A DNA stretch of 64,000 bases from the NCBI RefSeq assembly GCF_000296465.1, contig NZ_JH815203.1:496001-560000 (forward strand), read 5' to 3'. The notes under the pieces are model-generated. The model did not search any database and had not been told where the DNA came from. It saw nothing but the letters and a program-made list of their open reading frames with translations. This document shows positions 1 through 64,000 of the stretch, piece after piece (the stretch's first letter is position 1; every line of letters begins with the position of its first letter). Source of the stretch: Barnesiella intestinihominis YIT 11860. GTDB lineage: Bacteria > Bacteroidota > Bacteroidia > Bacteroidales > Barnesiellaceae. The translations under genes and the position numbers were made by a program.

Positions 1-596
1 CCGTACTCAAAGGGTACTCGTTACCTCCCGTACCCGAAAACAAGGCCCTGCGTGAAAATCTTGCTGAAAAATCACTATCCGAATTGGAAGAAATACTCAA
101 AAACTACAAGACTCTACACAACCAAACAGATACCGATACTTGTAAGCGAGCGATCCGCGCCATTGAAATAGCCGAATATTATTCTCGGCAAGAGCCCGAA
201 AAACTTATTCCTAATCCGGTAAAAAACGCTTTGATTATCGGAGTGAACATAGATAGGGAAAACCGACGCGCCAAAATTTCGCAACGTCTGCGCAATCGTC
301 TCGAACAAGGCATGGTGGCCGAAGTTCAAGGTTTGCTCGACAGCGGCATCGATCCAGAATCTCTCATTTACTACGGGCTCGAATACAAATATATTACCGA
401 GTACCTCATCGGGCGCACCTCATACGATCAAATGGTTTCATTGCTCGAAATAGCGATTCACCAATTCGCCAAACGGCAAATGACATGGTTCCGGGGTATG
501 GAGCGTCGGGGATTCTCCATTTTTTGGCTCGACGCAGCCCTCTCTCTCGATGAAAAAATAGCTAAGATAGATGAGAAGATAGCCCAGTCGGTATAA
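1..596 (+). CDS. miaA: tRNA dimethylallyltransferase, 3' part
   Basis: C-terminal ~197 residues of MiaA, which transfers a dimethylallyl group to the N6 of A37 in tRNAs reading UNN codons. The frame is open from the window edge (codons begin at base 3), so the gene is cut by the window, not broken. Family landmarks are the VPENKALRENL segment, the KLHN/DTDT region and the RAIRAIEIAEYY helix, followed by the C-terminal helical part with QFAKRQMTWFRG, which contacts tRNA. The P-loop and catalytic residues lie upstream, outside the window. The TAA stop is at 594-596. Identification is secure from these motifs. Confidence 0.95.
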   Translation, partial: VLKGYSLPPVPENKALRENLAEKSLSELEEILKNYKTLHNQTDTDTCKRAIRAIEIAEYYSRQEPEKLIPNPVKNALIIGVNIDRENRRAKISQRLRNRLEQGMVAEVQGLLDSGIDPESLIYYGLEYKYITEYLIGRTSYDQMVSLLEIAIHQFAKRQMTWFRGMERRGFSIFWLDAALSLDEKIAKIDEKIAQSV

Positions 597-650
597 TACG
601 ATACCATATGTTCCATAAATATTAAGAGCTCTTTTCGAGAATACAAAATA

Positions 651-844
651 AGAAGCTGTTTTAAATTTATTCCGAGACAGATTGAGACCTATGTTGAAGC
701 AGATTGGAGTCCGAGATAGGCAGTCAATAGCGGGCTATTGACAAAAATCAAGGGATTCTAGATGAGAGACTGGGGCTCAATATGGCCGGAACATACCTGC
801 TTGAAATGATAATATTATTTCTCTATAAATTTAAAACAGCTTCT
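651..844. repeat. 194-bp non-coding element with perfect 20-bp terminal inverted repeats
   Basis: Bases 651-670 are the exact reverse complement of 825-844 (20 of 20). The interior has no credible ORF and holds a second perfect stem: 723-731 pairs with 734-742 (9 bp, 2-nt spacer). The shape is that of a miniature inverted-repeat element or a strongly structured RNA. No transposase gene is near, and I see no second copy in this window. A clear target-site duplication could not be identified. Element class is inference. Confidence 0.6.
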
Positions 845-975
845 AAATTTCTACTTGCATATATCAAAAAATTTTACGAATATTGTAAGCAAGAAATTTC
901 ACGAAAGGGAGGCTGTGTAGGGATTAACCTTACTTCATTTTATTTAAATTGAATGTTCATCACACAGTTTGCCTC

Positions 976-1548
976 ATGAGCAGTATGGAAGCAAAAATCG
1001 AAATTCTTTGGAATAGCCTATTGTTAACATGGTCGTATGATTACAGAATTGCCAGAATCCATACGTTCGATAAAGACGGTTTGGCTATCGGAGTGAATTT
1101 GATCGAACGTCTGAATCTCGAAACATCGTGGGGAACCTTAACAATTCTGGAAACGACCGATACTTCCATAACTTTTATACACAATGGCACGAGGATAATA
1201 TTGTCCGATGGAGCAAAATATCATTTCGAAGTTCCACAAGTGCTCCCCGGCAGTCAAGGAGATTTTTACATCGAATTGATTTGCTCCCAAGTACGACTCA
1301 CTCACTGGGACGAATTTTTCGAATGCTCTCGGCAATTCACGGTTGATAAAATCGACTGGGATCTCATGCAAGACGGTGATGTAGACTCTGCTTTACTCAT
1401 TGCCGAATCTATTGCCGAACAATCACCGGAGTCGCTCGAAATTATCGCAGAATATATGGCCGTTGCTGATAATCTGGGTAGTAAAGAGGCTCATGAATGG
1501 TTACGAGACTATTACAGCCCCGGCGATATTGCAGAACCTTACAGTTAA
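976..1548 (+). CDS. Hypothetical protein, 190 aa
   Basis: No family recognised. The frame extends upstream only through a TTG at 949, so I prefer the ATG at 976 (MSSMEAKIE); an ATG at 985 is also possible. The protein is soluble, without signal peptide or membrane segment. The first ~120 residues look beta-rich with many aromatics; the last ~50 are helical and acidic. The next gene starts 16 bases after the stop, so the two are probably co-transcribed. A phage, toxin-immunity or housekeeping role cannot be told from the sequence. Confidence 0.6.
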   Translation: MSSMEAKIEILWNSLLLTWSYDYRIARIHTFDKDGLAIGVNLIERLNLETSWGTLTILETTDTSITFIHNGTRIILSDGAKYHFEVPQVLPGSQGDFYIELICSQVRLTHWDEFFECSRQFTVDKIDWDLMQDGDVDSALLIAESIAEQSPESLEIIAEYMAVADNLGSKEAHEWLRDYYSPGDIAEPYS

Positions 1549-1564
1549 CCAAAAATGAAACATT

Positions 1565-2218
1565 ATGATAGATTTCTCCAAAGAACACAAGACCTTACTT
1601 AGCCGATTGGCGAAAAACCCGAACGACATGGAAGCCCGTGCCGACCTACTGCGTTGTAACTGCCTTTGGGCCGAAGAAAATATAAAGGGAAACAAAAACA
1701 CATGGCAAAATGCGAATCTGATACGTGAAGTATTACAATATGGGCCTCTTTTACTCGAAACGGGAGAAATGAGCATGTATGACCTCGTTTACAAAACATG
1801 CGACAGAATAAAAAGGACTATATTTTCACATCCTCGCCTATCTGTAAAAATTCTCGAATTGGAAAGGGAAGCCCTTTATCGTATCGAAGCAGAAACCGGT
1901 CACGAACTGGGTATCACCGAAGACGTTCAACATGAAATTAGCCTATTAGGAACAAATATATGGTATGCCGACCGTGGTGAATATGATAAAATTAAAGACG
2001 AGGGACATTTGAAACACGACCCGGTAGAATGGACTGCCCGCTGGGAAGAGGTTATCGACGAAGCAGAAGCAAAAGCATATGCCAGATTACAAGAACACCC
2101 TCAGGGCATGGGGTTTTGTCATGCCTATTGGCCGACGTTATCTGCTATTTTGGCCGAAGACTACGATATCCAGTGGCGTAGCCCGTCCCAAATGAACCCC
2201 AAAATTCTGTTCGACTAG
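1565..2218 (+). CDS. Hypothetical protein, 217 aa
   Basis: No family recognised. Mostly helical, charged and soluble; it starts MIDFSKEHK, has no signal peptide, and carries several Trp residues in the second half (positions ~140-205), including the WTARWEEV helix. It follows the 190-aa unknown gene by 16 bases, and both end at the strong hairpin at 2235-2277, so the two form a small transcription unit. The N-terminal region RLAKNPNDMEARADLLR resembles a single TPR-like helical hairpin, but this is weak. No function is proposed. Confidence 0.65.
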   Translation: MIDFSKEHKTLLSRLAKNPNDMEARADLLRCNCLWAEENIKGNKNTWQNANLIREVLQYGPLLLETGEMSMYDLVYKTCDRIKRTIFSHPRLSVKILELEREALYRIEAETGHELGITEDVQHEISLLGTNIWYADRGEYDKIKDEGHLKHDPVEWTARWEEVIDEAEAKAYARLQEHPQGMGFCHAYWPTLSAILAEDYDIQWRSPSQMNPKILFD

Positions 2219-2234
2219 CAGAGTATTAGCCTAA

Positions 2235-2277
2235 AAAAACAGAGGGATACATGTTAACGATGTATCCCTCTGTTTTT
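2235..2277. terminator. Bidirectional intrinsic terminator
   Basis: Perfect 18-bp stem (2235-2252 with 2260-2277) and 7-nt loop, with A-run and T-run built into the stem ends. It sits between convergent genes (stops at 2218 and 2305) and can serve both strands. Confidence 0.9.
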
Positions 2278-2304
2278 CTATTCTATTTTAAAATCCTTTC
2301 TTAT

Positions 2305-2907
2305 TTACAAATCGAACTTATAGCCTAATGAAAGCATGAACATTGTATTATTAGGACTACCCTCCTCATCGTAGACATTAGAAAGTCCGAAATTATAACG
2401 GGCATCGATCGTCATACCAAAATCAAACTCATACCCAACTCCCAAAGCAAGAGAAAAATCGAATGTTTTAGCCTTATAGCCATATCCATATGGTTCCAAA
2501 TCTTTGGACGAAATCTCTTTTCCCGCCAACTTCGCTTTATATTCATCATCGACACAGAAGCCGAATTGAGGACCAAAATGAACATTCAAACCTGCCCACG
2601 GATAAATTTTCAACAAAACTGGTATATTCAGATAGTGTGAAGTATAGTTCGATTCCAAAGTTTTCGTGAGAACCGATATATCATCAAAACCAGCCCCCTG
2701 CATCGAATAATAAAATTCGGGCTGAATCGCCAATAATTTATTAATACGATAATTAGCAAAGATCCCCACATTCATTCCTGCTCTGAAATTCGATCCATCT
2801 CCAGTCAAAGAAGAGACGTTAAGACCTAATTTCGGACCCATAGAAAGTTGAGCGAAAGCTCCACCCATGCACATCACGGTAGCGACTACCAATAAAATCT
2901 TTCTCAT
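2305..2907 (-). CDS. Outer-membrane beta-barrel protein (porin family, OMP_b-brl type)
   Basis: A 200-aa exported protein: a signal peptide at residues 1-19 with a typical ...GAFAQ cleavage end, then GPKLGLNVSSL and alternating amphipathic strands. It ends in the phenylalanine-rich strand FMLSLGYKFDL expected of an outer-membrane barrel recognised by BAM. Length and pattern fit the ~200-aa PorT-like small barrels (PF13568 type) common in Bacteroidota. No enzymatic motif is seen; ligand and role are unknown. It is convergent with the 1565-2218 gene and divergent from the portal-like gene at 3225. Confidence 0.85.
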   Translation of the reverse strand: MRKILLVVATVMCMGGAFAQLSMGPKLGLNVSSLTGDGSNFRAGMNVGIFANYRINKLLAIQPEFYYSMQGAGFDDISVLTKTLESNYTSHYLNIPVLLKIYPWAGLNVHFGPQFGFCVDDEYKAKLAGKEISSKDLEPYGYGYKAKTFDFSLALGVGYEFDFGMTIDARYNFGLSNVYDEEGSPNNTMFMLSLGYKFDL

Positions 2908-3224
2908 TTCTTTTTAGTTTTGTTACACCTAGTTCTCCAAAGGGGTATTTTAATACAATTTCTGCGGGGAGAACTTCAGTAATTTTTTTCAAAATATTTA
3001 CTGATCGCATGTTAATAAAGCGCGAATATAGCCATTAAAGCTATATATAAAAACTATTTATATTCTTTTTCTTCCACACCACAAAGGCACACTCCACAAC
3101 ACATTATCTATCAACTACATAAGCCATCAACATAATAATATAAAATACGAATATTTATATAATCATGCCATAAAAATAAAAATACCAACTATTTTCTTTG
3201 TAGCGAACTTAAAAACAAAAATCT
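2908..3224. other. AT-rich divergent intergenic region
   Basis: 317 bp between an outer-membrane protein gene (minus) and the portal-like gene (plus). Very AT-rich from 2990 to 3190. A near-consensus -7 box for the plus strand lies at 3193-3200 (TTTCTTTG, one mismatch to TAnnTTTG), 25 bases before the ATG. No good -33 partner, RNA gene or ORF is seen. Confidence 0.4.
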
Positions 3225-5084
3225 ATGGCAAATAATTCGTACAAAAATCCGTCGATGAAACAACTCGATATTTTAAAAACCGAAAACGAAATAGAGCGCT
3301 CTCACTACCCGATACTGTTACAGGCTCAAAAAGCATGGGAGAATATAGAACATTTCAGGCAAAAGCGAAAACGAAACAGGGACTATACTTATGGAAAACA
3401 ATGGAACGACTTGATAAAACTACCCGACGGCAGAGTCGTAAGCGAAGAACAGTATATACGAGAACAAGGAAAAGTTCCTCTGAAAAACAACCTGATCCGC
3501 CAAATGGTCAAAGCCGTTTTAGGGCAATTCAGAAACAACCAAACCCAACCCGTATGTATAGCTCGCGACAGGCAGGAACAGAGTTTGGGGGAACTGATGA
3601 GCACAGCCGTTCAATACGCCTACCAGCATAATCGGTTACAAGAACTCGATAGCCGCACATTGGAAGAGTTTTTGATTTCGGGTATTTGTTTCCAGAAAAT
3701 AGGATATGGACACCGTAGAGGAAAAACCGACGTCTGGGTAGATGAAATAAATCCGAACCGAATATTCTTCAACGCTATGGAGGACAGCCGCCATTGGGAT
3801 TGTACTCTCATAGGCGAACTACACGACATGTCTATCGCCGAAGTAATATCGAGATTTTCTTTCGGGTCAAGGGCTCGTGCCATACAATTACGTAACATCT
3901 ACTCAGAGGCCGACAATGAAACGATACGGCACAACTTCGAGAACCTCACGGCAAAAGCAATCGACCGACTCGATTTTTTTATGCCGGCCAATCAAGATAT
4001 GTGCCGAGTCATAGAAATATGGAAACTCGAAAGTCGGGAAGTACTGAACTGCCACGATTTCCGTTCCGGTGAATATTACCACATACCTGTGACAGGAGCC
4101 GAGGATATAAACAAAGAAAATAGGAAAAGAGTACACGAAGCTCGCACATCGGGACAACCGGAAGAAACTGCACAGCTTATCGAAACTGAATGGAGTATAA
4201 TGCAAACATGGCGGTATCGCTTCTTCTCCCCACTGGGAGACTTATTGGACGAAGGAGAAACTCCCTACTGGCATGGAGAACACCCTTACGTGTTTAAACT
4301 ATACCCTCTCATAGACGGTGAAGTACATGCCTTCGTCGAAGATGTAATCGACCAGCAGAGGTATATCAACCGACTGATTACCATGATAGATTTTATCATG
4401 GGTTCGAGCGCAAAAGGCGTATTACTATTCCCGGAAGATCAAATTCCCGATGGCATGACAATCGAAGATATTGCCGACGAGTGGACCAAATATAACGGTA
4501 TCATTTTATTCCGTCCCAGACCGGGCTCTCCCATGCCCCAGCAAATAGCGGTCAATGCCACACAAGTGGGAGCTTATGAAATGCTTTCGTTGCAAATGCG
4601 CTTGTTCGAAGACATATCCGGCGTCCACGGTGCTATACAGGGCAAAGCAGCCCAATCCGGTACTCCGGCCTCTCTATATGCCCAACAAATACAATATTCT
4701 TCGACCAATCTGCTCGATCTATTCGAGTCGTTCAAAACATTCCGAGAAGACCGGGATATAAAAATCATGAAAACAATCCAGCAATTCTACTCGGATAACC
4801 GTTATTTAAACTTAGCAGGAAACAATTACGGAAAAGAAATCTCTACCTATACCCCAGAGGAAGTTCGTAATACAGAATTCGATTTATCAATTGCCGAAAC
4901 ACTATCGACACCCGCTTTAAGAATGGCATCCAACGAATTTCTTATGGAGCTGTTTCGTTCCGGGAAAATATCGCTCGAAATGCTTCTGCAAAACGGAGCC
5001 TTTCCTTTCGCCGACAAACTGCTGCAAGCTATCCATCAAAGTCAAGCCGAATCGACACAACAAAACACCACACCGCAAATTTAG
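3225..5084 (+). CDS. Phage portal protein, P22/crAss-like (orphan)
   Basis: A 619-aa open frame that reads as a podovirus-type portal, the dodecameric ring through which DNA enters and leaves a capsid. Seen: a YGKQW motif at residues 56-60; the segment PLKNNLIRQMVKAVLGQ (85-101) followed by RNNQTQP, matching the N-terminal clip/wing block of P22 and crAss-like portals; DEINPNRIFF near 190; a long helical stem region with QQRYINRLITMIDFIM (~380-395); and an acidic/Gln-rich tail. It is shorter than P22 gp1 (725 aa) but has no frameshift. No terminase or capsid gene is adjacent: upstream is an outer-membrane barrel, downstream a convergent ferritin-like gene. Base composition looks like the neighbours. 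Domesticated or relic origin is inference; portal identity is from motif resemblance. Confidence 0.75.
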   Translation: MANNSYKNPSMKQLDILKTENEIERSHYPILLQAQKAWENIEHFRQKRKRNRDYTYGKQWNDLIKLPDGRVVSEEQYIREQGKVPLKNNLIRQMVKAVLGQFRNNQTQPVCIARDRQEQSLGELMSTAVQYAYQHNRLQELDSRTLEEFLISGICFQKIGYGHRRGKTDVWVDEINPNRIFFNAMEDSRHWDCTLIGELHDMSIAEVISRFSFGSRARAIQLRNIYSEADNETIRHNFENLTAKAIDRLDFFMPANQDMCRVIEIWKLESREVLNCHDFRSGEYYHIPVTGAEDINKENRKRVHEARTSGQPEETAQLIETEWSIMQTWRYRFFSPLGDLLDEGETPYWHGEHPYVFKLYPLIDGEVHAFVEDVIDQQRYINRLITMIDFIMGSSAKGVLLFPEDQIPDGMTIEDIADEWTKYNGIILFRPRPGSPMPQQIAVNATQVGAYEMLSLQMRLFEDISGVHGAIQGKAAQSGTPASLYAQQIQYSSTNLLDLFESFKTFREDRDIKIMKTIQQFYSDNRYLNLAGNNYGKEISTYTPEEVRNTEFDLSIAETLSTPALRMASNEFLMELFRSGKISLEMLLQNGAFPFADKLLQAIHQSQAESTQQNTTPQI

Positions 5085-5108
5085 ACGATCGGTTTATCTT
5101 AATCGAAA

Positions 5109-5141
5109 CAAAGACAGAATCCGCTTGGGATTCTGTCTTTG
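5109..5141. terminator. Bidirectional intrinsic terminator
   Basis: Perfect 14-bp stem (5109-5122 with 5128-5141), loop of 5, between the convergent portal-like gene and the ferritin-like gene. The stem ends are CAAAGA/TCTTTG. Confidence 0.8.
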
Positions 5142-5174
5142 AACTCTAACCATAAATATAAATCAAAACAGACA

Positions 5175-5687
5175 CTACTTCTGTAACACATATTCTTTCA
5201 TATGAGCTATATCGTCTAAATAATCTTGTAAGTCTTGTTCATGATCTTCTTCCTCTGCCAAAATATGTTTGGCGATATCGCAAGTCGTAAAATCCTTCCC
5301 GTCGGTCAATGCAGCGATCGTCTGATAACGTAATATAGCGCAACGTTCTGCTGCGACATTCTGTTTCAGCAACTTGACTACATCTACATCAGTAGGAGGA
5401 GTATAAGCACATTTTGCCAAATCGAACCATTTCTTAGGATCCAATACGGGAACACCCTCCAACTCGATAATACGGTCGGCTATCAATTTAGCATGTTCGA
5501 ACTCTTCCATAGCATGTTCCTGAAATTCTCGTTGTACATCGCCACGCATAGCGCCTTTCACTACAAGGGCTCCCACCCAATATTGATAAAACGCCAACCA
5601 TTCTTCCGACAAAGCGGCATTCAACTCATCGAGAACTTCCGATACATCTATTCTTCCCTTCAAAATAGCTACACTTTCTTTTGCCAT
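5175..5687 (-). CDS. Dps-like (DPSL/thioferritin) ferritin-like protein
   Basis: A 170-aa four-helix-bundle ferritin-like protein. The first half has EEWLAFYQYW and a carboxylate/His pair in MEEFEHAKL; the second half has LRYQTIAAL and AEEEDHEQDL. Together these give the di-iron ligand pattern. Two cysteines fit the pair diagnostic of DPSL (thioferritin) proteins described in Bacteroides fragilis: KCAY (~residue 105) and ERCAI (~residue 127). In that family the protein oxidises Fe(II) with peroxide, stores iron as a 12-mer cage and protects anaerobes during oxygen exposure. No signal peptide, so cytoplasmic. It is a single gene transcribed toward the terminator at 5109-5141. Confident for the fold, good for the DPSL subtype. 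Confidence 0.88.
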   Translation of the reverse strand: MAKESVAILKGRIDVSEVLDELNAALSEEWLAFYQYWVGALVVKGAMRGDVQREFQEHAMEEFEHAKLIADRIIELEGVPVLDPKKWFDLAKCAYTPPTDVDVVKLLKQNVAAERCAILRYQTIAALTDGKDFTTCDIAKHILAEEEDHEQDLQDYLDDIAHMKEYVLQK

Positions 5688-5880
5688 AATTATATCTCTT
5701 TTAGATTAAAAACTTTCCTTAATAACAATTGCGATATCTCGTTGGTTCACCACGACACCTACAATTCTACTTCCATATTCACAAGAACCGATATTCTCAC
5801 CTTTATACTTGGGATCATTGAGATAGAGGAGATTCGAATAAAAATGAAATTAGTCGCTTTATCTTTTTCTCATCTTTCGC

Positions 5881-5888
5881 TATATTTG
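5881..5888 (+). promoter_or_regulatory. Bacteroidota -7 box (upstream copy)
   Basis: TATATTTG, a perfect TAnnTTTG match, in the context TTTCGCTATATTTGTAGA. Nearly the same 17-base context recurs 82 bp downstream at 5958. No clear -33 TTTG lies 19-21 bp upstream. Confidence 0.45.
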
Positions 5889-5939
5889 TAGAATATAGGA
5901 TACGGTTCGGCAGAGTCAAATCGGAAATGAAATTTCCGT

Positions 5940-5970
5940 TTGCCTTTGCACTTGCCTTTCGCTATATTTG
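5940..5970 (+). promoter_or_regulatory. Probable promoter of the GH109-like oxidoreductase gene
   Basis: -7 box TATATTTG at 5963-5970, 32 bases before the ATG at 6003. The -33 position has TTG at 5940-5942 (20-bp spacer), with another TTTG at 5945-5948. The ATG at 6003 is therefore preferred over the TTG at 5940, which lies within the promoter. Confidence 0.6.
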
Positions 5971-6002
5971 TAGAGTTTTTCTTTAATTATAAAATTTCTG
6001 CA

Positions 6003-7190
6003 ATGAAAAACATACGCACAGCCATTATTGGAGCCGGCTACCGGGGACGGTACTTAATAACCCTTTTGCAAAAAATAAATCTATTCGATATTATCGCTGT
6101 CAGCGATATATCTCCCAACCTATCAGAAATTATATCGCAACTATTCGCGGGAGAAAAGATTCCTAAAATTTACAATTCTGGGACTGACGATTATCGACGA
6201 ATGCTAAATGAAAACACGATAGACCTCGTCATCATAGCTTCCCCGTGGCATCTCCACAAAGAACAAACCATCGAGGCATTAAAATCTGGATGCCACGTCG
6301 CAATAGAAGTGAAAGGAGCATTGGATATAGACGAGTACCCCGATATTATCCATGAAAGCCGACAGAATAAAAAACAGGTCTTTCCTCTTGAAAACACACT
6401 ATTCAGAAACGATATTCTGGCTATAAACAATATGATACATGCCGGGATATTCGGTCGCTTGGTCTTTCTTCAAGGAGGATACCGGCATGACCTCACCCAT
6501 ATACTCATAGATCAAACCGGAAACTTCGGCGTACAAAATGGGTCTGAATCGGAGTGGAGATCGAAATATTACAAAACCGAAAACGGCGATTTATACCCGA
6601 CCCACGGTCTAGCCCCCTTGTGCATGTTCCTTGGTATCAATCATACAGACTATATAAAAAGCATCACGTCTTTCTCCACAAAACCGGGATTAGGACTCCA
6701 CGCTTGTATGGCCAAGCGAAACGGAATGAAATATACCGACATACAACAACACACATTCCGAATGGGCGATGTCGTCACTTCGATACTCCAAACCGATTCC
6801 GGGGCTCAAATAAACTTATTGCACGATACCACTCTCCCGCGGCCCCGTTCTCTCAACTACGAAGTTCAAGGAACCAACGGAATTTGGAATGCCGAGAAAA
6901 ATGCCATTTACATCGATGGATTAAGTCCTTTCGAGGAATGGGAACCCGAAGATAAATACATCGAGCAATACAAACATCGGTTCTGGCAGCAATGGGAATC
7001 GGAAGCTCTTCGCTATGACGGGCATCATCAAGGCATGGACTACATCATGCTAAGGGTCTTGGGTGAAGCTCTGCAAGGCCGGGAAAATTATCCGGCAACG
7101 TTGGAAGATATGGCAACTTGGGCAGCAGTATCGCCCTACTCGAAAATATCCATTCAAAAGGGAACTTCGATACCCTTTCCCCATTTCTAA
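6003..7190 (+). CDS. Gfo/Idh/MocA-family protein, GH109-like
   Basis: 395 aa. The N-terminal Rossmann fold is marked by AIIGAGYRGRYL (residues ~7-18), the NAD(P)-binding turn. The segment HLHKEQTIEALKSGCHVAIE corresponds to the usual Gfo/Idh EKP region, with E-V-K here in place of EKP. The C-terminal half has GNFGVQN, GDLYPTHGLAP and GLGLHACM, all of which resemble GH109 alpha-N-acetylgalactosaminidases. These retain NAD and cleave the glycoside by transient oxidation at C3. There is no signal peptide from the chosen start. The first frame start (TTG, 5940) adds 21 residues inside the promoter and was rejected. GH109 activity is inference; a sugar dehydrogenase is the alternative. It ends at the terminator at 7207-7250. 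Confidence 0.8.
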   Translation: MKNIRTAIIGAGYRGRYLITLLQKINLFDIIAVSDISPNLSEIISQLFAGEKIPKIYNSGTDDYRRMLNENTIDLVIIASPWHLHKEQTIEALKSGCHVAIEVKGALDIDEYPDIIHESRQNKKQVFPLENTLFRNDILAINNMIHAGIFGRLVFLQGGYRHDLTHILIDQTGNFGVQNGSESEWRSKYYKTENGDLYPTHGLAPLCMFLGINHTDYIKSITSFSTKPGLGLHACMAKRNGMKYTDIQQHTFRMGDVVTSILQTDSGAQINLLHDTTLPRPRSLNYEVQGTNGIWNAEKNAIYIDGLSPFEEWEPEDKYIEQYKHRFWQQWESEALRYDGHHQGMDYIMLRVLGEALQGRENYPATLEDMATWAAVSPYSKISIQKGTSIPFPHF

Positions 7191-7206
7191 ACCATCTCGA
7201 ACAGAC

Positions 7207-7250
7207 ATAGAAAAGAGTCGCTCCGGATTTTCGGAGCGACTCTTTTCTAT
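7207..7250. terminator. Bidirectional intrinsic terminator
   Basis: Perfect 19-bp stem (7207-7225 with 7232-7250) and 6-nt loop between convergent genes ending at 7190 (+) and 7271 (-). Confidence 0.9.
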
Positions 7251-7270
7251 ACTCTATAAATCAATCTTTA

Positions 7271-9475
7271 CTACAAAAGGCTCCAAGCGACCGTCAATCC
7301 CGCCATCACAATAGCGACCATGCTCATTAGTTTAATCAATATATTCAAACTCGGACCAGACGTATCTTTGAACGGATCGCCCACCGTATCTCCAACAACC
7401 GTCGCTTTATGTACTTCACTGTGCTTTCCTCCGAAATTACCCTCTTCGACATACTTCTTGGCATTATCCCAAGCCCCTCCGGCATTCGCCATAAAGATAG
7501 CCAAAACAAATCCTGCGCTAAGACCACCGATAAGTAACCCGACAACACCCGATACACCGAATATCAATCCCGTAGCAATAGGAGCGACAATCGCCAATAA
7601 CGAAGGGAATACCATTTCCCGTTGCGCTCCCTGAGTAGAAATGGCTACACAACGTTCATAATCAGGTTCAGATTCTCCGGTAAGAATACCTTTTATCTCC
7701 CTGAACTGGCGACGCACCTCTTCCACCATGTGTGCAGCAGCGCGTCCCACAGCATTCATCGTCAATCCGCAGAAAAGAAATGCCATCATCGAACCGATGA
7801 ACATACCCGACAAAACTTTCGGATTCATCAACGTAATATCATAATACCGCATAAAATCGGTAAATGTCGCCTCACTAATCAAGACCGATGTACCATCGGC
7901 AAATTCGAGCACCGTCTCTCCGATACGAGTCAACCCGATACGAATCTCTTCCATATAAGAAGCCAGCAAAGCGAGACCGGTAAGTGCAGCAGAACCGATA
8001 GCAAATCCCTTTCCGGTAGCCGCCGTTGTATTTCCCAAAGAATCGAGGGCATCGGTTCTTTTTCGCACCTCCTCGCCCAAACCGCTCATCTCAGCATTTC
8101 CTCCCGCATTATCGGCAATAGGACCATAAGCATCGGTTGCCAACGTGATTCCCAATGTCGAAAGCATTCCCACCGCAGCAATACCTATACCATATAAACC
8201 GAGAGTGACATTCGATAAATCGAACCCGGATGCAAACAAATAGGAAAGGATAATACCAGCGACAACGGCAATCACAGGAACGGCAGTTGAAATCATACCC
8301 AACCCGATACCCGAAATTATGACTGTTGCAGGGCCCGTTTTCCCGCTCTCCGACAAACGCTGTGTCGGACGATAGGATTGAGAGGTATAATATTCCGTAC
8401 TGCGACCTATAACAATCCCCACTAACAATCCCACGATTACCGAACCGCCGATAAATGCCCAGTTTTCTAACTGTAAAGCCCATAAAATTCCAAAAGTAGC
8501 GAATACGATAAGTACAGAACTGAGGTTTGTACCGAAAGAGAGAGATTTCAACAAATCTTTCATCTTTGCATCTTCCCGTGTACGAACCGAAAATATCCCG
8601 ATAATAGAAAGCAATATACCCACTGCCGCAATCAACATAGGAGCGATTACGGCTTTCATCTGCATGTCGGTTTCGCCGGCTCCCATAAAGGCCGCAGCTC
8701 CCAAAGCCGATGTCGCTAATATCGAACCGCAATACGATTCATACAAGTCGGCCCCCATACCGGCCACGTCTCCTACATTGTCACCCACATTATCGGCTAT
8801 CGTTGCTGGGTTGCGAGGGTCATCTTCTGGAATCCCCGCTTCGACCTTACCGACAAGATCGGCTCCCACATCGGCAGCTTTTGTATAAATACCTCCTCCC
8901 ACACGGGCAAACAAAGCCTGTGTAGATGCTCCCATTCCGAAGGTAAGCATCGTAGTCGTTATTACACAAAGTTTATGGGCAGGATTCATAGCTTCTGCCG
9001 GAATCACTGCATTCAACAGAAGATACCAAAACGATATATCGAGAAGACCTAACCCTACAACGACAAGCCCCATAACAGCCCCGCTGCGGAAAGCGATTCG
9101 CAGTCCACTATTTAATGAAGTACGGGCGGCATTAGCCGTTCGAGCAGATGCGTAAGTGGCTGTCTTCATTCCCAAATACCCCGATAAGCCGGAGAAAAAA
9201 CCGCCCGTGAGAAACGCCACCGGAACCCACTTGTTCTGGACTCCAAAACCGAACGCCATGATAGAAAACAATATCACCAGAACTAAAAACACCAAACCCA
9301 CGACCTTGTATTGCTGACGTAAGTAAGACATAGCTCCTCTGCGAACATAAAGAGCTATTTTTTTCATTTGAGGCGTTCCCTCGTCCGTTTTCATCAACTG
9401 CTTATAAAAATACCAAGCAAAGAGTAATGCTAATACCGAAGAAATAGGCACAAGCCAGAATAATGCATTTGTCAT
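7271..9475 (-). CDS. hppA: K+-dependent membrane-bound ion-translocating pyrophosphatase
   Basis: 734 aa, about 16 membrane helices. It hydrolyses cytoplasmic pyrophosphate and pumps H+ and/or Na+ across the inner membrane. Family motifs are [21 protein letters not shown] followed by [18 protein letters not shown], which form the PPi/Mg site; [16 protein letters not shown]; and [16 protein letters not shown] near the C-terminus. In the [10 protein letters not shown] motif the discriminating position is Ala, not Lys, which marks the K+-dependent class. Whether Na+ or H+ is moved cannot be decided by eye; both occur in K+-dependent enzymes of this phylum. It stands alone, convergent with the GH109-like gene and divergent from the WG-repeat gene. 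Confidence 0.96.
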
Positions 9476-9704
9476 AGCAATTATATAATTAAGTTAACAT
9501 TTTTAGACTGGTTAAAGGTAAGTTGGTTTGCATAAACTGCCAAATCTTTTTCTCTAATTTTTGTTTTTTAGTCCTCAAAAAACAGTATCGATCGGTATGA
9601 AACCCTCCTTTTTACATTCAAACATTTTGGGAATATTTCTTGGAAGTTACAATTAAAAAAAATATATTTGTTCTTGTTTCCTTTTTATCTTTACCACATT
9701 ACTT

Positions 9705-10448
9705 ATGAAAAATAGTTCCAAATTCAATTCATTAGGAGGTTTTCCCGATCTTGAATCTTTCAAAGACGAATCTGGGAAATATGGGTATCGAGAGAAAAAA
9801 ACTCAAAAGATATTTATCGCCCCGCAATTCGATGCAGCATATTCTTTTCACGAAGGAATAGCGGCAGTGAAAGTTGATCATAAATATGGATACATCGACC
9901 GACACGGATTAATAGTCATCAAACTCGACTACGACTGGGCCAGCTCCTTTCATAATGGATTAGCCATGGTAGAACGAAACAATCGATATGGATATATCAA
10001 TCAAGAAGGCAAAGAAATCGTTCCTATTATTTATGAACACATCGACGATTTTCACGAAGGGCTGGCTCCGGTAAAACTAAATGATAAATGGGGTTATGTA
10101 GATTGTTCGGGGAAAGTTGTCATTCCCCCTCGATACGACGATTCTTGGTGTTTCAACGAGTCATTGGCGGCTGTCAGAGTCGATGAGAAATGGGGCTTTA
10201 TAGATAAAACCGGACATTTACTCATACCTTTACAATATGATTATGCTTGGAATTTCAAAGAAGATGTCGCAGCGGTAAAGCAAAACGGGAAATGGGGTTT
10301 TATAGATAAAGCGGGGCAAGAATTTCTACCGTTCCTATATGACGAAGCAGATTCTTTCTCAAAAGGATTCGCCGAAGTCAAAATGGATACGCTTTGGGGA
10401 GTTATCGACAAAACAGGTACATGGGTAAAAAACGAGGATTGTATCTGA
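9705..10448 (+). CDS. WG-repeat protein
   Basis: 247 aa made of about seven tandem 34-35-residue WG (KWGYIDKTG) repeats, beginning KYGYREKK near residue 26 and ending LWGVIDKTG. Each unit reads roughly K-W/Y-G-F/Y-I-D-x-x-G, then a hydrophobic strand, then YD and an F-x-x-G/D-L-A-x-V-K/R stretch. No signal peptide or lipobox, so cytoplasmic. WG repeats (PF14903) are beta-rich and their ligands are mostly unknown. It sits between hppA and the virion-like gene set; a terminator directly downstream makes it a separate unit from that set. Confidence 0.88.
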   Translation: MKNSSKFNSLGGFPDLESFKDESGKYGYREKKTQKIFIAPQFDAAYSFHEGIAAVKVDHKYGYIDRHGLIVIKLDYDWASSFHNGLAMVERNNRYGYINQEGKEIVPIIYEHIDDFHEGLAPVKLNDKWGYVDCSGKVVIPPRYDDSWCFNESLAAVRVDEKWGFIDKTGHLLIPLQYDYAWNFKEDVAAVKQNGKWGFIDKAGQEFLPFLYDEADSFSKGFAEVKMDTLWGVIDKTGTWVKNEDCI

Positions 10449-10489
10449 CCTCTCTACTATTCTAAAATAACTTGATCTGAATATTTTAC

Positions 10490-10515
10490 AGGCATCCGAT
10501 TTTCATCGGATGCCT
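10490..10515 (+). terminator. Intrinsic terminator after the WG-repeat gene
   Basis: Perfect 11-bp G/C-rich stem (10490-10500 with 10505-10515), TTTC loop and a following T-rich run. It separates the WG-repeat gene from the virion-like genes. Confidence 0.88.
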
Positions 10516-10620
10516 TTTTATTTTCCCCTCCCGTATGTTTTTCGATCCTGCCACAATTTCCCCCTCTTTCTCATAGATATTTGCAGTAGATACAATCGAA
10601 CAAACTAAAAACTTATTAAA

Positions 10621-11130
10621 ATGCTAAACTTATTTTTAACGGCACTTCCCCTGTTAGGGAACTATTTGTTTTCACAAAAGAATAAAAAACAGTCTCAACA
10701 AACCATTCAAACAAATCAAAAACGCTATGAACAAAAACTATCACAACTAGATAGTCTCTTCAATAGGAACTATTACAGTAACATTCTCGATCGATCCGAC
10801 GTGAGGGGGTTACTTGGTAATCTACGCGAACAGATGTCGGAAACAACCCGAAATCTAAAAAATAAGGCAACCATTACCGGAGCTACACCCGAGACCGTCG
10901 TCACTGTCCAAAAATCTCAAAACCAAGCATACGGCAATGCCGTCAGCCAAATAGCAAGTCAAGCGGCGACATGGAAAGAAAATACGCTTCAAAATTATTT
11001 GTCGGCCCGTAGTGCTTTGGAAGATTTTTACCGTCCGTTGAAATCGGATTATATGAGCAATATACTCGGTAAAACATTTCCCTCCTTCAATCCTTTACAA
11101 AATCTGTTCAACCCAAATACACAATTTTAA
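10621..11130 (+). CDS. Putative virion-associated protein, 169 aa
   Basis: A hydrophobic N-terminus (MLNLFLTALPLLGNYLF), then a Gln/Lys-rich coiled-coil-like stretch (residues ~20-50). The central segment ATITGATPETVVTVQKSQ is followed by a helical SQIASQAATWKENTL, and the C-terminus is Asn/Phe/Pro-rich. This layout (short hydrophobic head, Gln-rich coiled coil, Ala/Ser-rich helix) resembles small internal or minor virion proteins encoded beside ejection proteins in podo- and crAss-like phages. No enzymatic motif. It is the first gene of a three-gene run with gaps of 4 and 18 bases. A near-consensus -7 box (GATATTTG, 10576-10583) lies upstream. Virion assignment is inference from form and neighbours. 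Confidence 0.5.
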   Translation: MLNLFLTALPLLGNYLFSQKNKKQSQQTIQTNQKRYEQKLSQLDSLFNRNYYSNILDRSDVRGLLGNLREQMSETTRNLKNKATITGATPETVVTVQKSQNQAYGNAVSQIASQAATWKENTLQNYLSARSALEDFYRPLKSDYMSNILGKTFPSFNPLQNLFNPNTQF

Positions 11131-11134
11131 GATC

Positions 11135-11602
11135 ATGGATACAATTTTTACAACAGAAAATTCGCAACCGACTAAAACATTAGCAGACTATATAAATGAA
11201 GGGAAAAGTTTTTTGGAAGCCTATCAAGCTCAATCACCAAAAAGACTTGCCAGAGGCAAAGCATACGAACAGGTAGAAATGCTGAAAGAGCTGTTAAACT
11301 TGTTACATCAGCCGGATAATACAGAGGTACAGCAGGTTACAGATGTTTTAATTCCGAAAACATATCCTGAAAAAGAAAAGAGGTTCCTTAACTATCTCTC
11401 ATGGTTAACGTTTATCTCTGACCGTAACAAACCGAAACACCCTTGCCCTCCTTTGAGCGAAAAAATTTTATTGCAAGCCTTTCGTATGGGACGTAATGAG
11501 TTCGAGCGCAAACATCACATATTCAATCTATTGGTATCCATCGGATACCCTTTACAACAAGCCGGCCTGCTTGCTAAATATTTAGATAATAATATTCATT
11601 AA
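11135..11602 (+). CDS. Hypothetical protein in virion-like gene set, 155 aa
   Basis: Not recognised. Soluble, helical and basic in the second half (LSEKILLQAFRMGRNEFERKHH), with no signal peptide. It lies 4 bases after the 169-aa gene and 18 bases before the 755-aa gene, so the three are almost certainly one operon. It could be a small head-tail or packaging accessory by position only. Confidence 0.55.
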   Translation: MDTIFTTENSQPTKTLADYINEGKSFLEAYQAQSPKRLARGKAYEQVEMLKELLNLLHQPDNTEVQQVTDVLIPKTYPEKEKRFLNYLSWLTFISDRNKPKHPCPPLSEKILLQAFRMGRNEFERKHHIFNLLVSIGYPLQQAGLLAKYLDNNIH

Positions 11603-11620
11603 AAAATTTCCAATAAAAAT

Positions 11621-13888
11621 ATGAGCACCTTAAACCCCGATTTACTACAAGAAGGTAATGGTATATATGGTTGGGATTTAATCAATCCCTATCTACAAGA
11701 ATGGTATCGAAAAAAAGAAAATGGAGAGAACGAAGAATCACCCGCTTTCATAGCTCCGTTACCGGGAGAAAATTCGGTTGTACCATTCCCCTCTATTCCT
11801 AAACAAGAAACACCAATACCCCTAAAACCCGACTACCCGATAAACCCCGAACCGGAAATCCCGATCGAAACACCTCGCAAATTAAAGTCTTTAACCGAAG
11901 GAATAAATCTAGCGGGCGAACGTATTTGGAACGATCTAAAATATTCCCGAGGATACATACAAGACAAACTATCCGATAGTGAAATGTCCGAAGCCGCCCA
12001 AAAAGCGTTGGAGCGACTTCCCGAATATCAAAGAAGCACCGAGTCCCAACTACAAAATAAAGAAGACTCTTTACAAAATGAAACCGAACACAGTACCTCC
12101 GATCGTCCTCGTCTTGAATTAAAAGGACTCGAAGAATATCGTCGATTAAGGAATGAGAATATTTCTCCAAACGAAATAAACAGACAACTCTCCGAGACAG
12201 CCCGATGGGGAAACGAAGGGAAAAAACTCATGGAAGAAGCTCGCATAGCGAATAACTCTTTTCCCGAAACCGAAGGCTGGGCAACTATTGGTGAAATCAT
12301 AGCTAATATAGGGAGAGTGGGAATACCGGTTGCCGCCGGAGCCGCCTTCGCTCCGGCAGGTATCGCTGCTGGTATTGCTAATGTTGCCTCTTCCGTTGCC
12401 GAAAGCCACGCACAAGCACAAATGGAACTGGATAATTTCGAACAAGAAACAGGACAACGTTTAACCGACGGACAACGTACCGGATTCGTAGCTATTTGTA
12501 TGGGAGCCGATCTCCTGTTTGACACAATCTTACAAAGCCGATACCTTAAAAATCTAAAATCGGGAGCCAAAAAGAAAGCATCGGAATATTTCAAAAAGAC
12601 GATTCTTAAAAATCAAACAGCACAGACTGAAATAAGTAAAATAATGAGTAAACTGTCAAAGACCGATAAATCGGCTCTTATAGCAGGAACCTTTAACGAT
12701 GCAGTAACAGGAGGGACCGCCGAAGCTCTCAATTCGGTCGCTCACGATATGGCTAAAACGATTTACAACGAACCGGGACAATATCCGACTCTCGAATCGA
12801 TCCTACAAAACGCTACTACCGGTATGGTATCGGGTAGTTTGGGCGGAGCTACCGTTGGGGGCACAGGACGAGCCATCAATCTGAAAAAGAGAAATATGCG
12901 GAGAAACAAGCAAACCACCACAGCCCTTGTAGACCAACATGGATTTGCATGGGAAGTCCTCGACTACGATCCGGAAAACAAAATCGCCGAAGTACTTTCG
13001 CCCAATGGAAAAAATACAATAAACGTACCCGATATTGAGCCCGACATGATTCATTCCTTCTCCGTAGGAGAATATAAAAATACCGGCAAAATAAAAAGAG
13101 AGATAAACGAACCCGATCCGTTCGCCCCAATTATACCGGACCAAACCAAAGATAAAGTATGGCAAAAAATGTCTACACGTGGGAAATACAGACTAACCAA
13201 AGATTTAGCCGAACGTATGGGGCTCGATAACGTTATTGTTTATGAACATGAGTCCGACCTACCGGTCTCCGTCCGATCTCTAAAAAAACAAGGTGGTAAA
13301 ATAGGCGGATATTATATGCACAACGGCAACATAGGTATCGTTCTCGACAATATCCCTTCCTACACGAGATTGCAGAGAGTCCTATTGCACGAAGCGATAG
13401 GGCATCAAGGCCTTGATGCTCTTTTCGGCGACTCTTATTTTAAAGACGAATTTTTAATGAAAGTCTATCGGTCTATGCCCTCCGAATGGAAATTGAGAGG
13501 CAATTCGTGGAATGCTCGAAAAACCGATGCCGAAGAGTATTTGGCCGATTTGGCGAGTAACGGCGTATCGTCTTCCGCATGGGATCAAATCTATGGGGAA
13601 TTGAGAAATATGCTCCGAATATTCATTCCGGGACTAAACTTCTCGGAAAGAGAAATACGTAACATTCTCATACGTTCCAAAAATGCATTAAAAAAGGACG
13701 ATTCAATTTCCGAGATGAACAAAAAAATCCGACAACGGCATTTAAACGAATCGGACGACTTAGGGACACCACTAACCGAATCCGACCCGGAAACATACCG
13801 TTTCTTGTGGGAAAACGACCCTGAATGGAAAAACTACAAAAAATTCTATGACCACGTATATGGAGAAAGTACCGACATAGACTATTAA
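11621..13888 (+). CDS. Phage ejection/polyvalent-like protein with HExxxH metallopeptidase-like domain
   Basis: 755 aa. Residues 1-130 are low-complexity and Pro/Glu-rich, with a NPEPEIPIETP stretch. Residues ~150-225 are charged helices. Residues ~233-260 are an Ala/Gly-rich hydrophobic segment of the type seen in membrane-active virion ejection proteins. The C-terminal ~150 residues carry HEAIGHQGLDALFG (H590, E591, H595) and, 43 residues on, DAEEYLADLA (E638/E639). This HExxxH-plus-E arrangement is found in metallopeptidase domains of phage and conjugative-element polyvalent proteins. Such proteins are injected with DNA in known systems; here that is inference. The frame is intact. It is last in the operon and ends at the hairpin 13894-13929. 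Alternative: a self-processing virion structural protein. Confidence 0.6.
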   Translation: MSTLNPDLLQEGNGIYGWDLINPYLQEWYRKKENGENEESPAFIAPLPGENSVVPFPSIPKQETPIPLKPDYPINPEPEIPIETPRKLKSLTEGINLAGERIWNDLKYSRGYIQDKLSDSEMSEAAQKALERLPEYQRSTESQLQNKEDSLQNETEHSTSDRPRLELKGLEEYRRLRNENISPNEINRQLSETARWGNEGKKLMEEARIANNSFPETEGWATIGEIIANIGRVGIPVAAGAAFAPAGIAAGIANVASSVAESHAQAQMELDNFEQETGQRLTDGQRTGFVAICMGADLLFDTILQSRYLKNLKSGAKKKASEYFKKTILKNQTAQTEISKIMSKLSKTDKSALIAGTFNDAVTGGTAEALNSVAHDMAKTIYNEPGQYPTLESILQNATTGMVSGSLGGATVGGTGRAINLKKRNMRRNKQTTTALVDQHGFAWEVLDYDPENKIAEVLSPNGKNTINVPDIEPDMIHSFSVGEYKNTGKIKREINEPDPFAPIIPDQTKDKVWQKMSTRGKYRLTKDLAERMGLDNVIVYEHESDLPVSVRSLKKQGGKIGGYYMHNGNIGIVLDNIPSYTRLQRVLLHEAIGHQGLDALFGDSYFKDEFLMKVYRSMPSEWKLRGNSWNARKTDAEEYLADLASNGVSSSAWDQIYGELRNMLRIFIPGLNFSEREIRNILIRSKNALKKDDSISEMNKKIRQRHLNESDDLGTPLTESDPETYRFLWENDPEWKNYKKFYDHVYGESTDIDY

Positions 13889-13893
13889 AAATC

Positions 13894-13929
13894 GCCCCCG
13901 GCTGTTTCGGTCGATCAACAGTCGGGGGC
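13894..13929. terminator. Hairpin terminator between convergent genes
   Basis: A 13-bp stem with one mismatch (13894-13906 with 13917-13929), very G/C-rich. It lies between the ejection-like gene (+) and fabI (-). T-runs are weak on either side. Confidence 0.65.
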
Positions 13930-13956
13930 AGTTCTATCTAAATCAAATTACCAAAC

Positions 13957-14814
13957 TTATCCATAACAAATCTCACCATTCTCATTTCGATATTCATCGA
14001 AACTCTTATTATACTGAGTCATCGCCCGCAAACTCATACCCATACTCGAAAATCCTCCGTCGTGATACAAGTTTTGCATAGTCACTTTACGAGTTAAATC
14101 GGAAAACATTACGATACAATAATCGGCACACTCGTCGGCATTGGCATTACCGAGAGGAGACATACGGTTCGCAAAATCCATCAACGATTCCATTCCTTTC
14201 ACCCCGCTACCGGCAGTCGTCATGGTAGGAGACTGAGATATAGTATTGATTCGAACATTTTTCTCCCTACCATAAATATATCCAAAACTACGGGCGATAG
14301 ACTCTAACAAAGCCTTCGCATCCGCCATGTCGTTATAGCCGAATAAGGTTCGCTGAGCCGCGACATAAGACAAAGCCAAAATAGAGCCGTACTCGTTAAT
14401 GGCATCCATCTTTTTAGCCACCTGTATCATTTTATGAAACGAAACAGCCGAAATATCCAATGTCTTGGATAACATATCGTAGTCCAAATCATCATAAGGA
14501 CGCTTTTTCCTTACATTCGGAGACATTCCGATAGAATGCAACACAAAATCTATCTTACCCCCCAAGACCTCCATAGAGCGCTTGAAAACATTTTCAAGAT
14601 CCTCCACATTGGTTGCATCTGCCGGAATAATCTCAGCATTTAATTTTTCACCTAATGTATTCACCTCCCCCATACGCACTGCCATAGGCGTATTGGAAAG
14701 AGTGATCGTTGCACCTTCCTCCACAGCTTTTTCAGCTACTTTCCATGCAATGGACATTTCATTAAGGGCTCCGAAAATAATACCTCTTTTTCCCTTTAAT
14801 AAGTTATAACTCAT
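13957..14814 (-). CDS. fabI: Enoyl-[acyl-carrier-protein] reductase
   Basis: 285-aa short-chain dehydrogenase of the FabI class, catalysing the last reductive step of fatty-acid elongation (trans-2-enoyl-ACP to acyl-ACP) with NAD(P)H. The cofactor turn is GIIFGALNEMSIAW (11-24). The active-site order Y150, Y160 and K167 (SYVAAQRTLFGYNDMADAK) is the classical FabI Y-x9-Y-x6-K arrangement. Residues beyond ~260 form a short C-terminal extension relative to the 262-aa E. coli enzyme. It is a single gene; its leader carries a perfect 15-bp inverted repeat (14830-14862) between the promoter box and the ATG, which probably regulates it. Confidence 0.92.
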   Translation of the reverse strand: MSYNLLKGKRGIIFGALNEMSIAWKVAEKAVEEGATITLSNTPMAVRMGEVNTLGEKLNAEIIPADATNVEDLENVFKRSMEVLGGKIDFVLHSIGMSPNVRKKRPYDDLDYDMLSKTLDISAVSFHKMIQVAKKMDAINEYGSILALSYVAAQRTLFGYNDMADAKALLESIARSFGYIYGREKNVRINTISQSPTMTTAGSGVKGMESLMDFANRMSPLGNANADECADYCIVMFSDLTRKVTMQNLYHDGGFSSMGMSLRAMTQYNKSFDEYRNENGEICYG

Positions 14815-14829
14815 AATTTATACTTTTAA

Positions 14830-14862
14830 GCACAATATTGCACAGTTTGTGCAATATTGTGC
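14830..14862 (-). promoter_or_regulatory. Perfect 15-bp inverted repeat in the fabI leader (operator or RNA hairpin)
   Basis: 14830-14844 is the exact reverse complement of 14848-14862, with a 3-bp spacer. Each arm contains the sub-palindrome CAATATTG, so it resembles two adjacent repressor half-sites. It lies just downstream of the presumed transcription start and 16 bp upstream of the fabI ATG. There is no T-run toward fabI, so a plain terminator is unlikely. Confidence 0.6.
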
Positions 14863-14875
14863 CGTTTTGCGGCTG

Positions 14876-14905
14876 CAAATATAGACACTTTTTTTTAACC
14901 GCAAA
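14876..14905 (-). promoter_or_regulatory. fabI promoter
   Basis: On the minus strand, TATATTTG (-7 box, plus coordinates 14876-14883), with TTTG at 14902-14905 (18-bp spacer) as a -33 candidate. Confidence 0.7.
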
Positions 14906-15154
14906 ACAAAAAGTTCGATTTTGTTATCTCGACATTACAATTCAGCACTTTATAATCTCCAACTTACAAATTGACAAAACCAAACGACCAATGACTCGCT
15001 CAAACGACATCGACCATCAAAAAGGATATTTCATTTATTAAATACTTTTAGAATAAAAAAAGCAGCTCCCATCGAAAATTTATCCGTATATTTGACTCTA
15101 TCAAAATATAGGTCTCGATTTGGACAAGGCAAAATAAAAAAACTTGTTGTTCAT

Positions 15155-15186
15155 TTTGTCCCACCGATCATCTTTCGCTATATTTG
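15155..15186 (+). promoter_or_regulatory. Promoter of the ROK glucokinase gene
   Basis: TTTG at 15155-15158, a 20-bp spacer, then TATATTTG at 15179-15186: a perfect Bacteroidota housekeeping promoter. The leader to the ATG at 15231 is about 38 nt. Confidence 0.85.
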
Positions 15187-15230
15187 TATCGTGAAATTAA
15201 CTAAAATAATAATTTTATACACACAAAACC

Positions 15231-16190
15231 ATGAGTAAGCCATATGTTGTAGGTATTGATATAGGTGGTACCAATACAGTATTCGGAATTGTTGATGCCC
15301 GCGGTTCTATCTTAGCCACAGGTTCTATCAAGACTCAGAAATATACCGAAATAACAGATTACGTAAATGCACTGCACGAAGAACTATCCCGTCTTTTGGC
15401 ACAAGAGAACGTAACCGATCAAATTGCCGGTATAGGTATAGGTGCTCCTAACGGGAACTATTTTAACGGAACAATCGAATTTGCTCCCAACCTCCCGTGG
15501 AAAGGCGTAATCCCCTTAGCCCAAATGGTACGGGAAAAATTCAATATCCCGGTAACTATCACCAACGACGCCAATGCCGCCGCCATCGGTGAAATGACCT
15601 ATGGAGCTGCCCGCGGTGTAAAAGATTTCATCATGATTACCCTCGGTACGGGTGTAGGTAGCGGTATCGTCATTAACGGACAAATGGTCTATGGACACGA
15701 TGGGTTCGCCGGAGAACTCGGGCACGTAATCGTACGCCGTGGAAATGGCCGCCTCTGCGGTTGCGGCAGAACGGGTTGTCTCGAAGCCTATACCTCCGCC
15801 ACAGGTGTTGCGCGTACGGCTCGGGAATTCCTCGAACTTCGCAACGACGAATCCACTTTACGGCAGCTTCCCATTCAAGAGATCACTTCGAAAGATGTTT
15901 ACGATGCGGCCGTGTCAGGCGACAAACTATCTCAGGAGATTTTCGAGTATACCGGTACAATCTTAGGAGAAGCATTCGCCGATTTCATTGCATTTTCAAG
16001 CCCCAAGATGATTGTCCTGTTCGGAGGATTAGCAAAGTCGGGCGAACTGATCATGCGTCCTATCCGCGAAGCTATGGAAAAAAATCTGCTTGCTATTTAC
16101 AAAGGAAAAGTAAAACTGGTACTTTCGGAATTGAAAGAGAGCGATGCCGCCGTATTGGGAGCCAGTGCTCTGGGCTGGGAAGCCAGCTGA
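15231..16190 (+). CDS. ROK-family glucokinase
   Basis: 319 aa. Phosphorylates glucose or a related hexose with ATP. The phosphate-binding loop is GIDIGGTNT (8-16). The catalytic aspartate is D113 in TNDANAAA. The GELGH motif (161-165) and CGCGRTGCLE (C176, C178, C183) form the ROK zinc site with H165. There is no N-terminal winged helix, so it is a kinase rather than a repressor. It is a single gene with its own promoter and a strong terminator at 16206-16244. Glucose specificity is the family's usual one; GlcNAc or mannose cannot be excluded. Confidence 0.9.
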   Translation: MSKPYVVGIDIGGTNTVFGIVDARGSILATGSIKTQKYTEITDYVNALHEELSRLLAQENVTDQIAGIGIGAPNGNYFNGTIEFAPNLPWKGVIPLAQMVREKFNIPVTITNDANAAAIGEMTYGAARGVKDFIMITLGTGVGSGIVINGQMVYGHDGFAGELGHVIVRRGNGRLCGCGRTGCLEAYTSATGVARTAREFLELRNDESTLRQLPIQEITSKDVYDAAVSGDKLSQEIFEYTGTILGEAFADFIAFSSPKMIVLFGGLAKSGELIMRPIREAMEKNLLAIYKGKVKLVLSELKESDAAVLGASALGWEAS

Positions 16191-16205
16191 TCGGCATTAG
16201 ATATA

Positions 16206-16244
16206 TTAAAAGAAAAGGGCTGCAATGCAGCCCTTTTCTTTTAA
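16206..16244. terminator. Bidirectional intrinsic terminator
   Basis: Nearly complete palindrome of 19-bp arms (16206-16224 and 16226-16244) with A-tract and T-tract ends. It lies between the glucokinase (+) and nfnB (-) stops. Confidence 0.9.
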
Positions 16245-16255
16245 TACAAACTTAT

Positions 16256-17725
16256 TTATTTCTCCTGCAAAGCCTTGTGCATAGCAGCCGCAGCACGCCG
16301 ACCGTCTCCCATAGCAAGAATAACCGTAGCACCACCTCTCACAATATCTCCTCCTGCATAAATATCAGGTATTGAAGACTGCAATGTGTCGGCATTGACG
16401 ACAATCGTCCCTTTCGGAGTTACTTCAAGGCCCTCTATGGAATTAGGGACCAACGGATTAGGAGAAACTCCCACACTGACAATCACCTCGTCGATATCGA
16501 TGGTCTCGATAGCTCCCGGAACAGGGACAGGAGAACGCCGACCAGAAGCATCCGGCTCTCCCAACTCCATTTTTTGAAGTCGCATTTGACAAACCCTACC
16601 CCGTTCGTCCCCTATGTACTCGACAGGATTATGCAATGTCAAAAATTCCACACCCTCCTGCTTAGCATGATGTATTTCTTCTTTACGAGCCGGCATCTCG
16701 TCCTCTGAGCGACGATAGATTATCATAACTTTCTCCGCTCCCAGCCGACGAGCCGTCCGGACTGAATCCATCGCCGTATTACCTCCTCCGATAACCGCCA
16801 CTCTACGGCCTCTCCACACCGGAGTATCGGAATCGGGATTAGCGGCATCCATCAAATTCACTCGTGTCAGATATTCATTGCTCGACATCACCCCATTCAA
16901 ATTCTCGCCCGGAATATTCATGAATCTCGGCAAGCCAGCTCCGCTGGCGACCATGATACCCTTAAATCCCATCTCATGAAGGTCGTCATACGAGAGAGTC
17001 TTCCCGACAATACAATCGGTCATAAACTCGACTCCCATACGACGAAGGTTCTCTATTTCAACGTCGACAACCTCGTTGGGCAATCTGAACTCGGGTATAC
17101 CGTATTTTAGAACACCTCCTATCTCATGCAAAGCCTCGAACACAGTGACTCTATATCCCCATTTAGCCATATCTCCCGCAAAAGAAAGTCCACAAGGGCC
17201 CGAACCGACTACGGCTATTTTCACTCCGTTACATGGCTTCATGGCAGGGAGAGCGACCTCTCCCGAAGCGTGTTCATAATCGGCAGCAAAACGCTCCAAA
17301 TAACCGATAGCGATCGGTTCTTTTTTCAATTTTTGAGTATAAAAGCATTTCGATTCACATTGACGTTCCTGTGGACATACTCGCCCACACACCGCAGGCA
17401 AAGCACTCGTTTCTTTCAACGTACGAGCCGCCGACAAAAAATCACCCCGTTCTATATTTTTAATAAATTTTGGTATATTGATCCCAACCGGACAACCAGT
17501 CATACAAAGAGGCTCTACGCAATCGAGGCAACGAGTAGCCTCCAAAACGGCTTGTTCACGTGTAAGCCCACAATTCACCTCTTCCCGATTAGTTATGCGG
17601 TAAGCAGGATCGAGCTCTTTCATTCTCACCCGAGGTATATCGGTACGCTCCTTAGCCTTTCTACTTTTACGCAGCTCTTCTCTCCATTTTTCGGCACGTT
17701 GCGCCGATAATTCTTCTTTATTCAT
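16256..17725 (-). CDS. nfnB: NADH-dependent ferredoxin:NADP+ oxidoreductase, large subunit (NfnB/GltD-like)
   Basis: 489 aa, GltD fold. Two cysteine sets for [4Fe-4S] clusters are visible: C66, C69, C74, C78 (CLDCVEPLCMTGC) and C113, C117, C123, C127 (CGRVCPQERQCESKC). GSGPCG (174-179) is the FAD site and VAVIGGGNTAMDSV the NADPH Rossmann turn. On its own it would be called a glutamate synthase small subunit. However, the gene directly upstream is the NfnA-type flavoprotein (17-bp gap) and no glutamate synthase large subunit is present. The pair therefore fits NfnAB, the cytoplasmic electron-bifurcating transhydrogenase linking NADPH with reduced ferredoxin and NADH in fermenters. Confidence 0.88.
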   Translation of the reverse strand: MNKEELSAQRAEKWREELRKSRKAKERTDIPRVRMKELDPAYRITNREEVNCGLTREQAVLEATRCLDCVEPLCMTGCPVGINIPKFIKNIERGDFLSAARTLKETSALPAVCGRVCPQERQCESKCFYTQKLKKEPIAIGYLERFAADYEHASGEVALPAMKPCNGVKIAVVGSGPCGLSFAGDMAKWGYRVTVFEALHEIGGVLKYGIPEFRLPNEVVDVEIENLRRMGVEFMTDCIVGKTLSYDDLHEMGFKGIMVASGAGLPRFMNIPGENLNGVMSSNEYLTRVNLMDAANPDSDTPVWRGRRVAVIGGGNTAMDSVRTARRLGAEKVMIIYRRSEDEMPARKEEIHHAKQEGVEFLTLHNPVEYIGDERGRVCQMRLQKMELGEPDASGRRSPVPVPGAIETIDIDEVIVSVGVSPNPLVPNSIEGLEVTPKGTIVVNADTLQSSIPDIYAGGDIVRGGATVILAMGDGRRAAAAMHKALQEK

Positions 17726-17742
17726 AAATATAACAAAACTTG

Positions 17743-18540
17743 TTACTTCGATTCCAAATCTTTATAGGAAGACAATCGCATAAGCATTTCGTCAAAATCC
17801 ACTTGATGGGCATCAAACTCCGGCCCGTCTATACATACGAAACGAGTTTTTCCGTCCACCGTAATCCGACATGCTCCACACATGCCGGTTCCATCTACCA
17901 TAATCGTATTCAGAGATGCAACCGTGGGTATATCGTACTTTCGAGTCAATAGAGAAACAAACTTCATCATCACCGCCGGCCCTATGGTCACACACAGGTC
18001 TACCTTCTCCCGATTGATGACAGCCTCTACACCTTGTGTCACAAGACCCTTATTACCATACGAACCATCATCGGTCATAATTATTACTTCATCTGAATAT
18101 TCCCGCATTTGTTTTTCAAGAATAATCAGCTCTTTCGTTCGAGCGGCCAACACCGTAATCACCCGATTACCGGCTTCCTTCATCGCCGCAACAATCGGCA
18201 ATAAGGGAGCACAACCGACACCACCGCCACAACAAACTACCGTACCGAATTTTTCGATATGAGTCGCCCTGCCCAACGGACCTACTACATCTGTAATATA
18301 ATCCCCGGGATTAAGAGCACACAATTTCGAAGAAGACTTTCCTACCGCCTGTACGACCAAAGTGATTGTCCCGGCCTTGACATCGGCAGCAGCAATCGTA
18401 AGCGGAATACGCTCGCCCTTCTCGCCGACTCTCACGATAACAAAATGACCTGCTTTACGAGCCTTCGCAATCAGAGGGGCTTCTACGACAAACTTTACAA
18501 CTTTTTCCGAAAAATATTCTTTCGCTACAATCCTATTCAT
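17743..18540 (-). CDS. nfnA: NADH-dependent ferredoxin:NADP+ oxidoreductase, small subunit (NfnA)
   Basis: 265 aa, ferredoxin-NADP reductase/dihydroorotate dehydrogenase electron-transfer fold. The FAD-binding barrel is at the N-terminus, and CGGGVGCAPLLPI (~104-116) is the NAD site. At the C-terminus, D216, C221, C224 and C236 (DGTGMCGACR then FVC) supply the Asp plus three-Cys ligand set of the NfnA [2Fe-2S] cluster. It is upstream of nfnB with a 17-bp gap, and the two are surely co-transcribed. The sulfide dehydrogenase (SudAB) name applies to the same family; the physiological direction is not readable here. Confidence 0.88.
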   Translation of the reverse strand: MNRIVAKEYFSEKVVKFVVEAPLIAKARKAGHFVIVRVGEKGERIPLTIAAADVKAGTITLVVQAVGKSSSKLCALNPGDYITDVVGPLGRATHIEKFGTVVCCGGGVGCAPLLPIVAAMKEAGNRVITVLAARTKELIILEKQMREYSDEVIIMTDDGSYGNKGLVTQGVEAVINREKVDLCVTIGPAVMMKFVSLLTRKYDIPTVASLNTIMVDGTGMCGACRITVDGKTRFVCIDGPEFDAHQVDFDEMLMRLSSYKDLESK

Positions 18541-18864
18541 CGATTTCTATATTATCTCTCTTTCTTACAAAATTATAAATTTCCTTCCCGAAAAATACCC
18601 CGGACAAGGACTATTTACGTTCATCTGTCTTTTATTAATCATGCCAAACCGCATCCCATTTTCACATCTCATGCAAAGATGCTAAATTTTAATGAAACTC
18701 CGATACCTTACATAAAATTTATCCCTGCTTATACATCTATAACAATCCACCCCAATTACTTTAAAAAGGAATGAATTACATTTAAAAATCAAATACCAAT
18801 AACAATTTAATAAAAAAAGCTGAACTTCAATAAGTTCAGCCCCTACTACATCTACTGTACCATT
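18541..18864. other. Intergenic region with terminator and weak nfnA promoter
   Basis: 324 bp. A one-mismatch -7 box for the minus strand (CATCTTTG on minus, plus 18674-18681) may start nfnAB. The stretch 18690-18810 is AT-rich without ORF. The 3' part holds the PUL terminator listed separately. Confidence 0.35.
18819..18840 (-). terminator. Terminator of the second PUL operon
   Basis: A 9-bp stem (18819-18827 with 18832-18840), 4-nt loop. On the minus strand it is followed by seven T. It is 24 bp beyond the stop of the lipoprotein gene. Confidence 0.85.
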
Positions 18865-20082
18865 TCAAAACACGATTACACAGCTACCTGCCTCATTCGC
18901 TACGACACTTATAGTTCCTTGTGTTTCACTCCACTTACAGGAAACACCTTCACTACTTTCATAAATTGCAAAGTCTTTACCAACAAAACGTTCCGGCAAA
19001 GCAATCTGTCTATTAGCCGCTTTTTTAAAATCTATGTAAACAGCCTCTTTGTCTCTGATATATCCGCAATAACAAAGCAAATCTTCATCATCTGCCACAG
19101 GAGAGACAAACCACGTATAAGCCCCTTTCCAATAGTCCGTATCACCCTTCGAACGCGATTTGCTGCCTATGACTTTATGATAACTCTTTCCATAAGAATT
19201 ACCGATAAATACTACGTCCGAAGCATCAACCTCCCCTCTTGTTCCCAAACCTTCATTAAACATGTGTGCCGACTGATAAGCGGTCGAACTTTTCTCTATA
19301 AATCGGTGAAAATTAGGATAATTGGTCTTTGTAAACCTATCGACCTGTGCCTGTGGAATCCAACCTATATATTCACCTTCCGGCGTAAAAGTACATTCTT
19401 CGTCTTTAAACATCGATTGCATGCCATAATAACGATTTACAGTAACACTACTTTTATTCATATAGGTATGAGTCACCTCTACATTTATAGTATTTCGGCA
19501 GATATTATAACTGCTAAACTCCTTACACAAGGTATCGGAAAAAAGATATTTCCCATCTTCTTGATAGGCGCTAGCCGGATTGTAAATATAACTCCACACA
19601 TACACTCTCACATCGGTAGCATTCAACACAGCATCTCCGGTCAACTCTTTATCGTTACATTTAATAATGACTTTATCTGTAAAAGCCGTTCGGGTCGTAT
19701 TATCATCTGCATAAGAATGATTACCCCCACACCAACCACCAGCCATCAATTCAAACGGACCAATGTTATCACTAGTTGCCTCATTCAATAAGGTCATACT
19801 TGCAACATCTTGAGAGTGAGCGACTGGCTTACTCGAACTATTCGCAACAACTCCCACCTTCGAAAAAGTGTACAACTTATTGAACATACATTTCTCAAAT
19901 ACATATACGATATCGTTACTTTCATCAAGTTTCGACGATACATAAAGAGCATCTCCAATCCGTTCCACCACACAGCTCTTTTGCAAATCGATAGGCGGAT
20001 CATAACTCTCGGCCGAATCACAACTTGGACACATTAAAGCAATCCATAATGTTCCACATAAACTTTTCATCAACTTATTCAT
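18865..20082 (-). CDS. Putative surface lipoprotein of the PUL, 405 aa
   Basis: No family recognised. The N-terminal signal MNKLMKSLCGTLWIALMCPSC ends in cysteines usable as a lipobox (C18 or C21), followed by an acidic/Ser stretch as in exported Bacteroidota lipoproteins. The body is beta-rich with many Tyr, Trp and Cys residues, ending in strands VSVVANEAGSCVIVF. It is last in operon 2, starting 4 bp after the GDPD-SGNH-DUF4855 gene. By position it is a surface glycan-binding or accessory component, but no carbohydrate-binding domain is recognised. Confidence 0.7.
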   Translation of the reverse strand: MNKLMKSLCGTLWIALMCPSCDSAESYDPPIDLQKSCVVERIGDALYVSSKLDESNDIVYVFEKCMFNKLYTFSKVGVVANSSSKPVAHSQDVASMTLLNEATSDNIGPFELMAGGWCGGNHSYADDNTTRTAFTDKVIIKCNDKELTGDAVLNATDVRVYVWSYIYNPASAYQEDGKYLFSDTLCKEFSSYNICRNTINVEVTHTYMNKSSVTVNRYYGMQSMFKDEECTFTPEGEYIGWIPQAQVDRFTKTNYPNFHRFIEKSSTAYQSAHMFNEGLGTRGEVDASDVVFIGNSYGKSYHKVIGSKSRSKGDTDYWKGAYTWFVSPVADDEDLLCYCGYIRDKEAVYIDFKKAANRQIALPERFVGKDFAIYESSEGVSCKWSETQGTISVVANEAGSCVIVF

Positions 20083-20086
20083 AATT

Positions 20087-22831
20087 TTACTTTTTATGTC
20101 GTTCTACAATCAATTCACACAACTCGTCCATGATTTCCTTATCTCTTTCATCTTCGGATTTATACATTTCATAAATGGCTCTACTTCCACTATAATATGC
20201 AATCGGAAGATCAAAAAAGACTCCATTGTCCTTGAAAACATCGATATACGATTTCATTCGAGAACGAAAAGAAACCGGCTCATAATCAGATAACGCACGA
20301 GAATCGAACTCCATCTCGATAGCCATTCCGTTCTTTTCACTTTCTTTACAAGCCTCTTCCAATCTCGAATCTGGAATATTTTCTTCAAAAAAATGGTTGG
20401 GTTGAAGATAGGCCATATCGAAACCAAGCTCTCTCCATTTATCATAACCCACTGCTTTCCAATAAGGAATCCAATAAAACAATAGATTCTTCGAATGTAT
20501 ATATTCGCTCACCGACAAGGATAAATCACCGTTATAAGCAATATCCTCGTCCACCCAATAGAAACCGGCAAGATCCAAATTCTTATAATTGGCATTACGG
20601 AAAGACTCCAAAACCCTATCGACGTACCACCGTGTGGCGGCTACTTGGTCTTCCCGATACAAAAAGCACAATGTTTTACCATTCAGTTCACCCCAATCTC
20701 TCTGTCTAAACATGGCAGCTGGTAACCCGATAACAACCCGATGACGAAATTCGGGCTCGCCTATCTCTTTTTTCACAGTCTCAATACAAGCATCGAGAGC
20801 AGATAACGATTTTCCCTCCTCGAATAATCTTTGTAACAACCACTCCCATTCTTGCTTCCTTGCATCCTTACCGTAACCTTGCGCATAACGCCGGCCTTTC
20901 CCATCGCTAAACTCCAAAAAGAGAAATCCGTCAAAAAGCCATTCTTTTCGGCCATCTTGAAATTGATGCATTACATACGGACGAAACTGCTCCTCCGTCC
21001 AGTCCATTCGATTTATTCCGCCCTGATAAATCAACGCCAAATCTTTTATGGTATTTTTTCTAAATGCTCGTTCCAGACAATCGCCTATACACTCGGCATA
21101 ACGAAATTGTCCCAAATCGGTAAAATGGATTCCATCGACCGTCGCCTCATAATCATCACCTATCAAAGCCTGAGACGGGACGTAATATATATTTTTCTCC
21201 TTTTCTTTTTGCAGCTCCTTGTAGACCAATTGCAAAGCTTCATTCTTTTCACGTATCTCATCGGCCAACACCCGATTATAAACAGCACTCGGAAACTGAG
21301 GGTCTTCCACGAATATGATAGGCGTTGTCCGATGTTTTTTTCTCAAAATACGATAAAAGGGAATTGTCAGCTCTTTTATTTGAGAGACCGACGCATTCGG
21401 CACAAAATCCAATACGTATGCCGAAGCCTCCACCTCGCTCATCAATTCGGCGATCTCCTTATCTAAAAAAGCATTTGCACTAAACCCTAAATTTACGACT
21501 TCTCTGTCAAAACGGCGACCGATAATATTAGTAGCTGCCATTCCCGGACGTGATGCACTGGCTCCTTGAAGAATGCTCGTCCCATACATCACAATGGGAT
21601 TCTCTCGATTGGGACTGTTCAACTCCGACGCAACAATCTCCGCCCCCGGGTCGATACCTATTTCGAGCTTATCGACACCGTCATAAAGCGGCAAATAGAG
21701 CATAAATTCTCTTTCTTGGGGTAACATGTTCTCAACGATCGTCGCATGGTTTTCTTTCCCGGTAGGAATAGCACTATTCACAAACTGCCACTTTCCGTCT
21801 TGCAGACAATACAAGTCCAACCCTTTGACCGCCGTCGCTGTAATGTGATTGAACTGATTATTATATTTAACTGTCCATCTAGCTCCCACACTCGTAGAAT
21901 TAGTTCTAAAACGAACATACAATCCGGCCGTATTCTGGCTCAAATTCCACAAAGCTTTACGCACTGCCGGCTGCATATCGGAAGAAAGCCGAGAGTACAA
22001 TGGATTCTTACAATCTCTTATTTTTCCATATACAGGAAGAAAGCCTGCTACATCATGAAACGACCGCTGTGAACGGAGCAATTCTTGCAACCGTTCAGGC
22101 TCGTCAGTCGTAATATAATCGACATCCCTATCGATACACCACTGCATATCTTCCAAAGAATTGACCGTCCATACATTTACCTTCAATCCTAAATCATGAC
22201 ATTCCCTTATCCACCCGATGTGCTTTCTAAACACATTGATATGATAGTCCTGTCCCGCCGCATCGATAGACTTTAAATCTTTCGGTAGCCGAGAACCGTT
22301 CAAATAATACACCGGTGTACCTTTGGGGGCTTGCTCAATAAGTTCCAACAAACCCTCGGCCGAAAACGTAATATATTCTACCCGTTTTTCGAGACCTTTT
22401 TTTCTGACCATCTCTACAATTCGTTTCACGGCTTCGGCCTCTCTCTGTTTATCTTTATGAGGCTTCAATTCACAAATCAAACGCACACTCAACTTTTTAG
22501 CCCTATTCAAAAACGCATCAAGCGTAGGAACAGTCTCTCCATTCTTCAATTTTTGCTTCAACAACATTTTCGACGAAGACGACTCTATATCCATACCGTT
22601 TATAACAGCATCATGATTTACAATCAATACGTCATCTTTCGTCAGCCAAACATCGAATTCCGATCCGTACACACCTATCGAATCGGCCAGTTCAAGTGCC
22701 CGTAAAGAATTTTGAGCCGAAGAAGGTGTCTTCCAATATCCCTGATGGGCTATCACCTTAGGAAGCTCGGCCATACTGTTCGAGCAAAATACCCCGAACA
22801 ACAATATCCACAAAAAAGACTTTATCTTCAT
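20087..22831 (-). CDS. Three-domain GDPD - SGNH hydrolase - DUF4855 protein
   Basis: 914 aa with signal peptide (1-21). Residues ~24-255 are a glycerophosphodiester phosphodiesterase domain: H29 (AHQG), E58 and D60 (EFD), H73 (NHD), ending YITTDEPERL. Residues ~265-600 are an SGNH hydrolase with its GxDLY-type N-terminal sandwich (KGLDLYC), block I YGTSILQGAS and C-terminal DGIHFTDLG with the Asp-His pair. Residues ~615-914 match DUF4855: IYQGGINRMDWTEEQFRPYV, then GFYWVDEDIAYNG with acidic residues placed as in TIM-barrel glycosidases. Periplasmic or surface by signal. It could act on a phosphodiester, an ester and a glycosidic bond of one substrate. The fusion is unusual; the DUF4855 activity is unknown. 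Confidence 0.85.
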   Translation of the reverse strand: MKIKSFLWILLFGVFCSNSMAELPKVIAHQGYWKTPSSAQNSLRALELADSIGVYGSEFDVWLTKDDVLIVNHDAVINGMDIESSSSKMLLKQKLKNGETVPTLDAFLNRAKKLSVRLICELKPHKDKQREAEAVKRIVEMVRKKGLEKRVEYITFSAEGLLELIEQAPKGTPVYYLNGSRLPKDLKSIDAAGQDYHINVFRKHIGWIRECHDLGLKVNVWTVNSLEDMQWCIDRDVDYITTDEPERLQELLRSQRSFHDVAGFLPVYGKIRDCKNPLYSRLSSDMQPAVRKALWNLSQNTAGLYVRFRTNSTSVGARWTVKYNNQFNHITATAVKGLDLYCLQDGKWQFVNSAIPTGKENHATIVENMLPQEREFMLYLPLYDGVDKLEIGIDPGAEIVASELNSPNRENPIVMYGTSILQGASASRPGMAATNIIGRRFDREVVNLGFSANAFLDKEIAELMSEVEASAYVLDFVPNASVSQIKELTIPFYRILRKKHRTTPIIFVEDPQFPSAVYNRVLADEIREKNEALQLVYKELQKEKEKNIYYVPSQALIGDDYEATVDGIHFTDLGQFRYAECIGDCLERAFRKNTIKDLALIYQGGINRMDWTEEQFRPYVMHQFQDGRKEWLFDGFLFLEFSDGKGRRYAQGYGKDARKQEWEWLLQRLFEEGKSLSALDACIETVKKEIGEPEFRHRVVIGLPAAMFRQRDWGELNGKTLCFLYREDQVAATRWYVDRVLESFRNANYKNLDLAGFYWVDEDIAYNGDLSLSVSEYIHSKNLLFYWIPYWKAVGYDKWRELGFDMAYLQPNHFFEENIPDSRLEEACKESEKNGMAIEMEFDSRALSDYEPVSFRSRMKSYIDVFKDNGVFFDLPIAYYSGSRAIYEMYKSEDERDKEIMDELCELIVERHKK

Positions 22832-22848
22832 CTCCCATTATTAATTAT

Positions 22849-25149
22849 CTAATCTATCGTCATCGTCTGGACAGGGACAACAGGATTAAGTACACGATTA
22901 ACACCCCATCTTTGTTGTTTTTTCACTTTTATATCCCGAACCGACCTTATATCTTCACATGAAGCCCCGAAACTTACTTTGTACAGACCCTTCTCCAATA
23001 CCCACGACGAAGAGGGTTCATCGAAATGAGCCAAATCATAATCTGTAAAATTCATTGTAAGTATCTCACTTTCTCCCGGTTTCAGCAATTTTGTTTTCCC
23101 GAAAGCTTTCAACTCACGAAGAGGATTTTCCGAAGCTCTATTTTCTGCCCCCACATAAACCTGAACAGACTCATGACCTTCTGCCGCTCCTACATTCGTA
23201 ACCTTTATTTTAGCCACCCACCTGCCCTTCTCTTTTTTTACAGAGGGTTCGCTATACAAAAATTCGGTATAAGATAAACCATACCCGAAAGGATAAGAAA
23301 CCGCTTTATCCGCAGTTGTAAAATATCGGTAGCCTACCCATACCCCCTCTTCGTAAGAGGTATAATCAAAATTTTCCCCGCTTAGAGTTTCTCCCACAGT
23401 CGGATAGTTTTTAGAAGAAGGAATATCCGAATATCTTACAGGGAATGTCATCGGAAGTTTCCCCGACGGATTCACAGTTCCTGTCAATACATCTGCCACA
23501 GCATGCCCACACTCCTGTCCCGGAAACCAAACAGAAAGAATCGCGTCGGGTTTATTCTTCCACGAAGCTGTTTCCACCACACCTCCGATATTAAGTAATA
23601 CAACGACCTTTTTATTTCGAGCATGAAACTCCTCGCAGACCTTGTCGATCATATAAATTTCCGAATCGGAAAGATTAAAATCATCATGCACTTTTCTATC
23701 CGACTCCTCGGTCGAACCTCTTCCTATCACGACAACAGCCATATCATTCGATTTAGCTTGCTCCCCAACCAGTGTCTTATTGGGCATCAAATCCATTTCT
23801 GGATAAACATACCGACGATACGAAAGACGTTCCCAATCGGTTGCCTTCGGGTCGACCAACAACGCTTCTTGGTAAGCATTATACTTGGTATAAAGATCTT
23901 TCAAAGAACGATCCAAGACAAAACCTACCTGTTCGAGGCCTGTCGAAATATCGACAATATGAGATTTATTTACATTAGAAGAGCCCCCTCCACCGGCAAT
24001 CGAGTGATAAGCGGTTGCACCAAAAAGAGAAATATTTTTTATCCCTTTCAACGGCAATACGCAACTGTCGTTTTTCAAAAGTACCATACCCTGTCCGGCA
24101 ACCGAACGGGATAATGTAGCATGCTGTTCCAAATCAGGCAATGCGGCATGAATGTCCTTTCGAAAAGCATTGGTCTTTACCACATAGTCGAGGACATGCT
24201 TCACGGCATCATCGATAACCTCCATCGAAAGAGCTCCGCTCTTTATTCCGGCCTCTATTTCTTCAAGTTGAGCTTTTTCTCCGGGCATCAACAAATTAGT
24301 ACCACCCTCTAATTGCTCTGGACTATTCCTTTTCCCGTACCAATCCGATACGACCAAACCGTCATACCCCCACTCTTCCCGAAGAACAGTTCGTAATAAT
24401 TCGGCATTCGATTGAGTCAATATTCCACCGATCTTATTATAGGACGACATCACCGTCCACGGGTTCGAGTGCTGCAAACAGATTTCAAACCCTTTCAGGT
24501 AAATTTCACGCAAAGCCTTAACTGGGATACGAGAATCGTTATTCAGTTTATTCACCTGTTGATTGTTGGCGACAAAATGCTTTAAACTTGTACCGATACC
24601 CCGGCTCTGTACTCCATTCACCATAGCGGCTCCCATTAGCCCCGATAAAACGGGATCTTCTGAAAAATACTCGAAATTACGCCCACACAACGGATTTCTC
24701 ATAATATTGATTCCGGGTGTCAATATGACATCGACATCATAAACAGCAGCCTCTTCGCCCATTGCTCCGGCTTGTGTCTCCACAAGCTGAGTATCCCATG
24801 TAGAAGCCAGCAAAGTCGAAGACGGGAAACAAGTACAATAATGACGTTTTCCATCGACCTTAATAGGAAAAATACGTACTCCCACCGGACCGTCGGCCAT
24901 GACAGTCGAAGGTATGCCGTATTGCGGAAAGGCCTTTGTATACCCAGCCGCACCCGGCACATAAACTGTTAATGAATCTTTTGAAACCAACGACTCGCAT
25001 CCGACCAATAACATTGCTTTTTCACGAGGCGACATTTGTCTGACAATCTCATCTATATTATCCTCTGCCAAACGCAAACTTCCTCCCGCACTTCCTAAGG
25101 AGCAAAACAAAAAGCCTAAAACAATCCAAACTCTATCTACACACTTCAT
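22849..25149 (-). CDS. Glycoside hydrolase family 3 beta-glycosidase
   Basis: 766 aa from the ATG at 25149; the frame opens at a TTG two codons earlier, which I discount. A short hydrophobic signal precedes ~25. The GH3 N-terminal barrel has KHFVANNQQ, and the nucleophile is Asp ~269 in GYDGLVVSDW. The second domain has SLFGATAYHSIAGGGGSSNV and RGSTEESDR, whose glutamate is the likely acid/base. The C-terminal Fn3-like domain includes PFGYGLSYTEF. The full three-domain length supports an active beta-glucosidase-type exo-enzyme, probably periplasmic. It lies 16 bp after the phosphodiester glycosidase gene and 17 bp before the GDPD fusion. The exact sugar is not readable. Confidence 0.93.
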   Translation of the reverse strand: MKCVDRVWIVLGFLFCSLGSAGGSLRLAEDNIDEIVRQMSPREKAMLLVGCESLVSKDSLTVYVPGAAGYTKAFPQYGIPSTVMADGPVGVRIFPIKVDGKRHYCTCFPSSTLLASTWDTQLVETQAGAMGEEAAVYDVDVILTPGINIMRNPLCGRNFEYFSEDPVLSGLMGAAMVNGVQSRGIGTSLKHFVANNQQVNKLNNDSRIPVKALREIYLKGFEICLQHSNPWTVMSSYNKIGGILTQSNAELLRTVLREEWGYDGLVVSDWYGKRNSPEQLEGGTNLLMPGEKAQLEEIEAGIKSGALSMEVIDDAVKHVLDYVVKTNAFRKDIHAALPDLEQHATLSRSVAGQGMVLLKNDSCVLPLKGIKNISLFGATAYHSIAGGGGSSNVNKSHIVDISTGLEQVGFVLDRSLKDLYTKYNAYQEALLVDPKATDWERLSYRRYVYPEMDLMPNKTLVGEQAKSNDMAVVVIGRGSTEESDRKVHDDFNLSDSEIYMIDKVCEEFHARNKKVVVLLNIGGVVETASWKNKPDAILSVWFPGQECGHAVADVLTGTVNPSGKLPMTFPVRYSDIPSSKNYPTVGETLSGENFDYTSYEEGVWVGYRYFTTADKAVSYPFGYGLSYTEFLYSEPSVKKEKGRWVAKIKVTNVGAAEGHESVQVYVGAENRASENPLRELKAFGKTKLLKPGESEILTMNFTDYDLAHFDEPSSSWVLEKGLYKVSFGASCEDIRSVRDIKVKKQQRWGVNRVLNPVVPVQTMTID

Positions 25150-25165
25150 ACACAAAAACTATTCG

Positions 25166-26881
25166 TTATTTTACTATCAATTTCAGAGACTTCACATTTT
25201 TATTTTGGACAATATTCAAGATATACATACCTCTATCCCATTTGGAAGTATCAAAGCTCACACTTTTTTCTCCTGCATTTACCGCAATACGACTTACCAA
25301 TACGCCGTCACTCCGACACACAGACAACAAAGCGTCGGAAACCTCCTGCAAATCTACCGAAACCGCCGTACCCTGCTCTACCGGATTGGGATAAATCATC
25401 AATACTTGCGAGTTATCGACCGAAGAAATTCCACTTTCCCCAATCACCGTCACAGACAATGTGGTAGTTAAATTTCCATAACCAGCAGTCAACATGTGAG
25501 TACCGCTACCCGAAGCATTCAATGTCGTTCCATCATTCGTTATTGTACCCAAACTCGAACCACACGACAAAGTAACACCCTCTACATTTCTATCGACCAA
25601 TACTCCATACTGATTATAACCATAAATAACCGGAGTATATGCATCTCCCTGATTCAAAGTCTTGGCGTAATCCATAAAGCGGATAGTCGTTATCGTCACA
25701 TCATTCTGAGGAGCATCGGTAGACAAATATAATCCATCGGTCACCGAACGTTCCGAACCGTCACTAGGTTGGTTAATGACTCCCTCGCCTTTTACATAGA
25801 ATGTCGACGAACCACCCCCATCGAAATTCATAGCCTCGGAACAGCCCGCATAAATCATAATATCGGCCAAAACTTTTGAAATAGGTCCCACCGATATAGA
25901 GCTTCGGCCATCGGCTACGAGCATCACCAGCTTATTCTTTTCAGTATTATACCCTACGGCAGTACGAGGTTGAGCCGAAGTCAAATGATCGAGTGCATTT
26001 TCCGTATCGAGAACCTTACCTCCCGAAACAAGCATAGGGCAACCACCTAATGCCTGTTGTATTTTACCTCCGGTAAATCCATTAAAACGAATCGCACAAC
26101 GAACTTCGACCTCATCGCCCTCACTTAAATTACTTACAAAAGATTCTTTCGTACCACTACCCGAAAGAATATAACCATTATCGGGAATAGGCATAGAACC
26201 CGCATGGTTCGGGTTCCCCTGAACTCTCATTCTCACAGTTGCACCCGGTGTCAAAAAATTTCCTTCACCATCGGGAATCAAAACGACCTCCGAACCATTA
26301 CCATCGGTTCCTGTATTCGCTCCTTTTCTCGAAGAATACAAAACCAAACCATTCGTCTCTCGTTCCAAATTCATAGCACTAAGCTCCGCCGTACTATAAT
26401 CGGGAGCTGTAAGTTTTACATAAAAATCGCCTCCTCCCGAGTAAGGAATTTTGTTGGCATCTATCCCGAACAAAGACCAACCACTGGCTTGGTCACTACA
26501 ATACACTTCACCGTCGACTACGGTGATTCCGCACGGCATAGAACTCGAAAAAAAGTCGGCGTTGATACCGGCAAAATAAGAACGGTTGCTCGTACTGTGC
26601 GATTCCGCTGCATTCGATACCGTACCAAGCCCCGTGAGCGTGTCCTTATGTTTGATAGCCCGCACATCGACATTTTCATTTTTCAAATCGGTCGTTGTAT
26701 AAAATACACGCAGATTGACAGGACCAGCCAATTTTATAGAAGTCTGAGTCGTACCCGGACCGATATAGGCATGATACAATGTATCTACTCGATACTCTTT
26801 TCCATGTAATATCCACGTGCCGGATGCAAAACCAGCCATGACATATAATAGTGCAAGGACACAGGAAATCAGCCTTTTCAT
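25166..26881 (-). CDS. Phosphodiester glycosidase (NAGPA-like) with T9SS C-terminal sorting domain
   Basis: 571 aa, signal peptide 1-19. The core (~60-385) is the phosphodiester glycosidase fold (PF09992) of mammalian NAGPA, which removes alpha-GlcNAc from GlcNAc-1-P-mannose. Family marks are FAGINADFF, a GGCPMLV-type turn, AQPRTAVGYN, LVMLVADGR and MNFDGGGSSTFY, the last being the most conserved. Then come an Ig-like region (~395-480) and a T9SS type A domain starting IYPNPVEQG and ending MYILNIVQNKNVKSLKLIVK. It should therefore be exported across the outer membrane and anchored or released. It is second in operon 2, between the T9SS unknown and GH3. The substrate, a sugar phosphodiester, is inferred. 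Confidence 0.87.
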   Translation of the reverse strand: MKRLISCVLALLYVMAGFASGTWILHGKEYRVDTLYHAYIGPGTTQTSIKLAGPVNLRVFYTTTDLKNENVDVRAIKHKDTLTGLGTVSNAAESHSTSNRSYFAGINADFFSSSMPCGITVVDGEVYCSDQASGWSLFGIDANKIPYSGGGDFYVKLTAPDYSTAELSAMNLERETNGLVLYSSRKGANTGTDGNGSEVVLIPDGEGNFLTPGATVRMRVQGNPNHAGSMPIPDNGYILSGSGTKESFVSNLSEGDEVEVRCAIRFNGFTGGKIQQALGGCPMLVSGGKVLDTENALDHLTSAQPRTAVGYNTEKNKLVMLVADGRSSISVGPISKVLADIMIYAGCSEAMNFDGGGSSTFYVKGEGVINQPSDGSERSVTDGLYLSTDAPQNDVTITTIRFMDYAKTLNQGDAYTPVIYGYNQYGVLVDRNVEGVTLSCGSSLGTITNDGTTLNASGSGTHMLTAGYGNLTTTLSVTVIGESGISSVDNSQVLMIYPNPVEQGTAVSVDLQEVSDALLSVCRSDGVLVSRIAVNAGEKSVSFDTSKWDRGMYILNIVQNKNVKSLKLIVK

Positions 26882-26914
26882 CGTTTTTTATTTATTGGTT
26901 TATGAAACGGAATT

Positions 26915-26948
26915 AAAAAGGAGACGCTTCATGAAGTGTCTCCTTTTT
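26915..26948 (-). terminator. Intra-operon hairpin (partial terminator)
   Basis: An 11-bp stem AAAAAGGAGAC/GTCTCCTTTTT, extended across a G-T pair by 4 more bp, 18 bp past the stop of the 420-aa T9SS gene. The next gene starts 34 bp further on. It may attenuate rather than end transcription. Confidence 0.7.
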
Positions 26949-26966
26949 GACTTATCGATTGTTAAA

Positions 26967-28229
26967 TTAACGAACAATCACTTTGGAGACTTTTCCATCT
27001 ACCTTTACAAGATAGATACCCGCATTACATTTGACATTCATTTCATCTTTGCTAATCAATATACCACCCACGTTGTAAACTTCCACGCTATTGGCATTAC
27101 CGATTACATTGATCTCTCCGTGGTTGGCAACGACCTTAGCCGTGGTAGTCTCTACACCTTCTACTGACGAAGAAGCTAAATCGAATATATATTTCGAAAT
27201 AAACGCATTATTGGCTCCTGCTGCCGGGAAATAATGATAAATCTCGGCTTGTGTATCGGAAACAGGTACTGCGGCAAACCACTGTCCGAACGCTGGATTG
27301 GCCAAAATATTCGTTCCTTGACTTTTCATTTCGGCCACTTTCTCTTCGTCGCTCAAACGTAAAACAGCAAAGCCCGACTCATAAGCAACCTCTGTCGAAT
27401 AATAACGCTGACTATATACCAGATAATCTTCATCTCCTATCGTAAAGAAACAGCTTCCAACCATATCGGTAGGAAAACATGTCATACTTTCCGTTTCTTC
27501 TTTCAAAGGAACAATCGTATAATCTTTCACTTTGGTAGCATTTCCGTCTTCTCCGATATGCATTCTTTTCACACCACACTTACGTTCATGAATAATGATA
27601 TCACCATCATATTCATAAGCAATCGTCTGAGTAGAGGCTGTACCCTTTAACGTTCCGTCATTGCTATTCTCAAAAGCGACCGACACATCGACTGCATTCA
27701 TATTGTCCACATCTTGTGCACCGTTCTTGATCGGCAGAATATAAACATACGGACTATTCGCACACAACAGATAGAATGTACCTCCTTCTTCGCTCAATAC
27801 GTTACCCGAAGCTTTTCCGAAAAAATCGCTACGTCCGCAGGTTACACCCATAGAAGGCAATATCAAGGTTATATCGACAGCCTCTCCTCCTGCCGCAGGA
27901 TAAATACGGATAGGACGAGAATCTCCCGTCTGAGTCCCGAAAGTTCCACTCTCATTCTGCACGATGATATTACCGGCATCATCGACACAAATACCCATAC
28001 TACCTTGCGTGGAAGTCAATGTAGATTCTTTTCCGTCTTTAGTCCATACATCGACAGTACCATCATTTTTATTCTGAATATAAAACTTACCGTTCGCATA
28101 CGTTCCTTGACGCATGTTTGTAGCATCACCCACTGGCGTTTTCCATTCTTGTGTAATTGTTGCTAACTGTGCAGAGACTCCCACAACAGAAAATAATGCA
28201 ACTGCACTTAAAAGTAATTGTTTCTTCAT
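26967..28229 (-). CDS. Secreted T9SS protein, predicted beta-propeller-like, 420 aa
   Basis: Signal peptide MKKQLLLSAVALFSVVGVSAQ (1-21). The body is beta-rich with repeating blade-like strands (YANGKFYIQNKNDGTVDVW, GICVDDAGNIIVQN, GTFYLLCANSPYVYIL, DEDYLVYSQ), suggestive of a propeller. The end, VEVYNVGGILISK then GIYLVKVDGKVSKVIVR, is a short T9SS type A sorting signal. It is the first gene of operon 2, directly after promoter 28322-28353. No catalytic motif was recognised; a glycan-binding or scaffold role at the surface is inference. Confidence 0.75.
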   Translation of the reverse strand: MKKQLLLSAVALFSVVGVSAQLATITQEWKTPVGDATNMRQGTYANGKFYIQNKNDGTVDVWTKDGKESTLTSTQGSMGICVDDAGNIIVQNESGTFGTQTGDSRPIRIYPAAGGEAVDITLILPSMGVTCGRSDFFGKASGNVLSEEGGTFYLLCANSPYVYILPIKNGAQDVDNMNAVDVSVAFENSNDGTLKGTASTQTIAYEYDGDIIIHERKCGVKRMHIGEDGNATKVKDYTIVPLKEETESMTCFPTDMVGSCFFTIGDEDYLVYSQRYYSTEVAYESGFAVLRLSDEEKVAEMKSQGTNILANPAFGQWFAAVPVSDTQAEIYHYFPAAGANNAFISKYIFDLASSSVEGVETTTAKVVANHGEINVIGNANSVEVYNVGGILISKDEMNVKCNAGIYLVKVDGKVSKVIVR

Positions 28230-28321
28230 TTCTAGATCAATTTAAGTTAATAATATGTTTTTCACTTATTTAATTTATTTGATATATATCACTTATTTAA
28301 TAAATAAATTTATTAACAGTT

Positions 28322-28353
28322 CAAATATATAGACTAATATTTATATAACCAAA
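28322..28353 (-). promoter_or_regulatory. Promoter of PUL operon 2
   Basis: On the minus strand, TTTG (plus 28350-28353), a 20-bp spacer, then TATATTTG (plus 28322-28329). The -33 box lies in the descending arm of the preceding terminator. A 12-bp palindrome AATAAATTTATT (28303-28314) sits at the expected start site. Confidence 0.85.
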
Positions 28354-28380
28354 TTTTTTGTGTAAAAAATTTGGTTATAT
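28343..28380 (-). terminator. Terminator of PUL operon 1
   Basis: Perfect 17-bp stem (28343-28359 with 28364-28380) and 4-nt loop, 11 bp past the DUF6259 stop. The A/T-rich stem has no long trailing T-run, so efficiency is uncertain. Confidence 0.7.
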
Positions 28381-28391
28381 AGTATTTTTTA

Positions 28392-30446
28392 TCAGAGATT
28401 TATCCTTTTCCCCGATAAAGGTTTCATTTTCAAGGATTTTCCAGATGGTAAAATAACTTCATGAACCTGTGTATCCATATTTACGACATACCAGACACGT
28501 TGTCCGTCCTTCGACTGCCACTCAGAACCCATCACTACATGGTTCTTTCCGAAAGTGGGAACATCGATCTGCGGATTGTCACCACCGGGAACAAACTCTC
28601 TGATATATCGTCCCTCGATAAAGATATCGTGCTGTTTCTTTCGTAATTCCATCAAAGTGCGCAGGAAGGTAGCCTCTGTCTTCGCCTCGTCACGCATCAA
28701 TAGAGTCGGGTCTACCCAACCGAGTTGAGAACCGTACAGAAAACATTGCATGTTCTGATAACGGAACTCGCCTTTTGTCACGTCGGCAGTAGGAGTATAA
28801 GTGTAGGCGCAAGTTATCACCCGATCGGAATAGACCGTAGGAAACAACGGCACGATACGACAATTGGCATGGGGAGTATTCACTGTCAACAACATATCGA
28901 ACAAAGGAATATAGCATTCCGAATTTTCTTCGGAGAACACAATATTATCCTTTCTCAAATGATTGCCCCGAATCGAATCGATTAAAGCTTTATACGATTT
29001 ATACCAAAAATCTCCGCCTCCTGCGGCATGTCCGTGATTCTTCGCAAAACAAGGCTGAGGAGCCGCAGCCGCAATCTGATCGATATACACCCCGTTCGTA
29101 TGCAATTCGTTTTGAATTTTATCGGCCAACCCGATAATAATCTCGTGCCACAGACTTGAAGCCGGACAAGTGACCGTATTCAAAACTTTCGACGTAGGAT
29201 AAATTTCGGTATAAAGCGTACCGTCGGCCTTACGGCACGATGCAGAAGCTCCATTCAAAGCGGTATAACTATCGGCTGCGGGATCCCACAATCGACCATT
29301 TATATAAGGGACGGCATGACATTTCCGCTTTTGAATGGTAGAAATCATTCCTTCAAACTCCGGTTTAGCCGGGAAATAATCGGGATAATGTGTATCATAA
29401 GGATAGTTATGCCAATAGTAAGTATGTACACCGATACCTTCACCGAAAAAGTCGATCGTCTTATTGATAGCCGCCATAACGGTATCGGTAACACCTTTCG
29501 AACGTATCCACAAATCTTTATCCAACAACCACTGCGGTATATTGCGAGACTGCAATGATTTATTTCCCCACTCACATGTAAATGTAAACGGCCTGTACCA
29601 TTGCAGTGCAGCAGCTTGCCAGCCGTCTGGATTATAGCCGACAACAGTAGTCCACGGCAAATCGAAACGCCCGGTCGTGGCATCGGTCCACCCCTCGGAA
29701 GTTACCACCTCCGTCACAAAAGTAACACTCTTGCTTCCACACACGGCCCGCAATTCCTTTCCGCAAGCATTACGATCTTCGGTCGCATAATAGAAAGAAC
29801 CCTCCCCGTTATGCATCAACAACAGTTGCATGGAGCCGGTACATGATGGATAAGTTACTTTATAGGCGCCTCCTGTCGCCATATCAAATTCATTCCCCCA
29901 GCCGGCAGAAGTAATCATCTTCCCGTCTTTTGGGCGAACTACTGCTATACGCGGGAATTGAGCTTTGGAAATAACCCAACCCTTAGGAAGATCGGCGGTC
30001 AAATCCCAATACAACAGTTCGGAATGATCGGTAGCCGTCACTTTCATACGAATAGGATACATACGTTTCTCATACGATAAACGCATATCCCATACGAACA
30101 CGACAGAAGCAGAGGTATCGTTTTGTATCACCTCATAACCTTTATAGACTCCATGTTCGGGAAACAACATGGGATTTTCTCCTTGAATACCTTTATAAGT
30201 GAGTACCCACGGTATGGCATTCGTCGACGGAACGACCATTTCCTCTCCATCGTTCAATTTCATCGATTGAATATTGAAAGCCTTTCCTTTCGGGACTATC
30301 AACTCCACGCTGCCATTACCAACTTTCACGGCATCAGCAGTCTCCTCTACCAAAGCTCTATGCGTTGCAAAAGCCGGCAAAGTTACCCAACAAGCGAAAA
30401 GGGCAAAAAATACCCTTCTCGCTCCTAAGAACCATTTATCATTCAT
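28392..30446 (-). CDS. DUF6259 glycoside-hydrolase-like protein
   Basis: 684 aa, signal peptide to about residue 27 (LPAFATH). The N-terminal ~280 residues form a beta-sandwich like those preceding glycosidase barrels (VELIVPKGKAFNIQSMKLNDG). The middle is a TIM-barrel region with GVHTYYWHNYPYDTHYPDYF, then YIDQIAAA and VFSEENSE, whose Asp and Glu sit where clan GH acids usually lie. A C-terminal strand domain ends GKSLKMKPLSGKRINL. I assign DUF6259 by this pattern; no activity is established from sequence. Its ATG overlaps the susD stop by 8 bases (ATGAATGA), implying translational coupling, and it ends operon 1. Confidence 0.75.
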   Translation of the reverse strand: MNDKWFLGARRVFFALFACWVTLPAFATHRALVEETADAVKVGNGSVELIVPKGKAFNIQSMKLNDGEEMVVPSTNAIPWVLTYKGIQGENPMLFPEHGVYKGYEVIQNDTSASVVFVWDMRLSYEKRMYPIRMKVTATDHSELLYWDLTADLPKGWVISKAQFPRIAVVRPKDGKMITSAGWGNEFDMATGGAYKVTYPSCTGSMQLLLMHNGEGSFYYATEDRNACGKELRAVCGSKSVTFVTEVVTSEGWTDATTGRFDLPWTTVVGYNPDGWQAAALQWYRPFTFTCEWGNKSLQSRNIPQWLLDKDLWIRSKGVTDTVMAAINKTIDFFGEGIGVHTYYWHNYPYDTHYPDYFPAKPEFEGMISTIQKRKCHAVPYINGRLWDPAADSYTALNGASASCRKADGTLYTEIYPTSKVLNTVTCPASSLWHEIIIGLADKIQNELHTNGVYIDQIAAAAPQPCFAKNHGHAAGGGDFWYKSYKALIDSIRGNHLRKDNIVFSEENSECYIPLFDMLLTVNTPHANCRIVPLFPTVYSDRVITCAYTYTPTADVTKGEFRYQNMQCFLYGSQLGWVDPTLLMRDEAKTEATFLRTLMELRKKQHDIFIEGRYIREFVPGGDNPQIDVPTFGKNHVVMGSEWQSKDGQRVWYVVNMDTQVHEVILPSGKSLKMKPLSGKRINL

Positions 30447-32232
30447 TATAACCTGGATTTTGTGTTAAATTCGGGTCTTTATTTCTCTCTGATTGCGGGA
30501 TTGGCCACAAGTAGAATTTATCGTCCCAATAACGACTTTGATCCCTCACGTGTAATTTATCCGAATAGGCATCATACGAAGCGATATCGTTCAAATCGTG
30601 ACGGTCGCTAGTTTTGAAATTGGGAATATCGGTTGCCTCCATACCTACATAGGTCACAGTCGACAAAGGTGCACCATAACTCGGTTTGGAATTTTCCAAA
30701 TCACCAATTTGCCAGCGTCTCATATCAGCAAAATGTAATCCTTCCATCGCCAATTCTACCTTTCTTTCCCGACGTACCAACTGACGCATTTTATCTATAT
30801 TACCTTTACGATCGGACGAAACCTCTGGCATGCCGGCACGAAGACGCACTTTATTAATCGCATCGTAAACCGTATCATCGAGTTCTCCCAATTCTATTTT
30901 TGCTTCGGCATAAGTGAGTAGAACTTCGGCATATCGCATAATAGCAATGTTACAAGTAACCGTCGAATAATCTTCGGTAAGTCCACCTACATATTTGTAC
31001 CACAAATAACCGCAACCATTGGACACAAAACTCGTCCATGCTGCCGTTCCATTTACATCGGGATTATTCGTTTTCATCCATCTTTTTAAAGCCGCGTTGT
31101 ACATTTGAGTCTGATTGGCAAAAGCTTCCACTATAAATTTATTCGTGCCCGAAGCCGTATAATAGTCGATCGTATCGCCATGCATTTTCAAAGTAGCACC
31201 GAAACGAGGATCTCGGTTCTTATTCGGAGCTTTCGGGTCATACAATGGAGACTCGTCGATACGGAGCCCGTCGATACACTCATACGTATCGGCCAATAGA
31301 CTACCCGGATGCTGTCCGGTCTGAGCGAACATACGAGGACCATTGCCCAATGCAACCCAATGATATTTATTCGTATTATTTACCATTTGGTCGGAATACA
31401 TCAACTCCCATAACATTTCATTACGCACATCGGATTTTGTCTGTCCTTCTTTGGTAAACAAATCGGCAAAGTTCTTAGCCAAATCACGTTGCCCAATCAC
31501 TTGATTAGCGGCATTAGCAGCTGTACGAAAATAATCCACCGCTTTACCACCGAAATTAAGGCTGCCGGCAAACAGAGCTGCTCTCGCTTGCAATCCATAA
31601 GCTACAGCTCTATCCACGCGGCCGCGTTCTGTTGCCGTCCAGGGCATTTCTTCGGCAATCAACCCAAGTTCTTCGATAACAAAATCCATAACTGTTTGTC
31701 TCGAAGTGCGAGATGCATTATAATCCTCAGTGGTAGCCGGTTTCGTAAAAAACGGAACATCACCGAAAGCAACGACCAAATTATAGTAAGCATAAGCCCT
31801 CAATACACGCGCCTCGGCATAGTAACGTTTAGCCTCATCGCTCATATTTTCAATATTCCCCGAGGCTCCATAAATTACAGCATTAGCTCGTGCAACCAAT
31901 TTATACAAACCAGACCAATATGCCAATATACTACTATTGTCGGGAGTACACCCCGAACCTGCGCCAATGGTCGTATTCTGAGCTCTCTCCATACTCAATC
32001 CCGTAAAATTATCGATAGTGACGACAGCAGGACGATGCAACGAGTTCGTAAACGTCCCCTCCATATACAATAGATTGTAAATACCTACGACCCCTTCCTT
32101 CAATCCGGCTTCGCTCTCATAAATTCCACCGCTGTCGTAAGAGGGAGATTGAGTATCCAGAAAATCGGAACATGCCACGAAGGCAATCCCCGCCAGAGCG
32201 ATTATTATCTTATTTATCGTCTTCATAATCAT
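30439..32232 (-). CDS. SusD/RagB-family surface glycan-binding lipoprotein
   Basis: 597 aa. Lipobox IAFVAC at C21, then the SusD start SDFLDTQSP. Helical TPR-like repeats (YYAEARVLRAYAYYNLVVAFGD), RADAVIYG-type helices and the C-terminal LTYAEAKIELGE, RERKVELAMEGLHFADMRRW and FYLWPIPQSE are standard RagB/SusD landmarks. It binds glycan over the mouth of its SusC partner, encoded 5 bp upstream. Start at 32232 (MIMK) or 32226 (MK). Ligand specificity is not readable. Confidence 0.96.
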   Translation of the reverse strand: MIMKTINKIIIALAGIAFVACSDFLDTQSPSYDSGGIYESEAGLKEGVVGIYNLLYMEGTFTNSLHRPAVVTIDNFTGLSMERAQNTTIGAGSGCTPDNSSILAYWSGLYKLVARANAVIYGASGNIENMSDEAKRYYAEARVLRAYAYYNLVVAFGDVPFFTKPATTEDYNASRTSRQTVMDFVIEELGLIAEEMPWTATERGRVDRAVAYGLQARAALFAGSLNFGGKAVDYFRTAANAANQVIGQRDLAKNFADLFTKEGQTKSDVRNEMLWELMYSDQMVNNTNKYHWVALGNGPRMFAQTGQHPGSLLADTYECIDGLRIDESPLYDPKAPNKNRDPRFGATLKMHGDTIDYYTASGTNKFIVEAFANQTQMYNAALKRWMKTNNPDVNGTAAWTSFVSNGCGYLWYKYVGGLTEDYSTVTCNIAIMRYAEVLLTYAEAKIELGELDDTVYDAINKVRLRAGMPEVSSDRKGNIDKMRQLVRRERKVELAMEGLHFADMRRWQIGDLENSKPSYGAPLSTVTYVGMEATDIPNFKTSDRHDLNDIASYDAYSDKLHVRDQSRYWDDKFYLWPIPQSERNKDPNLTQNPGYNE

Positions 32233-32237
32233 ATTTT

Positions 32238-35200
32238 TTAGAAATCAAGATTTATACCGAAATTAAATGTTTTCATCACCGGATACATAGCTCCGCTGGT
32301 TACACCGGTTTCGGGATCATAACCTTTATAACCACTATTAATCGTAAACAAATTAGAAGCCGTGAAATAGAGCCGCAAATTATCAATGGACACTCTGTTC
32401 GTCCACTTCTTGGGCAAGGTATAACCCACAGTCAAATTTTTCAATCGCAAATAGGCTCCGCTCTTGATCCAAAATGAAGATACAATATTATTCATATTTG
32501 TAGAACCTGCATCGACTAACAAAAGAGGATATTCCGCATCCGGGTTTTCGGGGCTCCACGTATCGAGCTGGCTCTTGAAAATCGTACTGTTTTGAACCAA
32601 AGGTCTTGCCCCAGCTCCGGAATAATACAAATCACGTTTACCGACTCCCTGAAAAAACAGAGACAAATCGATTCCCTTCCATTGGCCGCCAAGCGTAAAG
32701 CTATACTCATAACGAGGCGTGGAATTACCCAAGATAACTCGGTCTTTGGAGTTAATCTCACCATCGTGATTTACATCGACATAACGTATATAACCCGGTT
32801 TGATATTCGCTTTGTTCCCTCCATACACGCAATCGGCCATATCAATTTCTTCCTGACTTTGGAAATAACCGTCGGCGACATAACCGTAGTACGATCCAAG
32901 TGCTTCTCCCTCTCGCGTAATCGTCGGCGACGAATCATATTCTTTCCCGTAAAGATTGGTAACCGTATTCTTTACATCAGACAGATTCGCTTTCACATAA
33001 TACGATAAATCGCCTATCTTGTCTTGCCAACCGATCGAAACTTCCCAACCGTTATTGCGCATAGAACCGGCATTCTGCCACGGAGCGCTCATACCTACGA
33101 AATCAGGCAGATCGAATTGCTGAAGCATTCCACTAATGTTACGAATATAATAATCGGCAGTCAAAGACAAACGAGATTTGAACAAAGTAAGGTCCAAGCC
33201 CACGTCAAACTGTTTAGACTTTTCCCACGTAATCAACTCATTAGCCAATTGAGCCTGAGCGATTCCGGTCGTCAGGTTTTTATCAAACCAATAATTGACC
33301 GTACCCGACAAACTATTTACTGCTGCCACGTAGGGATAATAGCTACCGATAGACTGGTTACCCATTGTACCATACGAAACCCTCAGTTTCATATCGTCCA
33401 CCACAGTCTTTGCAGGCTCGAAAAACGACTCTTCCGAAATTCTCCAACCGGCCGAAGCCGAAGGAAAGAATCCCCACCTACTCTCCGGGCGGAAACGGGA
33501 AGTTCCGTCATAACGCCCGTTTAATTCTATCAAATACCGGTTATCGTAAGAATAATTTACCCGATAAACGTAAGACAACTGCGCTAGTTCATATCGGTTA
33601 CTGGAATTACCGGCAGTAGTTGCATCGCCATGCATTAAATCCTCATAGCCATCGTATTGGAAATTTTGACGACTGGCTAATAGATAATTATAATCGAGTT
33701 TCTCTGCCTGGAAAACGCCCATTACCTTAAAATAATTACGTTCTATCGTTTTCTCATACGAAGCCTGAGCAATGAACTGCTGATTCACTGTTTTCGTACG
33801 TTCTTCTTGTCGAGTACCATTATTGCTCGTCGAAGGATAGGTCATCATGAAACGGCCTCCCTCATAAGTATCGTAAGGCCGTATAAATACAGCCCCCTCG
33901 GAATTCACCTGACGGCGAGTATAGTCGGCTTTCAAATAAAGGCCTTCCAACGGAGTAAGCTCGGCAAAAGCCCTGAAAGTCACTTCGGGAGCCACATCTT
34001 TACGAGTACCTCCGTCGTTCACTATGGCCAAAGGATTATATCCGGTTCTTCCGTAACCATAAGTACCATCGTCGTTCAATGCCGATGTAATCGGAGTCAT
34101 GGTAAGAATACTCCCGATAATACCTGCGGCAGAATCCTGAGAAGGACGTATAGCAGTAGCTTGCCGTATATGGGCATCGACTCCGACCTTCAACCATTTC
34201 CGAACCTGCATATCGGTATTCAAACGTAATGTAGCACGCGAAAAACTATTATTAGGAATTATACCGTTTTGATAATAATACCCCGCATTGGCAAATACAT
34301 TCAACAGCTTCGTTCCACCGCTCACACTCACCGAATGACTTTGCTGGAAACCCGAATCTTTCAACACCAAATCTTTCCAATCGGTATCGTAATAGTTATA
34401 ATTATCGGCTCCCTGAGTTTTATATATCTCAATAATATCTTTATACACAGGATCCTGACCATTATTGACATAAGCCTTGTCCATCTGAGTCATATATTCG
34501 ATTGCACTTACAGGTTCGGGCAAGTAGGTCGGTGTCGAAAACCCGGCATAACCATTGTAATTTACTTTTACTTTACCCTCGGCTCCACGTTTGGTCGTAA
34601 TCAAAATGACACCATTCGACGCCCGTGAACCATAAATCGAAGCCGATGCCGCATCTTTCAAAATCGAAATAGACTCTACCGTATTCATATCGATACGATT
34701 CATATCGCCTTCTGCTCCATCGATTAGCACCAACGGCGAAGTCGATGAATTGAGCGAACCGATACCTCTAATCTCGATAGAAGCGTTATCGGCTCCCGGC
34801 TGACCCGACGATTGTACAGCCGACAATCCCGGCACAATTCCCTGCAAAGCAGTCGATAAATTAGAGGTACTCTTTCGAATCAATTCCTGCCCCGATACGC
34901 TTTGCACCGCACCGGTCAAATTCACTTTTTTCTGTGTACCATACCCCACTACGACAACTTCATCAAGTTCCGTCAGAGAAGAAGATAACTTTACATTAAG
35001 CTCATTTTCCTTACCGACCTTTACAGTCTTCGATTCCATTCCCACATACGAGAATTTCAGCACATCACCCTCGCTCGCTTTAATGGCAAAACGGCCATCG
35101 ATATCGGTACTAACAGCAAGCGATGTCCCGTCCTTTACAACTGCTACACCCGGCAACGGTTCTCCGTTATCATCGGTAACAATTCCTCTCACCGTCGATT

Positions 35201-35294
35201 GTGCTATCGCCATCGATGGCAGCATGAAGAAGAGTAGCAAGAAAAACAATAAATTTCTCGCAACTCCTTTTTTACTCGAATAAGACGCTTTCAT
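32238..35294 (-). CDS. SusC/RagA-family TonB-dependent transporter
   Basis: 1018 aa. The frame is open 47 codons further upstream, into the preceding gene's 3' end, but the ATG at 35294 (MKASYSSKKG) is followed directly by a proper signal peptide (ends MAIAQS). Then come a carboxypeptidase-D-like domain (TVRGIVTDDNGEPLPGVAVVKDG), the TonB-interacting region, the SusC signature LDEVVVVGYGTQKKVNLTGAV and a plug with ILKDAASASIYGSRASNGVILITTK. A 22-strand barrel follows, ending FNFGINLDF. Imports oligosaccharides across the outer membrane with the SusD encoded next to it. Confidence 0.97.
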   Translation of the reverse strand: MKASYSSKKGVARNLLFFLLLFFMLPSMAIAQSTVRGIVTDDNGEPLPGVAVVKDGTSLAVSTDIDGRFAIKASEGDVLKFSYVGMESKTVKVGKENELNVKLSSSLTELDEVVVVGYGTQKKVNLTGAVQSVSGQELIRKSTSNLSTALQGIVPGLSAVQSSGQPGADNASIEIRGIGSLNSSTSPLVLIDGAEGDMNRIDMNTVESISILKDAASASIYGSRASNGVILITTKRGAEGKVKVNYNGYAGFSTPTYLPEPVSAIEYMTQMDKAYVNNGQDPVYKDIIEIYKTQGADNYNYYDTDWKDLVLKDSGFQQSHSVSVSGGTKLLNVFANAGYYYQNGIIPNNSFSRATLRLNTDMQVRKWLKVGVDAHIRQATAIRPSQDSAAGIIGSILTMTPITSALNDDGTYGYGRTGYNPLAIVNDGGTRKDVAPEVTFRAFAELTPLEGLYLKADYTRRQVNSEGAVFIRPYDTYEGGRFMMTYPSTSNNGTRQEERTKTVNQQFIAQASYEKTIERNYFKVMGVFQAEKLDYNYLLASRQNFQYDGYEDLMHGDATTAGNSSNRYELAQLSYVYRVNYSYDNRYLIELNGRYDGTSRFRPESRWGFFPSASAGWRISEESFFEPAKTVVDDMKLRVSYGTMGNQSIGSYYPYVAAVNSLSGTVNYWFDKNLTTGIAQAQLANELITWEKSKQFDVGLDLTLFKSRLSLTADYYIRNISGMLQQFDLPDFVGMSAPWQNAGSMRNNGWEVSIGWQDKIGDLSYYVKANLSDVKNTVTNLYGKEYDSSPTITREGEALGSYYGYVADGYFQSQEEIDMADCVYGGNKANIKPGYIRYVDVNHDGEINSKDRVILGNSTPRYEYSFTLGGQWKGIDLSLFFQGVGKRDLYYSGAGARPLVQNSTIFKSQLDTWSPENPDAEYPLLLVDAGSTNMNNIVSSFWIKSGAYLRLKNLTVGYTLPKKWTNRVSIDNLRLYFTASNLFTINSGYKGYDPETGVTSGAMYPVMKTFNFGINLDF

Positions 35295-35311
35295 AAAAAA
35301 TGTGTTAATTA

Positions 35312-36475
35312 TTATATACTCTCTAATATCTGCCAACACTGATAAAGCCCCCTCGGTACATGGAAGCAACCTTTCCACTTTCCCCCTTTCAACGGGAGCA
35401 ACACTTCTCCCCGGCGATTCAAATAACCAAACCATTCGGGATATTCCTTGTCCTTAAAATGAGACCATGTATAACCATGGATTTTTTCGAACCATTCCCA
35501 ACAGCCCCTATCGCCGGTCATTTGATATCCCTTCAACATAGCGATGAGCGTTTCGATATGGACCCACCACAGTTTTTGGTCCCATTCGAGCTCCTGCGGA
35601 GGATATCCTTTCATATCCATAAAATAGAACAAGCCTCCATACTCTTTATCCCAGCCGTAGTTTACCATCTTCAACGCCGTATCTTTCGCTTTCATAATAA
35701 GCTCCGGCCTATCCAGCCTTTTTCCTAAATCCATAATAAACCACATCGCTTCGAGCGAATGGCCGGGATTCATATGACGCCCTTCGAAACAATCGGAAAG
35801 CTCACCGTTTTCAAGAACATTTTCCACGACCAAACCTCCCAATTCTGGACGGAGGAAAACCTCCATAACCTCATGAATACAATTTTCAAACGTTCTGCTC
35901 AGACACTCCGTACTAAGCAAGGGTTCTATTTCAAGAGCCAGATTACATAAAATCATCGGGAGTGCGAAGTTCTTCAAATCACGAGTCCCTTTATGAATCT
36001 TGTTCCATTTACCTTTGGGGTTATCTGCTTTCGACAAGATAATATCGAATGTCTTCTTGGCTATTTCAGCATACTCCTCGTTACCCGTCGCGATATACAA
36101 CTGTCCGAACGCCATGACCGCAAAGGTATACGAGAAAATATTATACGGTTCTACAAGAGGATTTCCCTGACGATCGAGAGAAAAATACCAATTGTAATTC
36201 CCGTCATGCCCATACTTTTTCAAGAATTCTGCACCTTGAATCGCACAATCGAGCCACTCGCGACGCTTCTCTACTTTATTGTAAAGCATAGAAAACAGCC
36301 ATATTTCCCTCCCTTGTAGCCAAACGAACTTATCTGTATCGTAAACGCTACCATCTCTATCGAGGCAGGAAAAATAACCTCCATACTCCTTATCTTGAGA
36401 GTTCTTTAACCAAAATGGTAATACAGAATCGAAAAGCTCCGATCTATATTGCTCTGCCAACACTTTAAAGTCCAT
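35312..36475 (-). CDS. AGE-family (N-acylglucosamine 2-epimerase-type) epimerase/isomerase
   Basis: 387 aa, (alpha/alpha)6 barrel, cytoplasmic. Catalytic-type histidines: H234 and H239 in GRHMNPGHSLE, and H372 in FHVPRGLY near the C-terminus; these positions correspond to the two histidines of GlcNAc 2-epimerases. The family also contains mannobiose/cellobiose 2-epimerases and mannose isomerases; WVHIETLIAM and EWFGYLNRRGE are shared with those. In operon 1 between the sugar porter and susC, it likely isomerises the imported sugar. A GlcNAc/ManNAc substrate would fit the NAGPA-like enzyme of operon 2, but that is inference. Confidence 0.9.
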   Translation of the reverse strand: MDFKVLAEQYRSELFDSVLPFWLKNSQDKEYGGYFSCLDRDGSVYDTDKFVWLQGREIWLFSMLYNKVEKRREWLDCAIQGAEFLKKYGHDGNYNWYFSLDRQGNPLVEPYNIFSYTFAVMAFGQLYIATGNEEYAEIAKKTFDIILSKADNPKGKWNKIHKGTRDLKNFALPMILCNLALEIEPLLSTECLSRTFENCIHEVMEVFLRPELGGLVVENVLENGELSDCFEGRHMNPGHSLEAMWFIMDLGKRLDRPELIMKAKDTALKMVNYGWDKEYGGLFYFMDMKGYPPQELEWDQKLWWVHIETLIAMLKGYQMTGDRGCWEWFEKIHGYTWSHFKDKEYPEWFGYLNRRGEVLLPLKGGKWKGCFHVPRGLYQCWQILESI

Positions 36476-36491
36476 AATATCTAAATTTTAA

Positions 36492-37901
36492 CTATTTCCT
36501 CGACAACCAATACTTTTCTATCTCTTCGAGAGATTTCCCCGCCGTTTCGGGTATATAGCGCCACATAATCAGCATATAAGGCACACACATGACTGCAAAC
36601 AACAAGAATGTCCCGGCCGGAGTTATCGTACCCAATAACCACGGAGTAAGCTGGCTAACCAAATACGTTCCTACCCATAATGCAAATCCGGCAATGGACA
36701 TAGCTATACCACGCACTTTCGTCGGATACATTTCGGACAACAATACCCACACAACAGCACTGATCGAAACCGCCGTACAAAATACATACAACAAGAAAAA
36801 AATCAGCATCAATATGCTCGAAAGGCCTAACGATTCCCCGAACGAGAAATAGAAAGCGATAAGTAATAACGAAACAATCATTCCGCTGACGCCATAGTAC
36901 ACCAATTTCTTACGCCCTATTTTATCGATGATGAGTAATGCCAATACTGTCGTCCCCATATTCACGGCACCGATCAAAACCTGATAGAAAAGGGAATCGC
37001 CTCCCGACAGTCCGACATTTTCAAATATCGTAGGCCCGTAATACAAAACAGCATTTACACCCATAAACTGTCCCAAAATGGCAATACATAATCCGGCAAC
37101 GACAGCTGTAAGAATTCCGGGTTGAAACAAATACTTGAATTCCGATTTCGTCTCGTTGGCTATATGTGCCTGCAACTCCTCGACCTGCTTCTTCGCCCGT
37201 TCTTTCCGAGAATAAATCTTCCCGAAAATAGACTCCGATCGGGCGACCTTTCCTCGCAACAACAACCAACGCGGACTCTCCGGTATAATAAACAAAATGA
37301 TGAAAAACAAGAGTGCAGGCAAAGTTTCCATACCCAGCATCCCTCTCCAAACTTCATCGACAAATATCCAATTCATCAACTCGCTATTGAATCTCATGCT
37401 CTCCGAGACACTCAACAGCCAATAATTAATAAGGTATGCTCCCAAAAAACCTACGGTAATAGCCAGCTGATACAGCGAAACCAACCGGCCCCGATACTCG
37501 GTTACCGCGATTTCAGAGATATACATCGGCGAAACAATCGAAACGATACCGATTCCTATTCCACCGACAATACGATAAAAAACAAGCCATTGATAACTTC
37601 CACACAATGCACAGCCAATGGCCGAAACCGAAAACATAATCGACGCGAAAATCATCGTCAACCGACGACCTATCCAATCGCTCATCGTCCCAGCCACAGC
37701 AACCCCGGCGATAGAACCTACAAGAGCACACCCCACATACCAACCTTGTTCTATATCATTTAGCCCGAACAAGGTCGTAACCTGTTTAATCGTACCGGAA
37801 ATCACCGCCGTATCATACCCGAACAGGAAACCTCCACATGCAGCCACAACGGCCAGAAACAAGATATAACCGATATTATACGATGATTTTTTCATGGTCA
37901 T
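36492..37901 (-). CDS. MFS sugar porter (XylE/GLUT-like)
   Basis: 469 aa, 12 predicted membrane helices. Sugar-porter signatures: GGFLFGYDTAVISG in helix 1, SDWIGRR in loop 2-3, PESPRWLLLRGK after helix 6, DKIGRRKL in loop 8-9 and PETAGKSLEEIE after helix 12. It should carry a monosaccharide or small oligosaccharide with H+ across the inner membrane, completing the uptake route SusCD to periplasm to cytoplasm. Its ATG overlaps the DUF4434 stop by 4 bases; a second start at 37895 (MKKSSY) is equally good. Confidence 0.94.
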   Translation of the reverse strand: MTMKKSSYNIGYILFLAVVAACGGFLFGYDTAVISGTIKQVTTLFGLNDIEQGWYVGCALVGSIAGVAVAGTMSDWIGRRLTMIFASIMFSVSAIGCALCGSYQWLVFYRIVGGIGIGIVSIVSPMYISEIAVTEYRGRLVSLYQLAITVGFLGAYLINYWLLSVSESMRFNSELMNWIFVDEVWRGMLGMETLPALLFFIILFIIPESPRWLLLRGKVARSESIFGKIYSRKERAKKQVEELQAHIANETKSEFKYLFQPGILTAVVAGLCIAILGQFMGVNAVLYYGPTIFENVGLSGGDSLFYQVLIGAVNMGTTVLALLIIDKIGRKKLVYYGVSGMIVSLLLIAFYFSFGESLGLSSILMLIFFLLYVFCTAVSISAVVWVLLSEMYPTKVRGIAMSIAGFALWVGTYLVSQLTPWLLGTITPAGTFLLFAVMCVPYMLIMWRYIPETAGKSLEEIEKYWLSRK

Positions 37902-38983
37902 TTTATTTCGAAATATTCCCGGTAACGATCATAAAGATGCCCAGCCTGTAAATAGGCCGATTGAGGGCTCATAAAATGAGAAAACTCAAACGTAATAGCT
38001 TTGTCGTAGCCGGCACGTTTCGCAGCTTCCAGTTTCAAACGTAATTTATCGAACTTAATCGGGAAAAACTTAATAGGCATATCCCGATCGAACGACTCCG
38101 CATTCGTCCAACATTGCATGCCGTATTTATCGGCGAGTTTCTTATTGACCGAAAAAAACGCATCGAGTTCGTCATAATCGATATGCCCGTCTTGAAATGC
38201 ACAAGCATCGACCACATCGTGTATTCCATCGAAAATCTCGTTCCATTCCCGTTCATGCGTTTCCACCGAAATAGATTCGGCCTTTGTCAATCGCCCGCTC
38301 GAAGCCTGAACCGCCTTTTTACCGTCGATCCACGGCGATATGAACGTAGGCAACCCTCCCGAAACGTCTTTGCATTGTTTCCCCATAGCACGGAAAGCAT
38401 CGATTGCCCCTTTGGTCTGGCGACTGATTTCCCCGCTTATATACCAGCCTCCGAAACTTTTGTACTTCCCGTAATTCTTCCAAACCTCATCAATCACATA
38501 TTTATTATGTTCGATCTCGTAAGTCATATCCCGGGTTTCCCAAAACTTACCGGAATCGTACAAACCGAACCAAAATTTCATACCATATTTCTCGGCCAGC
38601 CGAAGAAACATATCGACCAAATCGACCGACGGCATATAACAACCTTTGCTCAACAAATACTTAGACGGATAAGTAATAAATTTTTTATATCCCGAACGAA
38701 TAAGTATGACCGTATCGATTCCGATGGCTTTCATATACCGGAAGTCCCGATCCCATTCTTTCTCACCCCAATTCTGATGTGGAATATCGTGAGATATTTC
38801 GTCGAGAAACGTCCCTGTGATTTTCAACCCATTAGATTTAGGGACAATAAGTCCACCGCCCTCCGAGGTTCCAGAAAACGACGAAGACACACCATTACTA
38901 CCCAATGCTTCTATTTGAGAACCTATTACCGCCGAGGTTCCAGCAAGTGCGACTTTTTTAAGAAAATCTCTCCTGTTATTCAT
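37898..38983 (-). CDS. DUF4434 TIM-barrel protein with Tat-type signal
   Basis: 361 aa from ATG 38983; upstream frame residues (MHKTQYIF) were rejected. The start MNNRRDFLKKVALAG is a twin-arginine signal. The body matches DUF4434 (TIM-barrel glycosidase-like): GTFLDEISHDIPHQNW, ILIRSGYKKFITYPS, MKFWFGLYDSG. Two candidate catalytic acids are E185 (YISGE) and E296 (CWTNAESF), on what would be strands 4 and 7 as in clan GH-A. Tat export implies folding, perhaps with a cofactor, before reaching the periplasm. It is first in operon 1. The activity of the family is not established. Confidence 0.82.
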   Translation of the reverse strand: MNNRRDFLKKVALAGTSAVIGSQIEALGSNGVSSSFSGTSEGGGLIVPKSNGLKITGTFLDEISHDIPHQNWGEKEWDRDFRYMKAIGIDTVILIRSGYKKFITYPSKYLLSKGCYMPSVDLVDMFLRLAEKYGMKFWFGLYDSGKFWETRDMTYEIEHNKYVIDEVWKNYGKYKSFGGWYISGEISRQTKGAIDAFRAMGKQCKDVSGGLPTFISPWIDGKKAVQASSGRLTKAESISVETHEREWNEIFDGIHDVVDACAFQDGHIDYDELDAFFSVNKKLADKYGMQCWTNAESFDRDMPIKFFPIKFDKLRLKLEAAKRAGYDKAITFEFSHFMSPQSAYLQAGHLYDRYREYFEIK

Positions 38984-39015
38984 GATATATCTAAAAATAT
39001 ACTGTGTTTTATGCA

Positions 39016-39048
39016 ATAGTTAAGCTAAAATGTTAATTACTTAACTAT
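39016..39048 (-). promoter_or_regulatory. Candidate operator for the ROK repressor
   Basis: Perfect 9-bp inverted repeat ATAGTTAAG/CTTAACTAT (39016-39024, 39040-39048) with a 15-bp A/T-rich spacer. It lies directly after the -7 box of operon 1, around and just after the expected transcription start. The position suits a roadblock-type repressor site. That the repressor encoded at 39118-40323 binds here is inference. Confidence 0.5.
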
Positions 39049-39056
39049 CACACCTA

Positions 39057-39064
39057 CAAATATA
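39057..39064 (-). promoter_or_regulatory. -7 box of PUL operon 1
   Basis: TATATTTG on the minus strand, a perfect consensus, about 75 bp before the DUF4434 ATG. The -33 match is poor (TCTG at plus 39087-39090, 22-bp spacer). Confidence 0.65.
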
Positions 39065-39117
39065 GTATATTTTTATTTATATACCACAGAATAAATAAAA
39101 AATTTTATTATATATAC

Positions 39118-40323
39118 TTATTCTTCGAACATTCGACTTCTCGATATTAGACAAGAACCTATCAAACCGGCATTATCGCCAAGTTTAGAAATCACAATCG
39201 TCGTATCCCGATTGACCAAATTGAGGGAATATTTTCGCACCGCCGTCTTAATCGGTTGCAAAATATAATCCCCGGTAAGAGACAAAGCCCCTCCTATAAT
39301 TACTAACTCCGGGTTAAGGATATTAATCAAACCGGCAATATGTTTTCCCAAATTATTACCTATGTCTTCAATCAAATCGATGCACATCACATCGTCTTTT
39401 TCCGTTGCGGCAATCACATCTTTTAATGTAAGGGCATTCTTCTCTCTTATTCGGGAAGACAACAAAGATATTTCTCCGTTCGCCTCCCGCTCCATCAATT
39501 TCCTAATTAAAGCCGAACCGGAAGCCTCGGTTTCGAGACAGCCCTTTTTTCCACAATGGCACAATACTTCATTATCGTAACTAACGACATGACCGAACTC
39601 ACCGGCGAAACCCGATTTCCCCGTATATATTCTGCCATCGACAATAATGCCTATCCCCAGTCCCCAGCTCACATTCACGAATATAATGTTTTTCTCGCCA
39701 TGCACATTTCCTTGCAAGTACTCTCCATAGGTCATGGCACGAGTATCGTTCTCGATAGTCACATTATACCCCAGCTTTTCCCGAAGAACCTCCGCCAAAG
39801 GCCTCTCTTCGAAATTAAAAATACTATAACTATATCCCGAAGCAGGATTTACCCGCCCCGATATATTGATATTTATATTCAAAATTTTCTCGCTATTAAT
39901 CGAGAGAGTTTTAATAAACTTCTGTATGATACCAGCTAATGCATCCAAGCTCTCTTTGGTATTGGCATTCTTAAACGGCACATCTAATTTCTTATCGATC
40001 AAGTCGCCTCTGAAATTCACAACGCCGATATGCAAGCTGGAATGCTTAATATCTACACCGATAAAATACCCCGACTCTGGATTCAACCCATATAAATTGG
40101 GATGCCTTCCCCCATTCGTTTCCAACTTCCCATAGACATTCAAGTAGCCATTACCGCACATCTCATCGATAAATTTCGTAACAGTAGGCACACTCAAATC
40201 CAATTCTTTGGACAGCTCTGTAATCGTAGAACAACCATTCTGAATATAATGAGTAATAATTCTCTTCTTTATAAGAGAATTTTTCGACCCTTTCTCAAAC
40301 TCTTTCAACAATAAATGAGGCAT
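39118..40323 (-). CDS. ROK-family transcriptional repressor (NagC/XylR type)
   Basis: 401 aa. An N-terminal winged helix (~18-75: LIKKRIITHYIQNG, STITELSKELDLSVPTVTKFIDEM) is followed by a ROK domain: IGVDIKHSSLHIGVV, ENDTRAMTYGEY, SGFAGEFGHV and the zinc site CHCGKKGCLE. The sugar-kinase DIGGT loop is replaced by DIKHS, which fits a sugar sensor without full kinase activity. Transcribed toward the PUL and separated by the operon 1 promoter region, it is the likely local regulator. The inducer is unknown, possibly an N-acetylhexosamine or its phosphate. Confidence 0.9.
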   Translation of the reverse strand: MPHLLLKEFEKGSKNSLIKKRIITHYIQNGCSTITELSKELDLSVPTVTKFIDEMCGNGYLNVYGKLETNGGRHPNLYGLNPESGYFIGVDIKHSSLHIGVVNFRGDLIDKKLDVPFKNANTKESLDALAGIIQKFIKTLSINSEKILNININISGRVNPASGYSYSIFNFEERPLAEVLREKLGYNVTIENDTRAMTYGEYLQGNVHGEKNIIFVNVSWGLGIGIIVDGRIYTGKSGFAGEFGHVVSYDNEVLCHCGKKGCLETEASGSALIRKLMEREANGEISLLSSRIREKNALTLKDVIAATEKDDVMCIDLIEDIGNNLGKHIAGLINILNPELVIIGGALSLTGDYILQPIKTAVRKYSLNLVNRDTTIVISKLGDNAGLIGSCLISRSRMFEE

Positions 40324-40687
40324 AACGAGATTACTTTTTTCGACTTACATTGATAAAATAGGAATAAAAAACAAACCCGATCGAAATACTCCCGTCAAAC
40401 TTATCTTTATTCCTGCTTGCGCTATCTTTCCGTAAAAATAATAAATTTGTTCAAAACAGAGAAATTAAATAAATATATTTATTAATATTTTTATCGACAA
40501 ATTCATTACCGACCACCTTTATGATTACAAACAGACAGAAACCAACCGTAATCCTACACATCTACTCGCTATATCATCGCACAAAACAGAAAGTTATTTT
40601 TTAGATATGCCCTATCATCTCATAAATAAAAGAACGGAGAGCCGAATTCGACTCTCCGTTCCACCACGAATCTAAATTCTTACTTAT
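40324..40687. other. Intergenic region between ROK regulator and lipoprotein operon
   Basis: 364 bp. Holds a minus-strand -7 box TAAGTTTG (plus 40396-40403) suited to the ROK gene, without a clear -33. Further up is a 16-bp palindrome AATAAATATATTTATT (40468-40483). The terminator at 40632-40661 serves the lipoprotein operon. No ORF. Confidence 0.45.
40632..40661 (-). terminator. Terminator of the TonB receptor/lipoprotein operon
   Basis: 15-bp arms with one mismatch (40632-40646 with 40647-40661), followed on the minus strand by TTTTATTTAT. It lies 26 bp past the stop at 40688. Confidence 0.82.
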
Positions 40688-41863
40688 TTATTCCTCAACT
40701 TTGAAAGCATCGATCTCACGGATACCGGGAAGACCATAGTTAGCTTTTTTAAGACCGTTAACATAAACAGTCATACCAATTCTCTCCGGATGGCCTTCAA
40801 GTTTAGCAGCATCTCTCAAACTCTTAGCGGCATCAGTATCATTTAATTTTACCAAAAGACATTTCGAACCATCTGTCTCTTCTGCATTATCTGCAATAAA
40901 TACTTGGCTATAACCAGTAAATTCAGCAGCACCGACCCATTCTATATCTCCGGCTTGTTTAGCTTCATCGAACGATTTATAAGAAGTCTTTGAAGGGTTA
41001 TTTTTAATACAACCTACAACATACCCTTTAACCGCAAAAGTTTCGCCATTTGCAATTTCCAAAGCCTCGGCAACAGTCTTAGCTTTTGTCCAATCCACCT
41101 CGGGTGTAGGTTCAGGTTCTACACCTTCCTCGATGAAATGAGCTACCTGATTACGGCCAAAAGCAAAGTCGTCAATACAATATGTTGTAGATTTGCCTTT
41201 ACCGCCTTCTGCCGTATAGTGGAAACCGATATAAACGATATCGCCTTTGCCCTCCAAGCTGATATTGCCCGAAGCCACCCAACCACCGAACGGGCTACTA
41301 CCAACAGGATTAGCATTCGCCTCCGTTGCCAAATTAACTTCTAACTTCACTTTGGAAGAAGCGGTCGATTTGGGTTCATTCATCACATACACTTCGAGTT
41401 TGGTAGAGTTTTGCCAATAAGCACCTTGACTATAAAAAGAGAAGATTTTTTTATCCGCCTCTTTTACATTCAAAGCCGGAGAAATCATCCACCAGTCATA
41501 AGCCAAACCCGCATTTTTATCGCTGCTGTCGTGAGCGGTAGCCTGAATATATTTATCTACCGAGCCATCTGTCTTACTTGTAAAAATCTTGCTTTGCCAT
41601 GTACGGTCATCGTCAGACGGGGAAATAATCTCGTGAGTCCAACCCGGGCACAACTCATTGATAGGCGTATACTCAGCCTCGATATTGTTGAACTGATAAA
41701 TCGTATCTTTCACAACAACCGACGGAGTACTAGGGTTTCCTCCCTCACCTCCATCGCCACCCGTACCGGGCAGATCCTCGTCTTCACTGTTCGAACAAGC
41801 GGAGAATCCTGCAACTGTCATAGCTGCCATAAAAATCCATGCAAATTTTCTCATCTTTTTCAT
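40688..41863 (-). CDS. Surface lipoprotein with choice-of-anchor J-like and DUF6359-type OB-fold domains
   Basis: 391 aa. Lipobox AGFSAC, then an acidic/Gly linker (SEDEDLPGTGGDGGEGG) typical of surface-exported lipoproteins. Residues ~50-240 resemble a choice-of-anchor J jelly roll: WWMISPALNV, FSFYSQGAYW, IGFHYTAEG, YCIDDFAFG. Residues ~265-391 read as the DUF6359 OB fold (TVAEALEIANGETFAVKGYVVG ... LVKLN ... VYVNGLKKANYGLPGIREI). It is the last gene of an operon with a DUF5689 lipoprotein and a TonB receptor; the divergent neighbour is a secreted EEP enzyme. A nucleic-acid or phosphoester ligand is inferred from that context. Confidence 0.8.
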   Translation of the reverse strand: MKKMRKFAWIFMAAMTVAGFSACSNSEDEDLPGTGGDGGEGGNPSTPSVVVKDTIYQFNNIEAEYTPINELCPGWTHEIISPSDDDRTWQSKIFTSKTDGSVDKYIQATAHDSSDKNAGLAYDWWMISPALNVKEADKKIFSFYSQGAYWQNSTKLEVYVMNEPKSTASSKVKLEVNLATEANANPVGSSPFGGWVASGNISLEGKGDIVYIGFHYTAEGGKGKSTTYCIDDFAFGRNQVAHFIEEGVEPEPTPEVDWTKAKTVAEALEIANGETFAVKGYVVGCIKNNPSKTSYKSFDEAKQAGDIEWVGAAEFTGYSQVFIADNAEETDGSKCLLVKLNDTDAAKSLRDAAKLEGHPERIGMTVYVNGLKKANYGLPGIREIDAFKVEE

Positions 41864-41963
41864 ATTAAAATTTATTTGGGGTTAAAAATATTATTACGAT
41901 TCATGCAAAAATAGATCGCTCCTCAGCATAACCAATTTCATTTGATTTCGCGCCCGACTCACC

Positions 41964-42986
41964 CTATTGAGGGAAATCGAATCCTTTGAGATCGGCAAAC
42001 GGCTTATCCAGCGACCGTACGGTCAACTGCCAAGTTCCGTCATAGGCCTCGTTATCTTGGAACCACCCTACAATCGCAGTAATTTCTCCTTTGTTGCCGC
42101 TATCGGGGGTAGGAATGCGACGATCGGCAAACCGAGCATACTCACTGGTTGATATATATACATCTACCGTATTGCCACTATCATCGGCAATCTCTCGGGA
42201 GCGAGGGAACCCGATATTATATTTTTTATTGTTATCGTAAGTCGCAGGAGCAAACGTAGGGTTCAAAGCGTACTTCGCCAAAGCGGCCGTCACATTCTTT
42301 CCGTCCGACGGGAACGGGAAAATCTCATCGTTCAATTTCTTTCCATCGGAATCGTATCCTGTAAAATAGACATCTTTAATCTTCACGATTTTGAAATAAC
42401 CATACTTGTCCATTTCGGTGATCTCTTTCAAAGTCTTTTCTTCCACAACTATTTTAGAAGGATCGGGAGTTCCTATCTTCTGGATATGTTTCATCGCCAG
42501 CGTATAAGGGATACGCCCGGGCTCTTCACGAATCTTATTGTCGTTGCGATATCCGCGTACTCCCAACTGGGGTGCTGCCGCATAACGTCCCAAAACCAAT
42601 CCGTTACAGCGAATAGCTACCACTTGTCCCAACGGCAACATACCCGAAAGACTTCCGGCATCGACCGAAACTTTCAAACAAGTATGGTCATCGTCCAGAC
42701 TTTGTATAACGAAATATTTATATACGTTGCCCGCACGGTCATCGGTAATAATCCGACCTCTAACGATGATATCGTTGGGAGAATCGATCGTATCGATTGT
42801 AAACAGGCCCTCTTTCGTATCGAAATTTTCGATAAGGTCTTTAATAGTTACCGTCTGGGGCCAAGCCTCATCGCTGCCTTCGGGAACCGTAGCAAAATCT
42901 TCGGGAATGGCATCGAATTCTTTTTCACACGCCGTAAACAGCATAAGAGCTGCAAATACGACACCGATATATTTTAATTGTCTCAT
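41964..42986 (-). CDS. DUF5689-type surface lipoprotein
   Basis: 340 aa. Lipobox LMLFTAC (C20) followed by EKEFDAIPED. The central OB-like domain (VTIKDLIENFDTKEGLFTIDTID, IIVRGRIITDDRAGNVYKYFVIQS, LPLGQVVAIRCNGLVLGRY) is the DUF5689 pattern. It lies 15 bp downstream of the TonB receptor gene and about 100 bp upstream of the DUF6359 lipoprotein. By position it takes the place of a SusD-like ligand-binding lid, though it is unrelated to SusD. The ligand is unknown. Confidence 0.82.
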   Translation of the reverse strand: MRQLKYIGVVFAALMLFTACEKEFDAIPEDFATVPEGSDEAWPQTVTIKDLIENFDTKEGLFTIDTIDSPNDIIVRGRIITDDRAGNVYKYFVIQSLDDDHTCLKVSVDAGSLSGMLPLGQVVAIRCNGLVLGRYAAAPQLGVRGYRNDNKIREEPGRIPYTLAMKHIQKIGTPDPSKIVVEEKTLKEITEMDKYGYFKIVKIKDVYFTGYDSDGKKLNDEIFPFPSDGKNVTAALAKYALNPTFAPATYDNNKKYNIGFPRSREIADDSGNTVDVYISTSEYARFADRRIPTPDSGNKGEITAIVGWFQDNEAYDGTWQLTVRSLDKPFADLKGFDFPQ

Positions 42987-43001
42987 ACTCTAAACGATTT
43001 A

Positions 43002-46000
43002 TTAAAATTTGAAACCGACATTGATAAACATATTGAAGCCCCAAGCATAATAATATTTATTGGGGAATTTGTCCACCGATTGTATATCCTTGGTTACACT
43101 CTTGTTATCCCGGCTGACACGACCTTGTTGATAACCGCCGGTAATCATGCTGGTATTATTGAGAATATTATTGAAGCTAAGGTTGATATTCAACTGTTGC
43201 TTACGATTGTTGAGATAAATCAATTTACCTACCGAAGCATCGAGCAAGAACCCGCCTTTAAGTTTCTCCTGCGAACCGATCATCTCCTTCTGATTGTAGT
43301 ACTTAACGATATCGGAACCTTTATTCCCGGTATAGTCTCTAACAAGAACCGGTTTACCGGTCTTTTGATCAAAACTCCAAACCATAGAAGTTTGACCATT
43401 CTTATCGATACCGATAATGCGATAACCGTTGTAGTTCTGCTCCAATCCTACTTCATTGGGATATTTTCCGCCATACATATTCATGTGCGTGAAACGCGAC
43501 GGTGAGAAATCGAGGTAATTGTTATCGAAGTAAGAAAGCGTTATGTCGGCAAACCACATCTTCGGGTGAAAATAATCCAGCGTAATGCTTGCGGCCAACT
43601 GAGGACCGTTGCTCACATGAAGACCTTCGGTGTAAACTTTTTCGGTATAATCGGTCGAAGCAGCCCGCCCGTCGACTATAACCGGCAATTGTTCGGTAAA
43701 GAGATTCATACCGTTCTCGGCGCTCATCGTTCCCATACAATCGTTGGTATATTTGTAGCTGCCATACGTTCCTGCCGCCGATATGGTGAAGCTGCTGTTC
43801 AACTTCACGCTCACACCGGCCTCGACACCAAAGTGACGTTTATTCACACCCGACAATGTATGATTTACATACGTGCGGAACTCATCGTGATAATATCCCG
43901 TACTTTCTACGCCATCGCGGAATTCCGTGAAGAATCCTGTTACCCGACCTTTTACAATCGATGTATTCAATTGATAGGTCAAATCGGCCGAGAATACTTT
44001 CTCCGATTTCAAACCCCTGATACGAGTATCTTTAATACGAGGCGCTACATAGGCATAACCGGCCAACGGAGCCCGAGATTCTGCCAAAGCATTTAACGAC
44101 AAACGATTATGTCCGTCTATCTTATATACGATACCGGCCTTGATACTGGGATCTATAAAATACATCTGTTTACCGAAGCCCTTAGACCGGGCTCCAATAA
44201 CCTCGGCACGACCGTTTCTCATCAAACCTTCACGTTGGAAAGAGGTATAGGATAACCGTGCGGCATAATAGATATCGAACAAGGGTAATTTCCAATCGTT
44301 CTGTATAAATGCCGAAGCATTGATAACATGCATATTGTAATTATATCCGAACTTATCACCTTTATAAACAGCTCGGTTCGGGTCGTCCAAATCATTCTGG
44401 ATAATGTCCTGATTGTCGGTAAAGTCACGTTCGGCAAACTGGTCTATATCGATCCACTGATTAGCCCCTAACAAGTCATCGACGGTTTTGTAGTGCATTC
44501 CTTTCGCATATTTGGCTTCGATACCGGCCGTCAATTTGAGTTCGCTATTCAACTGATTGGTGTACAAAAAGTTCAAAGGTATTTCCATCAAGTTGTTGTG
44601 ACGACGCTCCAAAATATACTTGGCACTTCCGTTGGGATTAATGGCATTGTTGGTATAGTTCGCGCTATACATCGCATTCCAATTAATCTGGGTAACGTTA
44701 GGATCGCCGGCTCTCCATAAATCGGCAATCTGATTGGCCAATCCCTTATTCACCTCTTTGTAATAGGCATTATAAATATCGTCGGGACCATCTACCGCCA
44801 ACTGATAATATTGCCAACTGGGCAAATTACGGTAATAATCGGGACGGGGATCGGGAGCGTTATAAAAAGCTATCGCCGAATTACTGTATTGGCTGTAATG
44901 GAATCCTACGCCGGCAGACAATTTGCTCTCATCGTCGATTTTCCAGTCCCAATTAAAAATTGCCGTAGGGTCATAGCTGTGGACAATACGGGAATTACGC
45001 TTTTCTCCGTCTTGGTATCCCCAATAAGGATTGTAATAAATTCCCCGATAATCGTAAACCTCCTGTGAAACGGCAGCTGACTGTGCCCGTTTGGTCGGTG
45101 CACCGAACGTCGTCAAGGCAAATCGATGGTCGCCCAATACTTTCTCGGCAGCAAGGAAATAGCCGAAAGAGTTGTAAAAGGTTCCTTCCGTGCGTCCCTC
45201 GTCGGCCCAACGATAAACGACCGACCCGGTAAAAGCCCAACCGTTGTCCATAATGCCGGTCGAGTAGATAGCCTGTCCGCGCAATTTATAAGCACGATTC
45301 GTGTAAGCGGCATTTACATTCGTACCTGCTGCATAGTTGGTTGCCCGCGTGTTGATATTCGTCGTTCCTCCCAAAGAACCGTAAGCATACCCCGGCATTT
45401 CAAGACCATTCACGGCATCTTTATTTCTCATGGCATTGTTCAATCCTCCGAGACTCGAATAGTTGAAACGGCCGCGTTCCAAATCATTAAAGTTAAGTCC
45501 GTTTATATAGGTAGAAGATTCCCGTTGTTCATATCCCCGCACATTAAAACGCATAGGGCTATATGAATAACTGGCTGCCTGCAAATAAACATCGTCGGCA
45601 GCGCCGGACAGATAGGATGCCGATTGAGATGCGGCACTGCCCTCGTCGTCTATCGCCGACTCGTCGAGCTCGAAAATATTATCTTCGAGAGCCTGTTGAT
45701 TGAGTGTATTGTCTACTTTCTTAGGTTGCAAAGAAGCATTCAAGGTATTTACGCCGTCATTTACCACAAAGTCGACAGAATAAGCCTTATAATCAGCCGC
45801 CGTAAATACAACAACCACAGACCCTGCCCTAACTTTCTTCAACTCGAAATTTCCGTCAAAATCCGTAACAGCCGACACGTTCCGTATCGCAACTTTTACA
45901 TTCGCAATAGGTTTGTTTGTTTCATAGTCAACGACAACACCTCTTACTGATGCGGCCTGAACAAAAGCCGGTACGACAAGAAGCCATGTCATTAATAACC

Positions 46001-46016
46001 ATAGTTTACGATTCAT
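43002..46016 (-). CDS. TonB-dependent outer-membrane receptor with CarboxypepD-like domain
   Basis: 1004 aa from ATG 46016 (MNRKLWLLMTWLL); the 28 extra upstream codons were rejected because a signal peptide begins only here (cleavage near FVQAAS). A carboxypeptidase-regulatory-like domain (RGVVVDYETNKPIANVKVAIR) leads to a plug with SPMRFNVRGYEQRESSTYINGLNF, then a barrel ending NMFINVGFKF. It lacks the SusC VVVVGYGTQ block, and the partner is a DUF5689 lipoprotein rather than SusD. Substrate unknown; proximity to a secreted nuclease/phosphatase suggests uptake of its products. Confidence 0.9.
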   Translation of the reverse strand: MNRKLWLLMTWLLVVPAFVQAASVRGVVVDYETNKPIANVKVAIRNVSAVTDFDGNFELKKVRAGSVVVVFTAADYKAYSVDFVVNDGVNTLNASLQPKKVDNTLNQQALEDNIFELDESAIDDEGSAASQSASYLSGAADDVYLQAASYSYSPMRFNVRGYEQRESSTYINGLNFNDLERGRFNYSSLGGLNNAMRNKDAVNGLEMPGYAYGSLGGTTNINTRATNYAAGTNVNAAYTNRAYKLRGQAIYSTGIMDNGWAFTGSVVYRWADEGRTEGTFYNSFGYFLAAEKVLGDHRFALTTFGAPTKRAQSAAVSQEVYDYRGIYYNPYWGYQDGEKRNSRIVHSYDPTAIFNWDWKIDDESKLSAGVGFHYSQYSNSAIAFYNAPDPRPDYYRNLPSWQYYQLAVDGPDDIYNAYYKEVNKGLANQIADLWRAGDPNVTQINWNAMYSANYTNNAINPNGSAKYILERRHNNLMEIPLNFLYTNQLNSELKLTAGIEAKYAKGMHYKTVDDLLGANQWIDIDQFAERDFTDNQDIIQNDLDDPNRAVYKGDKFGYNYNMHVINASAFIQNDWKLPLFDIYYAARLSYTSFQREGLMRNGRAEVIGARSKGFGKQMYFIDPSIKAGIVYKIDGHNRLSLNALAESRAPLAGYAYVAPRIKDTRIRGLKSEKVFSADLTYQLNTSIVKGRVTGFFTEFRDGVESTGYYHDEFRTYVNHTLSGVNKRHFGVEAGVSVKLNSSFTISAAGTYGSYKYTNDCMGTMSAENGMNLFTEQLPVIVDGRAASTDYTEKVYTEGLHVSNGPQLAASITLDYFHPKMWFADITLSYFDNNYLDFSPSRFTHMNMYGGKYPNEVGLEQNYNGYRIIGIDKNGQTSMVWSFDQKTGKPVLVRDYTGNKGSDIVKYYNQKEMIGSQEKLKGGFLLDASVGKLIYLNNRKQQLNINLSFNNILNNTSMITGGYQQGRVSRDNKSVTKDIQSVDKFPNKYYYAWGFNMFINVGFKF

Positions 46017-46520
46017 TACATCAAAAGGTTTAATTATAACTGTGTTTATGTTTACAACCCTATTCCCCCTTTTATCAAGGGGCAGAAAAGGAATTTGCAA
46101 ATTAAAAGATTATTTTCCATTATACAAACTTCTACGTTGGGAATATTTATTACAATCGTGTTAAATTGTAACCCTATATAAAATGTTAATTATCGGACAA
46201 AATGCAAGAAATTTTGGGAAATAAGCTAACTTTCAAGTTATTAAACCTATCACTATGTTAAAAATACCTTTCTAAACGACAACTGCTAAATCATATCTCA
46301 CCCATCGTCCTAATACATTATCGCCATCACAAACATTAAAGCTAATGATGATATATGATTCTTACGAACGTCGCACACGGAAAGATGTCTTTAAACGCAT
46401 TTCTTCCTACCGATAGAGATTTATTCCTAAAAAAATTTCGCTTATTTGTCAAATTAGAGTTATCTTGCGCCACATTTTAATTTAAGTCGAAAATTTCAAA
46501 AACAAAATTCCACACGAACT
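46017..46520. other. Divergent intergenic region (TonB receptor / EEP enzyme)
   Basis: 504 bp without credible ORF. A small C-rich hairpin (around 46064-46082) is in the receptor leader. For the plus strand, a degenerate -7-like TATCTTGC (46461-46468) precedes the EEP gene by ~50 bp. No strong consensus promoter is seen on either strand, so activator-dependent (sigma-factor or two-component) promoters are likely. Confidence 0.35.
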
Positions 46521-47576
46521 ATGAAAAAAATAGGATTCTTGCTATTAGCCGTATTCTTGACAGGAGTGACTGTTACACAAGCACAAAAGAAACAATACGC
46601 TATATATGCGGTAGCATTCTACAATCTTGAAAACCTGTTCGACACGATTAATCAGCCGAATACGAACGACGAAGAATTTACGCCTTCGGGGTCGTACCGT
46701 TGGGGCGGATTAAAATATCGGAATAAACTCAACAACCTAGCTTATGCGATTAGCAATTTTGCCACAGACAACAGCAGCCCGTTCAAATTAAAAAACGGAC
46801 CTGCCGTTATCGGCGTATCGGAAATAGAAAACGAACAAGTATTGGAAGATTTGATTCATACCGGCGAATTATCCAAACGAAACTATGGAATCGTACATTA
46901 CGACTCTCCCGATTTTAGAGGAATCGATGTGGGTCTTATATACGACAAAGACCAATTTACACTCGAATCGAGCCGTAGCGCACGACTTCATACCCCTCAA
47001 TTCCCCGACCTACGTACTCGCGACCAATTAGTTGTTTCGGGAATATTGGCCGGCGAACGGGTACACTTTATTGTCAACCACTGGCCTTCAAGACTCGGCG
47101 GAGAAAAACAATCGAGCCCAAAACGGGAAGCCGCTGCCGCACTGACCAAACATTTGGCTGACTCTCTTTTAGCGGCCGACCCCGACTCGAAAGTCATCAT
47201 TATGGGCGACCTCAACGACGACCCGTCGAACCGCAGTTGCAAAACCGTATTAGGGGCCAAAAAGAAACAACAAGAAGTTCAGGCTGGCGGATATTTCAAT
47301 ACCATGTGGGAAATGTTCGACAAAGGCATAGGCACGTTGGCTTATAACGGTTCTTGGAACTTATTCGACCAAATTATTATTTCGGGGAACCTGTTAGGTA
47401 AAGATCGCTCCACCTTGAAATATATCCGGTCGGAAGTATTCAACCGGGATTTTCTAAAACAAAAAGAAGGCAAGTACAAGGGTTATCCTTTGCGAACCCA
47501 TGCTGCGGGAGTTTATCTAAATGGTTACAGCGACCACTTCCCCACTCTCATCTATTTAGCCAAAGAGATAAAATAA
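46521..47576 (+). CDS. Secreted endonuclease/exonuclease/phosphatase-family protein
   Basis: 351 aa, signal peptide 1-21 (VTVTQAQ). EEP fold motifs in order: FYNLENLFD (~33-41, Asn for metal), VSEIENEQV (Glu metal ligand), RGIDVGLIYD, VNHWPSRLGG (His/Asn pair), IMGDLNDDP (catalytic Asp/Asn), NLFDQIIIS and the terminal GYSDHFP (Asp-His). All catalytic positions are present, so it should be an active extracytoplasmic phosphodiesterase or nuclease. It is divergent from the TonB receptor operon; their linkage suggests that the enzyme makes what the receptor imports. Confidence 0.88.
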   Translation: MKKIGFLLLAVFLTGVTVTQAQKKQYAIYAVAFYNLENLFDTINQPNTNDEEFTPSGSYRWGGLKYRNKLNNLAYAISNFATDNSSPFKLKNGPAVIGVSEIENEQVLEDLIHTGELSKRNYGIVHYDSPDFRGIDVGLIYDKDQFTLESSRSARLHTPQFPDLRTRDQLVVSGILAGERVHFIVNHWPSRLGGEKQSSPKREAAAALTKHLADSLLAADPDSKVIIMGDLNDDPSNRSCKTVLGAKKKQQEVQAGGYFNTMWEMFDKGIGTLAYNGSWNLFDQIIISGNLLGKDRSTLKYIRSEVFNRDFLKQKEGKYKGYPLRTHAAGVYLNGYSDHFPTLIYLAKEIK

Positions 47577-47593
47577 ATAAAGCTCGAAACACA

Positions 47594-47631
47594 AAAAGAG
47601 GGGTGATATTGTTTTCTATCACCCCTCTTTT
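47594..47631. terminator. Bidirectional intrinsic terminator
   Basis: 15-bp perfect stem (47594-47608 with 47617-47631), 8-nt loop, between the stops at 47576 (+) and 47646 (-). Confidence 0.9.
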
Positions 47632-47645
47632 CATTTTCTCCGGAA

Positions 47646-48530
47646 TTAAAATATAACACGACGAGTTATCCTATCTTCATTCGATGACAATACGATAACA
47701 TAAATTCCTCTGGGATAATCGGCTGTCGACAAAACAATCTTCCCCCGACCATCTAAGTATTCACACCAAACCATACGACCAGAAATATCGACTAATTCGA
47801 TCATTCGAAATTTTGTATCATTCACAGCAATCTCTAAATTTCTGCCATTTCGAATGATAACTATATCATCATCTCTATCCACCTCTTCAATTCCGCTATA
47901 ACAAGGATCATTCACCGCATCCGACGTTTCATATTCGATGTTACCGTCAGGACCTTTGACATAAACCAATTTATCCTGAGTATCCAACCCACTCACATCG
48001 GTAGAACAACCCGGGCGCAGCAAATCACCGTCTTCTACTCCTATCCCTTCTATCCACAAGACCTTATCTCCCGTCCAAAATCGCTGCCGAAGTGTATTGG
48101 CGATCTCTACCGTATCAATTTTACTAATTGTCGAAGATACGGATTTCTGAGTAATCCAATCGAAACGAGTGATGGTCTCACCCTCCTTTACTCCGAAATC
48201 ATAAATAAGATATTCCCTATCACACAAACTCTCGACAGGCATAAGGAGTTTATTAAAAGTTATATAAACCTGTTTCCCGGATTCTCGGATAAAAGCCAAA
48301 TTTTCATCGGCCGTCTCCGAACAAGACTTAAAAGTGTAAAACTTTTTATACGCAATGTTATTGACAATGGTATCGGCTTGTATCAGATTTCGATAATAAC
48401 TCTTTCCGAATAATTGCTGGGAATATCCCCACTCGACACCGTCTCGCACCAAAGGGATATATTCATAATGCGCAGCTTTTATATTCCCGACCACAGCGAA
48501 CAAAAGAACTAACAACGTAATTTTTCTCAT
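47646..48530 (-). CDS. Secreted protein with T9SS C-terminal sorting domain, 294 aa
   Basis: Start placed at 48530 (MRKITLLVLL), giving a signal peptide ending GNIKAA; the 20 codons upstream lack signal character. The body is beta-rich: WGYSQQLFGKSYYRNL, TIVNNIAYKKFYTF, VYITFNKLLMPVESLCDREYLIYDFGV, a pattern common in short uncharacterised T9SS cargo. The last ~75 residues (IVIIRNGRNLEIAV ... MIELVDISGRMVW ... YPRGIYVIVLSS ... TRRVIF) are a type A sorting domain. Function unknown; single gene. Confidence 0.75.
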   Translation of the reverse strand: MRKITLLVLLFAVVGNIKAAHYEYIPLVRDGVEWGYSQQLFGKSYYRNLIQADTIVNNIAYKKFYTFKSCSETADENLAFIRESGKQVYITFNKLLMPVESLCDREYLIYDFGVKEGETITRFDWITQKSVSSTISKIDTVEIANTLRQRFWTGDKVLWIEGIGVEDGDLLRPGCSTDVSGLDTQDKLVYVKGPDGNIEYETSDAVNDPCYSGIEEVDRDDDIVIIRNGRNLEIAVNDTKFRMIELVDISGRMVWCEYLDGRGKIVLSTADYPRGIYVIVLSSNEDRITRRVIF

Positions 48531-48762
48531 AATTATCACTTTTTCTTTAAGGTAATGAAATAATTTATTTGTAAAAATAATATATATCATTGAATGAATC
48601 TATTTTTATTCAATCTTTTTACCGAGATTGCGATTTCTACAAAAACATGAAAATAGACTGTAACCCTACGCAACCAAATAAATTGGTTTCTGCTCTCATT
48701 TGCACCATCTTTGCGCAGGATGCGAAAATAGGCTACATTCGGCAAAGTCAAGCGAGCTTGCT

Positions 48763-48787
48763 TTTGCCCTCATTTGCACTATCTTTG
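48763..48787 (+). promoter_or_regulatory. Promoter region of the BASS-type transporter (tandem boxes)
   Basis: -7 box TATCTTTG at 48780-48787, 28 bp before the ATG at 48815. The stretch CTCATTTGCACTATCTTTGC (48769-48788) repeats an almost identical block at 48695-48714 that has CATCTTTG. -33 candidates are TTTG 48763-48766 (13 bp) or TTG 48758-48760 (19 bp). Confidence 0.6.
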
Positions 48788-48814
48788 CATCGAATTTTCA
48801 AAAGGGATTGCCCC

Positions 48815-49732
48815 ATGACTCAGAAAGCGAAAACTTATATGCTACCCGTCGCAATGGCTACCGGAAGTTTGGCGGGATATTTACTCCCCGACCTTACAGC
48901 CCGATGGGCTACACTTCTGGCCCCTATCCTTATTTTTGCTATGCTGTTGGTTACCTACTGTAAAATTTCCCCAAACGATCTACATATAAAACCTCTACAC
49001 GGCTGGCTTCTCGCTGTTCAGATTATCGGTGGATTAACCATATTCGGTGCGCTTTATTTTTGGGATCCTATCATAGCGGAAGGAACTTTCATCTGCCTTT
49101 TCTGTCCCACAGCGACAGCCGCTCCCGTCATTACCGGAATGCTCGGAGGAAATGTCCCGACACTAATTTCATACAGTCTAATCAGCAATATGGCTGTGGC
49201 CATTTTATCGCCGATTATTTTTTCGTTCATGGGAATACATGCCGACATCTCTTTCTTCGACGCTTTCCTGACTATATGCAGTAAAGTGTTACCACTGCTT
49301 ATCCTACCCTTAGGAGTGGCAATCCTCTTACGACAATGCCTACCCAAAATCCACACGGTACTGAATAAGCGGCAATCTCTATCGTTTTACATGTGGGCAG
49401 TTTCGCTTTTTCTTGTAGTGGGCAAAGCGGTCACATTCATCATCGGACAAGGGAGGGAAGCTATACCTCTCGAAATCGCTATCGCCCTCCTCTCTTTGAT
49501 CGTTTGTATAGGACAATTTTATATAGGGCGAAAATTAGGTGGACGATACGGCGATAAAATTTCAGGAGCGCAAGGATTGGGACAGAAAAACACCGTGCTT
49601 GCCATTTGGCTGGCACTCACTTATTTGTCGCCTATCACATCGATAGGCCCGGCATCATATATCATCTGGCAGAACAGCATCAATAGCTATCAACTTTACT
49701 TGAAAGAAAAGCAGACAATGAAAGGCTCTTAG
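48815..49732 (+). CDS. BASS-type (bile acid:sodium symporter-like) transporter
   Basis: 305 aa from ATG 48815; the open frame reaches back to 48590 but crosses the promoter boxes, so the longer start was rejected. Nine to ten membrane helices. ICLFCPTATAAPVITGMLGGN resembles the crossover motif of BASS/AEC carriers, and the C-terminal GQKNTVLAIWLALTYLSPITS matches the second repeat's conserved segment. It probably moves an organic anion with Na+ across the inner membrane; substrate unknown (bile acid transport is not implied). Single gene. Confidence 0.8.
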   Translation: MTQKAKTYMLPVAMATGSLAGYLLPDLTARWATLLAPILIFAMLLVTYCKISPNDLHIKPLHGWLLAVQIIGGLTIFGALYFWDPIIAEGTFICLFCPTATAAPVITGMLGGNVPTLISYSLISNMAVAILSPIIFSFMGIHADISFFDAFLTICSKVLPLLILPLGVAILLRQCLPKIHTVLNKRQSLSFYMWAVSLFLVVGKAVTFIIGQGREAIPLEIAIALLSLIVCIGQFYIGRKLGGRYGDKISGAQGLGQKNTVLAIWLALTYLSPITSIGPASYIIWQNSINSYQLYLKEKQTMKGS

Positions 49733-49810
49733 AAACTGTTTTCATTTTTTCAAATCGAATCTTTTCCGGTCGAACGACCTCAAAACTATTCCAAATTCAA
49801 ACATAAAAAG

Positions 49811-51169
49811 CTAATTTTCCTCTTCCTCCTCATTCACCGCCGGAAGATTCTTTTTCGCTTTCACCCCCATGACTTTAAGTTTCTCTACACGTCCTATCAG
49901 ATTTCCGTTGCCGGTTTTCAGTTTCTTCATGGCATCGGTATAAGCCATAGCCGTCGTATTCAACGATTTACCAATCTTCTCCATATCATCGACAAAACCG
50001 GCGAACTTATCGTACAATTTTCCGCCCTCCTCGGCTATATCGATTGCATTGCGGGTCTGCTTGTCCCGTTGCCACAAATCGGCTACGAGTTTCAGTGCGG
50101 CAATCAAATTTGTCGGGCTCAACAAAAGCACCTTCTTTTCATAGGCATATTGCCACAAAGCGTGATCGGCCTGCATTGCAGCCAGATAGGCAGCCTCGTT
50201 GGGAATAAACATCATTACATGATCGCCTTTCCCGACATAATCTTGATAGCTCTTCCCGGCCAGCTCGTCTATATGTTTCCTCACCGATACCAAATGCTGC
50301 TTCAATGCCAATCGAGCTTCGTCGGCATCTTCCGCATTGACGTAATTGACATAAGCCGTGAGAGATACTTTCGAGTCGATCACCATTTGATGATTTTCTC
50401 CACCGGGATAACGGATAATGACATCAGGACGCATCTTCCGCCCATCGGAGCCCTGTATGGTATGCCCCTCTTCGTCTCGCAAAGTTTCCTGTCTGAAATA
50501 TTCCCGATCTTTTTCAAGTCCCGATTTTTCGAGAATACTTTCCAATATCATCTCCCCCCAGTCACCCTGTATTTTGGAATCTCCACGCAGAGCATGAGTC
50601 AGCTGTTTTGCCTCCTCACCTATGGATTCGCTTCTCTCTACCAGTTCTTTAATCTGTTCTTTCAACGAAAACCGTTCGCGAGCCTCATTATTATAAGTTT
50701 CTTCCACGGTCTTTTTAAATCCCTCCAAACGCTCTTTCAAGGGATTGAGTATTTCGGCGAGACGTTCGTGGTTCATCTCGGAAAAACTCTTCGATTTCTC
50801 CTGCAATATCTCGTTAGCCAGTACCTTGAACTCGTTGTTCATCTCTTGCCGGATACGTTGGACTTCCTGCTTTTGAACTTCCATATTTTCGGAAAGCATT
50901 TGATTACGAGCTTGTAAATCGCCTTTCTCACGATTGAGTTTCTCTCGCTCCCGATTAGCAAAATCGAGTTGTGCCTGTACCTCGGCCAACCGCGCCGTAC
51001 AGCTTTTCACCTGCGCCTCCAACACACCGTTGCGTACCTTCAAGTCAGCCGCCTCGCTTTCGCGTACCGCCAGCGACTGCTGCCACCCTTTACGACTCGA
51101 ATTATACACGACAAAAAATACCACGGTAGCAACCAAAGCCACCAATATACCAACCCCTACTGCTATCAT
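49811..51169 (-). CDS. rmuC: DNA recombination protein RmuC
   Basis: 452 aa. One N-terminal membrane helix (IAVGVGILVALVATVVFFVVYN), then a long coiled coil (~30-150), then the RmuC nuclease-like core: SKIQGDWGEMILESILEKSGL, MRPDVIIRYPGG, VIDSKVSLTAYVNYVNA, ELAGKSYQDYVGKGDHVMMFIPNEAAYLAA. The D/E-x-K-type residues in the core agree with the PD-(D/E)XK-like fold. It limits inversions at short repeats and has been linked to phage defence and recombination in other bacteria. Encoded 6 bp after the SGNH lipoprotein, likely one operon. Confidence 0.95.
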   Translation of the reverse strand: MIAVGVGILVALVATVVFFVVYNSSRKGWQQSLAVRESEAADLKVRNGVLEAQVKSCTARLAEVQAQLDFANREREKLNREKGDLQARNQMLSENMEVQKQEVQRIRQEMNNEFKVLANEILQEKSKSFSEMNHERLAEILNPLKERLEGFKKTVEETYNNEARERFSLKEQIKELVERSESIGEEAKQLTHALRGDSKIQGDWGEMILESILEKSGLEKDREYFRQETLRDEEGHTIQGSDGRKMRPDVIIRYPGGENHQMVIDSKVSLTAYVNYVNAEDADEARLALKQHLVSVRKHIDELAGKSYQDYVGKGDHVMMFIPNEAAYLAAMQADHALWQYAYEKKVLLLSPTNLIAALKLVADLWQRDKQTRNAIDIAEEGGKLYDKFAGFVDDMEKIGKSLNTTAMAYTDAMKKLKTGNGNLIGRVEKLKVMGVKAKKNLPAVNEEEEEN

Positions 51170-51175
51170 AATGAT

Positions 51176-52060
51176 CTAATCTATATTCAACACCTCAAAA
51201 AATCGTTGTGCAATCTGCTCGAACCCGTTATTACCCGGATGAGAAGCGATATCCTTATCGGTAGTTATCGTTTCATATCCTTGCCAAGTCAATGTTTTAG
51301 CCTCGGCATTATCGCTATAACTTTCCGTTTGCACAATGGCTTTGTATTTCTTTCCACCGACATTAAAATCTATTTGTAACCGATTATCCGACAACACGGT
51401 ATAACGAGTATAATTCAAGGACTGAGAGGTCGGGTCCACACGGGTGATAACCGTACCTATCAAACTGCGATTACCGGCTTTGTTAATGCCGTCTATCGCT
51501 ACGAGGGTCACGGCATATTGTTTACACGCATTTTTTACAGACTTGATGACACTATTCGATACATACCAGCCATAAATCCACACGATACGAGCCCGAGGCG
51601 CATAGGCTTTTATGGTTGCTATCAGCTCTTTTGCCCCTTGCTCGAAGGCCTCTCTTTTTCTCGATGTATTTACATTATCGCCAATCTGTATAACGACCAA
51701 ATCCAAATCGTCCCTCAACACGGGGCACAATCTATTATCCAACCAATTCATCTGTTGAGCCCGGTTTTCACAAGCCTCAAAATCGACTCCCGATAATTTC
51801 GTATCGGTATAGGCTGGATTGGCTTTTAAAAACTTTCTTTGGATAACGGCATGATAATCGCTCGTCGAGTCGGTCGCATTCATTCCGAAAGCGCCATTAC
51901 CCAATAGCAAAGAATTCCCGATAAACAGGGCCTTATCAGGCATTTCAAATTTTCCATGATCGAAAATCAAGTCGGTTAGTTCCTCTCCAAAAAATTTGTC
52001 GCACGAGACCATCGTTATCGACAAAATGATAAGGCATAAGTAAGAAGAGAAATATTTCAT
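51176..52060 (-). CDS. SGNH/GDSL-type hydrolase lipoprotein
   Basis: 294 aa from ATG 52060 (MKYFSSYLCLIILSITMVSC); the upstream 23 codons cross the promoter. Lipobox ITMVSC. SGNH blocks: FIGNSLLLGNG (nucleophile Ser, block I), VVIQIGDNVN (block III) and DIASHPGNNGFEQIA (Asp-His, block V). About 100 residues between blocks III and V form an inserted beta region. Likely a periplasmic esterase or acyl-hydrolase on a glycan; substrate unknown. It shares a promoter with the downstream rmuC. Confidence 0.82.
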   Translation of the reverse strand: MKYFSSYLCLIILSITMVSCDKFFGEELTDLIFDHGKFEMPDKALFIGNSLLLGNGAFGMNATDSTSDYHAVIQRKFLKANPAYTDTKLSGVDFEACENRAQQMNWLDNRLCPVLRDDLDLVVIQIGDNVNTSRKREAFEQGAKELIATIKAYAPRARIVWIYGWYVSNSVIKSVKNACKQYAVTLVAIDGINKAGNRSLIGTVITRVDPTSQSLNYTRYTVLSDNRLQIDFNVGGKKYKAIVQTESYSDNAEAKTLTWQGYETITTDKDIASHPGNNGFEQIAQRFFEVLNID

Positions 52061-52098
52061 AAGCCTATACAAACAATTGTATTTGAACAATGTGACAA

Positions 52099-52130
52099 CA
52101 AAGATATTAAATAACACGAACAGAGGCAAA
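52099..52130 (-). promoter_or_regulatory. Promoter of the SGNH lipoprotein-rmuC operon
   Basis: On the minus strand, TTTG (plus 52127-52130), 20 bp, TATCTTTG (plus 52099-52106): a perfect match, about 39 bp before the ATG at 52060. Confidence 0.88.
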
Positions 52131-52212
52131 CGAAAAAATCATTCCCGCATAAATATTCTGCATCACACCTCTACAAACAGACGATAAATTTCACTATTCA
52201 CACTTTTATAAT

Positions 52213-52220
52213 TACTTTTG
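52213..52220 (+). promoter_or_regulatory. Promoter of the DUF695 gene
   Basis: TACTTTTG (TAnnTTTG), 28 bp before the ATG at 52248; a TTTC at 52189-52192 stands 20 bp upstream as an imperfect -33. Confidence 0.65.
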
Positions 52221-52247
52221 TACAAGTAACCGACAAAATTCCAACGC

Positions 52248-52706
52248 ATGAAATTAGGAGATGTATGGTTCTCGGCCATTGCCGAAGCCGAAAACAGTGA
52301 CCGCATGATTGTCGTTTCGGGACGTACCGAGATAGAACCGTTCATTCAATCGGGCAAGTTCAAAGAACGTGTTGAAATCACATGGAAATACGAGGCCGAT
52401 AGTAAAGGTATGCCCAATGAGACTACCGGGAAACTGATGGAAGAAGTGCAGACCGTATTGAAACAGGCTATGGAAAAAGATAAACTGGCCATTTTCACAG
52501 GAATCTATACCGGAGACGGCGAACGCACATGGGTATTTTATACCCGCAATATACCGGCATTCGGACGTATGCTCAACGAAACTCTCGCTCCGTTCGAAAC
52601 GTTACCTCTCACCATCTATACCGAGAAAGACCCCGAATGGAACGAATATCGGGAAATGTGCGAGCTTCAAGATCAGGATAATGACGATGAAGATCTCGAT
52701 GAATGA
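52248..52706 (+). CDS. DUF695 family protein
   Basis: 152 aa, soluble and acidic. The family hallmark is the C-terminal half: FTGIYTGDGERTWVFYTRNIPAFGRML and LPLTIYTEKDPEWNEYREM. No signal peptide; the extreme C-terminus is a run of Asp/Glu. DUF695 has no assigned activity. The BspA-like lipoprotein gene follows 32 bp later and may be co-transcribed. Confidence 0.88.
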   Translation: MKLGDVWFSAIAEAENSDRMIVVSGRTEIEPFIQSGKFKERVEITWKYEADSKGMPNETTGKLMEEVQTVLKQAMEKDKLAIFTGIYTGDGERTWVFYTRNIPAFGRMLNETLAPFETLPLTIYTEKDPEWNEYREMCELQDQDNDDEDLDE

Positions 52707-52738
52707 AAGCGATACGGCATTGAACGTCCATTCGCACA

Positions 52739-53758
52739 ATGAAAAAAGCGCTCTTACATATAGGCATATTCATTCTGTTTTCGGCTCAAATGGCATGCTC
52801 ACATGGAGAAGACGAACCGGAAGATATTACTACTATCTCTGTCAATAAACCGGGCTCCCTATCTGAAATCATCGCGCCGAGCCAACGAGGCAGTATTACT
52901 AAATTAGCCGTAAAAGGATCTCTAAATTATAGCGATATTTCCTATATCCGCCAAATGCCGGAATTACTTTACTTAGATGTAGGAAACGTCGTACTGCCCA
53001 ACAACTACTTCCCAGATAATGCCATTTCCAGCCATGAAAAATTAGAGGCCGTGATTCTCCCTGTATCGCTCAATTCTATCGGAGCATCGGCATTTCGATG
53101 GTGCGAAAGGTTGCAAGCCGTCCGCCTGCCCAAAAAACTTAAATCCATCGGAGCGTATGCATTCGCCGGCTGTATCAATCTGTACGATATAGAATTACCC
53201 AACTCTTTGCTATATCTCGAAAAATATGCCTTTTCCGGTTGTAAAAGTTTATATACCTTGAAAATACCATCGAAATTACAACGTATATCCGACTATACTT
53301 TTTCCAAATGTATCAGCCTTACCGAAATAAAAATACCGGGAAATATCCGGGAAATAGGGTATAAATCATTTTCGGGTTGCAGCGGACTCCGAGAAATTAG
53401 CATCCCCTCGACTGTCAAAACAGTAGGCATCGGAGCCTTTGAAAATTGTACCGAATTAAAGGATATATCCTTGCCAACGACTCTTACCGAAATCAATTAC
53501 TACACATTCTCAGGCTGTACCAGTCTCACTACTCTTACTCTACACAGCAAGCTCACCGCTATCAACAACTATGCTTTCGCCGGATGCAAAAGCCTTACTG
53601 AAATACATTGTAAAAACAGCAACCCGCCTTTAATCGGAGAAAATACATTCCGAGACGTAAACCGCATCGGCTGTAAAATATTCGTCCCGTCGAAACGAGC
53701 GAAGAAAAGTTATAGTACAGCCCTCTATTGGAATGAATTTACCATTTATATAGAATGA
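52739..53758 (+). CDS. BspA-like leucine-rich-repeat (LRR_5) lipoprotein
   Basis: 339 aa. Signal and lipobox FSAQMAC (C20). About eight to nine 23-residue LRR_5 units from ~residue 90 to 300, each like L-x-x-I-x-I-P-x-x-L-x-x-I-G-x-x-A-F-x-x-C, including SIGASAFRWCERLQAVRLP and EINYYTFSGCTSLTTLTL. A C-terminal capping segment is FVPSKRAKKSYSTALYW. This repeat class mediates surface adhesion in oral and gut Bacteroidales (BspA). Anchored as a lipoprotein, unlike its neighbour, which uses T9SS. Confidence 0.88.
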   Translation: MKKALLHIGIFILFSAQMACSHGEDEPEDITTISVNKPGSLSEIIAPSQRGSITKLAVKGSLNYSDISYIRQMPELLYLDVGNVVLPNNYFPDNAISSHEKLEAVILPVSLNSIGASAFRWCERLQAVRLPKKLKSIGAYAFAGCINLYDIELPNSLLYLEKYAFSGCKSLYTLKIPSKLQRISDYTFSKCISLTEIKIPGNIREIGYKSFSGCSGLREISIPSTVKTVGIGAFENCTELKDISLPTTLTEINYYTFSGCTSLTTLTLHSKLTAINNYAFAGCKSLTEIHCKNSNPPLIGENTFRDVNRIGCKIFVPSKRAKKSYSTALYWNEFTIYIE

Positions 53759-53859
53759 TGCCTACTGTTCTTTATTCGAATCAATTATAATGAACAGAAA
53801 TTATAATACTAAAAAACGTATTTTTATCAAATCAAGATTTTAATTTATAATTTTTTCAT

Positions 53860-53867
53860 TATATTTG
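53860..53867 (+). promoter_or_regulatory. -7 box upstream of the second LRR_5 gene
   Basis: TATATTTG, perfect consensus, in an A/T-rich region 84 bp before the ATG at 53952. No clear -33 box. Confidence 0.6.
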
Positions 53868-53951
53868 CACTAAATATAAAAAACAATCTGCTCCATCAAC
53901 CAACAGAACATACACTATTTATATTCTTGTAAAATCCTAAACGATAAAGCC

Positions 53952-55109
53952 ATGAAAAATACATTACTTCGAACAGTCGTTATCTTCGTCGCTCTTTGCA
54001 TTTATCCCAGTATCCACGCTTATGACTTTGAATATGACGGATTCTATTACGACATTACCTCCGATTCGACAGTAAGTGTCACCCATGACCACGGAGATTT
54101 TTATAAGGGCGATATTTCCATACCCAATCAAGCTACGCATAATGGGAAGACTTATCAAGTCACGACTATCGAAGCTAATGCCTTCAAAGGGAAAGAACAA
54201 CTAACTTCTGTACACATATCGAATAGTATAGATTCTATCGGAGATTATGCCTTTTGTGCCTGTCCCCTACTCACACAAGTCTCGCTCGGAGAGGGAATCA
54301 CCTACATGGGCAACGATATTTTTAGAAGCTCAGGATTAACATCTATTACCATCACCCGTAATGTATCTCAAATCGGCCTCTCTCCTTTCTCTGCATGTAC
54401 CCAATTAACCGAAATCAACGTAGATGAGGCAAACCCTTATTTTTCTTCATTAGACGGAGTATTAACAGACAAAAACAGAACTACAATCGTTGCATATCCC
54501 GCAGGAAAAGGGAAGCGTTATATCATACCCGATGGAATCACGAAAATAGGGACACATTCTTTTTTCGCCTGTTATCCAATAACATACATTCATATACCCA
54601 ATAGTGTGAAAACTATCGAACTTTTCGCATTCGCCTCATGCACAGATTTAGACACGGTCATATTGGGCAATAGTGTAGACTCTATTGAAGTAGCTGCGTT
54701 TCGTATTAACGACCGACTAAAAACCATTTATTCTATGAATCCAATTCCTCCCGCAGCACATACCGGAGCATTTGATTCATTTAACTCCTTTTTCATTCAA
54801 TGCACTCTGCACGTACCTGCCGGTAGTTTACAAGCCTACAAAAATGCAGAAGTATGGAAAAATTTCAAAAACATCGTGGAGAATGATTTCACAGGGATAG
54901 AACGATCCACACCGAACAAAGCAAAAATTTTCGGAAATAAGAATAGCATTGCATTTCGAAATATCGAACCGGGTACAGATATAAGTATCTACGACACAAC
55001 CGGGAAATGTATAAAAACATTTGCAATGGACGGAGACAGCGAAATACCCCTCCCCAGCGGTATTTATCTAATCAAATATGCTGGGAGAACCGTAAAAATA
55101 ATATTATAA
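53952..55109 (+). CDS. BspA-like LRR_5 protein with T9SS C-terminal sorting domain
   Basis: 385 aa, signal peptide to SIHAYD (~24). LRR_5 units span ~70-260 (IEANAFKGKEQLTSVHIS, IGDYAFCACPLLTQVSLG, IGTHSFFACYPITYIHIP), then a capping segment LHVPAGSLQAYKNAEVWKNF. The last ~75 residues are a T9SS type A domain: AFRNIEPGTDISIYDTTGKCIK ... PSGIYLIKYAGRTVKIIL. So it is a surface-exposed adhesin-like protein delivered by T9SS. It has its own promoter; a structured repeat follows its stop. Confidence 0.86.
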   Translation: MKNTLLRTVVIFVALCIYPSIHAYDFEYDGFYYDITSDSTVSVTHDHGDFYKGDISIPNQATHNGKTYQVTTIEANAFKGKEQLTSVHISNSIDSIGDYAFCACPLLTQVSLGEGITYMGNDIFRSSGLTSITITRNVSQIGLSPFSACTQLTEINVDEANPYFSSLDGVLTDKNRTTIVAYPAGKGKRYIIPDGITKIGTHSFFACYPITYIHIPNSVKTIELFAFASCTDLDTVILGNSVDSIEVAAFRINDRLKTIYSMNPIPPAAHTGAFDSFNSFFIQCTLHVPAGSLQAYKNAEVWKNFKNIVENDFTGIERSTPNKAKIFGNKNSIAFRNIEPGTDISIYDTTGKCIKTFAMDGDSEIPLPSGIYLIKYAGRTVKIIL

Positions 55110-55142
55110 TCAAATAGGCTCAGTAGAAAATCGGTGAGAGTA

Positions 55143-55375
55143 AACATGAATTTTAGCGAATGCGATGGATTTACATTTCTCCTTCTCCCCTGCCGTGTCC
55201 CGTAGCCTTACGGGGTGCTACGTCAACAGTATAGGAAAGAGACCGAAGAAACGGCAGTTTCTGAGGAGAGGGGTTGAAAAGATTTCATGAGTTTTTTGGG
55301 CTATAAAGATTAACCTCTCTGTCCGACGGACACCTCCCCTATATTTTGCTATGCAAAACACAGGAGAGGAGAATA
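55143..55375 (+). repeat. Structured dispersed repeat, copy 1
   Basis: About 230 bp, closely similar and in the same orientation to 59949-60171. Shared blocks include GCGAATGCGATGGAT, TCTCCTTCTCCCCTGCCGTG, ACGGCAGTTTCTGAGGAGAG and TTTTGCTATGCAAAA (TGT loop in copy 2). Conserved stems: 55199-55205 with 55208-55214, and 55344-55349 with 55353-55358; CTGCCGT also pairs with ACGGCAG. No ORF. It behaves like a REP/MITE-type element. Confidence 0.75.
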
Positions 55376-55460
55376 ATACCTTCCTATATATCGTTAGATT
55401 ATATAAAAGTACAATCCCCTCTGATTTCCTACTGAGAACCTATAAAGGAAAAATGGCACT

Positions 55461-55504
55461 ATAAATAAAAAGAGATGTTCGGTAAAACATCTCTTTTTAT
55501 TTAT
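55461..55504. terminator. Intrinsic terminator of pheT-yebC
   Basis: Perfect 19-bp stem (55461-55479 with 55486-55504), 6-nt loop, A- and T-rich ends; 27 bp past the yebC stop. Confidence 0.9.
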
Positions 55505-55530
55505 TCCACAAGACAGTTGTACTTCTATTT

Positions 55531-56259
55531 TTATTCTTCGTCTTCCTCTTCTTTCATATTGTGGAAAACATTTTGTACATCTTCGTCTTCCTCAAAACGT
55601 TCGATCAACTTTTCGATAGAAGCGCGTTGTTCGGGTGTTACATCTTTCACATCGTTAGGAATACGTTCGAATTCGGCACTGACGATTTCATAACCGGCCT
55701 CTTCGAGATGGTGTTGGATATTATTATTCTCCGAAAACTCGCCATAAAGTACGATTTCTTCCTCATCGGCCTCCACTTCATCGACTCCATAGTCAATCAT
55801 TTCAAGTTCGAGATCCTCCACCGAGACACCCTCTTTGGGTTTGATATGAAACACACATTTGTGGTCGAACAAGAAAGAAAGACTACCGGTCGTTCCCAAC
55901 GATCCTCCGGCTTTATTGAAATAACTGCGCACATTGGCGACAGTACGGGTCGTGTTATCGGTAGCTGTTTCTACGACGATAGCGATACCGAAAGGACCGT
56001 ATCCTTCATAAACCACCTCCTTATAATCGCCAGCATCTTTCGACGAAGCTTTTTTAATAGCCCGTTCTACATTTTCTTTCGGCATATTCGCCGCTTTGGC
56101 ATTCTGCATCAATACACGCAGACGCGGATTGGCATCGGGATCGGGGCCACCGGCTTTAACGGCAATAGAAATTTCTTTCCCAATTTTCGTAAATGTACGG
56201 GCCATATTGCCCCACCGTTTCAATTTTCTGGCTTTACGATATTCAAAAGCTCTTCCCAT
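55531..56259 (-). CDS. yebC: YebC/PmpR (TACO1) family protein
   Basis: 242 aa. Start MGRAFEYRKARKLKRW and TFTKIGKEISIAVKAGGPDPDANPRLR are the family N-terminal block; MPKENVERAIKKAS, YEGYGPFGIAIVVE and GGSLGTTGSLSFLFD follow. The very acidic C-terminus (EEEDEE) is an extension. Long described as a transcriptional regulator; recent work on the family points to relief of ribosome stalling at proline stretches. The gene lies 33 bp downstream of pheT, a translation gene, which suits that role. Confidence 0.95.
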   Translation of the reverse strand: MGRAFEYRKARKLKRWGNMARTFTKIGKEISIAVKAGGPDPDANPRLRVLMQNAKAANMPKENVERAIKKASSKDAGDYKEVVYEGYGPFGIAIVVETATDNTTRTVANVRSYFNKAGGSLGTTGSLSFLFDHKCVFHIKPKEGVSVEDLELEMIDYGVDEVEADEEEIVLYGEFSENNNIQHHLEEAGYEIVSAEFERIPNDVKDVTPEQRASIEKLIERFEEDEDVQNVFHNMKEEEDEE

Positions 56260-56292
56260 AGGATATCTTTACTTATATTTTATTAAATCGAA

Positions 56293-58752
56293 TTATCTTA
56301 GCTGTGCCTCCAATTTCTGTTGAAGATTGGCTATAATTTTATTCATGATAGCATCTATCTGCTTATCGTTAAGCGTCTTATTCTCGTCTTGAAGAATAAA
56401 CGAAACGGCATAGGACTTCTTACCTTCGGGGAGGTTCTTCCCTTCATAAACATCGAAGAGATAGACCTCTTTGAGCAATTTACGCTCGCTTTCCCGAGCC
56501 ACTTTCTCGATATCGGTAAAAGAAACCGCCTGATCGACCAACAAAGCCAAATCCCGTTTCACCGCTTGAAATTTAGGCAATTCACTGTACAATACCGTAT
56601 GTTTCGCAGCCATTTTCATTAGCGAATCCCAATTCAACTCGGCAAAAGAAACCTCGACATCGATATCGAAACGTTTGAGTATCTTATGCGAGACAAGCCC
56701 TATCTTTCCAAGTATCTTTCCTCCCCGGTTGCTATAAGTCAAGGCTACCGAGTAAATCTCGTCGCTTGTCTGTGTCGCAATAATATCACCGGCGATTCCA
56801 AGACGGGCAAAAATATTCTCCACATAAGCCTTCATTTCGTAAACCGAAGATTTCTCATCGGCATGCGCCCAGCTTCCTTCCACCCGATTACCGGTCTGCC
56901 ACAAAGCGAAATGTTTTTCTTCGGAATAGCCCGACAAAACTTTCTCTTCATTATGAGCCTCCGGATCAAAGTAATAACAATTACCACATTCGTAAAAACG
57001 CAAGTTGGCCCGACGACGATTTATATTGTGTGAAATACTTTCCAATCCACCGAATAAAAGGGTTTGGCGCATTACATTCAAGTCATTGCTCAACGGATTA
57101 AGCAAAGCTACACAATGCGCACGAGGCCAAACTTGCAAATCGTCGTAATAAGCGCCACAGGTTAATGAGTTGTTCATGATTTCATTAAACCCGCACCCCG
57201 TGAGCTGTTCCGAAACTAAATTTTGGAACTGGTGACTTTGGTCGGTAACAGTCTTATAAGAAAGGCTGGAATGTACCCGATCGGATATTTCGACATGATT
57301 ATATCCATAGATACGAAGTAAATCTTCTATAACATCGACATCTCGCTGTACATCGACCCTATATGTAGGAACTTGCAACGAAAGTTCCTTTTCTGTTTCA
57401 GAAACGATCTTTATTTCAAGACTGTTCAATATGCTCTTGACCGTATCGGCCGGAATATGTTTCCCGATGAGAGTATCGATTTTTTCATACGTAAGGGTTA
57501 CAGGGAACGGAGCTACCGGATTGGGATATATATCCACAACTTCACCGCAAATCTCACCTCCGGCCAATTCTTTCACCAATAGAGCCGCCCGTTTCAAAGC
57601 ATATAGAGTATCATTAGGATCGACACCACGCTCGAAGCGGAAAGACGAATCGGTATTCAATCCTTGACGGCGAGCTGTCTTACGCACCCATGTGGGATTA
57701 AAGCAAGCCGACTCCAAGAAAATATCGGTCGTATCGTTGGTTACACCCGATTTCAAACCGCCGAACACACCGGCGATACACATCGATTCCTTCTCATTAC
57801 ATATCATTAAGTCGTTGGAGGTCAACGTACGCTCTACCTCATCGAGTGTGACGAATTTCTCACCCTCTACGGCAGGTTTCACGATGACTTTCCCTCCGGC
57901 AATTCGATTCAAATCAAAACAATGCAGCGGTTGTCCGGTAGCATGGAGTATATAATTAGTAATATCCACCACATTATTGATCGGACGCAATCCGATAGCA
58001 GACAAACGTTGCTTCAACCAATCGGGACTTTCTGCCACTTTCACATTCCGCATCGTCACTCCGCTGTACCGGATACATGCTTCATGGTTCGCTACATCGA
58101 CATCGATCCCGCCCTCTTTTCTATCGATAGCGAAATCATTTACCGACGGTCTGTGCAATCCGGCATCTTTACCCCTTTGTGTCAAATAAGCAGCCAAATC
58201 ACGGGCAACGCCATAATGCGAAGCTGCATCGATACGATTCGGGGTAATATCCACTTCGAGGACATAATCGCTCTTTATATTATAATAGTCTTTGGCCAGT
58301 GTGCCGGGCTTTACCTCTCCCGGCAACACGATAATGCCATCGTGCGAAGTTCCTATACCTATTTCGTCTTCGGCACAAATCATACCGAAAGATTCCACTC
58401 CGCGAATCTTCGATTTTTTAATCGTAAAACTTTCTTCACCACTATACAAAACAGTACCCAACGTAGCCACTACCACGTATTGTCCCGCCGCGACATTCGC
58501 AGCTCCACACACGATTTGAACAGGCTCGGATTCCCCCAAATCCACGGTCGTAATGTGCAAATGATCTGAGTTGGGGTGTTCCTCACAAGTGAGAACCTTA
58601 CCGATAACCAGCCCGTTAAGGCCGCCCTTGATGGTTTGCACCTCTTCAATTCCACCGGTCTCCAAACCGATAGAGGTGAGAGCTGCCGAAAGTTCCTCGG
58701 GAGAAAGGTCAAAATTCACGTAATCTTTCAACCAATTATACGAAATATTCAT
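56293..58752 (-). CDS. pheT: Phenylalanine-tRNA ligase beta subunit
   Basis: 819 aa, full length. N-terminal tRNA-binding (OB) domain with ECEEHPNSDHLHITTVD and IVCGAANVAAGQYVVVA; B3/4 editing domain with ALKSGVTNDT-type turn and SFRFERGVDPN; B5 domain; a catalytic-like core with ENIFARLGI; and the C-terminal ferredoxin-fold anticodon domain (PKFQAVKRDLALLVD ... VSFILQDENKTLNDKQID). It charges tRNA-Phe together with PheS, which is not in the window. Upstream is a consensus promoter at 58824-58831; yebC follows in the same unit. Confidence 0.97.
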   Translation of the reverse strand: MNISYNWLKDYVNFDLSPEELSAALTSIGLETGGIEEVQTIKGGLNGLVIGKVLTCEEHPNSDHLHITTVDLGESEPVQIVCGAANVAAGQYVVVATLGTVLYSGEESFTIKKSKIRGVESFGMICAEDEIGIGTSHDGIIVLPGEVKPGTLAKDYYNIKSDYVLEVDITPNRIDAASHYGVARDLAAYLTQRGKDAGLHRPSVNDFAIDRKEGGIDVDVANHEACIRYSGVTMRNVKVAESPDWLKQRLSAIGLRPINNVVDITNYILHATGQPLHCFDLNRIAGGKVIVKPAVEGEKFVTLDEVERTLTSNDLMICNEKESMCIAGVFGGLKSGVTNDTTDIFLESACFNPTWVRKTARRQGLNTDSSFRFERGVDPNDTLYALKRAALLVKELAGGEICGEVVDIYPNPVAPFPVTLTYEKIDTLIGKHIPADTVKSILNSLEIKIVSETEKELSLQVPTYRVDVQRDVDVIEDLLRIYGYNHVEISDRVHSSLSYKTVTDQSHQFQNLVSEQLTGCGFNEIMNNSLTCGAYYDDLQVWPRAHCVALLNPLSNDLNVMRQTLLFGGLESISHNINRRRANLRFYECGNCYYFDPEAHNEEKVLSGYSEEKHFALWQTGNRVEGSWAHADEKSSVYEMKAYVENIFARLGIAGDIIATQTSDEIYSVALTYSNRGGKILGKIGLVSHKILKRFDIDVEVSFAELNWDSLMKMAAKHTVLYSELPKFQAVKRDLALLVDQAVSFTDIEKVARESERKLLKEVYLFDVYEGKNLPEGKKSYAVSFILQDENKTLNDKQIDAIMNKIIANLQQKLEAQLR

Positions 58753-58823
58753 AACGAACTAATTTTATCTTCTTTCTAAAAAACGCCGAAAAAGCCTTGA
58801 AAAAGCTCTTCCGAAAATTTTGC

Positions 58824-58856
58824 CAAAGTTAATAAGAAACTGTTTAAAAAGCCAAG
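58824..58856 (-). promoter_or_regulatory. pheT promoter
   Basis: On the minus strand TAACTTTG (plus 58824-58831) as -7; near -33 is CTTG (plus 58853-58856), 21-bp spacer. The leader is about 65 nt; no tRNA-type attenuator structure was evident. Confidence 0.6.
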
Positions 58857-58885
58857 CTATCGACTAATTTAAAAGGTTCTAAAAG

Positions 58886-59830
58886 CTATTTCTCAGCAGT
58901 ATTTATTCTATTTGTCCCCGATGTTATCGACAAGAATCGAGCCGGTATGGGAGTCTCGAAATTCATCTCACGCCGTGTTACCGGGTGAGCAAAGCGTAAT
59001 TTAACCGCATGTAGAGCCACACGTCCCAAAGGACTGCCATGCGCACCGTATTTGCGATCTCCGATAATACTATGACCGAGATCGTGCATGTGAACCCGTA
59101 TCTGATTTTTACGTCCCGTCTCCAAATCGAGTTCTACCAACGAAAAACGGCTGTTACCTCCCAATACCTTATAACGAGTAATCGCCAACTGCCCCTCATC
59201 GGGATTATCGGTCGAATAAACTTGGAAAGCCGCATTTTCGGTCAAATAGGAACGAACCATTCCCTCGGGTTGCTCCATCACGCCCTCTACTACTGCTACA
59301 TATTTACGTTCCAATACGATATTGTGCCAATTATGCTGCAACTGTTCCTGTATTCCTTTGCTTTTGGCAAACATCATCAAACCCGACGTATCCCTGTCGA
59401 GACGATGCACGATGAACAGCTTGTTCTCCGGGTTCTGGGATTTCACATAATCGCTGAGTATACTATATGCCGTTCCGGTCTTTATACGTTCTGTCGACAT
59501 CGAAAGCAATCCATACCCCTTATCTATGACAATGATATACTCATCTTCATAAACCATCTTCAAACGATTGTGTTTAAACACACTGAAACCTCGCTTAAAA
59601 TTAATTTTCAATTCGTCCCCAACATGCAACATCGTGTCGAATTGGGTAACCGGCATATCATTGACAGCGACTTGCCGGTGAGACAGATAAGATTTGACTG
59701 TCGTGCGGCTTTTGTCTCCAAACAAAGTCAATAGATAATTCAGCAATGTATCGTCGTGCTCTACTTTGAAACGCTTGATATCTTTTTCGGAAAACCGACG
59801 TAAAGGCCGTTTATCGGAAGGTTGGCGCAT
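58886..59830 (-). CDS. RluA-family 23S rRNA/tRNA pseudouridine synthase
   Basis: 314 aa from ATG 59830 (MRQPSDKRPLRR); the open frame extends 16 codons up through the promoter and is rejected. N-terminal S4 RNA-binding domain (~25-85: LLNYLLTLFGDKSRTTVKSYLSHRQVAVN). The catalytic motif HRLDRDTSG contains the nucleophilic Asp; GRKNQIRVHMHDLGHSIIGDRKYG is the conserved C-terminal block. The exact uridine target cannot be assigned by eye, so no symbol is given. Confidence 0.92.
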   Translation of the reverse strand: MRQPSDKRPLRRFSEKDIKRFKVEHDDTLLNYLLTLFGDKSRTTVKSYLSHRQVAVNDMPVTQFDTMLHVGDELKINFKRGFSVFKHNRLKMVYEDEYIIVIDKGYGLLSMSTERIKTGTAYSILSDYVKSQNPENKLFIVHRLDRDTSGLMMFAKSKGIQEQLQHNWHNIVLERKYVAVVEGVMEQPEGMVRSYLTENAAFQVYSTDNPDEGQLAITRYKVLGGNSRFSLVELDLETGRKNQIRVHMHDLGHSIIGDRKYGAHGSPLGRVALHAVKLRFAHPVTRREMNFETPIPARFLSITSGTNRINTAEK

Positions 59831-59847
59831 ATTATTTATTTTTTGTG

Positions 59848-59879
59848 CAAAGATAGTGTAAACCAAGAGCAGAAACAAA
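59848..59879 (-). promoter_or_regulatory. Promoter of the RluA-family gene
   Basis: On the minus strand, TTTG (plus 59876-59879), 20 bp, TATCTTTG (plus 59848-59855): perfect. It fixes the gene start at 59830. Confidence 0.88.
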
Positions 59880-59948
59880 TTTATTTGGAAATGCCGAAGT
59901 ATAACCTATTTTCGCATTAACACGGTCCTATAAAAAACAGTGGGGATA

Positions 59949-60171
59949 GACATAAATTTTGGCGAATGCGATGGATTGCATTTCTCCTTCTCCCCTGCCG
60001 TGTCCCGTAACATTACGGGGTGCTGCATTAGCAATATAGGAGAGACACCGAAGAAACGGCAGTTTCTGAGGAGAGGGGTTGAAAAGATTTTATAGACTTT
60101 TTGGCTGTAAGGGTTAACCCCTCCGTCCTGCGGCCCCCTTTATTTTGCTGTGCAAAACACAGAGGAGGAGG
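59949..60171 (+). repeat. Structured dispersed repeat, copy 2
   Basis: Direct copy of 55143-55375, about 4.8 kb away, with some divergence. The stems are kept: 60004-60010 pairs with 60013-60019 (where copy 1 has a G-T pair at one position, copy 2 has A-T), and 60143-60148 pairs with 60152-60157. It fills the 429-bp gap between the RluA-family gene and the ubiquitin-like operon; the remaining bases show no gene. Confidence 0.75.
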
Positions 60172-60259
60172 TTTAATTCAATCGCAAAGACAACTCCACT
60201 TCTCTCTTTTTTATATGCTTCGAAAAGGTGTAAATATTAGTATAAACCATGCCCATTTT

Positions 60260-60634
60260 CTAATCGGGCAACATTCCCAATTTATCGGCGACACCCACGA
60301 CAAGTCCCCACACAAAGAAACTGACGACACCGGCAATTAACGCAGAGAAAAAACCATCGCTAATCCAAACAGAGATCACCGTAACGATAATACTCAACAA
60401 TCCTCCATACAAAATGATATACCCCATAGCCTTCCATATGAAAACCACAGCCGATAAAATAAAAGCCAACACAGACCAAACAAAACCGAAAAATCGAGAA
60501 AAACCATCGCCTACCCTTCGCCAAAACGAACGCCTCGGCCGGTGAGGATATTGCGGCCTTCCCTGTGAAATGATTTCACCGGTCGACATATTCACACGAG
60601 TCCCGTTACGCAACGTAATGATACGATCGCCCAT
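60260..60634 (-). CDS. Small membrane protein of the ubiquitin-like conjugation operon
   Basis: 124 aa. The first ~22 residues (MGDRIITLRNGTRVNMSTGE) form a short soluble hairpin-like head. Next comes a basic Pro/Arg segment (RPQYPHRPRRSFWRR), then three to four hydrophobic helices from ~45 to 120 with Phe/Trp/Gly-rich faces. It lies 11 bp after the E1 gene, last in the operon. No family recognised. It could be an inner-membrane effector, an anchor, or the target of conjugation; the sequence alone does not say. Confidence 0.7.
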   Translation of the reverse strand: MGDRIITLRNGTRVNMSTGEIISQGRPQYPHRPRRSFWRRVGDGFSRFFGFVWSVLAFILSAVVFIWKAMGYIILYGGLLSIIVTVISVWISDGFFSALIAGVVSFFVWGLVVGVADKLGMLPD

Positions 60635-60645
60635 AGCCCCAAAAA

Positions 60646-61878
60646 CTATCTACACTCCAAGCACTCGGAATCTTTTTTCAATTTTACTCCATACCAACGG
60701 AGTATCGTCAAATGTCTATTCGGATTCCGATTGAATGGAGCCCAGTTGGCAAATTGGAAATCCCGACGATTGGCCCAAATATAATAATCATAGGTCAACT
60801 CTTCTATCAGCGAAGATATGCCACACTCGATTCCACGAGATAGCTCGTTCAATGCCAATTTTACCATCATATTGTTAATCGGTGCGATATCGGTCGATAA
60901 TCCCACCTGAACCATCGCATGAGCATCCTCGTCCGACACATATGCCGGTATAACTCCCAACTCTCTGGCCCGACGCACATCGGTAATCTCGTCATTCTGA
61001 TGATAAATAGGATTCCCCGTCAAGCAGGCATAACACGGTCCACCCGGTCTTACGCGTAATATATCGCCACCCTCGGCGCGAGTGACAGCCCGGCCAAACA
61101 ATCCCACTTTACCCAATTTCACCAAACGGGCATTGATGTTATATCTGCTCGCATACTCGTCCGTCGCAGCTATGGTAAGATCCGATTCTGCCACACATTT
61201 TTCAAGAATATCGAGATGCTTATTCATATCGATATCGTAGGTCTCTACTTGCGCATACGGATTTTTCAATAATATGGCATCTTTCACGGCATTTACTTTG
61301 AGCCGTCCCAATTCGTTCACCCCACAGATATGACGAGCGATATTGTGCAATTCTATACGATCGAAATCCATCAGTATAAAATGCCCTACACCGGCTTTCG
61401 CCAACTCGACGGCAATAGGTGCGCCACCGCTGCCTAACCCTACGATAAGGACCTTTTTCGCCTCCAACGCTCCCACTTCGAGTAGCCCTTTACTGCGAGT
61501 ATAAAGCTCACTCTTGCGAGGCACATATTTCACAACCGCCTCGATGATTCTTCCGTCATCGACAATAAAAGCACGAGAGCTGACGTTCGTGTCTTCGACA
61601 TGAATGCAAACAATAACGACCGGAACTCGTTTTGCCTCTTCCGGCATCGATGCATAAACAGACAAAGCCACATCTTCGGCCTTTTCATAATCGTCAGTAT
61701 CGACTACCCGAAAGAGACAAGGCATGGAATATCCTGTCGGAGCCACCTGCGGATACTTGATGTAGACATGGTAAACCTGTTCGCCTTTCCACTCAAAAGC
61801 AGCGCCGAAACATTGTGATTGCCCGCTATTCCAAAAATCCTGCAAATGATCCTGATAAATGTACACTATCGGTTCCAT
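60646..61878 (-). CDS. E1-like ubiquitin-activating enzyme (ThiF/MoeB fold) with extra N-terminal domain
   Basis: 410 aa. Residues 1-135 are an unrecognised alpha/beta domain. The ThiF/E1 adenylation domain follows: VLIVGLGSGGAPIAVELAKAG (GLGSGG at 147-152, ATP loop), MDFDRIELHNIARH (Asp and Arg for Mg-ATP), NPYAQVETYDID and AATDEYASR (D240). Zinc ligands are C282 and C285 (PCYAC) and C406 and C409 at the very C-terminus (CLEC). This class adenylates the C-terminal glycine of a ubiquitin-like protein and passes it to E2. Further cysteines exist (C185, C228, C352); the thioester Cys is not evident. Encoded 6 bp after the 69-aa gene, in one operon with E2 and JAB genes. Confidence 0.88.
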   Translation of the reverse strand: MEPIVYIYQDHLQDFWNSGQSQCFGAAFEWKGEQVYHVYIKYPQVAPTGYSMPCLFRVVDTDDYEKAEDVALSVYASMPEEAKRVPVVIVCIHVEDTNVSSRAFIVDDGRIIEAVVKYVPRKSELYTRSKGLLEVGALEAKKVLIVGLGSGGAPIAVELAKAGVGHFILMDFDRIELHNIARHICGVNELGRLKVNAVKDAILLKNPYAQVETYDIDMNKHLDILEKCVAESDLTIAATDEYASRYNINARLVKLGKVGLFGRAVTRAEGGDILRVRPGGPCYACLTGNPIYHQNDEITDVRRARELGVIPAYVSDEDAHAMVQVGLSTDIAPINNMMVKLALNELSRGIECGISSLIEELTYDYYIWANRRDFQFANWAPFNRNPNRHLTILRWYGVKLKKDSECLECR

Positions 61879-61884
61879 AGCACC

Positions 61885-62094
61885 TTATTCTTTATCATTA
61901 TAATAAGGTTTGGTTCCTATTGTCGTGCCCACTTTTTCCTTTCCGCTTTTTTCCGCTTCATCGGGAGTCATCGCTTCCAGTTCTCCATCGTCTCCGATAA
62001 CCAATTCTACTTCTCTACGTCCACTGTTGGTTTGAGCCAGAGCTTCACCCAAATCTTCACAATCGTCAGTTTGTTTTTTTCCAAATAGTCCCAT
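61885..62094 (-). CDS. Small acidic protein between E2 and E1 genes, 69 aa
   Basis: Not recognised. Sequence order: MGLFGKK head, acidic DDCEDLGEAL, a possible strand pair REVELVIGDDGELEAM, a helix TPDEAEK, and a tail GTTIGTKPYYNDKE. It has no C-terminal Gly-Gly and seems too short for a full beta-grasp fold. It occupies the slot where a modifier or dedicated target would be expected: 23 bp after the E2 gene and 6 bp before E1. Possible roles are a processed modifier (internal Gly at GTTIG), an adaptor or a substrate. Coding status is supported by tight spacing and lack of overlap. Confidence 0.65.
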   Translation of the reverse strand: MGLFGKKQTDDCEDLGEALAQTNSGRREVELVIGDDGELEAMTPDEAEKSGKEKVGTTIGTKPYYNDKE

Positions 62095-62117
62095 AGTTAG
62101 TTATATTCTTTAATAGA

Positions 62118-62561
62118 TTAATAATTTGCCCCTTTCAAAAATTCATCGAGCGTCTTTCCCGTTTTCAGATGACATTCATACATTTCGAGCCAAATGCGAA
62201 CCTTAATAATAATCTGATACAAAGTTATTCGATTCGGAGCCCAATCCTCATAACCGTAATGGCAAACCCTCACACAGCCGTTTTCTCCGGTAAGCGTATG
62301 CATACTGTGACTGGCTTGCAGCATACTACCGCCGGAACGCGTCAACAAGGGTTTAGGACTCGTAATAAAAACCTTCGGTATATTATAGGGATAATTGTCC
62401 GAAAGGTCTATTTTCACCACGTAACATCGTAGAGAATTAGTCTGAATGGCGACCGCCAAATACGGATACGGCGTGTCCATATCCATAAATTTGTACTGTT
62501 TCGATTTTATCGTCGAATTTTGCAATACACCTAATTCTATTTGATATCTGTCATAAGTCAT
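62118..62561 (-). CDS. E2-like (UBC-fold) conjugating enzyme
   Basis: 147 aa, single UBC fold. The hydrophobic core strand and turn NYPYNIPKVFI (56-66) match the YPxxPPxV hallmark. H88 in MHTLTGENGC aligns with the conserved His upstream of the active site, and C96 or C100 (GCVRVCH) is the catalytic cysteine candidate. W107 and P109 (EDWAPNRITL) correspond to the W-x-P turn after it, and VRIWLEMYECH is the following helix. It would carry the modifier as a thioester from E1 to a target. The start codon overlaps the JAB stop by 4 bases (ATGA), which implies coupled translation. Confidence 0.85.
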   Translation of the reverse strand: MTYDRYQIELGVLQNSTIKSKQYKFMDMDTPYPYLAVAIQTNSLRCYVVKIDLSDNYPYNIPKVFITSPKPLLTRSGGSMLQASHSMHTLTGENGCVRVCHYGYEDWAPNRITLYQIIIKVRIWLEMYECHLKTGKTLDEFLKGANY

Positions 62562-63508
62562 ATCGATAAATATTTTAAACTGTTAATAACCGATTGTCCC
62601 ATCTCTGAAAACGACGAAAGCCAGTGAGGTGTACCGTTTTTTCCCAATGCCCCTAAGCTCCAAGAAGTAGTTTCTCCCGCTTCATACCGGACAACGTAAG
62701 GCGCCCGATTCGGAAAATCTTTATCGAAAACAATCCTCCAAGAAGACCGGCGAGGTATATCGAATCTGATTTCAATAGTCATGTCATCTACTTTCAACAG
62801 TTTCACATCAGAATATTTCGACTGTATATAAGAGACGATACGCTTCAACTGCAAACGGTTTTCTTTATTATTCAACCAAAAACCGGTATCGAACTTCACG
62901 CCATTCTCCGGCGGCATCTGTTGTACCGGAATCATATTCAACTCATGATACACAGCCTCTTTGACCTGCGGCATTATCACAGAATCCCGATAAGCCGTAT
63001 CATAACGACTCCTTACCGAACCGTCTCCTTGCACCACATTCCACGGCACTAAGTTCATCTTTACCCCTTCACCTGTGCATACAAAAGAAAAAGCATTGAC
63101 AGAGGCCCCTGCCCTATCGCAAATTCCAATAGCCAATATACACCGCGACAGCCCGTCTGCCAGCATACCCTCTTGTATCGATTGCACATCGCCTCCGCTC
63201 GGATACGACAATCCCAAACCATGATGCGAATGCCACACACCGATATGGGAGAGATGGTACTCTTCGAATAATCTATCGGCATGCAACTGCAAATAATCAG
63301 CATCTTGTATAAAACTGGTAAAACGACAGACCGACCTTCTACCGGGACCCAATACATACATGATTACGGCATCTCCGTTCGGCGTCCAATAGCCCAACAA
63401 ATTACCTCCGGTTTCCATGTGAGGAGAATCCAATATTGTCCTCGCCATGAAATCTAATTCCCCCCGATAAATATATACGCCCCCATGAGCTATTCGCCCG
63501 ATATCCAT
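62558..63508 (-). CDS. JAB/JAMM isopeptidase fused to a UBC/RWD-like domain
   Basis: 316 aa from ATG 63508; the frame opens at a TTG nine codons earlier, discounted. The N-terminal JAB domain (~5-150) has a full zinc motif: E32 in METGGNLLG, H93 and H95 in WHSHHG, S104 and D107 in PSGGD. It is therefore likely an active isopeptidase or modifier-processing enzyme. The C-terminal ~115 residues contain IEIRFDIPRRSSWRIVFDKDFPNRAPYVV split by a short turn. The FPNRAPYV portion copies the UBC/RWD strand-turn hallmark, but no catalytic Cys follows, so it is a pseudo-E2 or RWD-like docking module. It is first in the operon. Confidence 0.88.
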   Translation of the reverse strand: MDIGRIAHGGVYIYRGELDFMARTILDSPHMETGGNLLGYWTPNGDAVIMYVLGPGRRSVCRFTSFIQDADYLQLHADRLFEEYHLSHIGVWHSHHGLGLSYPSGGDVQSIQEGMLADGLSRCILAIGICDRAGASVNAFSFVCTGEGVKMNLVPWNVVQGDGSVRSRYDTAYRDSVIMPQVKEAVYHELNMIPVQQMPPENGVKFDTGFWLNNKENRLQLKRIVSYIQSKYSDVKLLKVDDMTIEIRFDIPRRSSWRIVFDKDFPNRAPYVVRYEAGETTSWSLGALGKNGTPHWLSSFSEMGQSVINSLKYLSI

Positions 63509-63560
63509 AATCTCTTGTTTTTCATGATTACGCAATATAAATAAAAAATATCGACATTTA

Positions 63561-63568
63561 CAAACTTA
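63561..63568 (-). promoter_or_regulatory. -7 box of the ubiquitin-like operon
   Basis: TAAGTTTG on the minus strand (TAnnTTTG), about 53 bp before the JAB ATG at 63508. No TTTG at the -33 position, so strength is uncertain. Confidence 0.5.
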
Positions 63569-63643
63569 TAACTATAAAATTAATTATGAACTGGTCTATA
63601 ATTCTCATTCACTTTCCCAATCATACAAAAAAGAGTCCTTGTT

Positions 63644-63674
63644 TTTGTCTTTCCGTAAATAACTATTACCTTTG
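63644..63674 (+). promoter_or_regulatory. psd promoter
   Basis: TTTG (63644-63647), 19 bp, TACCTTTG (63667-63674), 27 bp before the ATG at 63702. Confidence 0.8.
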
Positions 63675-63701
63675 TTCGCTACTTCTAAATCGAGTTAAAA
63701 G

Positions 63702-64000
63702 ATGAAAATGAAAATACACCGAGAAGGGAAAAACATATTACTTATTCTTTTTATCATTCTGGCTCTTTTGAATTTGCCGGTTTATCTATGGATAAAAATA
63801 ACATGGCTGGCTTATCTAATCCACGCCGCCTCCATTATATTTTTCTTTCTGGTAGTTAATTTTTTCCGGTCTCCCAAACGGCATTTCAAAGGTAATCCCA
63901 AAAATGCCATAGTCGCACCGGCAGACGGTGTCGTAGTCGTTCTTGAAGAAGTTCTCGAAGATGAATACTTTCATGACAAACGTATGCAAGTTTCTATCTT
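63702..64000 (+). CDS. psd: Phosphatidylserine decarboxylase, 5' part
   Basis: The first 99 codons of a gene running off the window. Start MKMKIHREGKN at 63702 (a second ATG at 63708 is equally possible). Two hydrophobic segments (~12-50) are followed by VNFFRSPKR and APADGVVVVLEEV, the conserved N-terminal block of phosphatidylserine decarboxylases of the short (archaeal/Bacteroidota) class. It makes phosphatidylethanolamine at the inner membrane. The pyruvoyl-forming LGST-type site lies beyond the window. Confidence 0.92.
   Translation, partial: MKMKIHREGKNILLILFIILALLNLPVYLWIKITWLAYLIHAASIIFFFLVVNFFRSPKRHFKGNPKNAIVAPADGVVVVLEEVLEDEYFHDKRMQVSI

What the first reader, a model, noticed from the sequence alone, without database searches (positions are those of the whole stretch)
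60260..63508. Compact ubiquitin-like conjugation operon without a recognisable ubiquitin
Seen: five tightly spaced minus-strand genes encoding JAB(+UBC-like), E2, a 69-aa protein, E1 and a membrane protein; two adjacent genes overlap by ATGA. E1, E2 and JAB each keep their catalytic or metal motifs. Known: bacterial E1-E2-JAB operons include Bil, Bub, type II CBASS and the Bacteroidetes operons predicted by comparative genomics, several of them antiphage. Here there is no CD-NTase, no polyubiquitin-like ORF and no Ubl with terminal Gly. Inference: this is a variant in which the modifier is the 69-aa protein after processing, is encoded elsewhere, or is dispensable.
Basis: partly seen in the sequence, partly recalled or inferred. 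Interest (0 to 1): 0.78.

Follow-up and report, generated by a model that had tools for sequence, protein, structure and literature searches.

The report
Ubiquitin-type operon with hairpin mini-protein
A gut Barnesiella carries a small cassette of genes that resembles the ubiquitin tagging machinery of our own cells, but in place of ubiquitin it has a tiny conserved protein that seems to share a short tag with neighbouring membrane proteins; it probably belongs to bacterial immunity, which is untested.

Summary
In detail: five co-directional genes (JAB, E2, 69-aa protein, E1, membrane protein) lie in 3.25 kb. The JAB-E2-small-E1 order recurs in Bacteroidota, Cyanobacteria and other phyla (33 E1 loci), and all 32 loci whose contig covers the interval have a small gene there. 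It shows a hairpin ('LVFDPxTGEL') and a C-terminal motif [DEKQRN][GP][FY][AFY] followed by 0-5 unconserved residues. Three cyanobacteria fuse it in frame to E1; one locus has tandem copies. Ubiquitin precursors are encoded in these same ways. For the window's own divergent version, homology rests on position plus moderate sequence support. JAB and E2 catalytic residues are invariant; E1 keeps adenylation and zinc residues but no conserved catalytic cysteine. The hairpin recurs at N-termini of neighbouring proteins (8/79 downstream ORFs, 0/163 others), like effector-associated domains of conflict systems. Most likely: a defence-type conjugation system whose non-ubiquitin mini-modifier is activated at its C-terminus and recruits effectors through its hairpin. 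Conjugation is unproven. New variant of a known kind; interest 0.72.

The parts
62558..63508 (-). JAB (JAMM metalloprotease) gene, 316 aa; active-site residues E32, H93, H95, S104, D107
   Evidence: AlphaFold2 model pLDDT 84; Foldseek best matches include BRCC36, archaeal Rpn11, Cap3
62570..62866 (-). C-terminal domain of the JAB protein (residues 215-313), helix-five strands-helix, UBC/RWD-like by order of elements only
   Evidence: secondary structure of the model; no separate fold match was run for this domain
62118..62561 (-). E2-like gene, 147 aa; C100 and H88 invariant in 31/31 rows
61885..62094 (-). 69-aa small protein gene, proposed modifier/adaptor
   Evidence: a small gene lies here in 32/32 loci whose contig covers the interval; homology of this version to the others: position,
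61969..62010 (-). hairpin element of the small protein (VELVIGDDGELEAM), by alignment to homologues
   Evidence: alignments; strands 27-31 and 36-40 in the model of the L031 homologue
61900..61911 (-). C-terminal motif KPYY, placed on [DE]GF[FA] of homologues
   Evidence: identical in all 5 Barnesiella sequences
61888..61899 (-). variable tail NDKE after the motif (AN, LK, VK, VK in the four Barnesiella relatives)
60646..61878 (-). E1-like gene, 410 aa: N-terminal domain (1-120), ThiF/adenylation domain (137-335), zinc tetrad C282/C285/C406/C409, no conserved catalytic Cys, invariant Y313
60260..60634 (-). 124-aa membrane protein (three hydropathy peaks), effector candidate
60554..60625 (-). 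N-terminal hairpin-like stretch of the membrane protein (RIITLRNGTRVNMSTGEIISQGRP), one variable position in 5 Barnesiella sequences while the membrane part diverges
   Evidence: alignment; assigned to the hairpin by eye, not by an HMM hit
63561..63568 (-). TAAGTTTG, fits the Bacteroides -7 promoter element TAnnTTTG (consensus recalled, not tested)
   Evidence: sequence read

Best explanation
A rare, horizontally spread, defence-type ubiquitin-like conjugation system that has replaced ubiquitin with a roughly 58-84-aa hairpin mini-protein. Shown: the conserved four-gene core; intact JAMM and E2 active sites; the C-terminal motif with variable tails; fusion and tandem forms; the hairpin repeated at the N-termini of neighbouring proteins; presence/absence of the cassette at one chromosomal site. 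Inferred: where the small protein has a tail or is fused, the JAB trims it after the GF[FA]/PYY motif; E1 adenylates the exposed C-terminus and, lacking a conserved catalytic cysteine, hands it directly to the E2 cysteine; E2 transfers it to a target; the JAB also reverses this. The free hairpin of the conjugated protein then recruits the membrane or other effector through that protein's N-terminal copy of the hairpin. In the window the effector would be the membrane protein.
For: Small gene between E2 and E1 in 32/32 loci whose contig covers it, of 33 E1 loci. Information content is 3.0-3.7 bits in the last three motif columns and 0.9 in the next (29 rows, 5 near-duplicates dropped). Of 30 free C-termini the tail is 0-5 residues and absent in 6. 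Three in-frame fusions to E1 (L025, L029, L031) keep EGFF and fall in one nested clade; L042 has two tandem copies and two E2 genes. JAMM and E2 residues invariant. The closest fold to E1 is Cap2 with CdnD; Cap2 conjugates a protein without a ubiquitin fold whose last residue is Gly or Ala (PMC10097602, passages); MccB, which activates a short peptide (recalled), also matches. Hairpin in 8/79 downstream ORFs against 0/163 others, Fisher p = 1e-4 (3/79 against 0/163 at 10 bits, p = 0.03), and more alike within a locus than after shuffling, 92 of 20000. Copy-on-core plus copy-on-effector is the published pattern of effector-associated domains, one fused to a Ubl (PMC7159879, passages). Defence-type neighbours in some loci: PtuA-like 2.2e-66, LeoBC-like, IetA-like, caspase-like, and a CBASS-type endonuclease effector 1.2e-243 beside a Bradyrhizobium relative. 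Empty site in 3/3 related genomes examined. Window version against the rest: its four Barnesiella homologues rank first among 476 plus-strand stretches of their loci under a model built without them, 4 of 1000 shuffles score as high as the window protein, and hhalign aligns it end to end (E 5e-4, probability 31%).
Against: No adduct, cleavage or phage phenotype is known. With a model built without Barnesiella the window's small protein scores only E = 3.6 against all 6246 stretches, so its membership leans on gene position. The last motif residue is bulky in many members (F 16, Y 5, A 13 of 34 units), whereas Cap2 substrates with terminal Trp, Val, Arg or Ser were not conjugated. E1 has no conserved catalytic Cys. 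The fusions could mean that the small protein is simply an E1 domain. The model gives it low confidence (helix about 55, hairpin 60-71, tail under 50), and contacts with E1 were not assessed. The hairpin effect rests on short motifs; the within-locus test may reflect shared ancestry, and in 2 of 8 loci the own pair scored below the mean of other pairs. No hairpin effector was found in the cyanobacterial loci, while ten cyanobacterial E1 proteins themselves end in a similar [DE][GN][FI]F/FA motif, which a modifier model does not predict. Four of ten neighbours scanned had no defence hit.
Confidence: 0.46

Rival explanations
1. The small protein is a non-covalent adaptor or regulatory subunit of E1: the hairpin and the C-terminal motif are docking peptides, and the real conjugated species is another protein, such as the effector, a phage protein, or E1 itself through its own C-terminal tail.
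For: Fusion to the E1 N-terminus in one cyanobacterial clade and, by eye, in the Bradyrhizobium relative L068; ten cyanobacterial E1 C-termini resemble the small protein's end; Phe or Tyr at the end of the motif is unusual for an E1 substrate.
Against: The motif ends at the very C-terminus in 6 of 30 free C-termini and is followed by a tail of 1-5 variable residues in the other 24; a tandem copy exists; no other candidate modifier was recognised in the operon.
Confidence: 0.29
2. Peptide-processing or RiPP-like system: E1 modifies the C-terminus of the small protein as MccB does with MccA, and the JAB releases a C-terminal peptide; E2 serves as carrier.
For: MccB and PaaA are among the E1 matches; conflict systems with a metallopeptidase and a small protein with a conserved C-terminal peptide (FxSxx-COOH) are described (PMC7159879, passages).
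Against: E2 catalytic Cys and His are invariant and E2 is in all 32 loci that cover its place; the hairpin is about as conserved as the C-terminus; I saw no recurring exporter or tailoring gene, but the neighbour list was printed only in part.
Confidence: 0.08
3. The modifier is an ordinary beta-grasp protein encoded elsewhere (ThiS-like), and the small protein is unrelated to conjugation.
For: The genome has one ThiS-type match.
Against: It lies about 5 kb from a ThiF match on the same contig, as in a thiamine cluster; a small gene is in 32/32 covered loci.
Confidence: 0.05
4. It is a derived type II CBASS in which the E1/E2 act on a distant CD-NTase.
For: E1 resembles Cap2 and PADLOC's E1-E2 models; the genome has one CD-NTase.
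Against: That CD-NTase is on another contig; its ORF in L072 ends in TEE, not Gly or Ala, and is followed by a 186-aa ORF; the three ThiF-type matches of the genome are not near it. A crude CD-NTase pattern found nothing in the 33 loci.
Confidence: 0.04

Closest known systems
Cap2/Cap3 of type II CBASS
   Same: E1 fold (top Foldseek match), Cap3 among the JAB fold matches, E2 and JAB in one operon, activated protein without a beta-grasp fold
   Different: E1 and E2 are separate genes; no CD-NTase in the operon; a dedicated small partner instead; no conserved E1 catalytic Cys; GF[FA]/PYY motif instead of a terminal Gly/Ala
Citrobacter BubA-BubB-BubCD (PDB 9EA4/9EAV; the name 'type II Bub' is recalled)
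   Same: E1 fold match and E1 sequence match; the PDB title of 9EAV names a Y370F mutant, which by counting (not by alignment) falls near this family's invariant Y313
   Different: JAB and E1 are one chain there (BubCD) and separate genes here; BubA carries a Ubl domain (recalled); none was recognised here
Bil (BilA-D) ISG15-like systems
   Same: gene content E1, E2, JAB (recalled; the paper is not held)
   Different: BilA is a ubiquitin-fold protein (recalled); no such protein recognised here
Operon types 6a-6e of Iyer et al. 2006 (PMC1779556: section 14 read in full, table passages seen) and the 6A-MBL anti-phage model NF058523
   Same: JAB + E1 + E2 logic; NF058523 matches the JAB and E1 weakly, far under its cut-off
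   Different: 6a is a fused E2-E1-JAB with a metallo-beta-lactamase; 6d and 6e encode beta-grasp Ubls; no hairpin mini-protein is described in what I read
Effector-associated domains (EADs), Kaur et al. 2020 (PMC7159879, passages)
   Same: one copy on a core component, further copies at the termini of effectors, often in adjacent genes
   Different: here the shared element is a roughly 13-20-residue hairpin

Membership tests
Bacterial E1-E2-JAB (ubiquitin-like conjugation) operons, general | E1 adenylation domain, E2 with catalytic Cys, JAMM protease in one operon | tested here: met
   31 of 33 loci have all three (L037 starts at E1; no JAB found in L043)
Bacterial E1-E2-JAB (ubiquitin-like conjugation) operons, general | a beta-grasp modifier in the operon | tested here: not met
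   small protein: no Pfam, NCBIfam or PADLOC match; the low-confidence model of a homologue shows helix plus hairpin only
Bacterial E1-E2-JAB (ubiquitin-like conjugation) operons, general | E1 catalytic cysteine | tested here: not met
   no conserved Cys besides the zinc tetrad (C185 in 26/31)
Bacterial E1-E2-JAB (ubiquitin-like conjugation) operons, general | covalent conjugation activity | not testable with these tools
   biochemistry needed
Type II CBASS | CD-NTase gene in the operon | tested here: not met
   the genome's only SMODS match is on another contig
Bub with BubCD | JAB and E1 in one chain (BubCD) | tested here: not met
   separate genes in the window and in the loci where both were found
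Bub with BubCD | BubA with a Ubl domain (recalled) | tested here: not met
   no such match among the five proteins
6A-MBL | fused E2-E1-JAB protein plus metallo-beta-lactamase | tested here: not met
Bil | BilA with ubiquitin-like domains (recalled) | tested here: not met
   no such match among the five proteins
Effector-associated domains | shared element on a core component and on adjacent effectors | tested here: met
   (8/79 against 0/163) over 28 loci; for the window's own membrane protein only by eye
Effector-associated domains | homotypic binding of the shared elements | not testable with these tools
   interaction assay needed
Anti-phage defence system | protects against phage | not testable with these tools
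   only context: defence-type neighbours in some loci, cassette presence/absence

The most novel reading that the evidence does not exclude
A ubiquitin-type cascade whose dedicated modifier is not a beta-grasp protein but a largely disordered hairpin mini-protein ending in GFA/GFF/PYY. It would be processed from tails, fusions and tandem precursors by the JAB, activated by an E1 without a catalytic cysteine, and its hairpin would be a homotypic recruitment tag also carried by membrane effectors and, in some lineages, accompanied by a ClpB-like unfoldase.
Probability: 0.32. Interest if true: 0.88.

Novelty: new variant of a known kind. Interest (0 to 1): 0.72.

Why it matters
If true, ubiquitin-type conjugation does not need the ubiquitin fold even for a dedicated modifier: a short peptide with a recognisable end and a recruitment hairpin would be enough. 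That would separate the evolution of the E1/E2/JAB chemistry from that of ubiquitin, add a family of probable immune systems found in gut Bacteroidales and in cyanobacteria, and supply a small E1-E2-modifier set for biochemistry. It also makes a question testable: what can an E1 without a catalytic cysteine activate and pass to an E2?

Tried and rejected
Idea that the E1 N-terminal domain is a dead JAB: the order of elements looked similar, but profile-profile comparison gave 0.5% probability; the Cap2 'wing'/Atg7-like domain is the better lead. Idea that the downstream ClpB-like proteins feed ClpP: no [LIVMF]GF after the second Walker A motif in the three proteins (other loop variants untested), so disaggregase-like. 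Viral carriage: a viral-contig scan gave 122 pattern matches, none confirmed; phage records gave six matches covering at most 54% of E1, four annotated MoeB or ThiF and two without annotation. Plasmids: 80 records, none covering 80% of E1. Solved structures: small-protein profile, nothing below E = 0.5; JAB profile, nothing at 0.01. Other hairpin-family matches in the window's genome: one at E = 1.9 with a stop, discarded. Small protein of L040 against plasmids: no match. Leave-out check: the window's small protein is not recovered significantly by a model without Barnesiella (E = 3.6) and L015/L024/L041 only at 0.0009-0.025; because of this I lowered the main odds from 0.48 to 0.46 and the novel case from 0.33 to 0.32, and raised the adaptor rival by 0.01. 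Literature: the listings showed no title or abstract start describing this operon type; one search matched mostly unrelated words. The 2024 Bil/Bub papers and the 2009 E1 survey are not held, so novelty in print is not established.

Alternative alignments of the C-terminal motif (KEPYFA in L015/L041, RPFFTA in L024) leave the exact mature end open.
Full report
1. Observation. The five genes are present as described. JAB and E2 overlap by ATGA; gaps are otherwise 23, 6 and 11 bases. Family searches recognise E1 (ThiF, 2.9e-30), only weakly JAB and E2, and nothing for the 69-aa protein. PADLOC's JAB, E2 and E1-E2 models match the three enzymes, best for E1 with PDLC00829 over residues 104-409 (8.7e-32).

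2. Distribution. E1 of this kind is in 7 of 119 relatives searched, the window's own included, at E <= 1e-20 (4 of 8 other same-genus genomes; one of the seven, G111, is weak at 32% identity); in 3 of 395 genomes of the phylum, own included, at E <= 1e-30; and in 2 of 395 of the class, own included, with another query at E <= 1e-40. It is therefore rare. A scan of genome contigs with an E1 alignment gave 42 loci; 33 (L011-L043) match E1 at 40-89% identity in the best segment, and the nine others only over short stretches. The 33 come from Bacteroidota, Cyanobacteria, Fibrobacter, a Verrucomicrobia MAG, a Chloroherpetonaceae MAG and a Clostridium MAG; the last groups with a Muribaculaceae row and may be misbinned. 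Some are the same genomes as L003-L010.

3. Conserved core. JAB was found in 31 of 33 loci and E2 in 32 of 33; L037's contig begins at E1, and no JAB was detected in L043. In 29 JAB rows, 31 E2 rows and 31 E1 rows (L011, L013, L014 dropped as near-identical), the JAMM residues, E2 C100 and H88, many E1 adenylation-domain residues and both CxxC pairs are invariant; no catalytic Cys is conserved in E1. Invariant Y313 lies in the loop after the first zinc pair, and a Tyr is seen by eye at a similar place in the rhizobial relatives. The title of PDB 9EAV names a BubCD Y370F mutant; whether the two tyrosines correspond is a count-based guess, because the printed alignment stops before that region.

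4. The small protein. A small gene lies between E2 and E1 in all 32 loci whose contig covers the interval. The common pattern is an N-terminal helix (model, low confidence), a hairpin with consensus LVFDPxTGEL, and a C-terminal stretch like VVxDxIxx[DE]GF[FA]. Conservation falls from 3.0 bits at the last motif column to 0.9 bits at the next (29 rows). Of 30 free C-termini, 6 end exactly there and 24 have 1-5 further residues; the other four of the 34 units run on into E1 (three) or the next copy (one). The fused forms (EEGFF or REGFF running into E1) fall in one clade with L037, whose contig does not show the junction. L042 holds two closely similar copies in one ORF, and two E2 genes. In five Barnesiella the protein is identical from residue 50 to KPYY, while the tails are NDKE, AN, LK, VK and VK; dN/dS is 0.03-0.07 with dS near saturation.

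5. Is the window's version a homologue? The family HMM contained it, so I left it out. Without the five Barnesiella rows the model gives it E = 3.6 among 6246 stretches, not significant; L015/L024/L041 left out score 0.0009-0.025. Yet the four Barnesiella homologues are the four best of the 476 plus-strand stretches of their loci, only 4 of 1000 shuffles match the window protein's score, and hhalign aligns it end to end, hairpin on hairpin and KPYY on the DGFF region (E 5e-4, probability 31%). With the identical gene position I take it as a diverged homologue, but this is not proven by sequence alone.

6. Structure. AlphaFold2 of the natural Anabaena small-E1 fusion (29-row alignment): mean pLDDT 77, small part about 55-71, segment 48-63 under 50. 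Foldseek: Cap2-CdnD 4.6e-18, Citrobacter BubCD 1.2e-15, then UBA5, Atg7, MoeB, ThiF, MccB. JAB: pLDDT 84; matches BRCC36, archaeal Rpn11, Cap3. A review (PMC12355090, passages) likens Cap2's wing domain to the Atg7 N-terminal domain. Contacts between the small part and E1 were not examined.

7. Neighbours. A hairpin HMM made from the small proteins hits N-termini of 8 of 79 downstream same-strand ORFs and 0 of 163 other ORFs (28 loci; five near-duplicates dropped; threshold 5 bits; Fisher p = 1e-4; at 10 bits 3 against 0, p = 0.03). L042 (4.7 bits) and an L022 ORF (seen, absent from the set) would add to this; one minus-strand ORF scored 3.5. The carriers are otherwise different: membrane proteins (L015, L020, L023), Ig-like proteins by eye (L017, L026, L040, L042), others. 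The window's membrane protein has RIITLRNGTRVNMSTGEIISQGRP, with one variable position in five Barnesiella while the rest diverges; its likeness to the hairpin is by eye. Within-locus hairpin similarity exceeded shuffled pairing (92 of 20000, eight loci), with shared ancestry as a caveat. L015, L017 and L041 encode full ClpB-like AAA+ proteins right after E1, and L023 a Clp_N protein. Of ten neighbours scanned with PADLOC, six had hits: PtuA-like (L033), two LeoBC-like (L018), IetA-like (L016), caspase-like (L022), and a CBASS-type endonuclease effector in the rhizobial relative L068; four (L019, L026, L035, the TIR-annotated protein of L068) had none.

8. Mobility. In G001, G005 and G008 the flanking genes (pseudouridine synthase and phosphatidylserine decarboxylase-like, named by eye) are neighbours without the operon; G007, whose match lies at a contig end, was not examined. 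So the cassette comes or goes as a unit at this site. The E1 tree mixes phyla: three Bacteroidota rows join the cyanobacteria (99/97) and a Fibrobacter row sits among Bacteroidales, which points to horizontal transfer.

9. Relatives further out. Bradyrhizobium plasmid L068: JAB, E2 and an E1 whose N-terminus looks like a fused small protein, followed by a hypothetical gene, the nuclease and a TIR-annotated protein. Mesorhizobium L069: a 57-aa protein ending LGG-EY, E2, an RWD-like ORF annotated as antitoxin, E1, JAB, a probable metallo-beta-lactamase (by eye) and a patatin. The small-protein assignments there are by eye.

10. Mechanism and rivals. The modifier reading explains placement, tails, fusion, tandem copy and the intact JAB/E2. 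Cap2 is the precedent for activating a non-ubiquitin C-terminus, with Gly or Ala at the end. The aromatic ends, the missing E1 Cys and the look-alike motif at ten cyanobacterial E1 C-termini call for caution; hence 0.46, with a non-covalent adaptor at 0.29. The hairpin pattern matches the published rule for effector-associated domains, which suggests recruitment of the effector to the tagged target.

11. Known or new. The defining sets of Bil, Bub, CBASS, 6a-6e and 6A-MBL, as far as read or recalled, do not fit. Literature coverage here is partial, so I call it a new variant of a known kind and do not claim that it is absent from print.

Noticed in passing
L015:7313-9598, L017:7296-9893, L041:7261-9504: Full ClpB-like two-AAA+ proteins encoded directly after E1 in three loci, without an obvious ClpP-binding loop; a remodeller coupled to the conjugation system?
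   Followed up: partly
C-termini of E1 in L025, L028-L031, L035-L039: Ten cyanobacterial E1 proteins end in [DE][GN][FI]F or [DE]NIFA plus 1-2 residues, resembling the C-terminus of the small protein; unexplained.
   Followed up: partly
L069:2778-7684 (Mesorhizobium plasmid): Related operon with a 57-aa protein ending LGG-EY, E2, an RWD-like ORF annotated as antitoxin, E1, JAB, a probable metallo-beta-lactamase and a patatin; the small protein may be a Gly-Gly version of the same idea.
   Followed up: partly
L068:2077-8447 (Bradyrhizobium plasmid): Related JAB-E2-E1 operon with a small-protein-like N-terminal extension on E1, next to a CBASS-type nuclease effector and a TIR-annotated protein.
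   Followed up: partly
L042:4450-5369: Two E2 genes in tandem beside a tandemly duplicated small protein.
   Followed up: no
L072:623-2028 (window genome, C2 about 326,500): A CD-NTase (SMODS) ORF followed by a 186-aa ORF (SLATT-like by recall), without E1 or E2 in the stretch read: a separate conflict system in the same genome.
   Followed up: partly
G000:C4:140879-141598: A second ThiF-like stretch with three in-frame stops, probably a decayed gene; described only.
   Followed up: no
E1 residues 1-120 (window 61519-61878): N-terminal domain with invariant V35 and H37, no Pfam match; perhaps the counterpart of Cap2's wing domain.
   Followed up: partly
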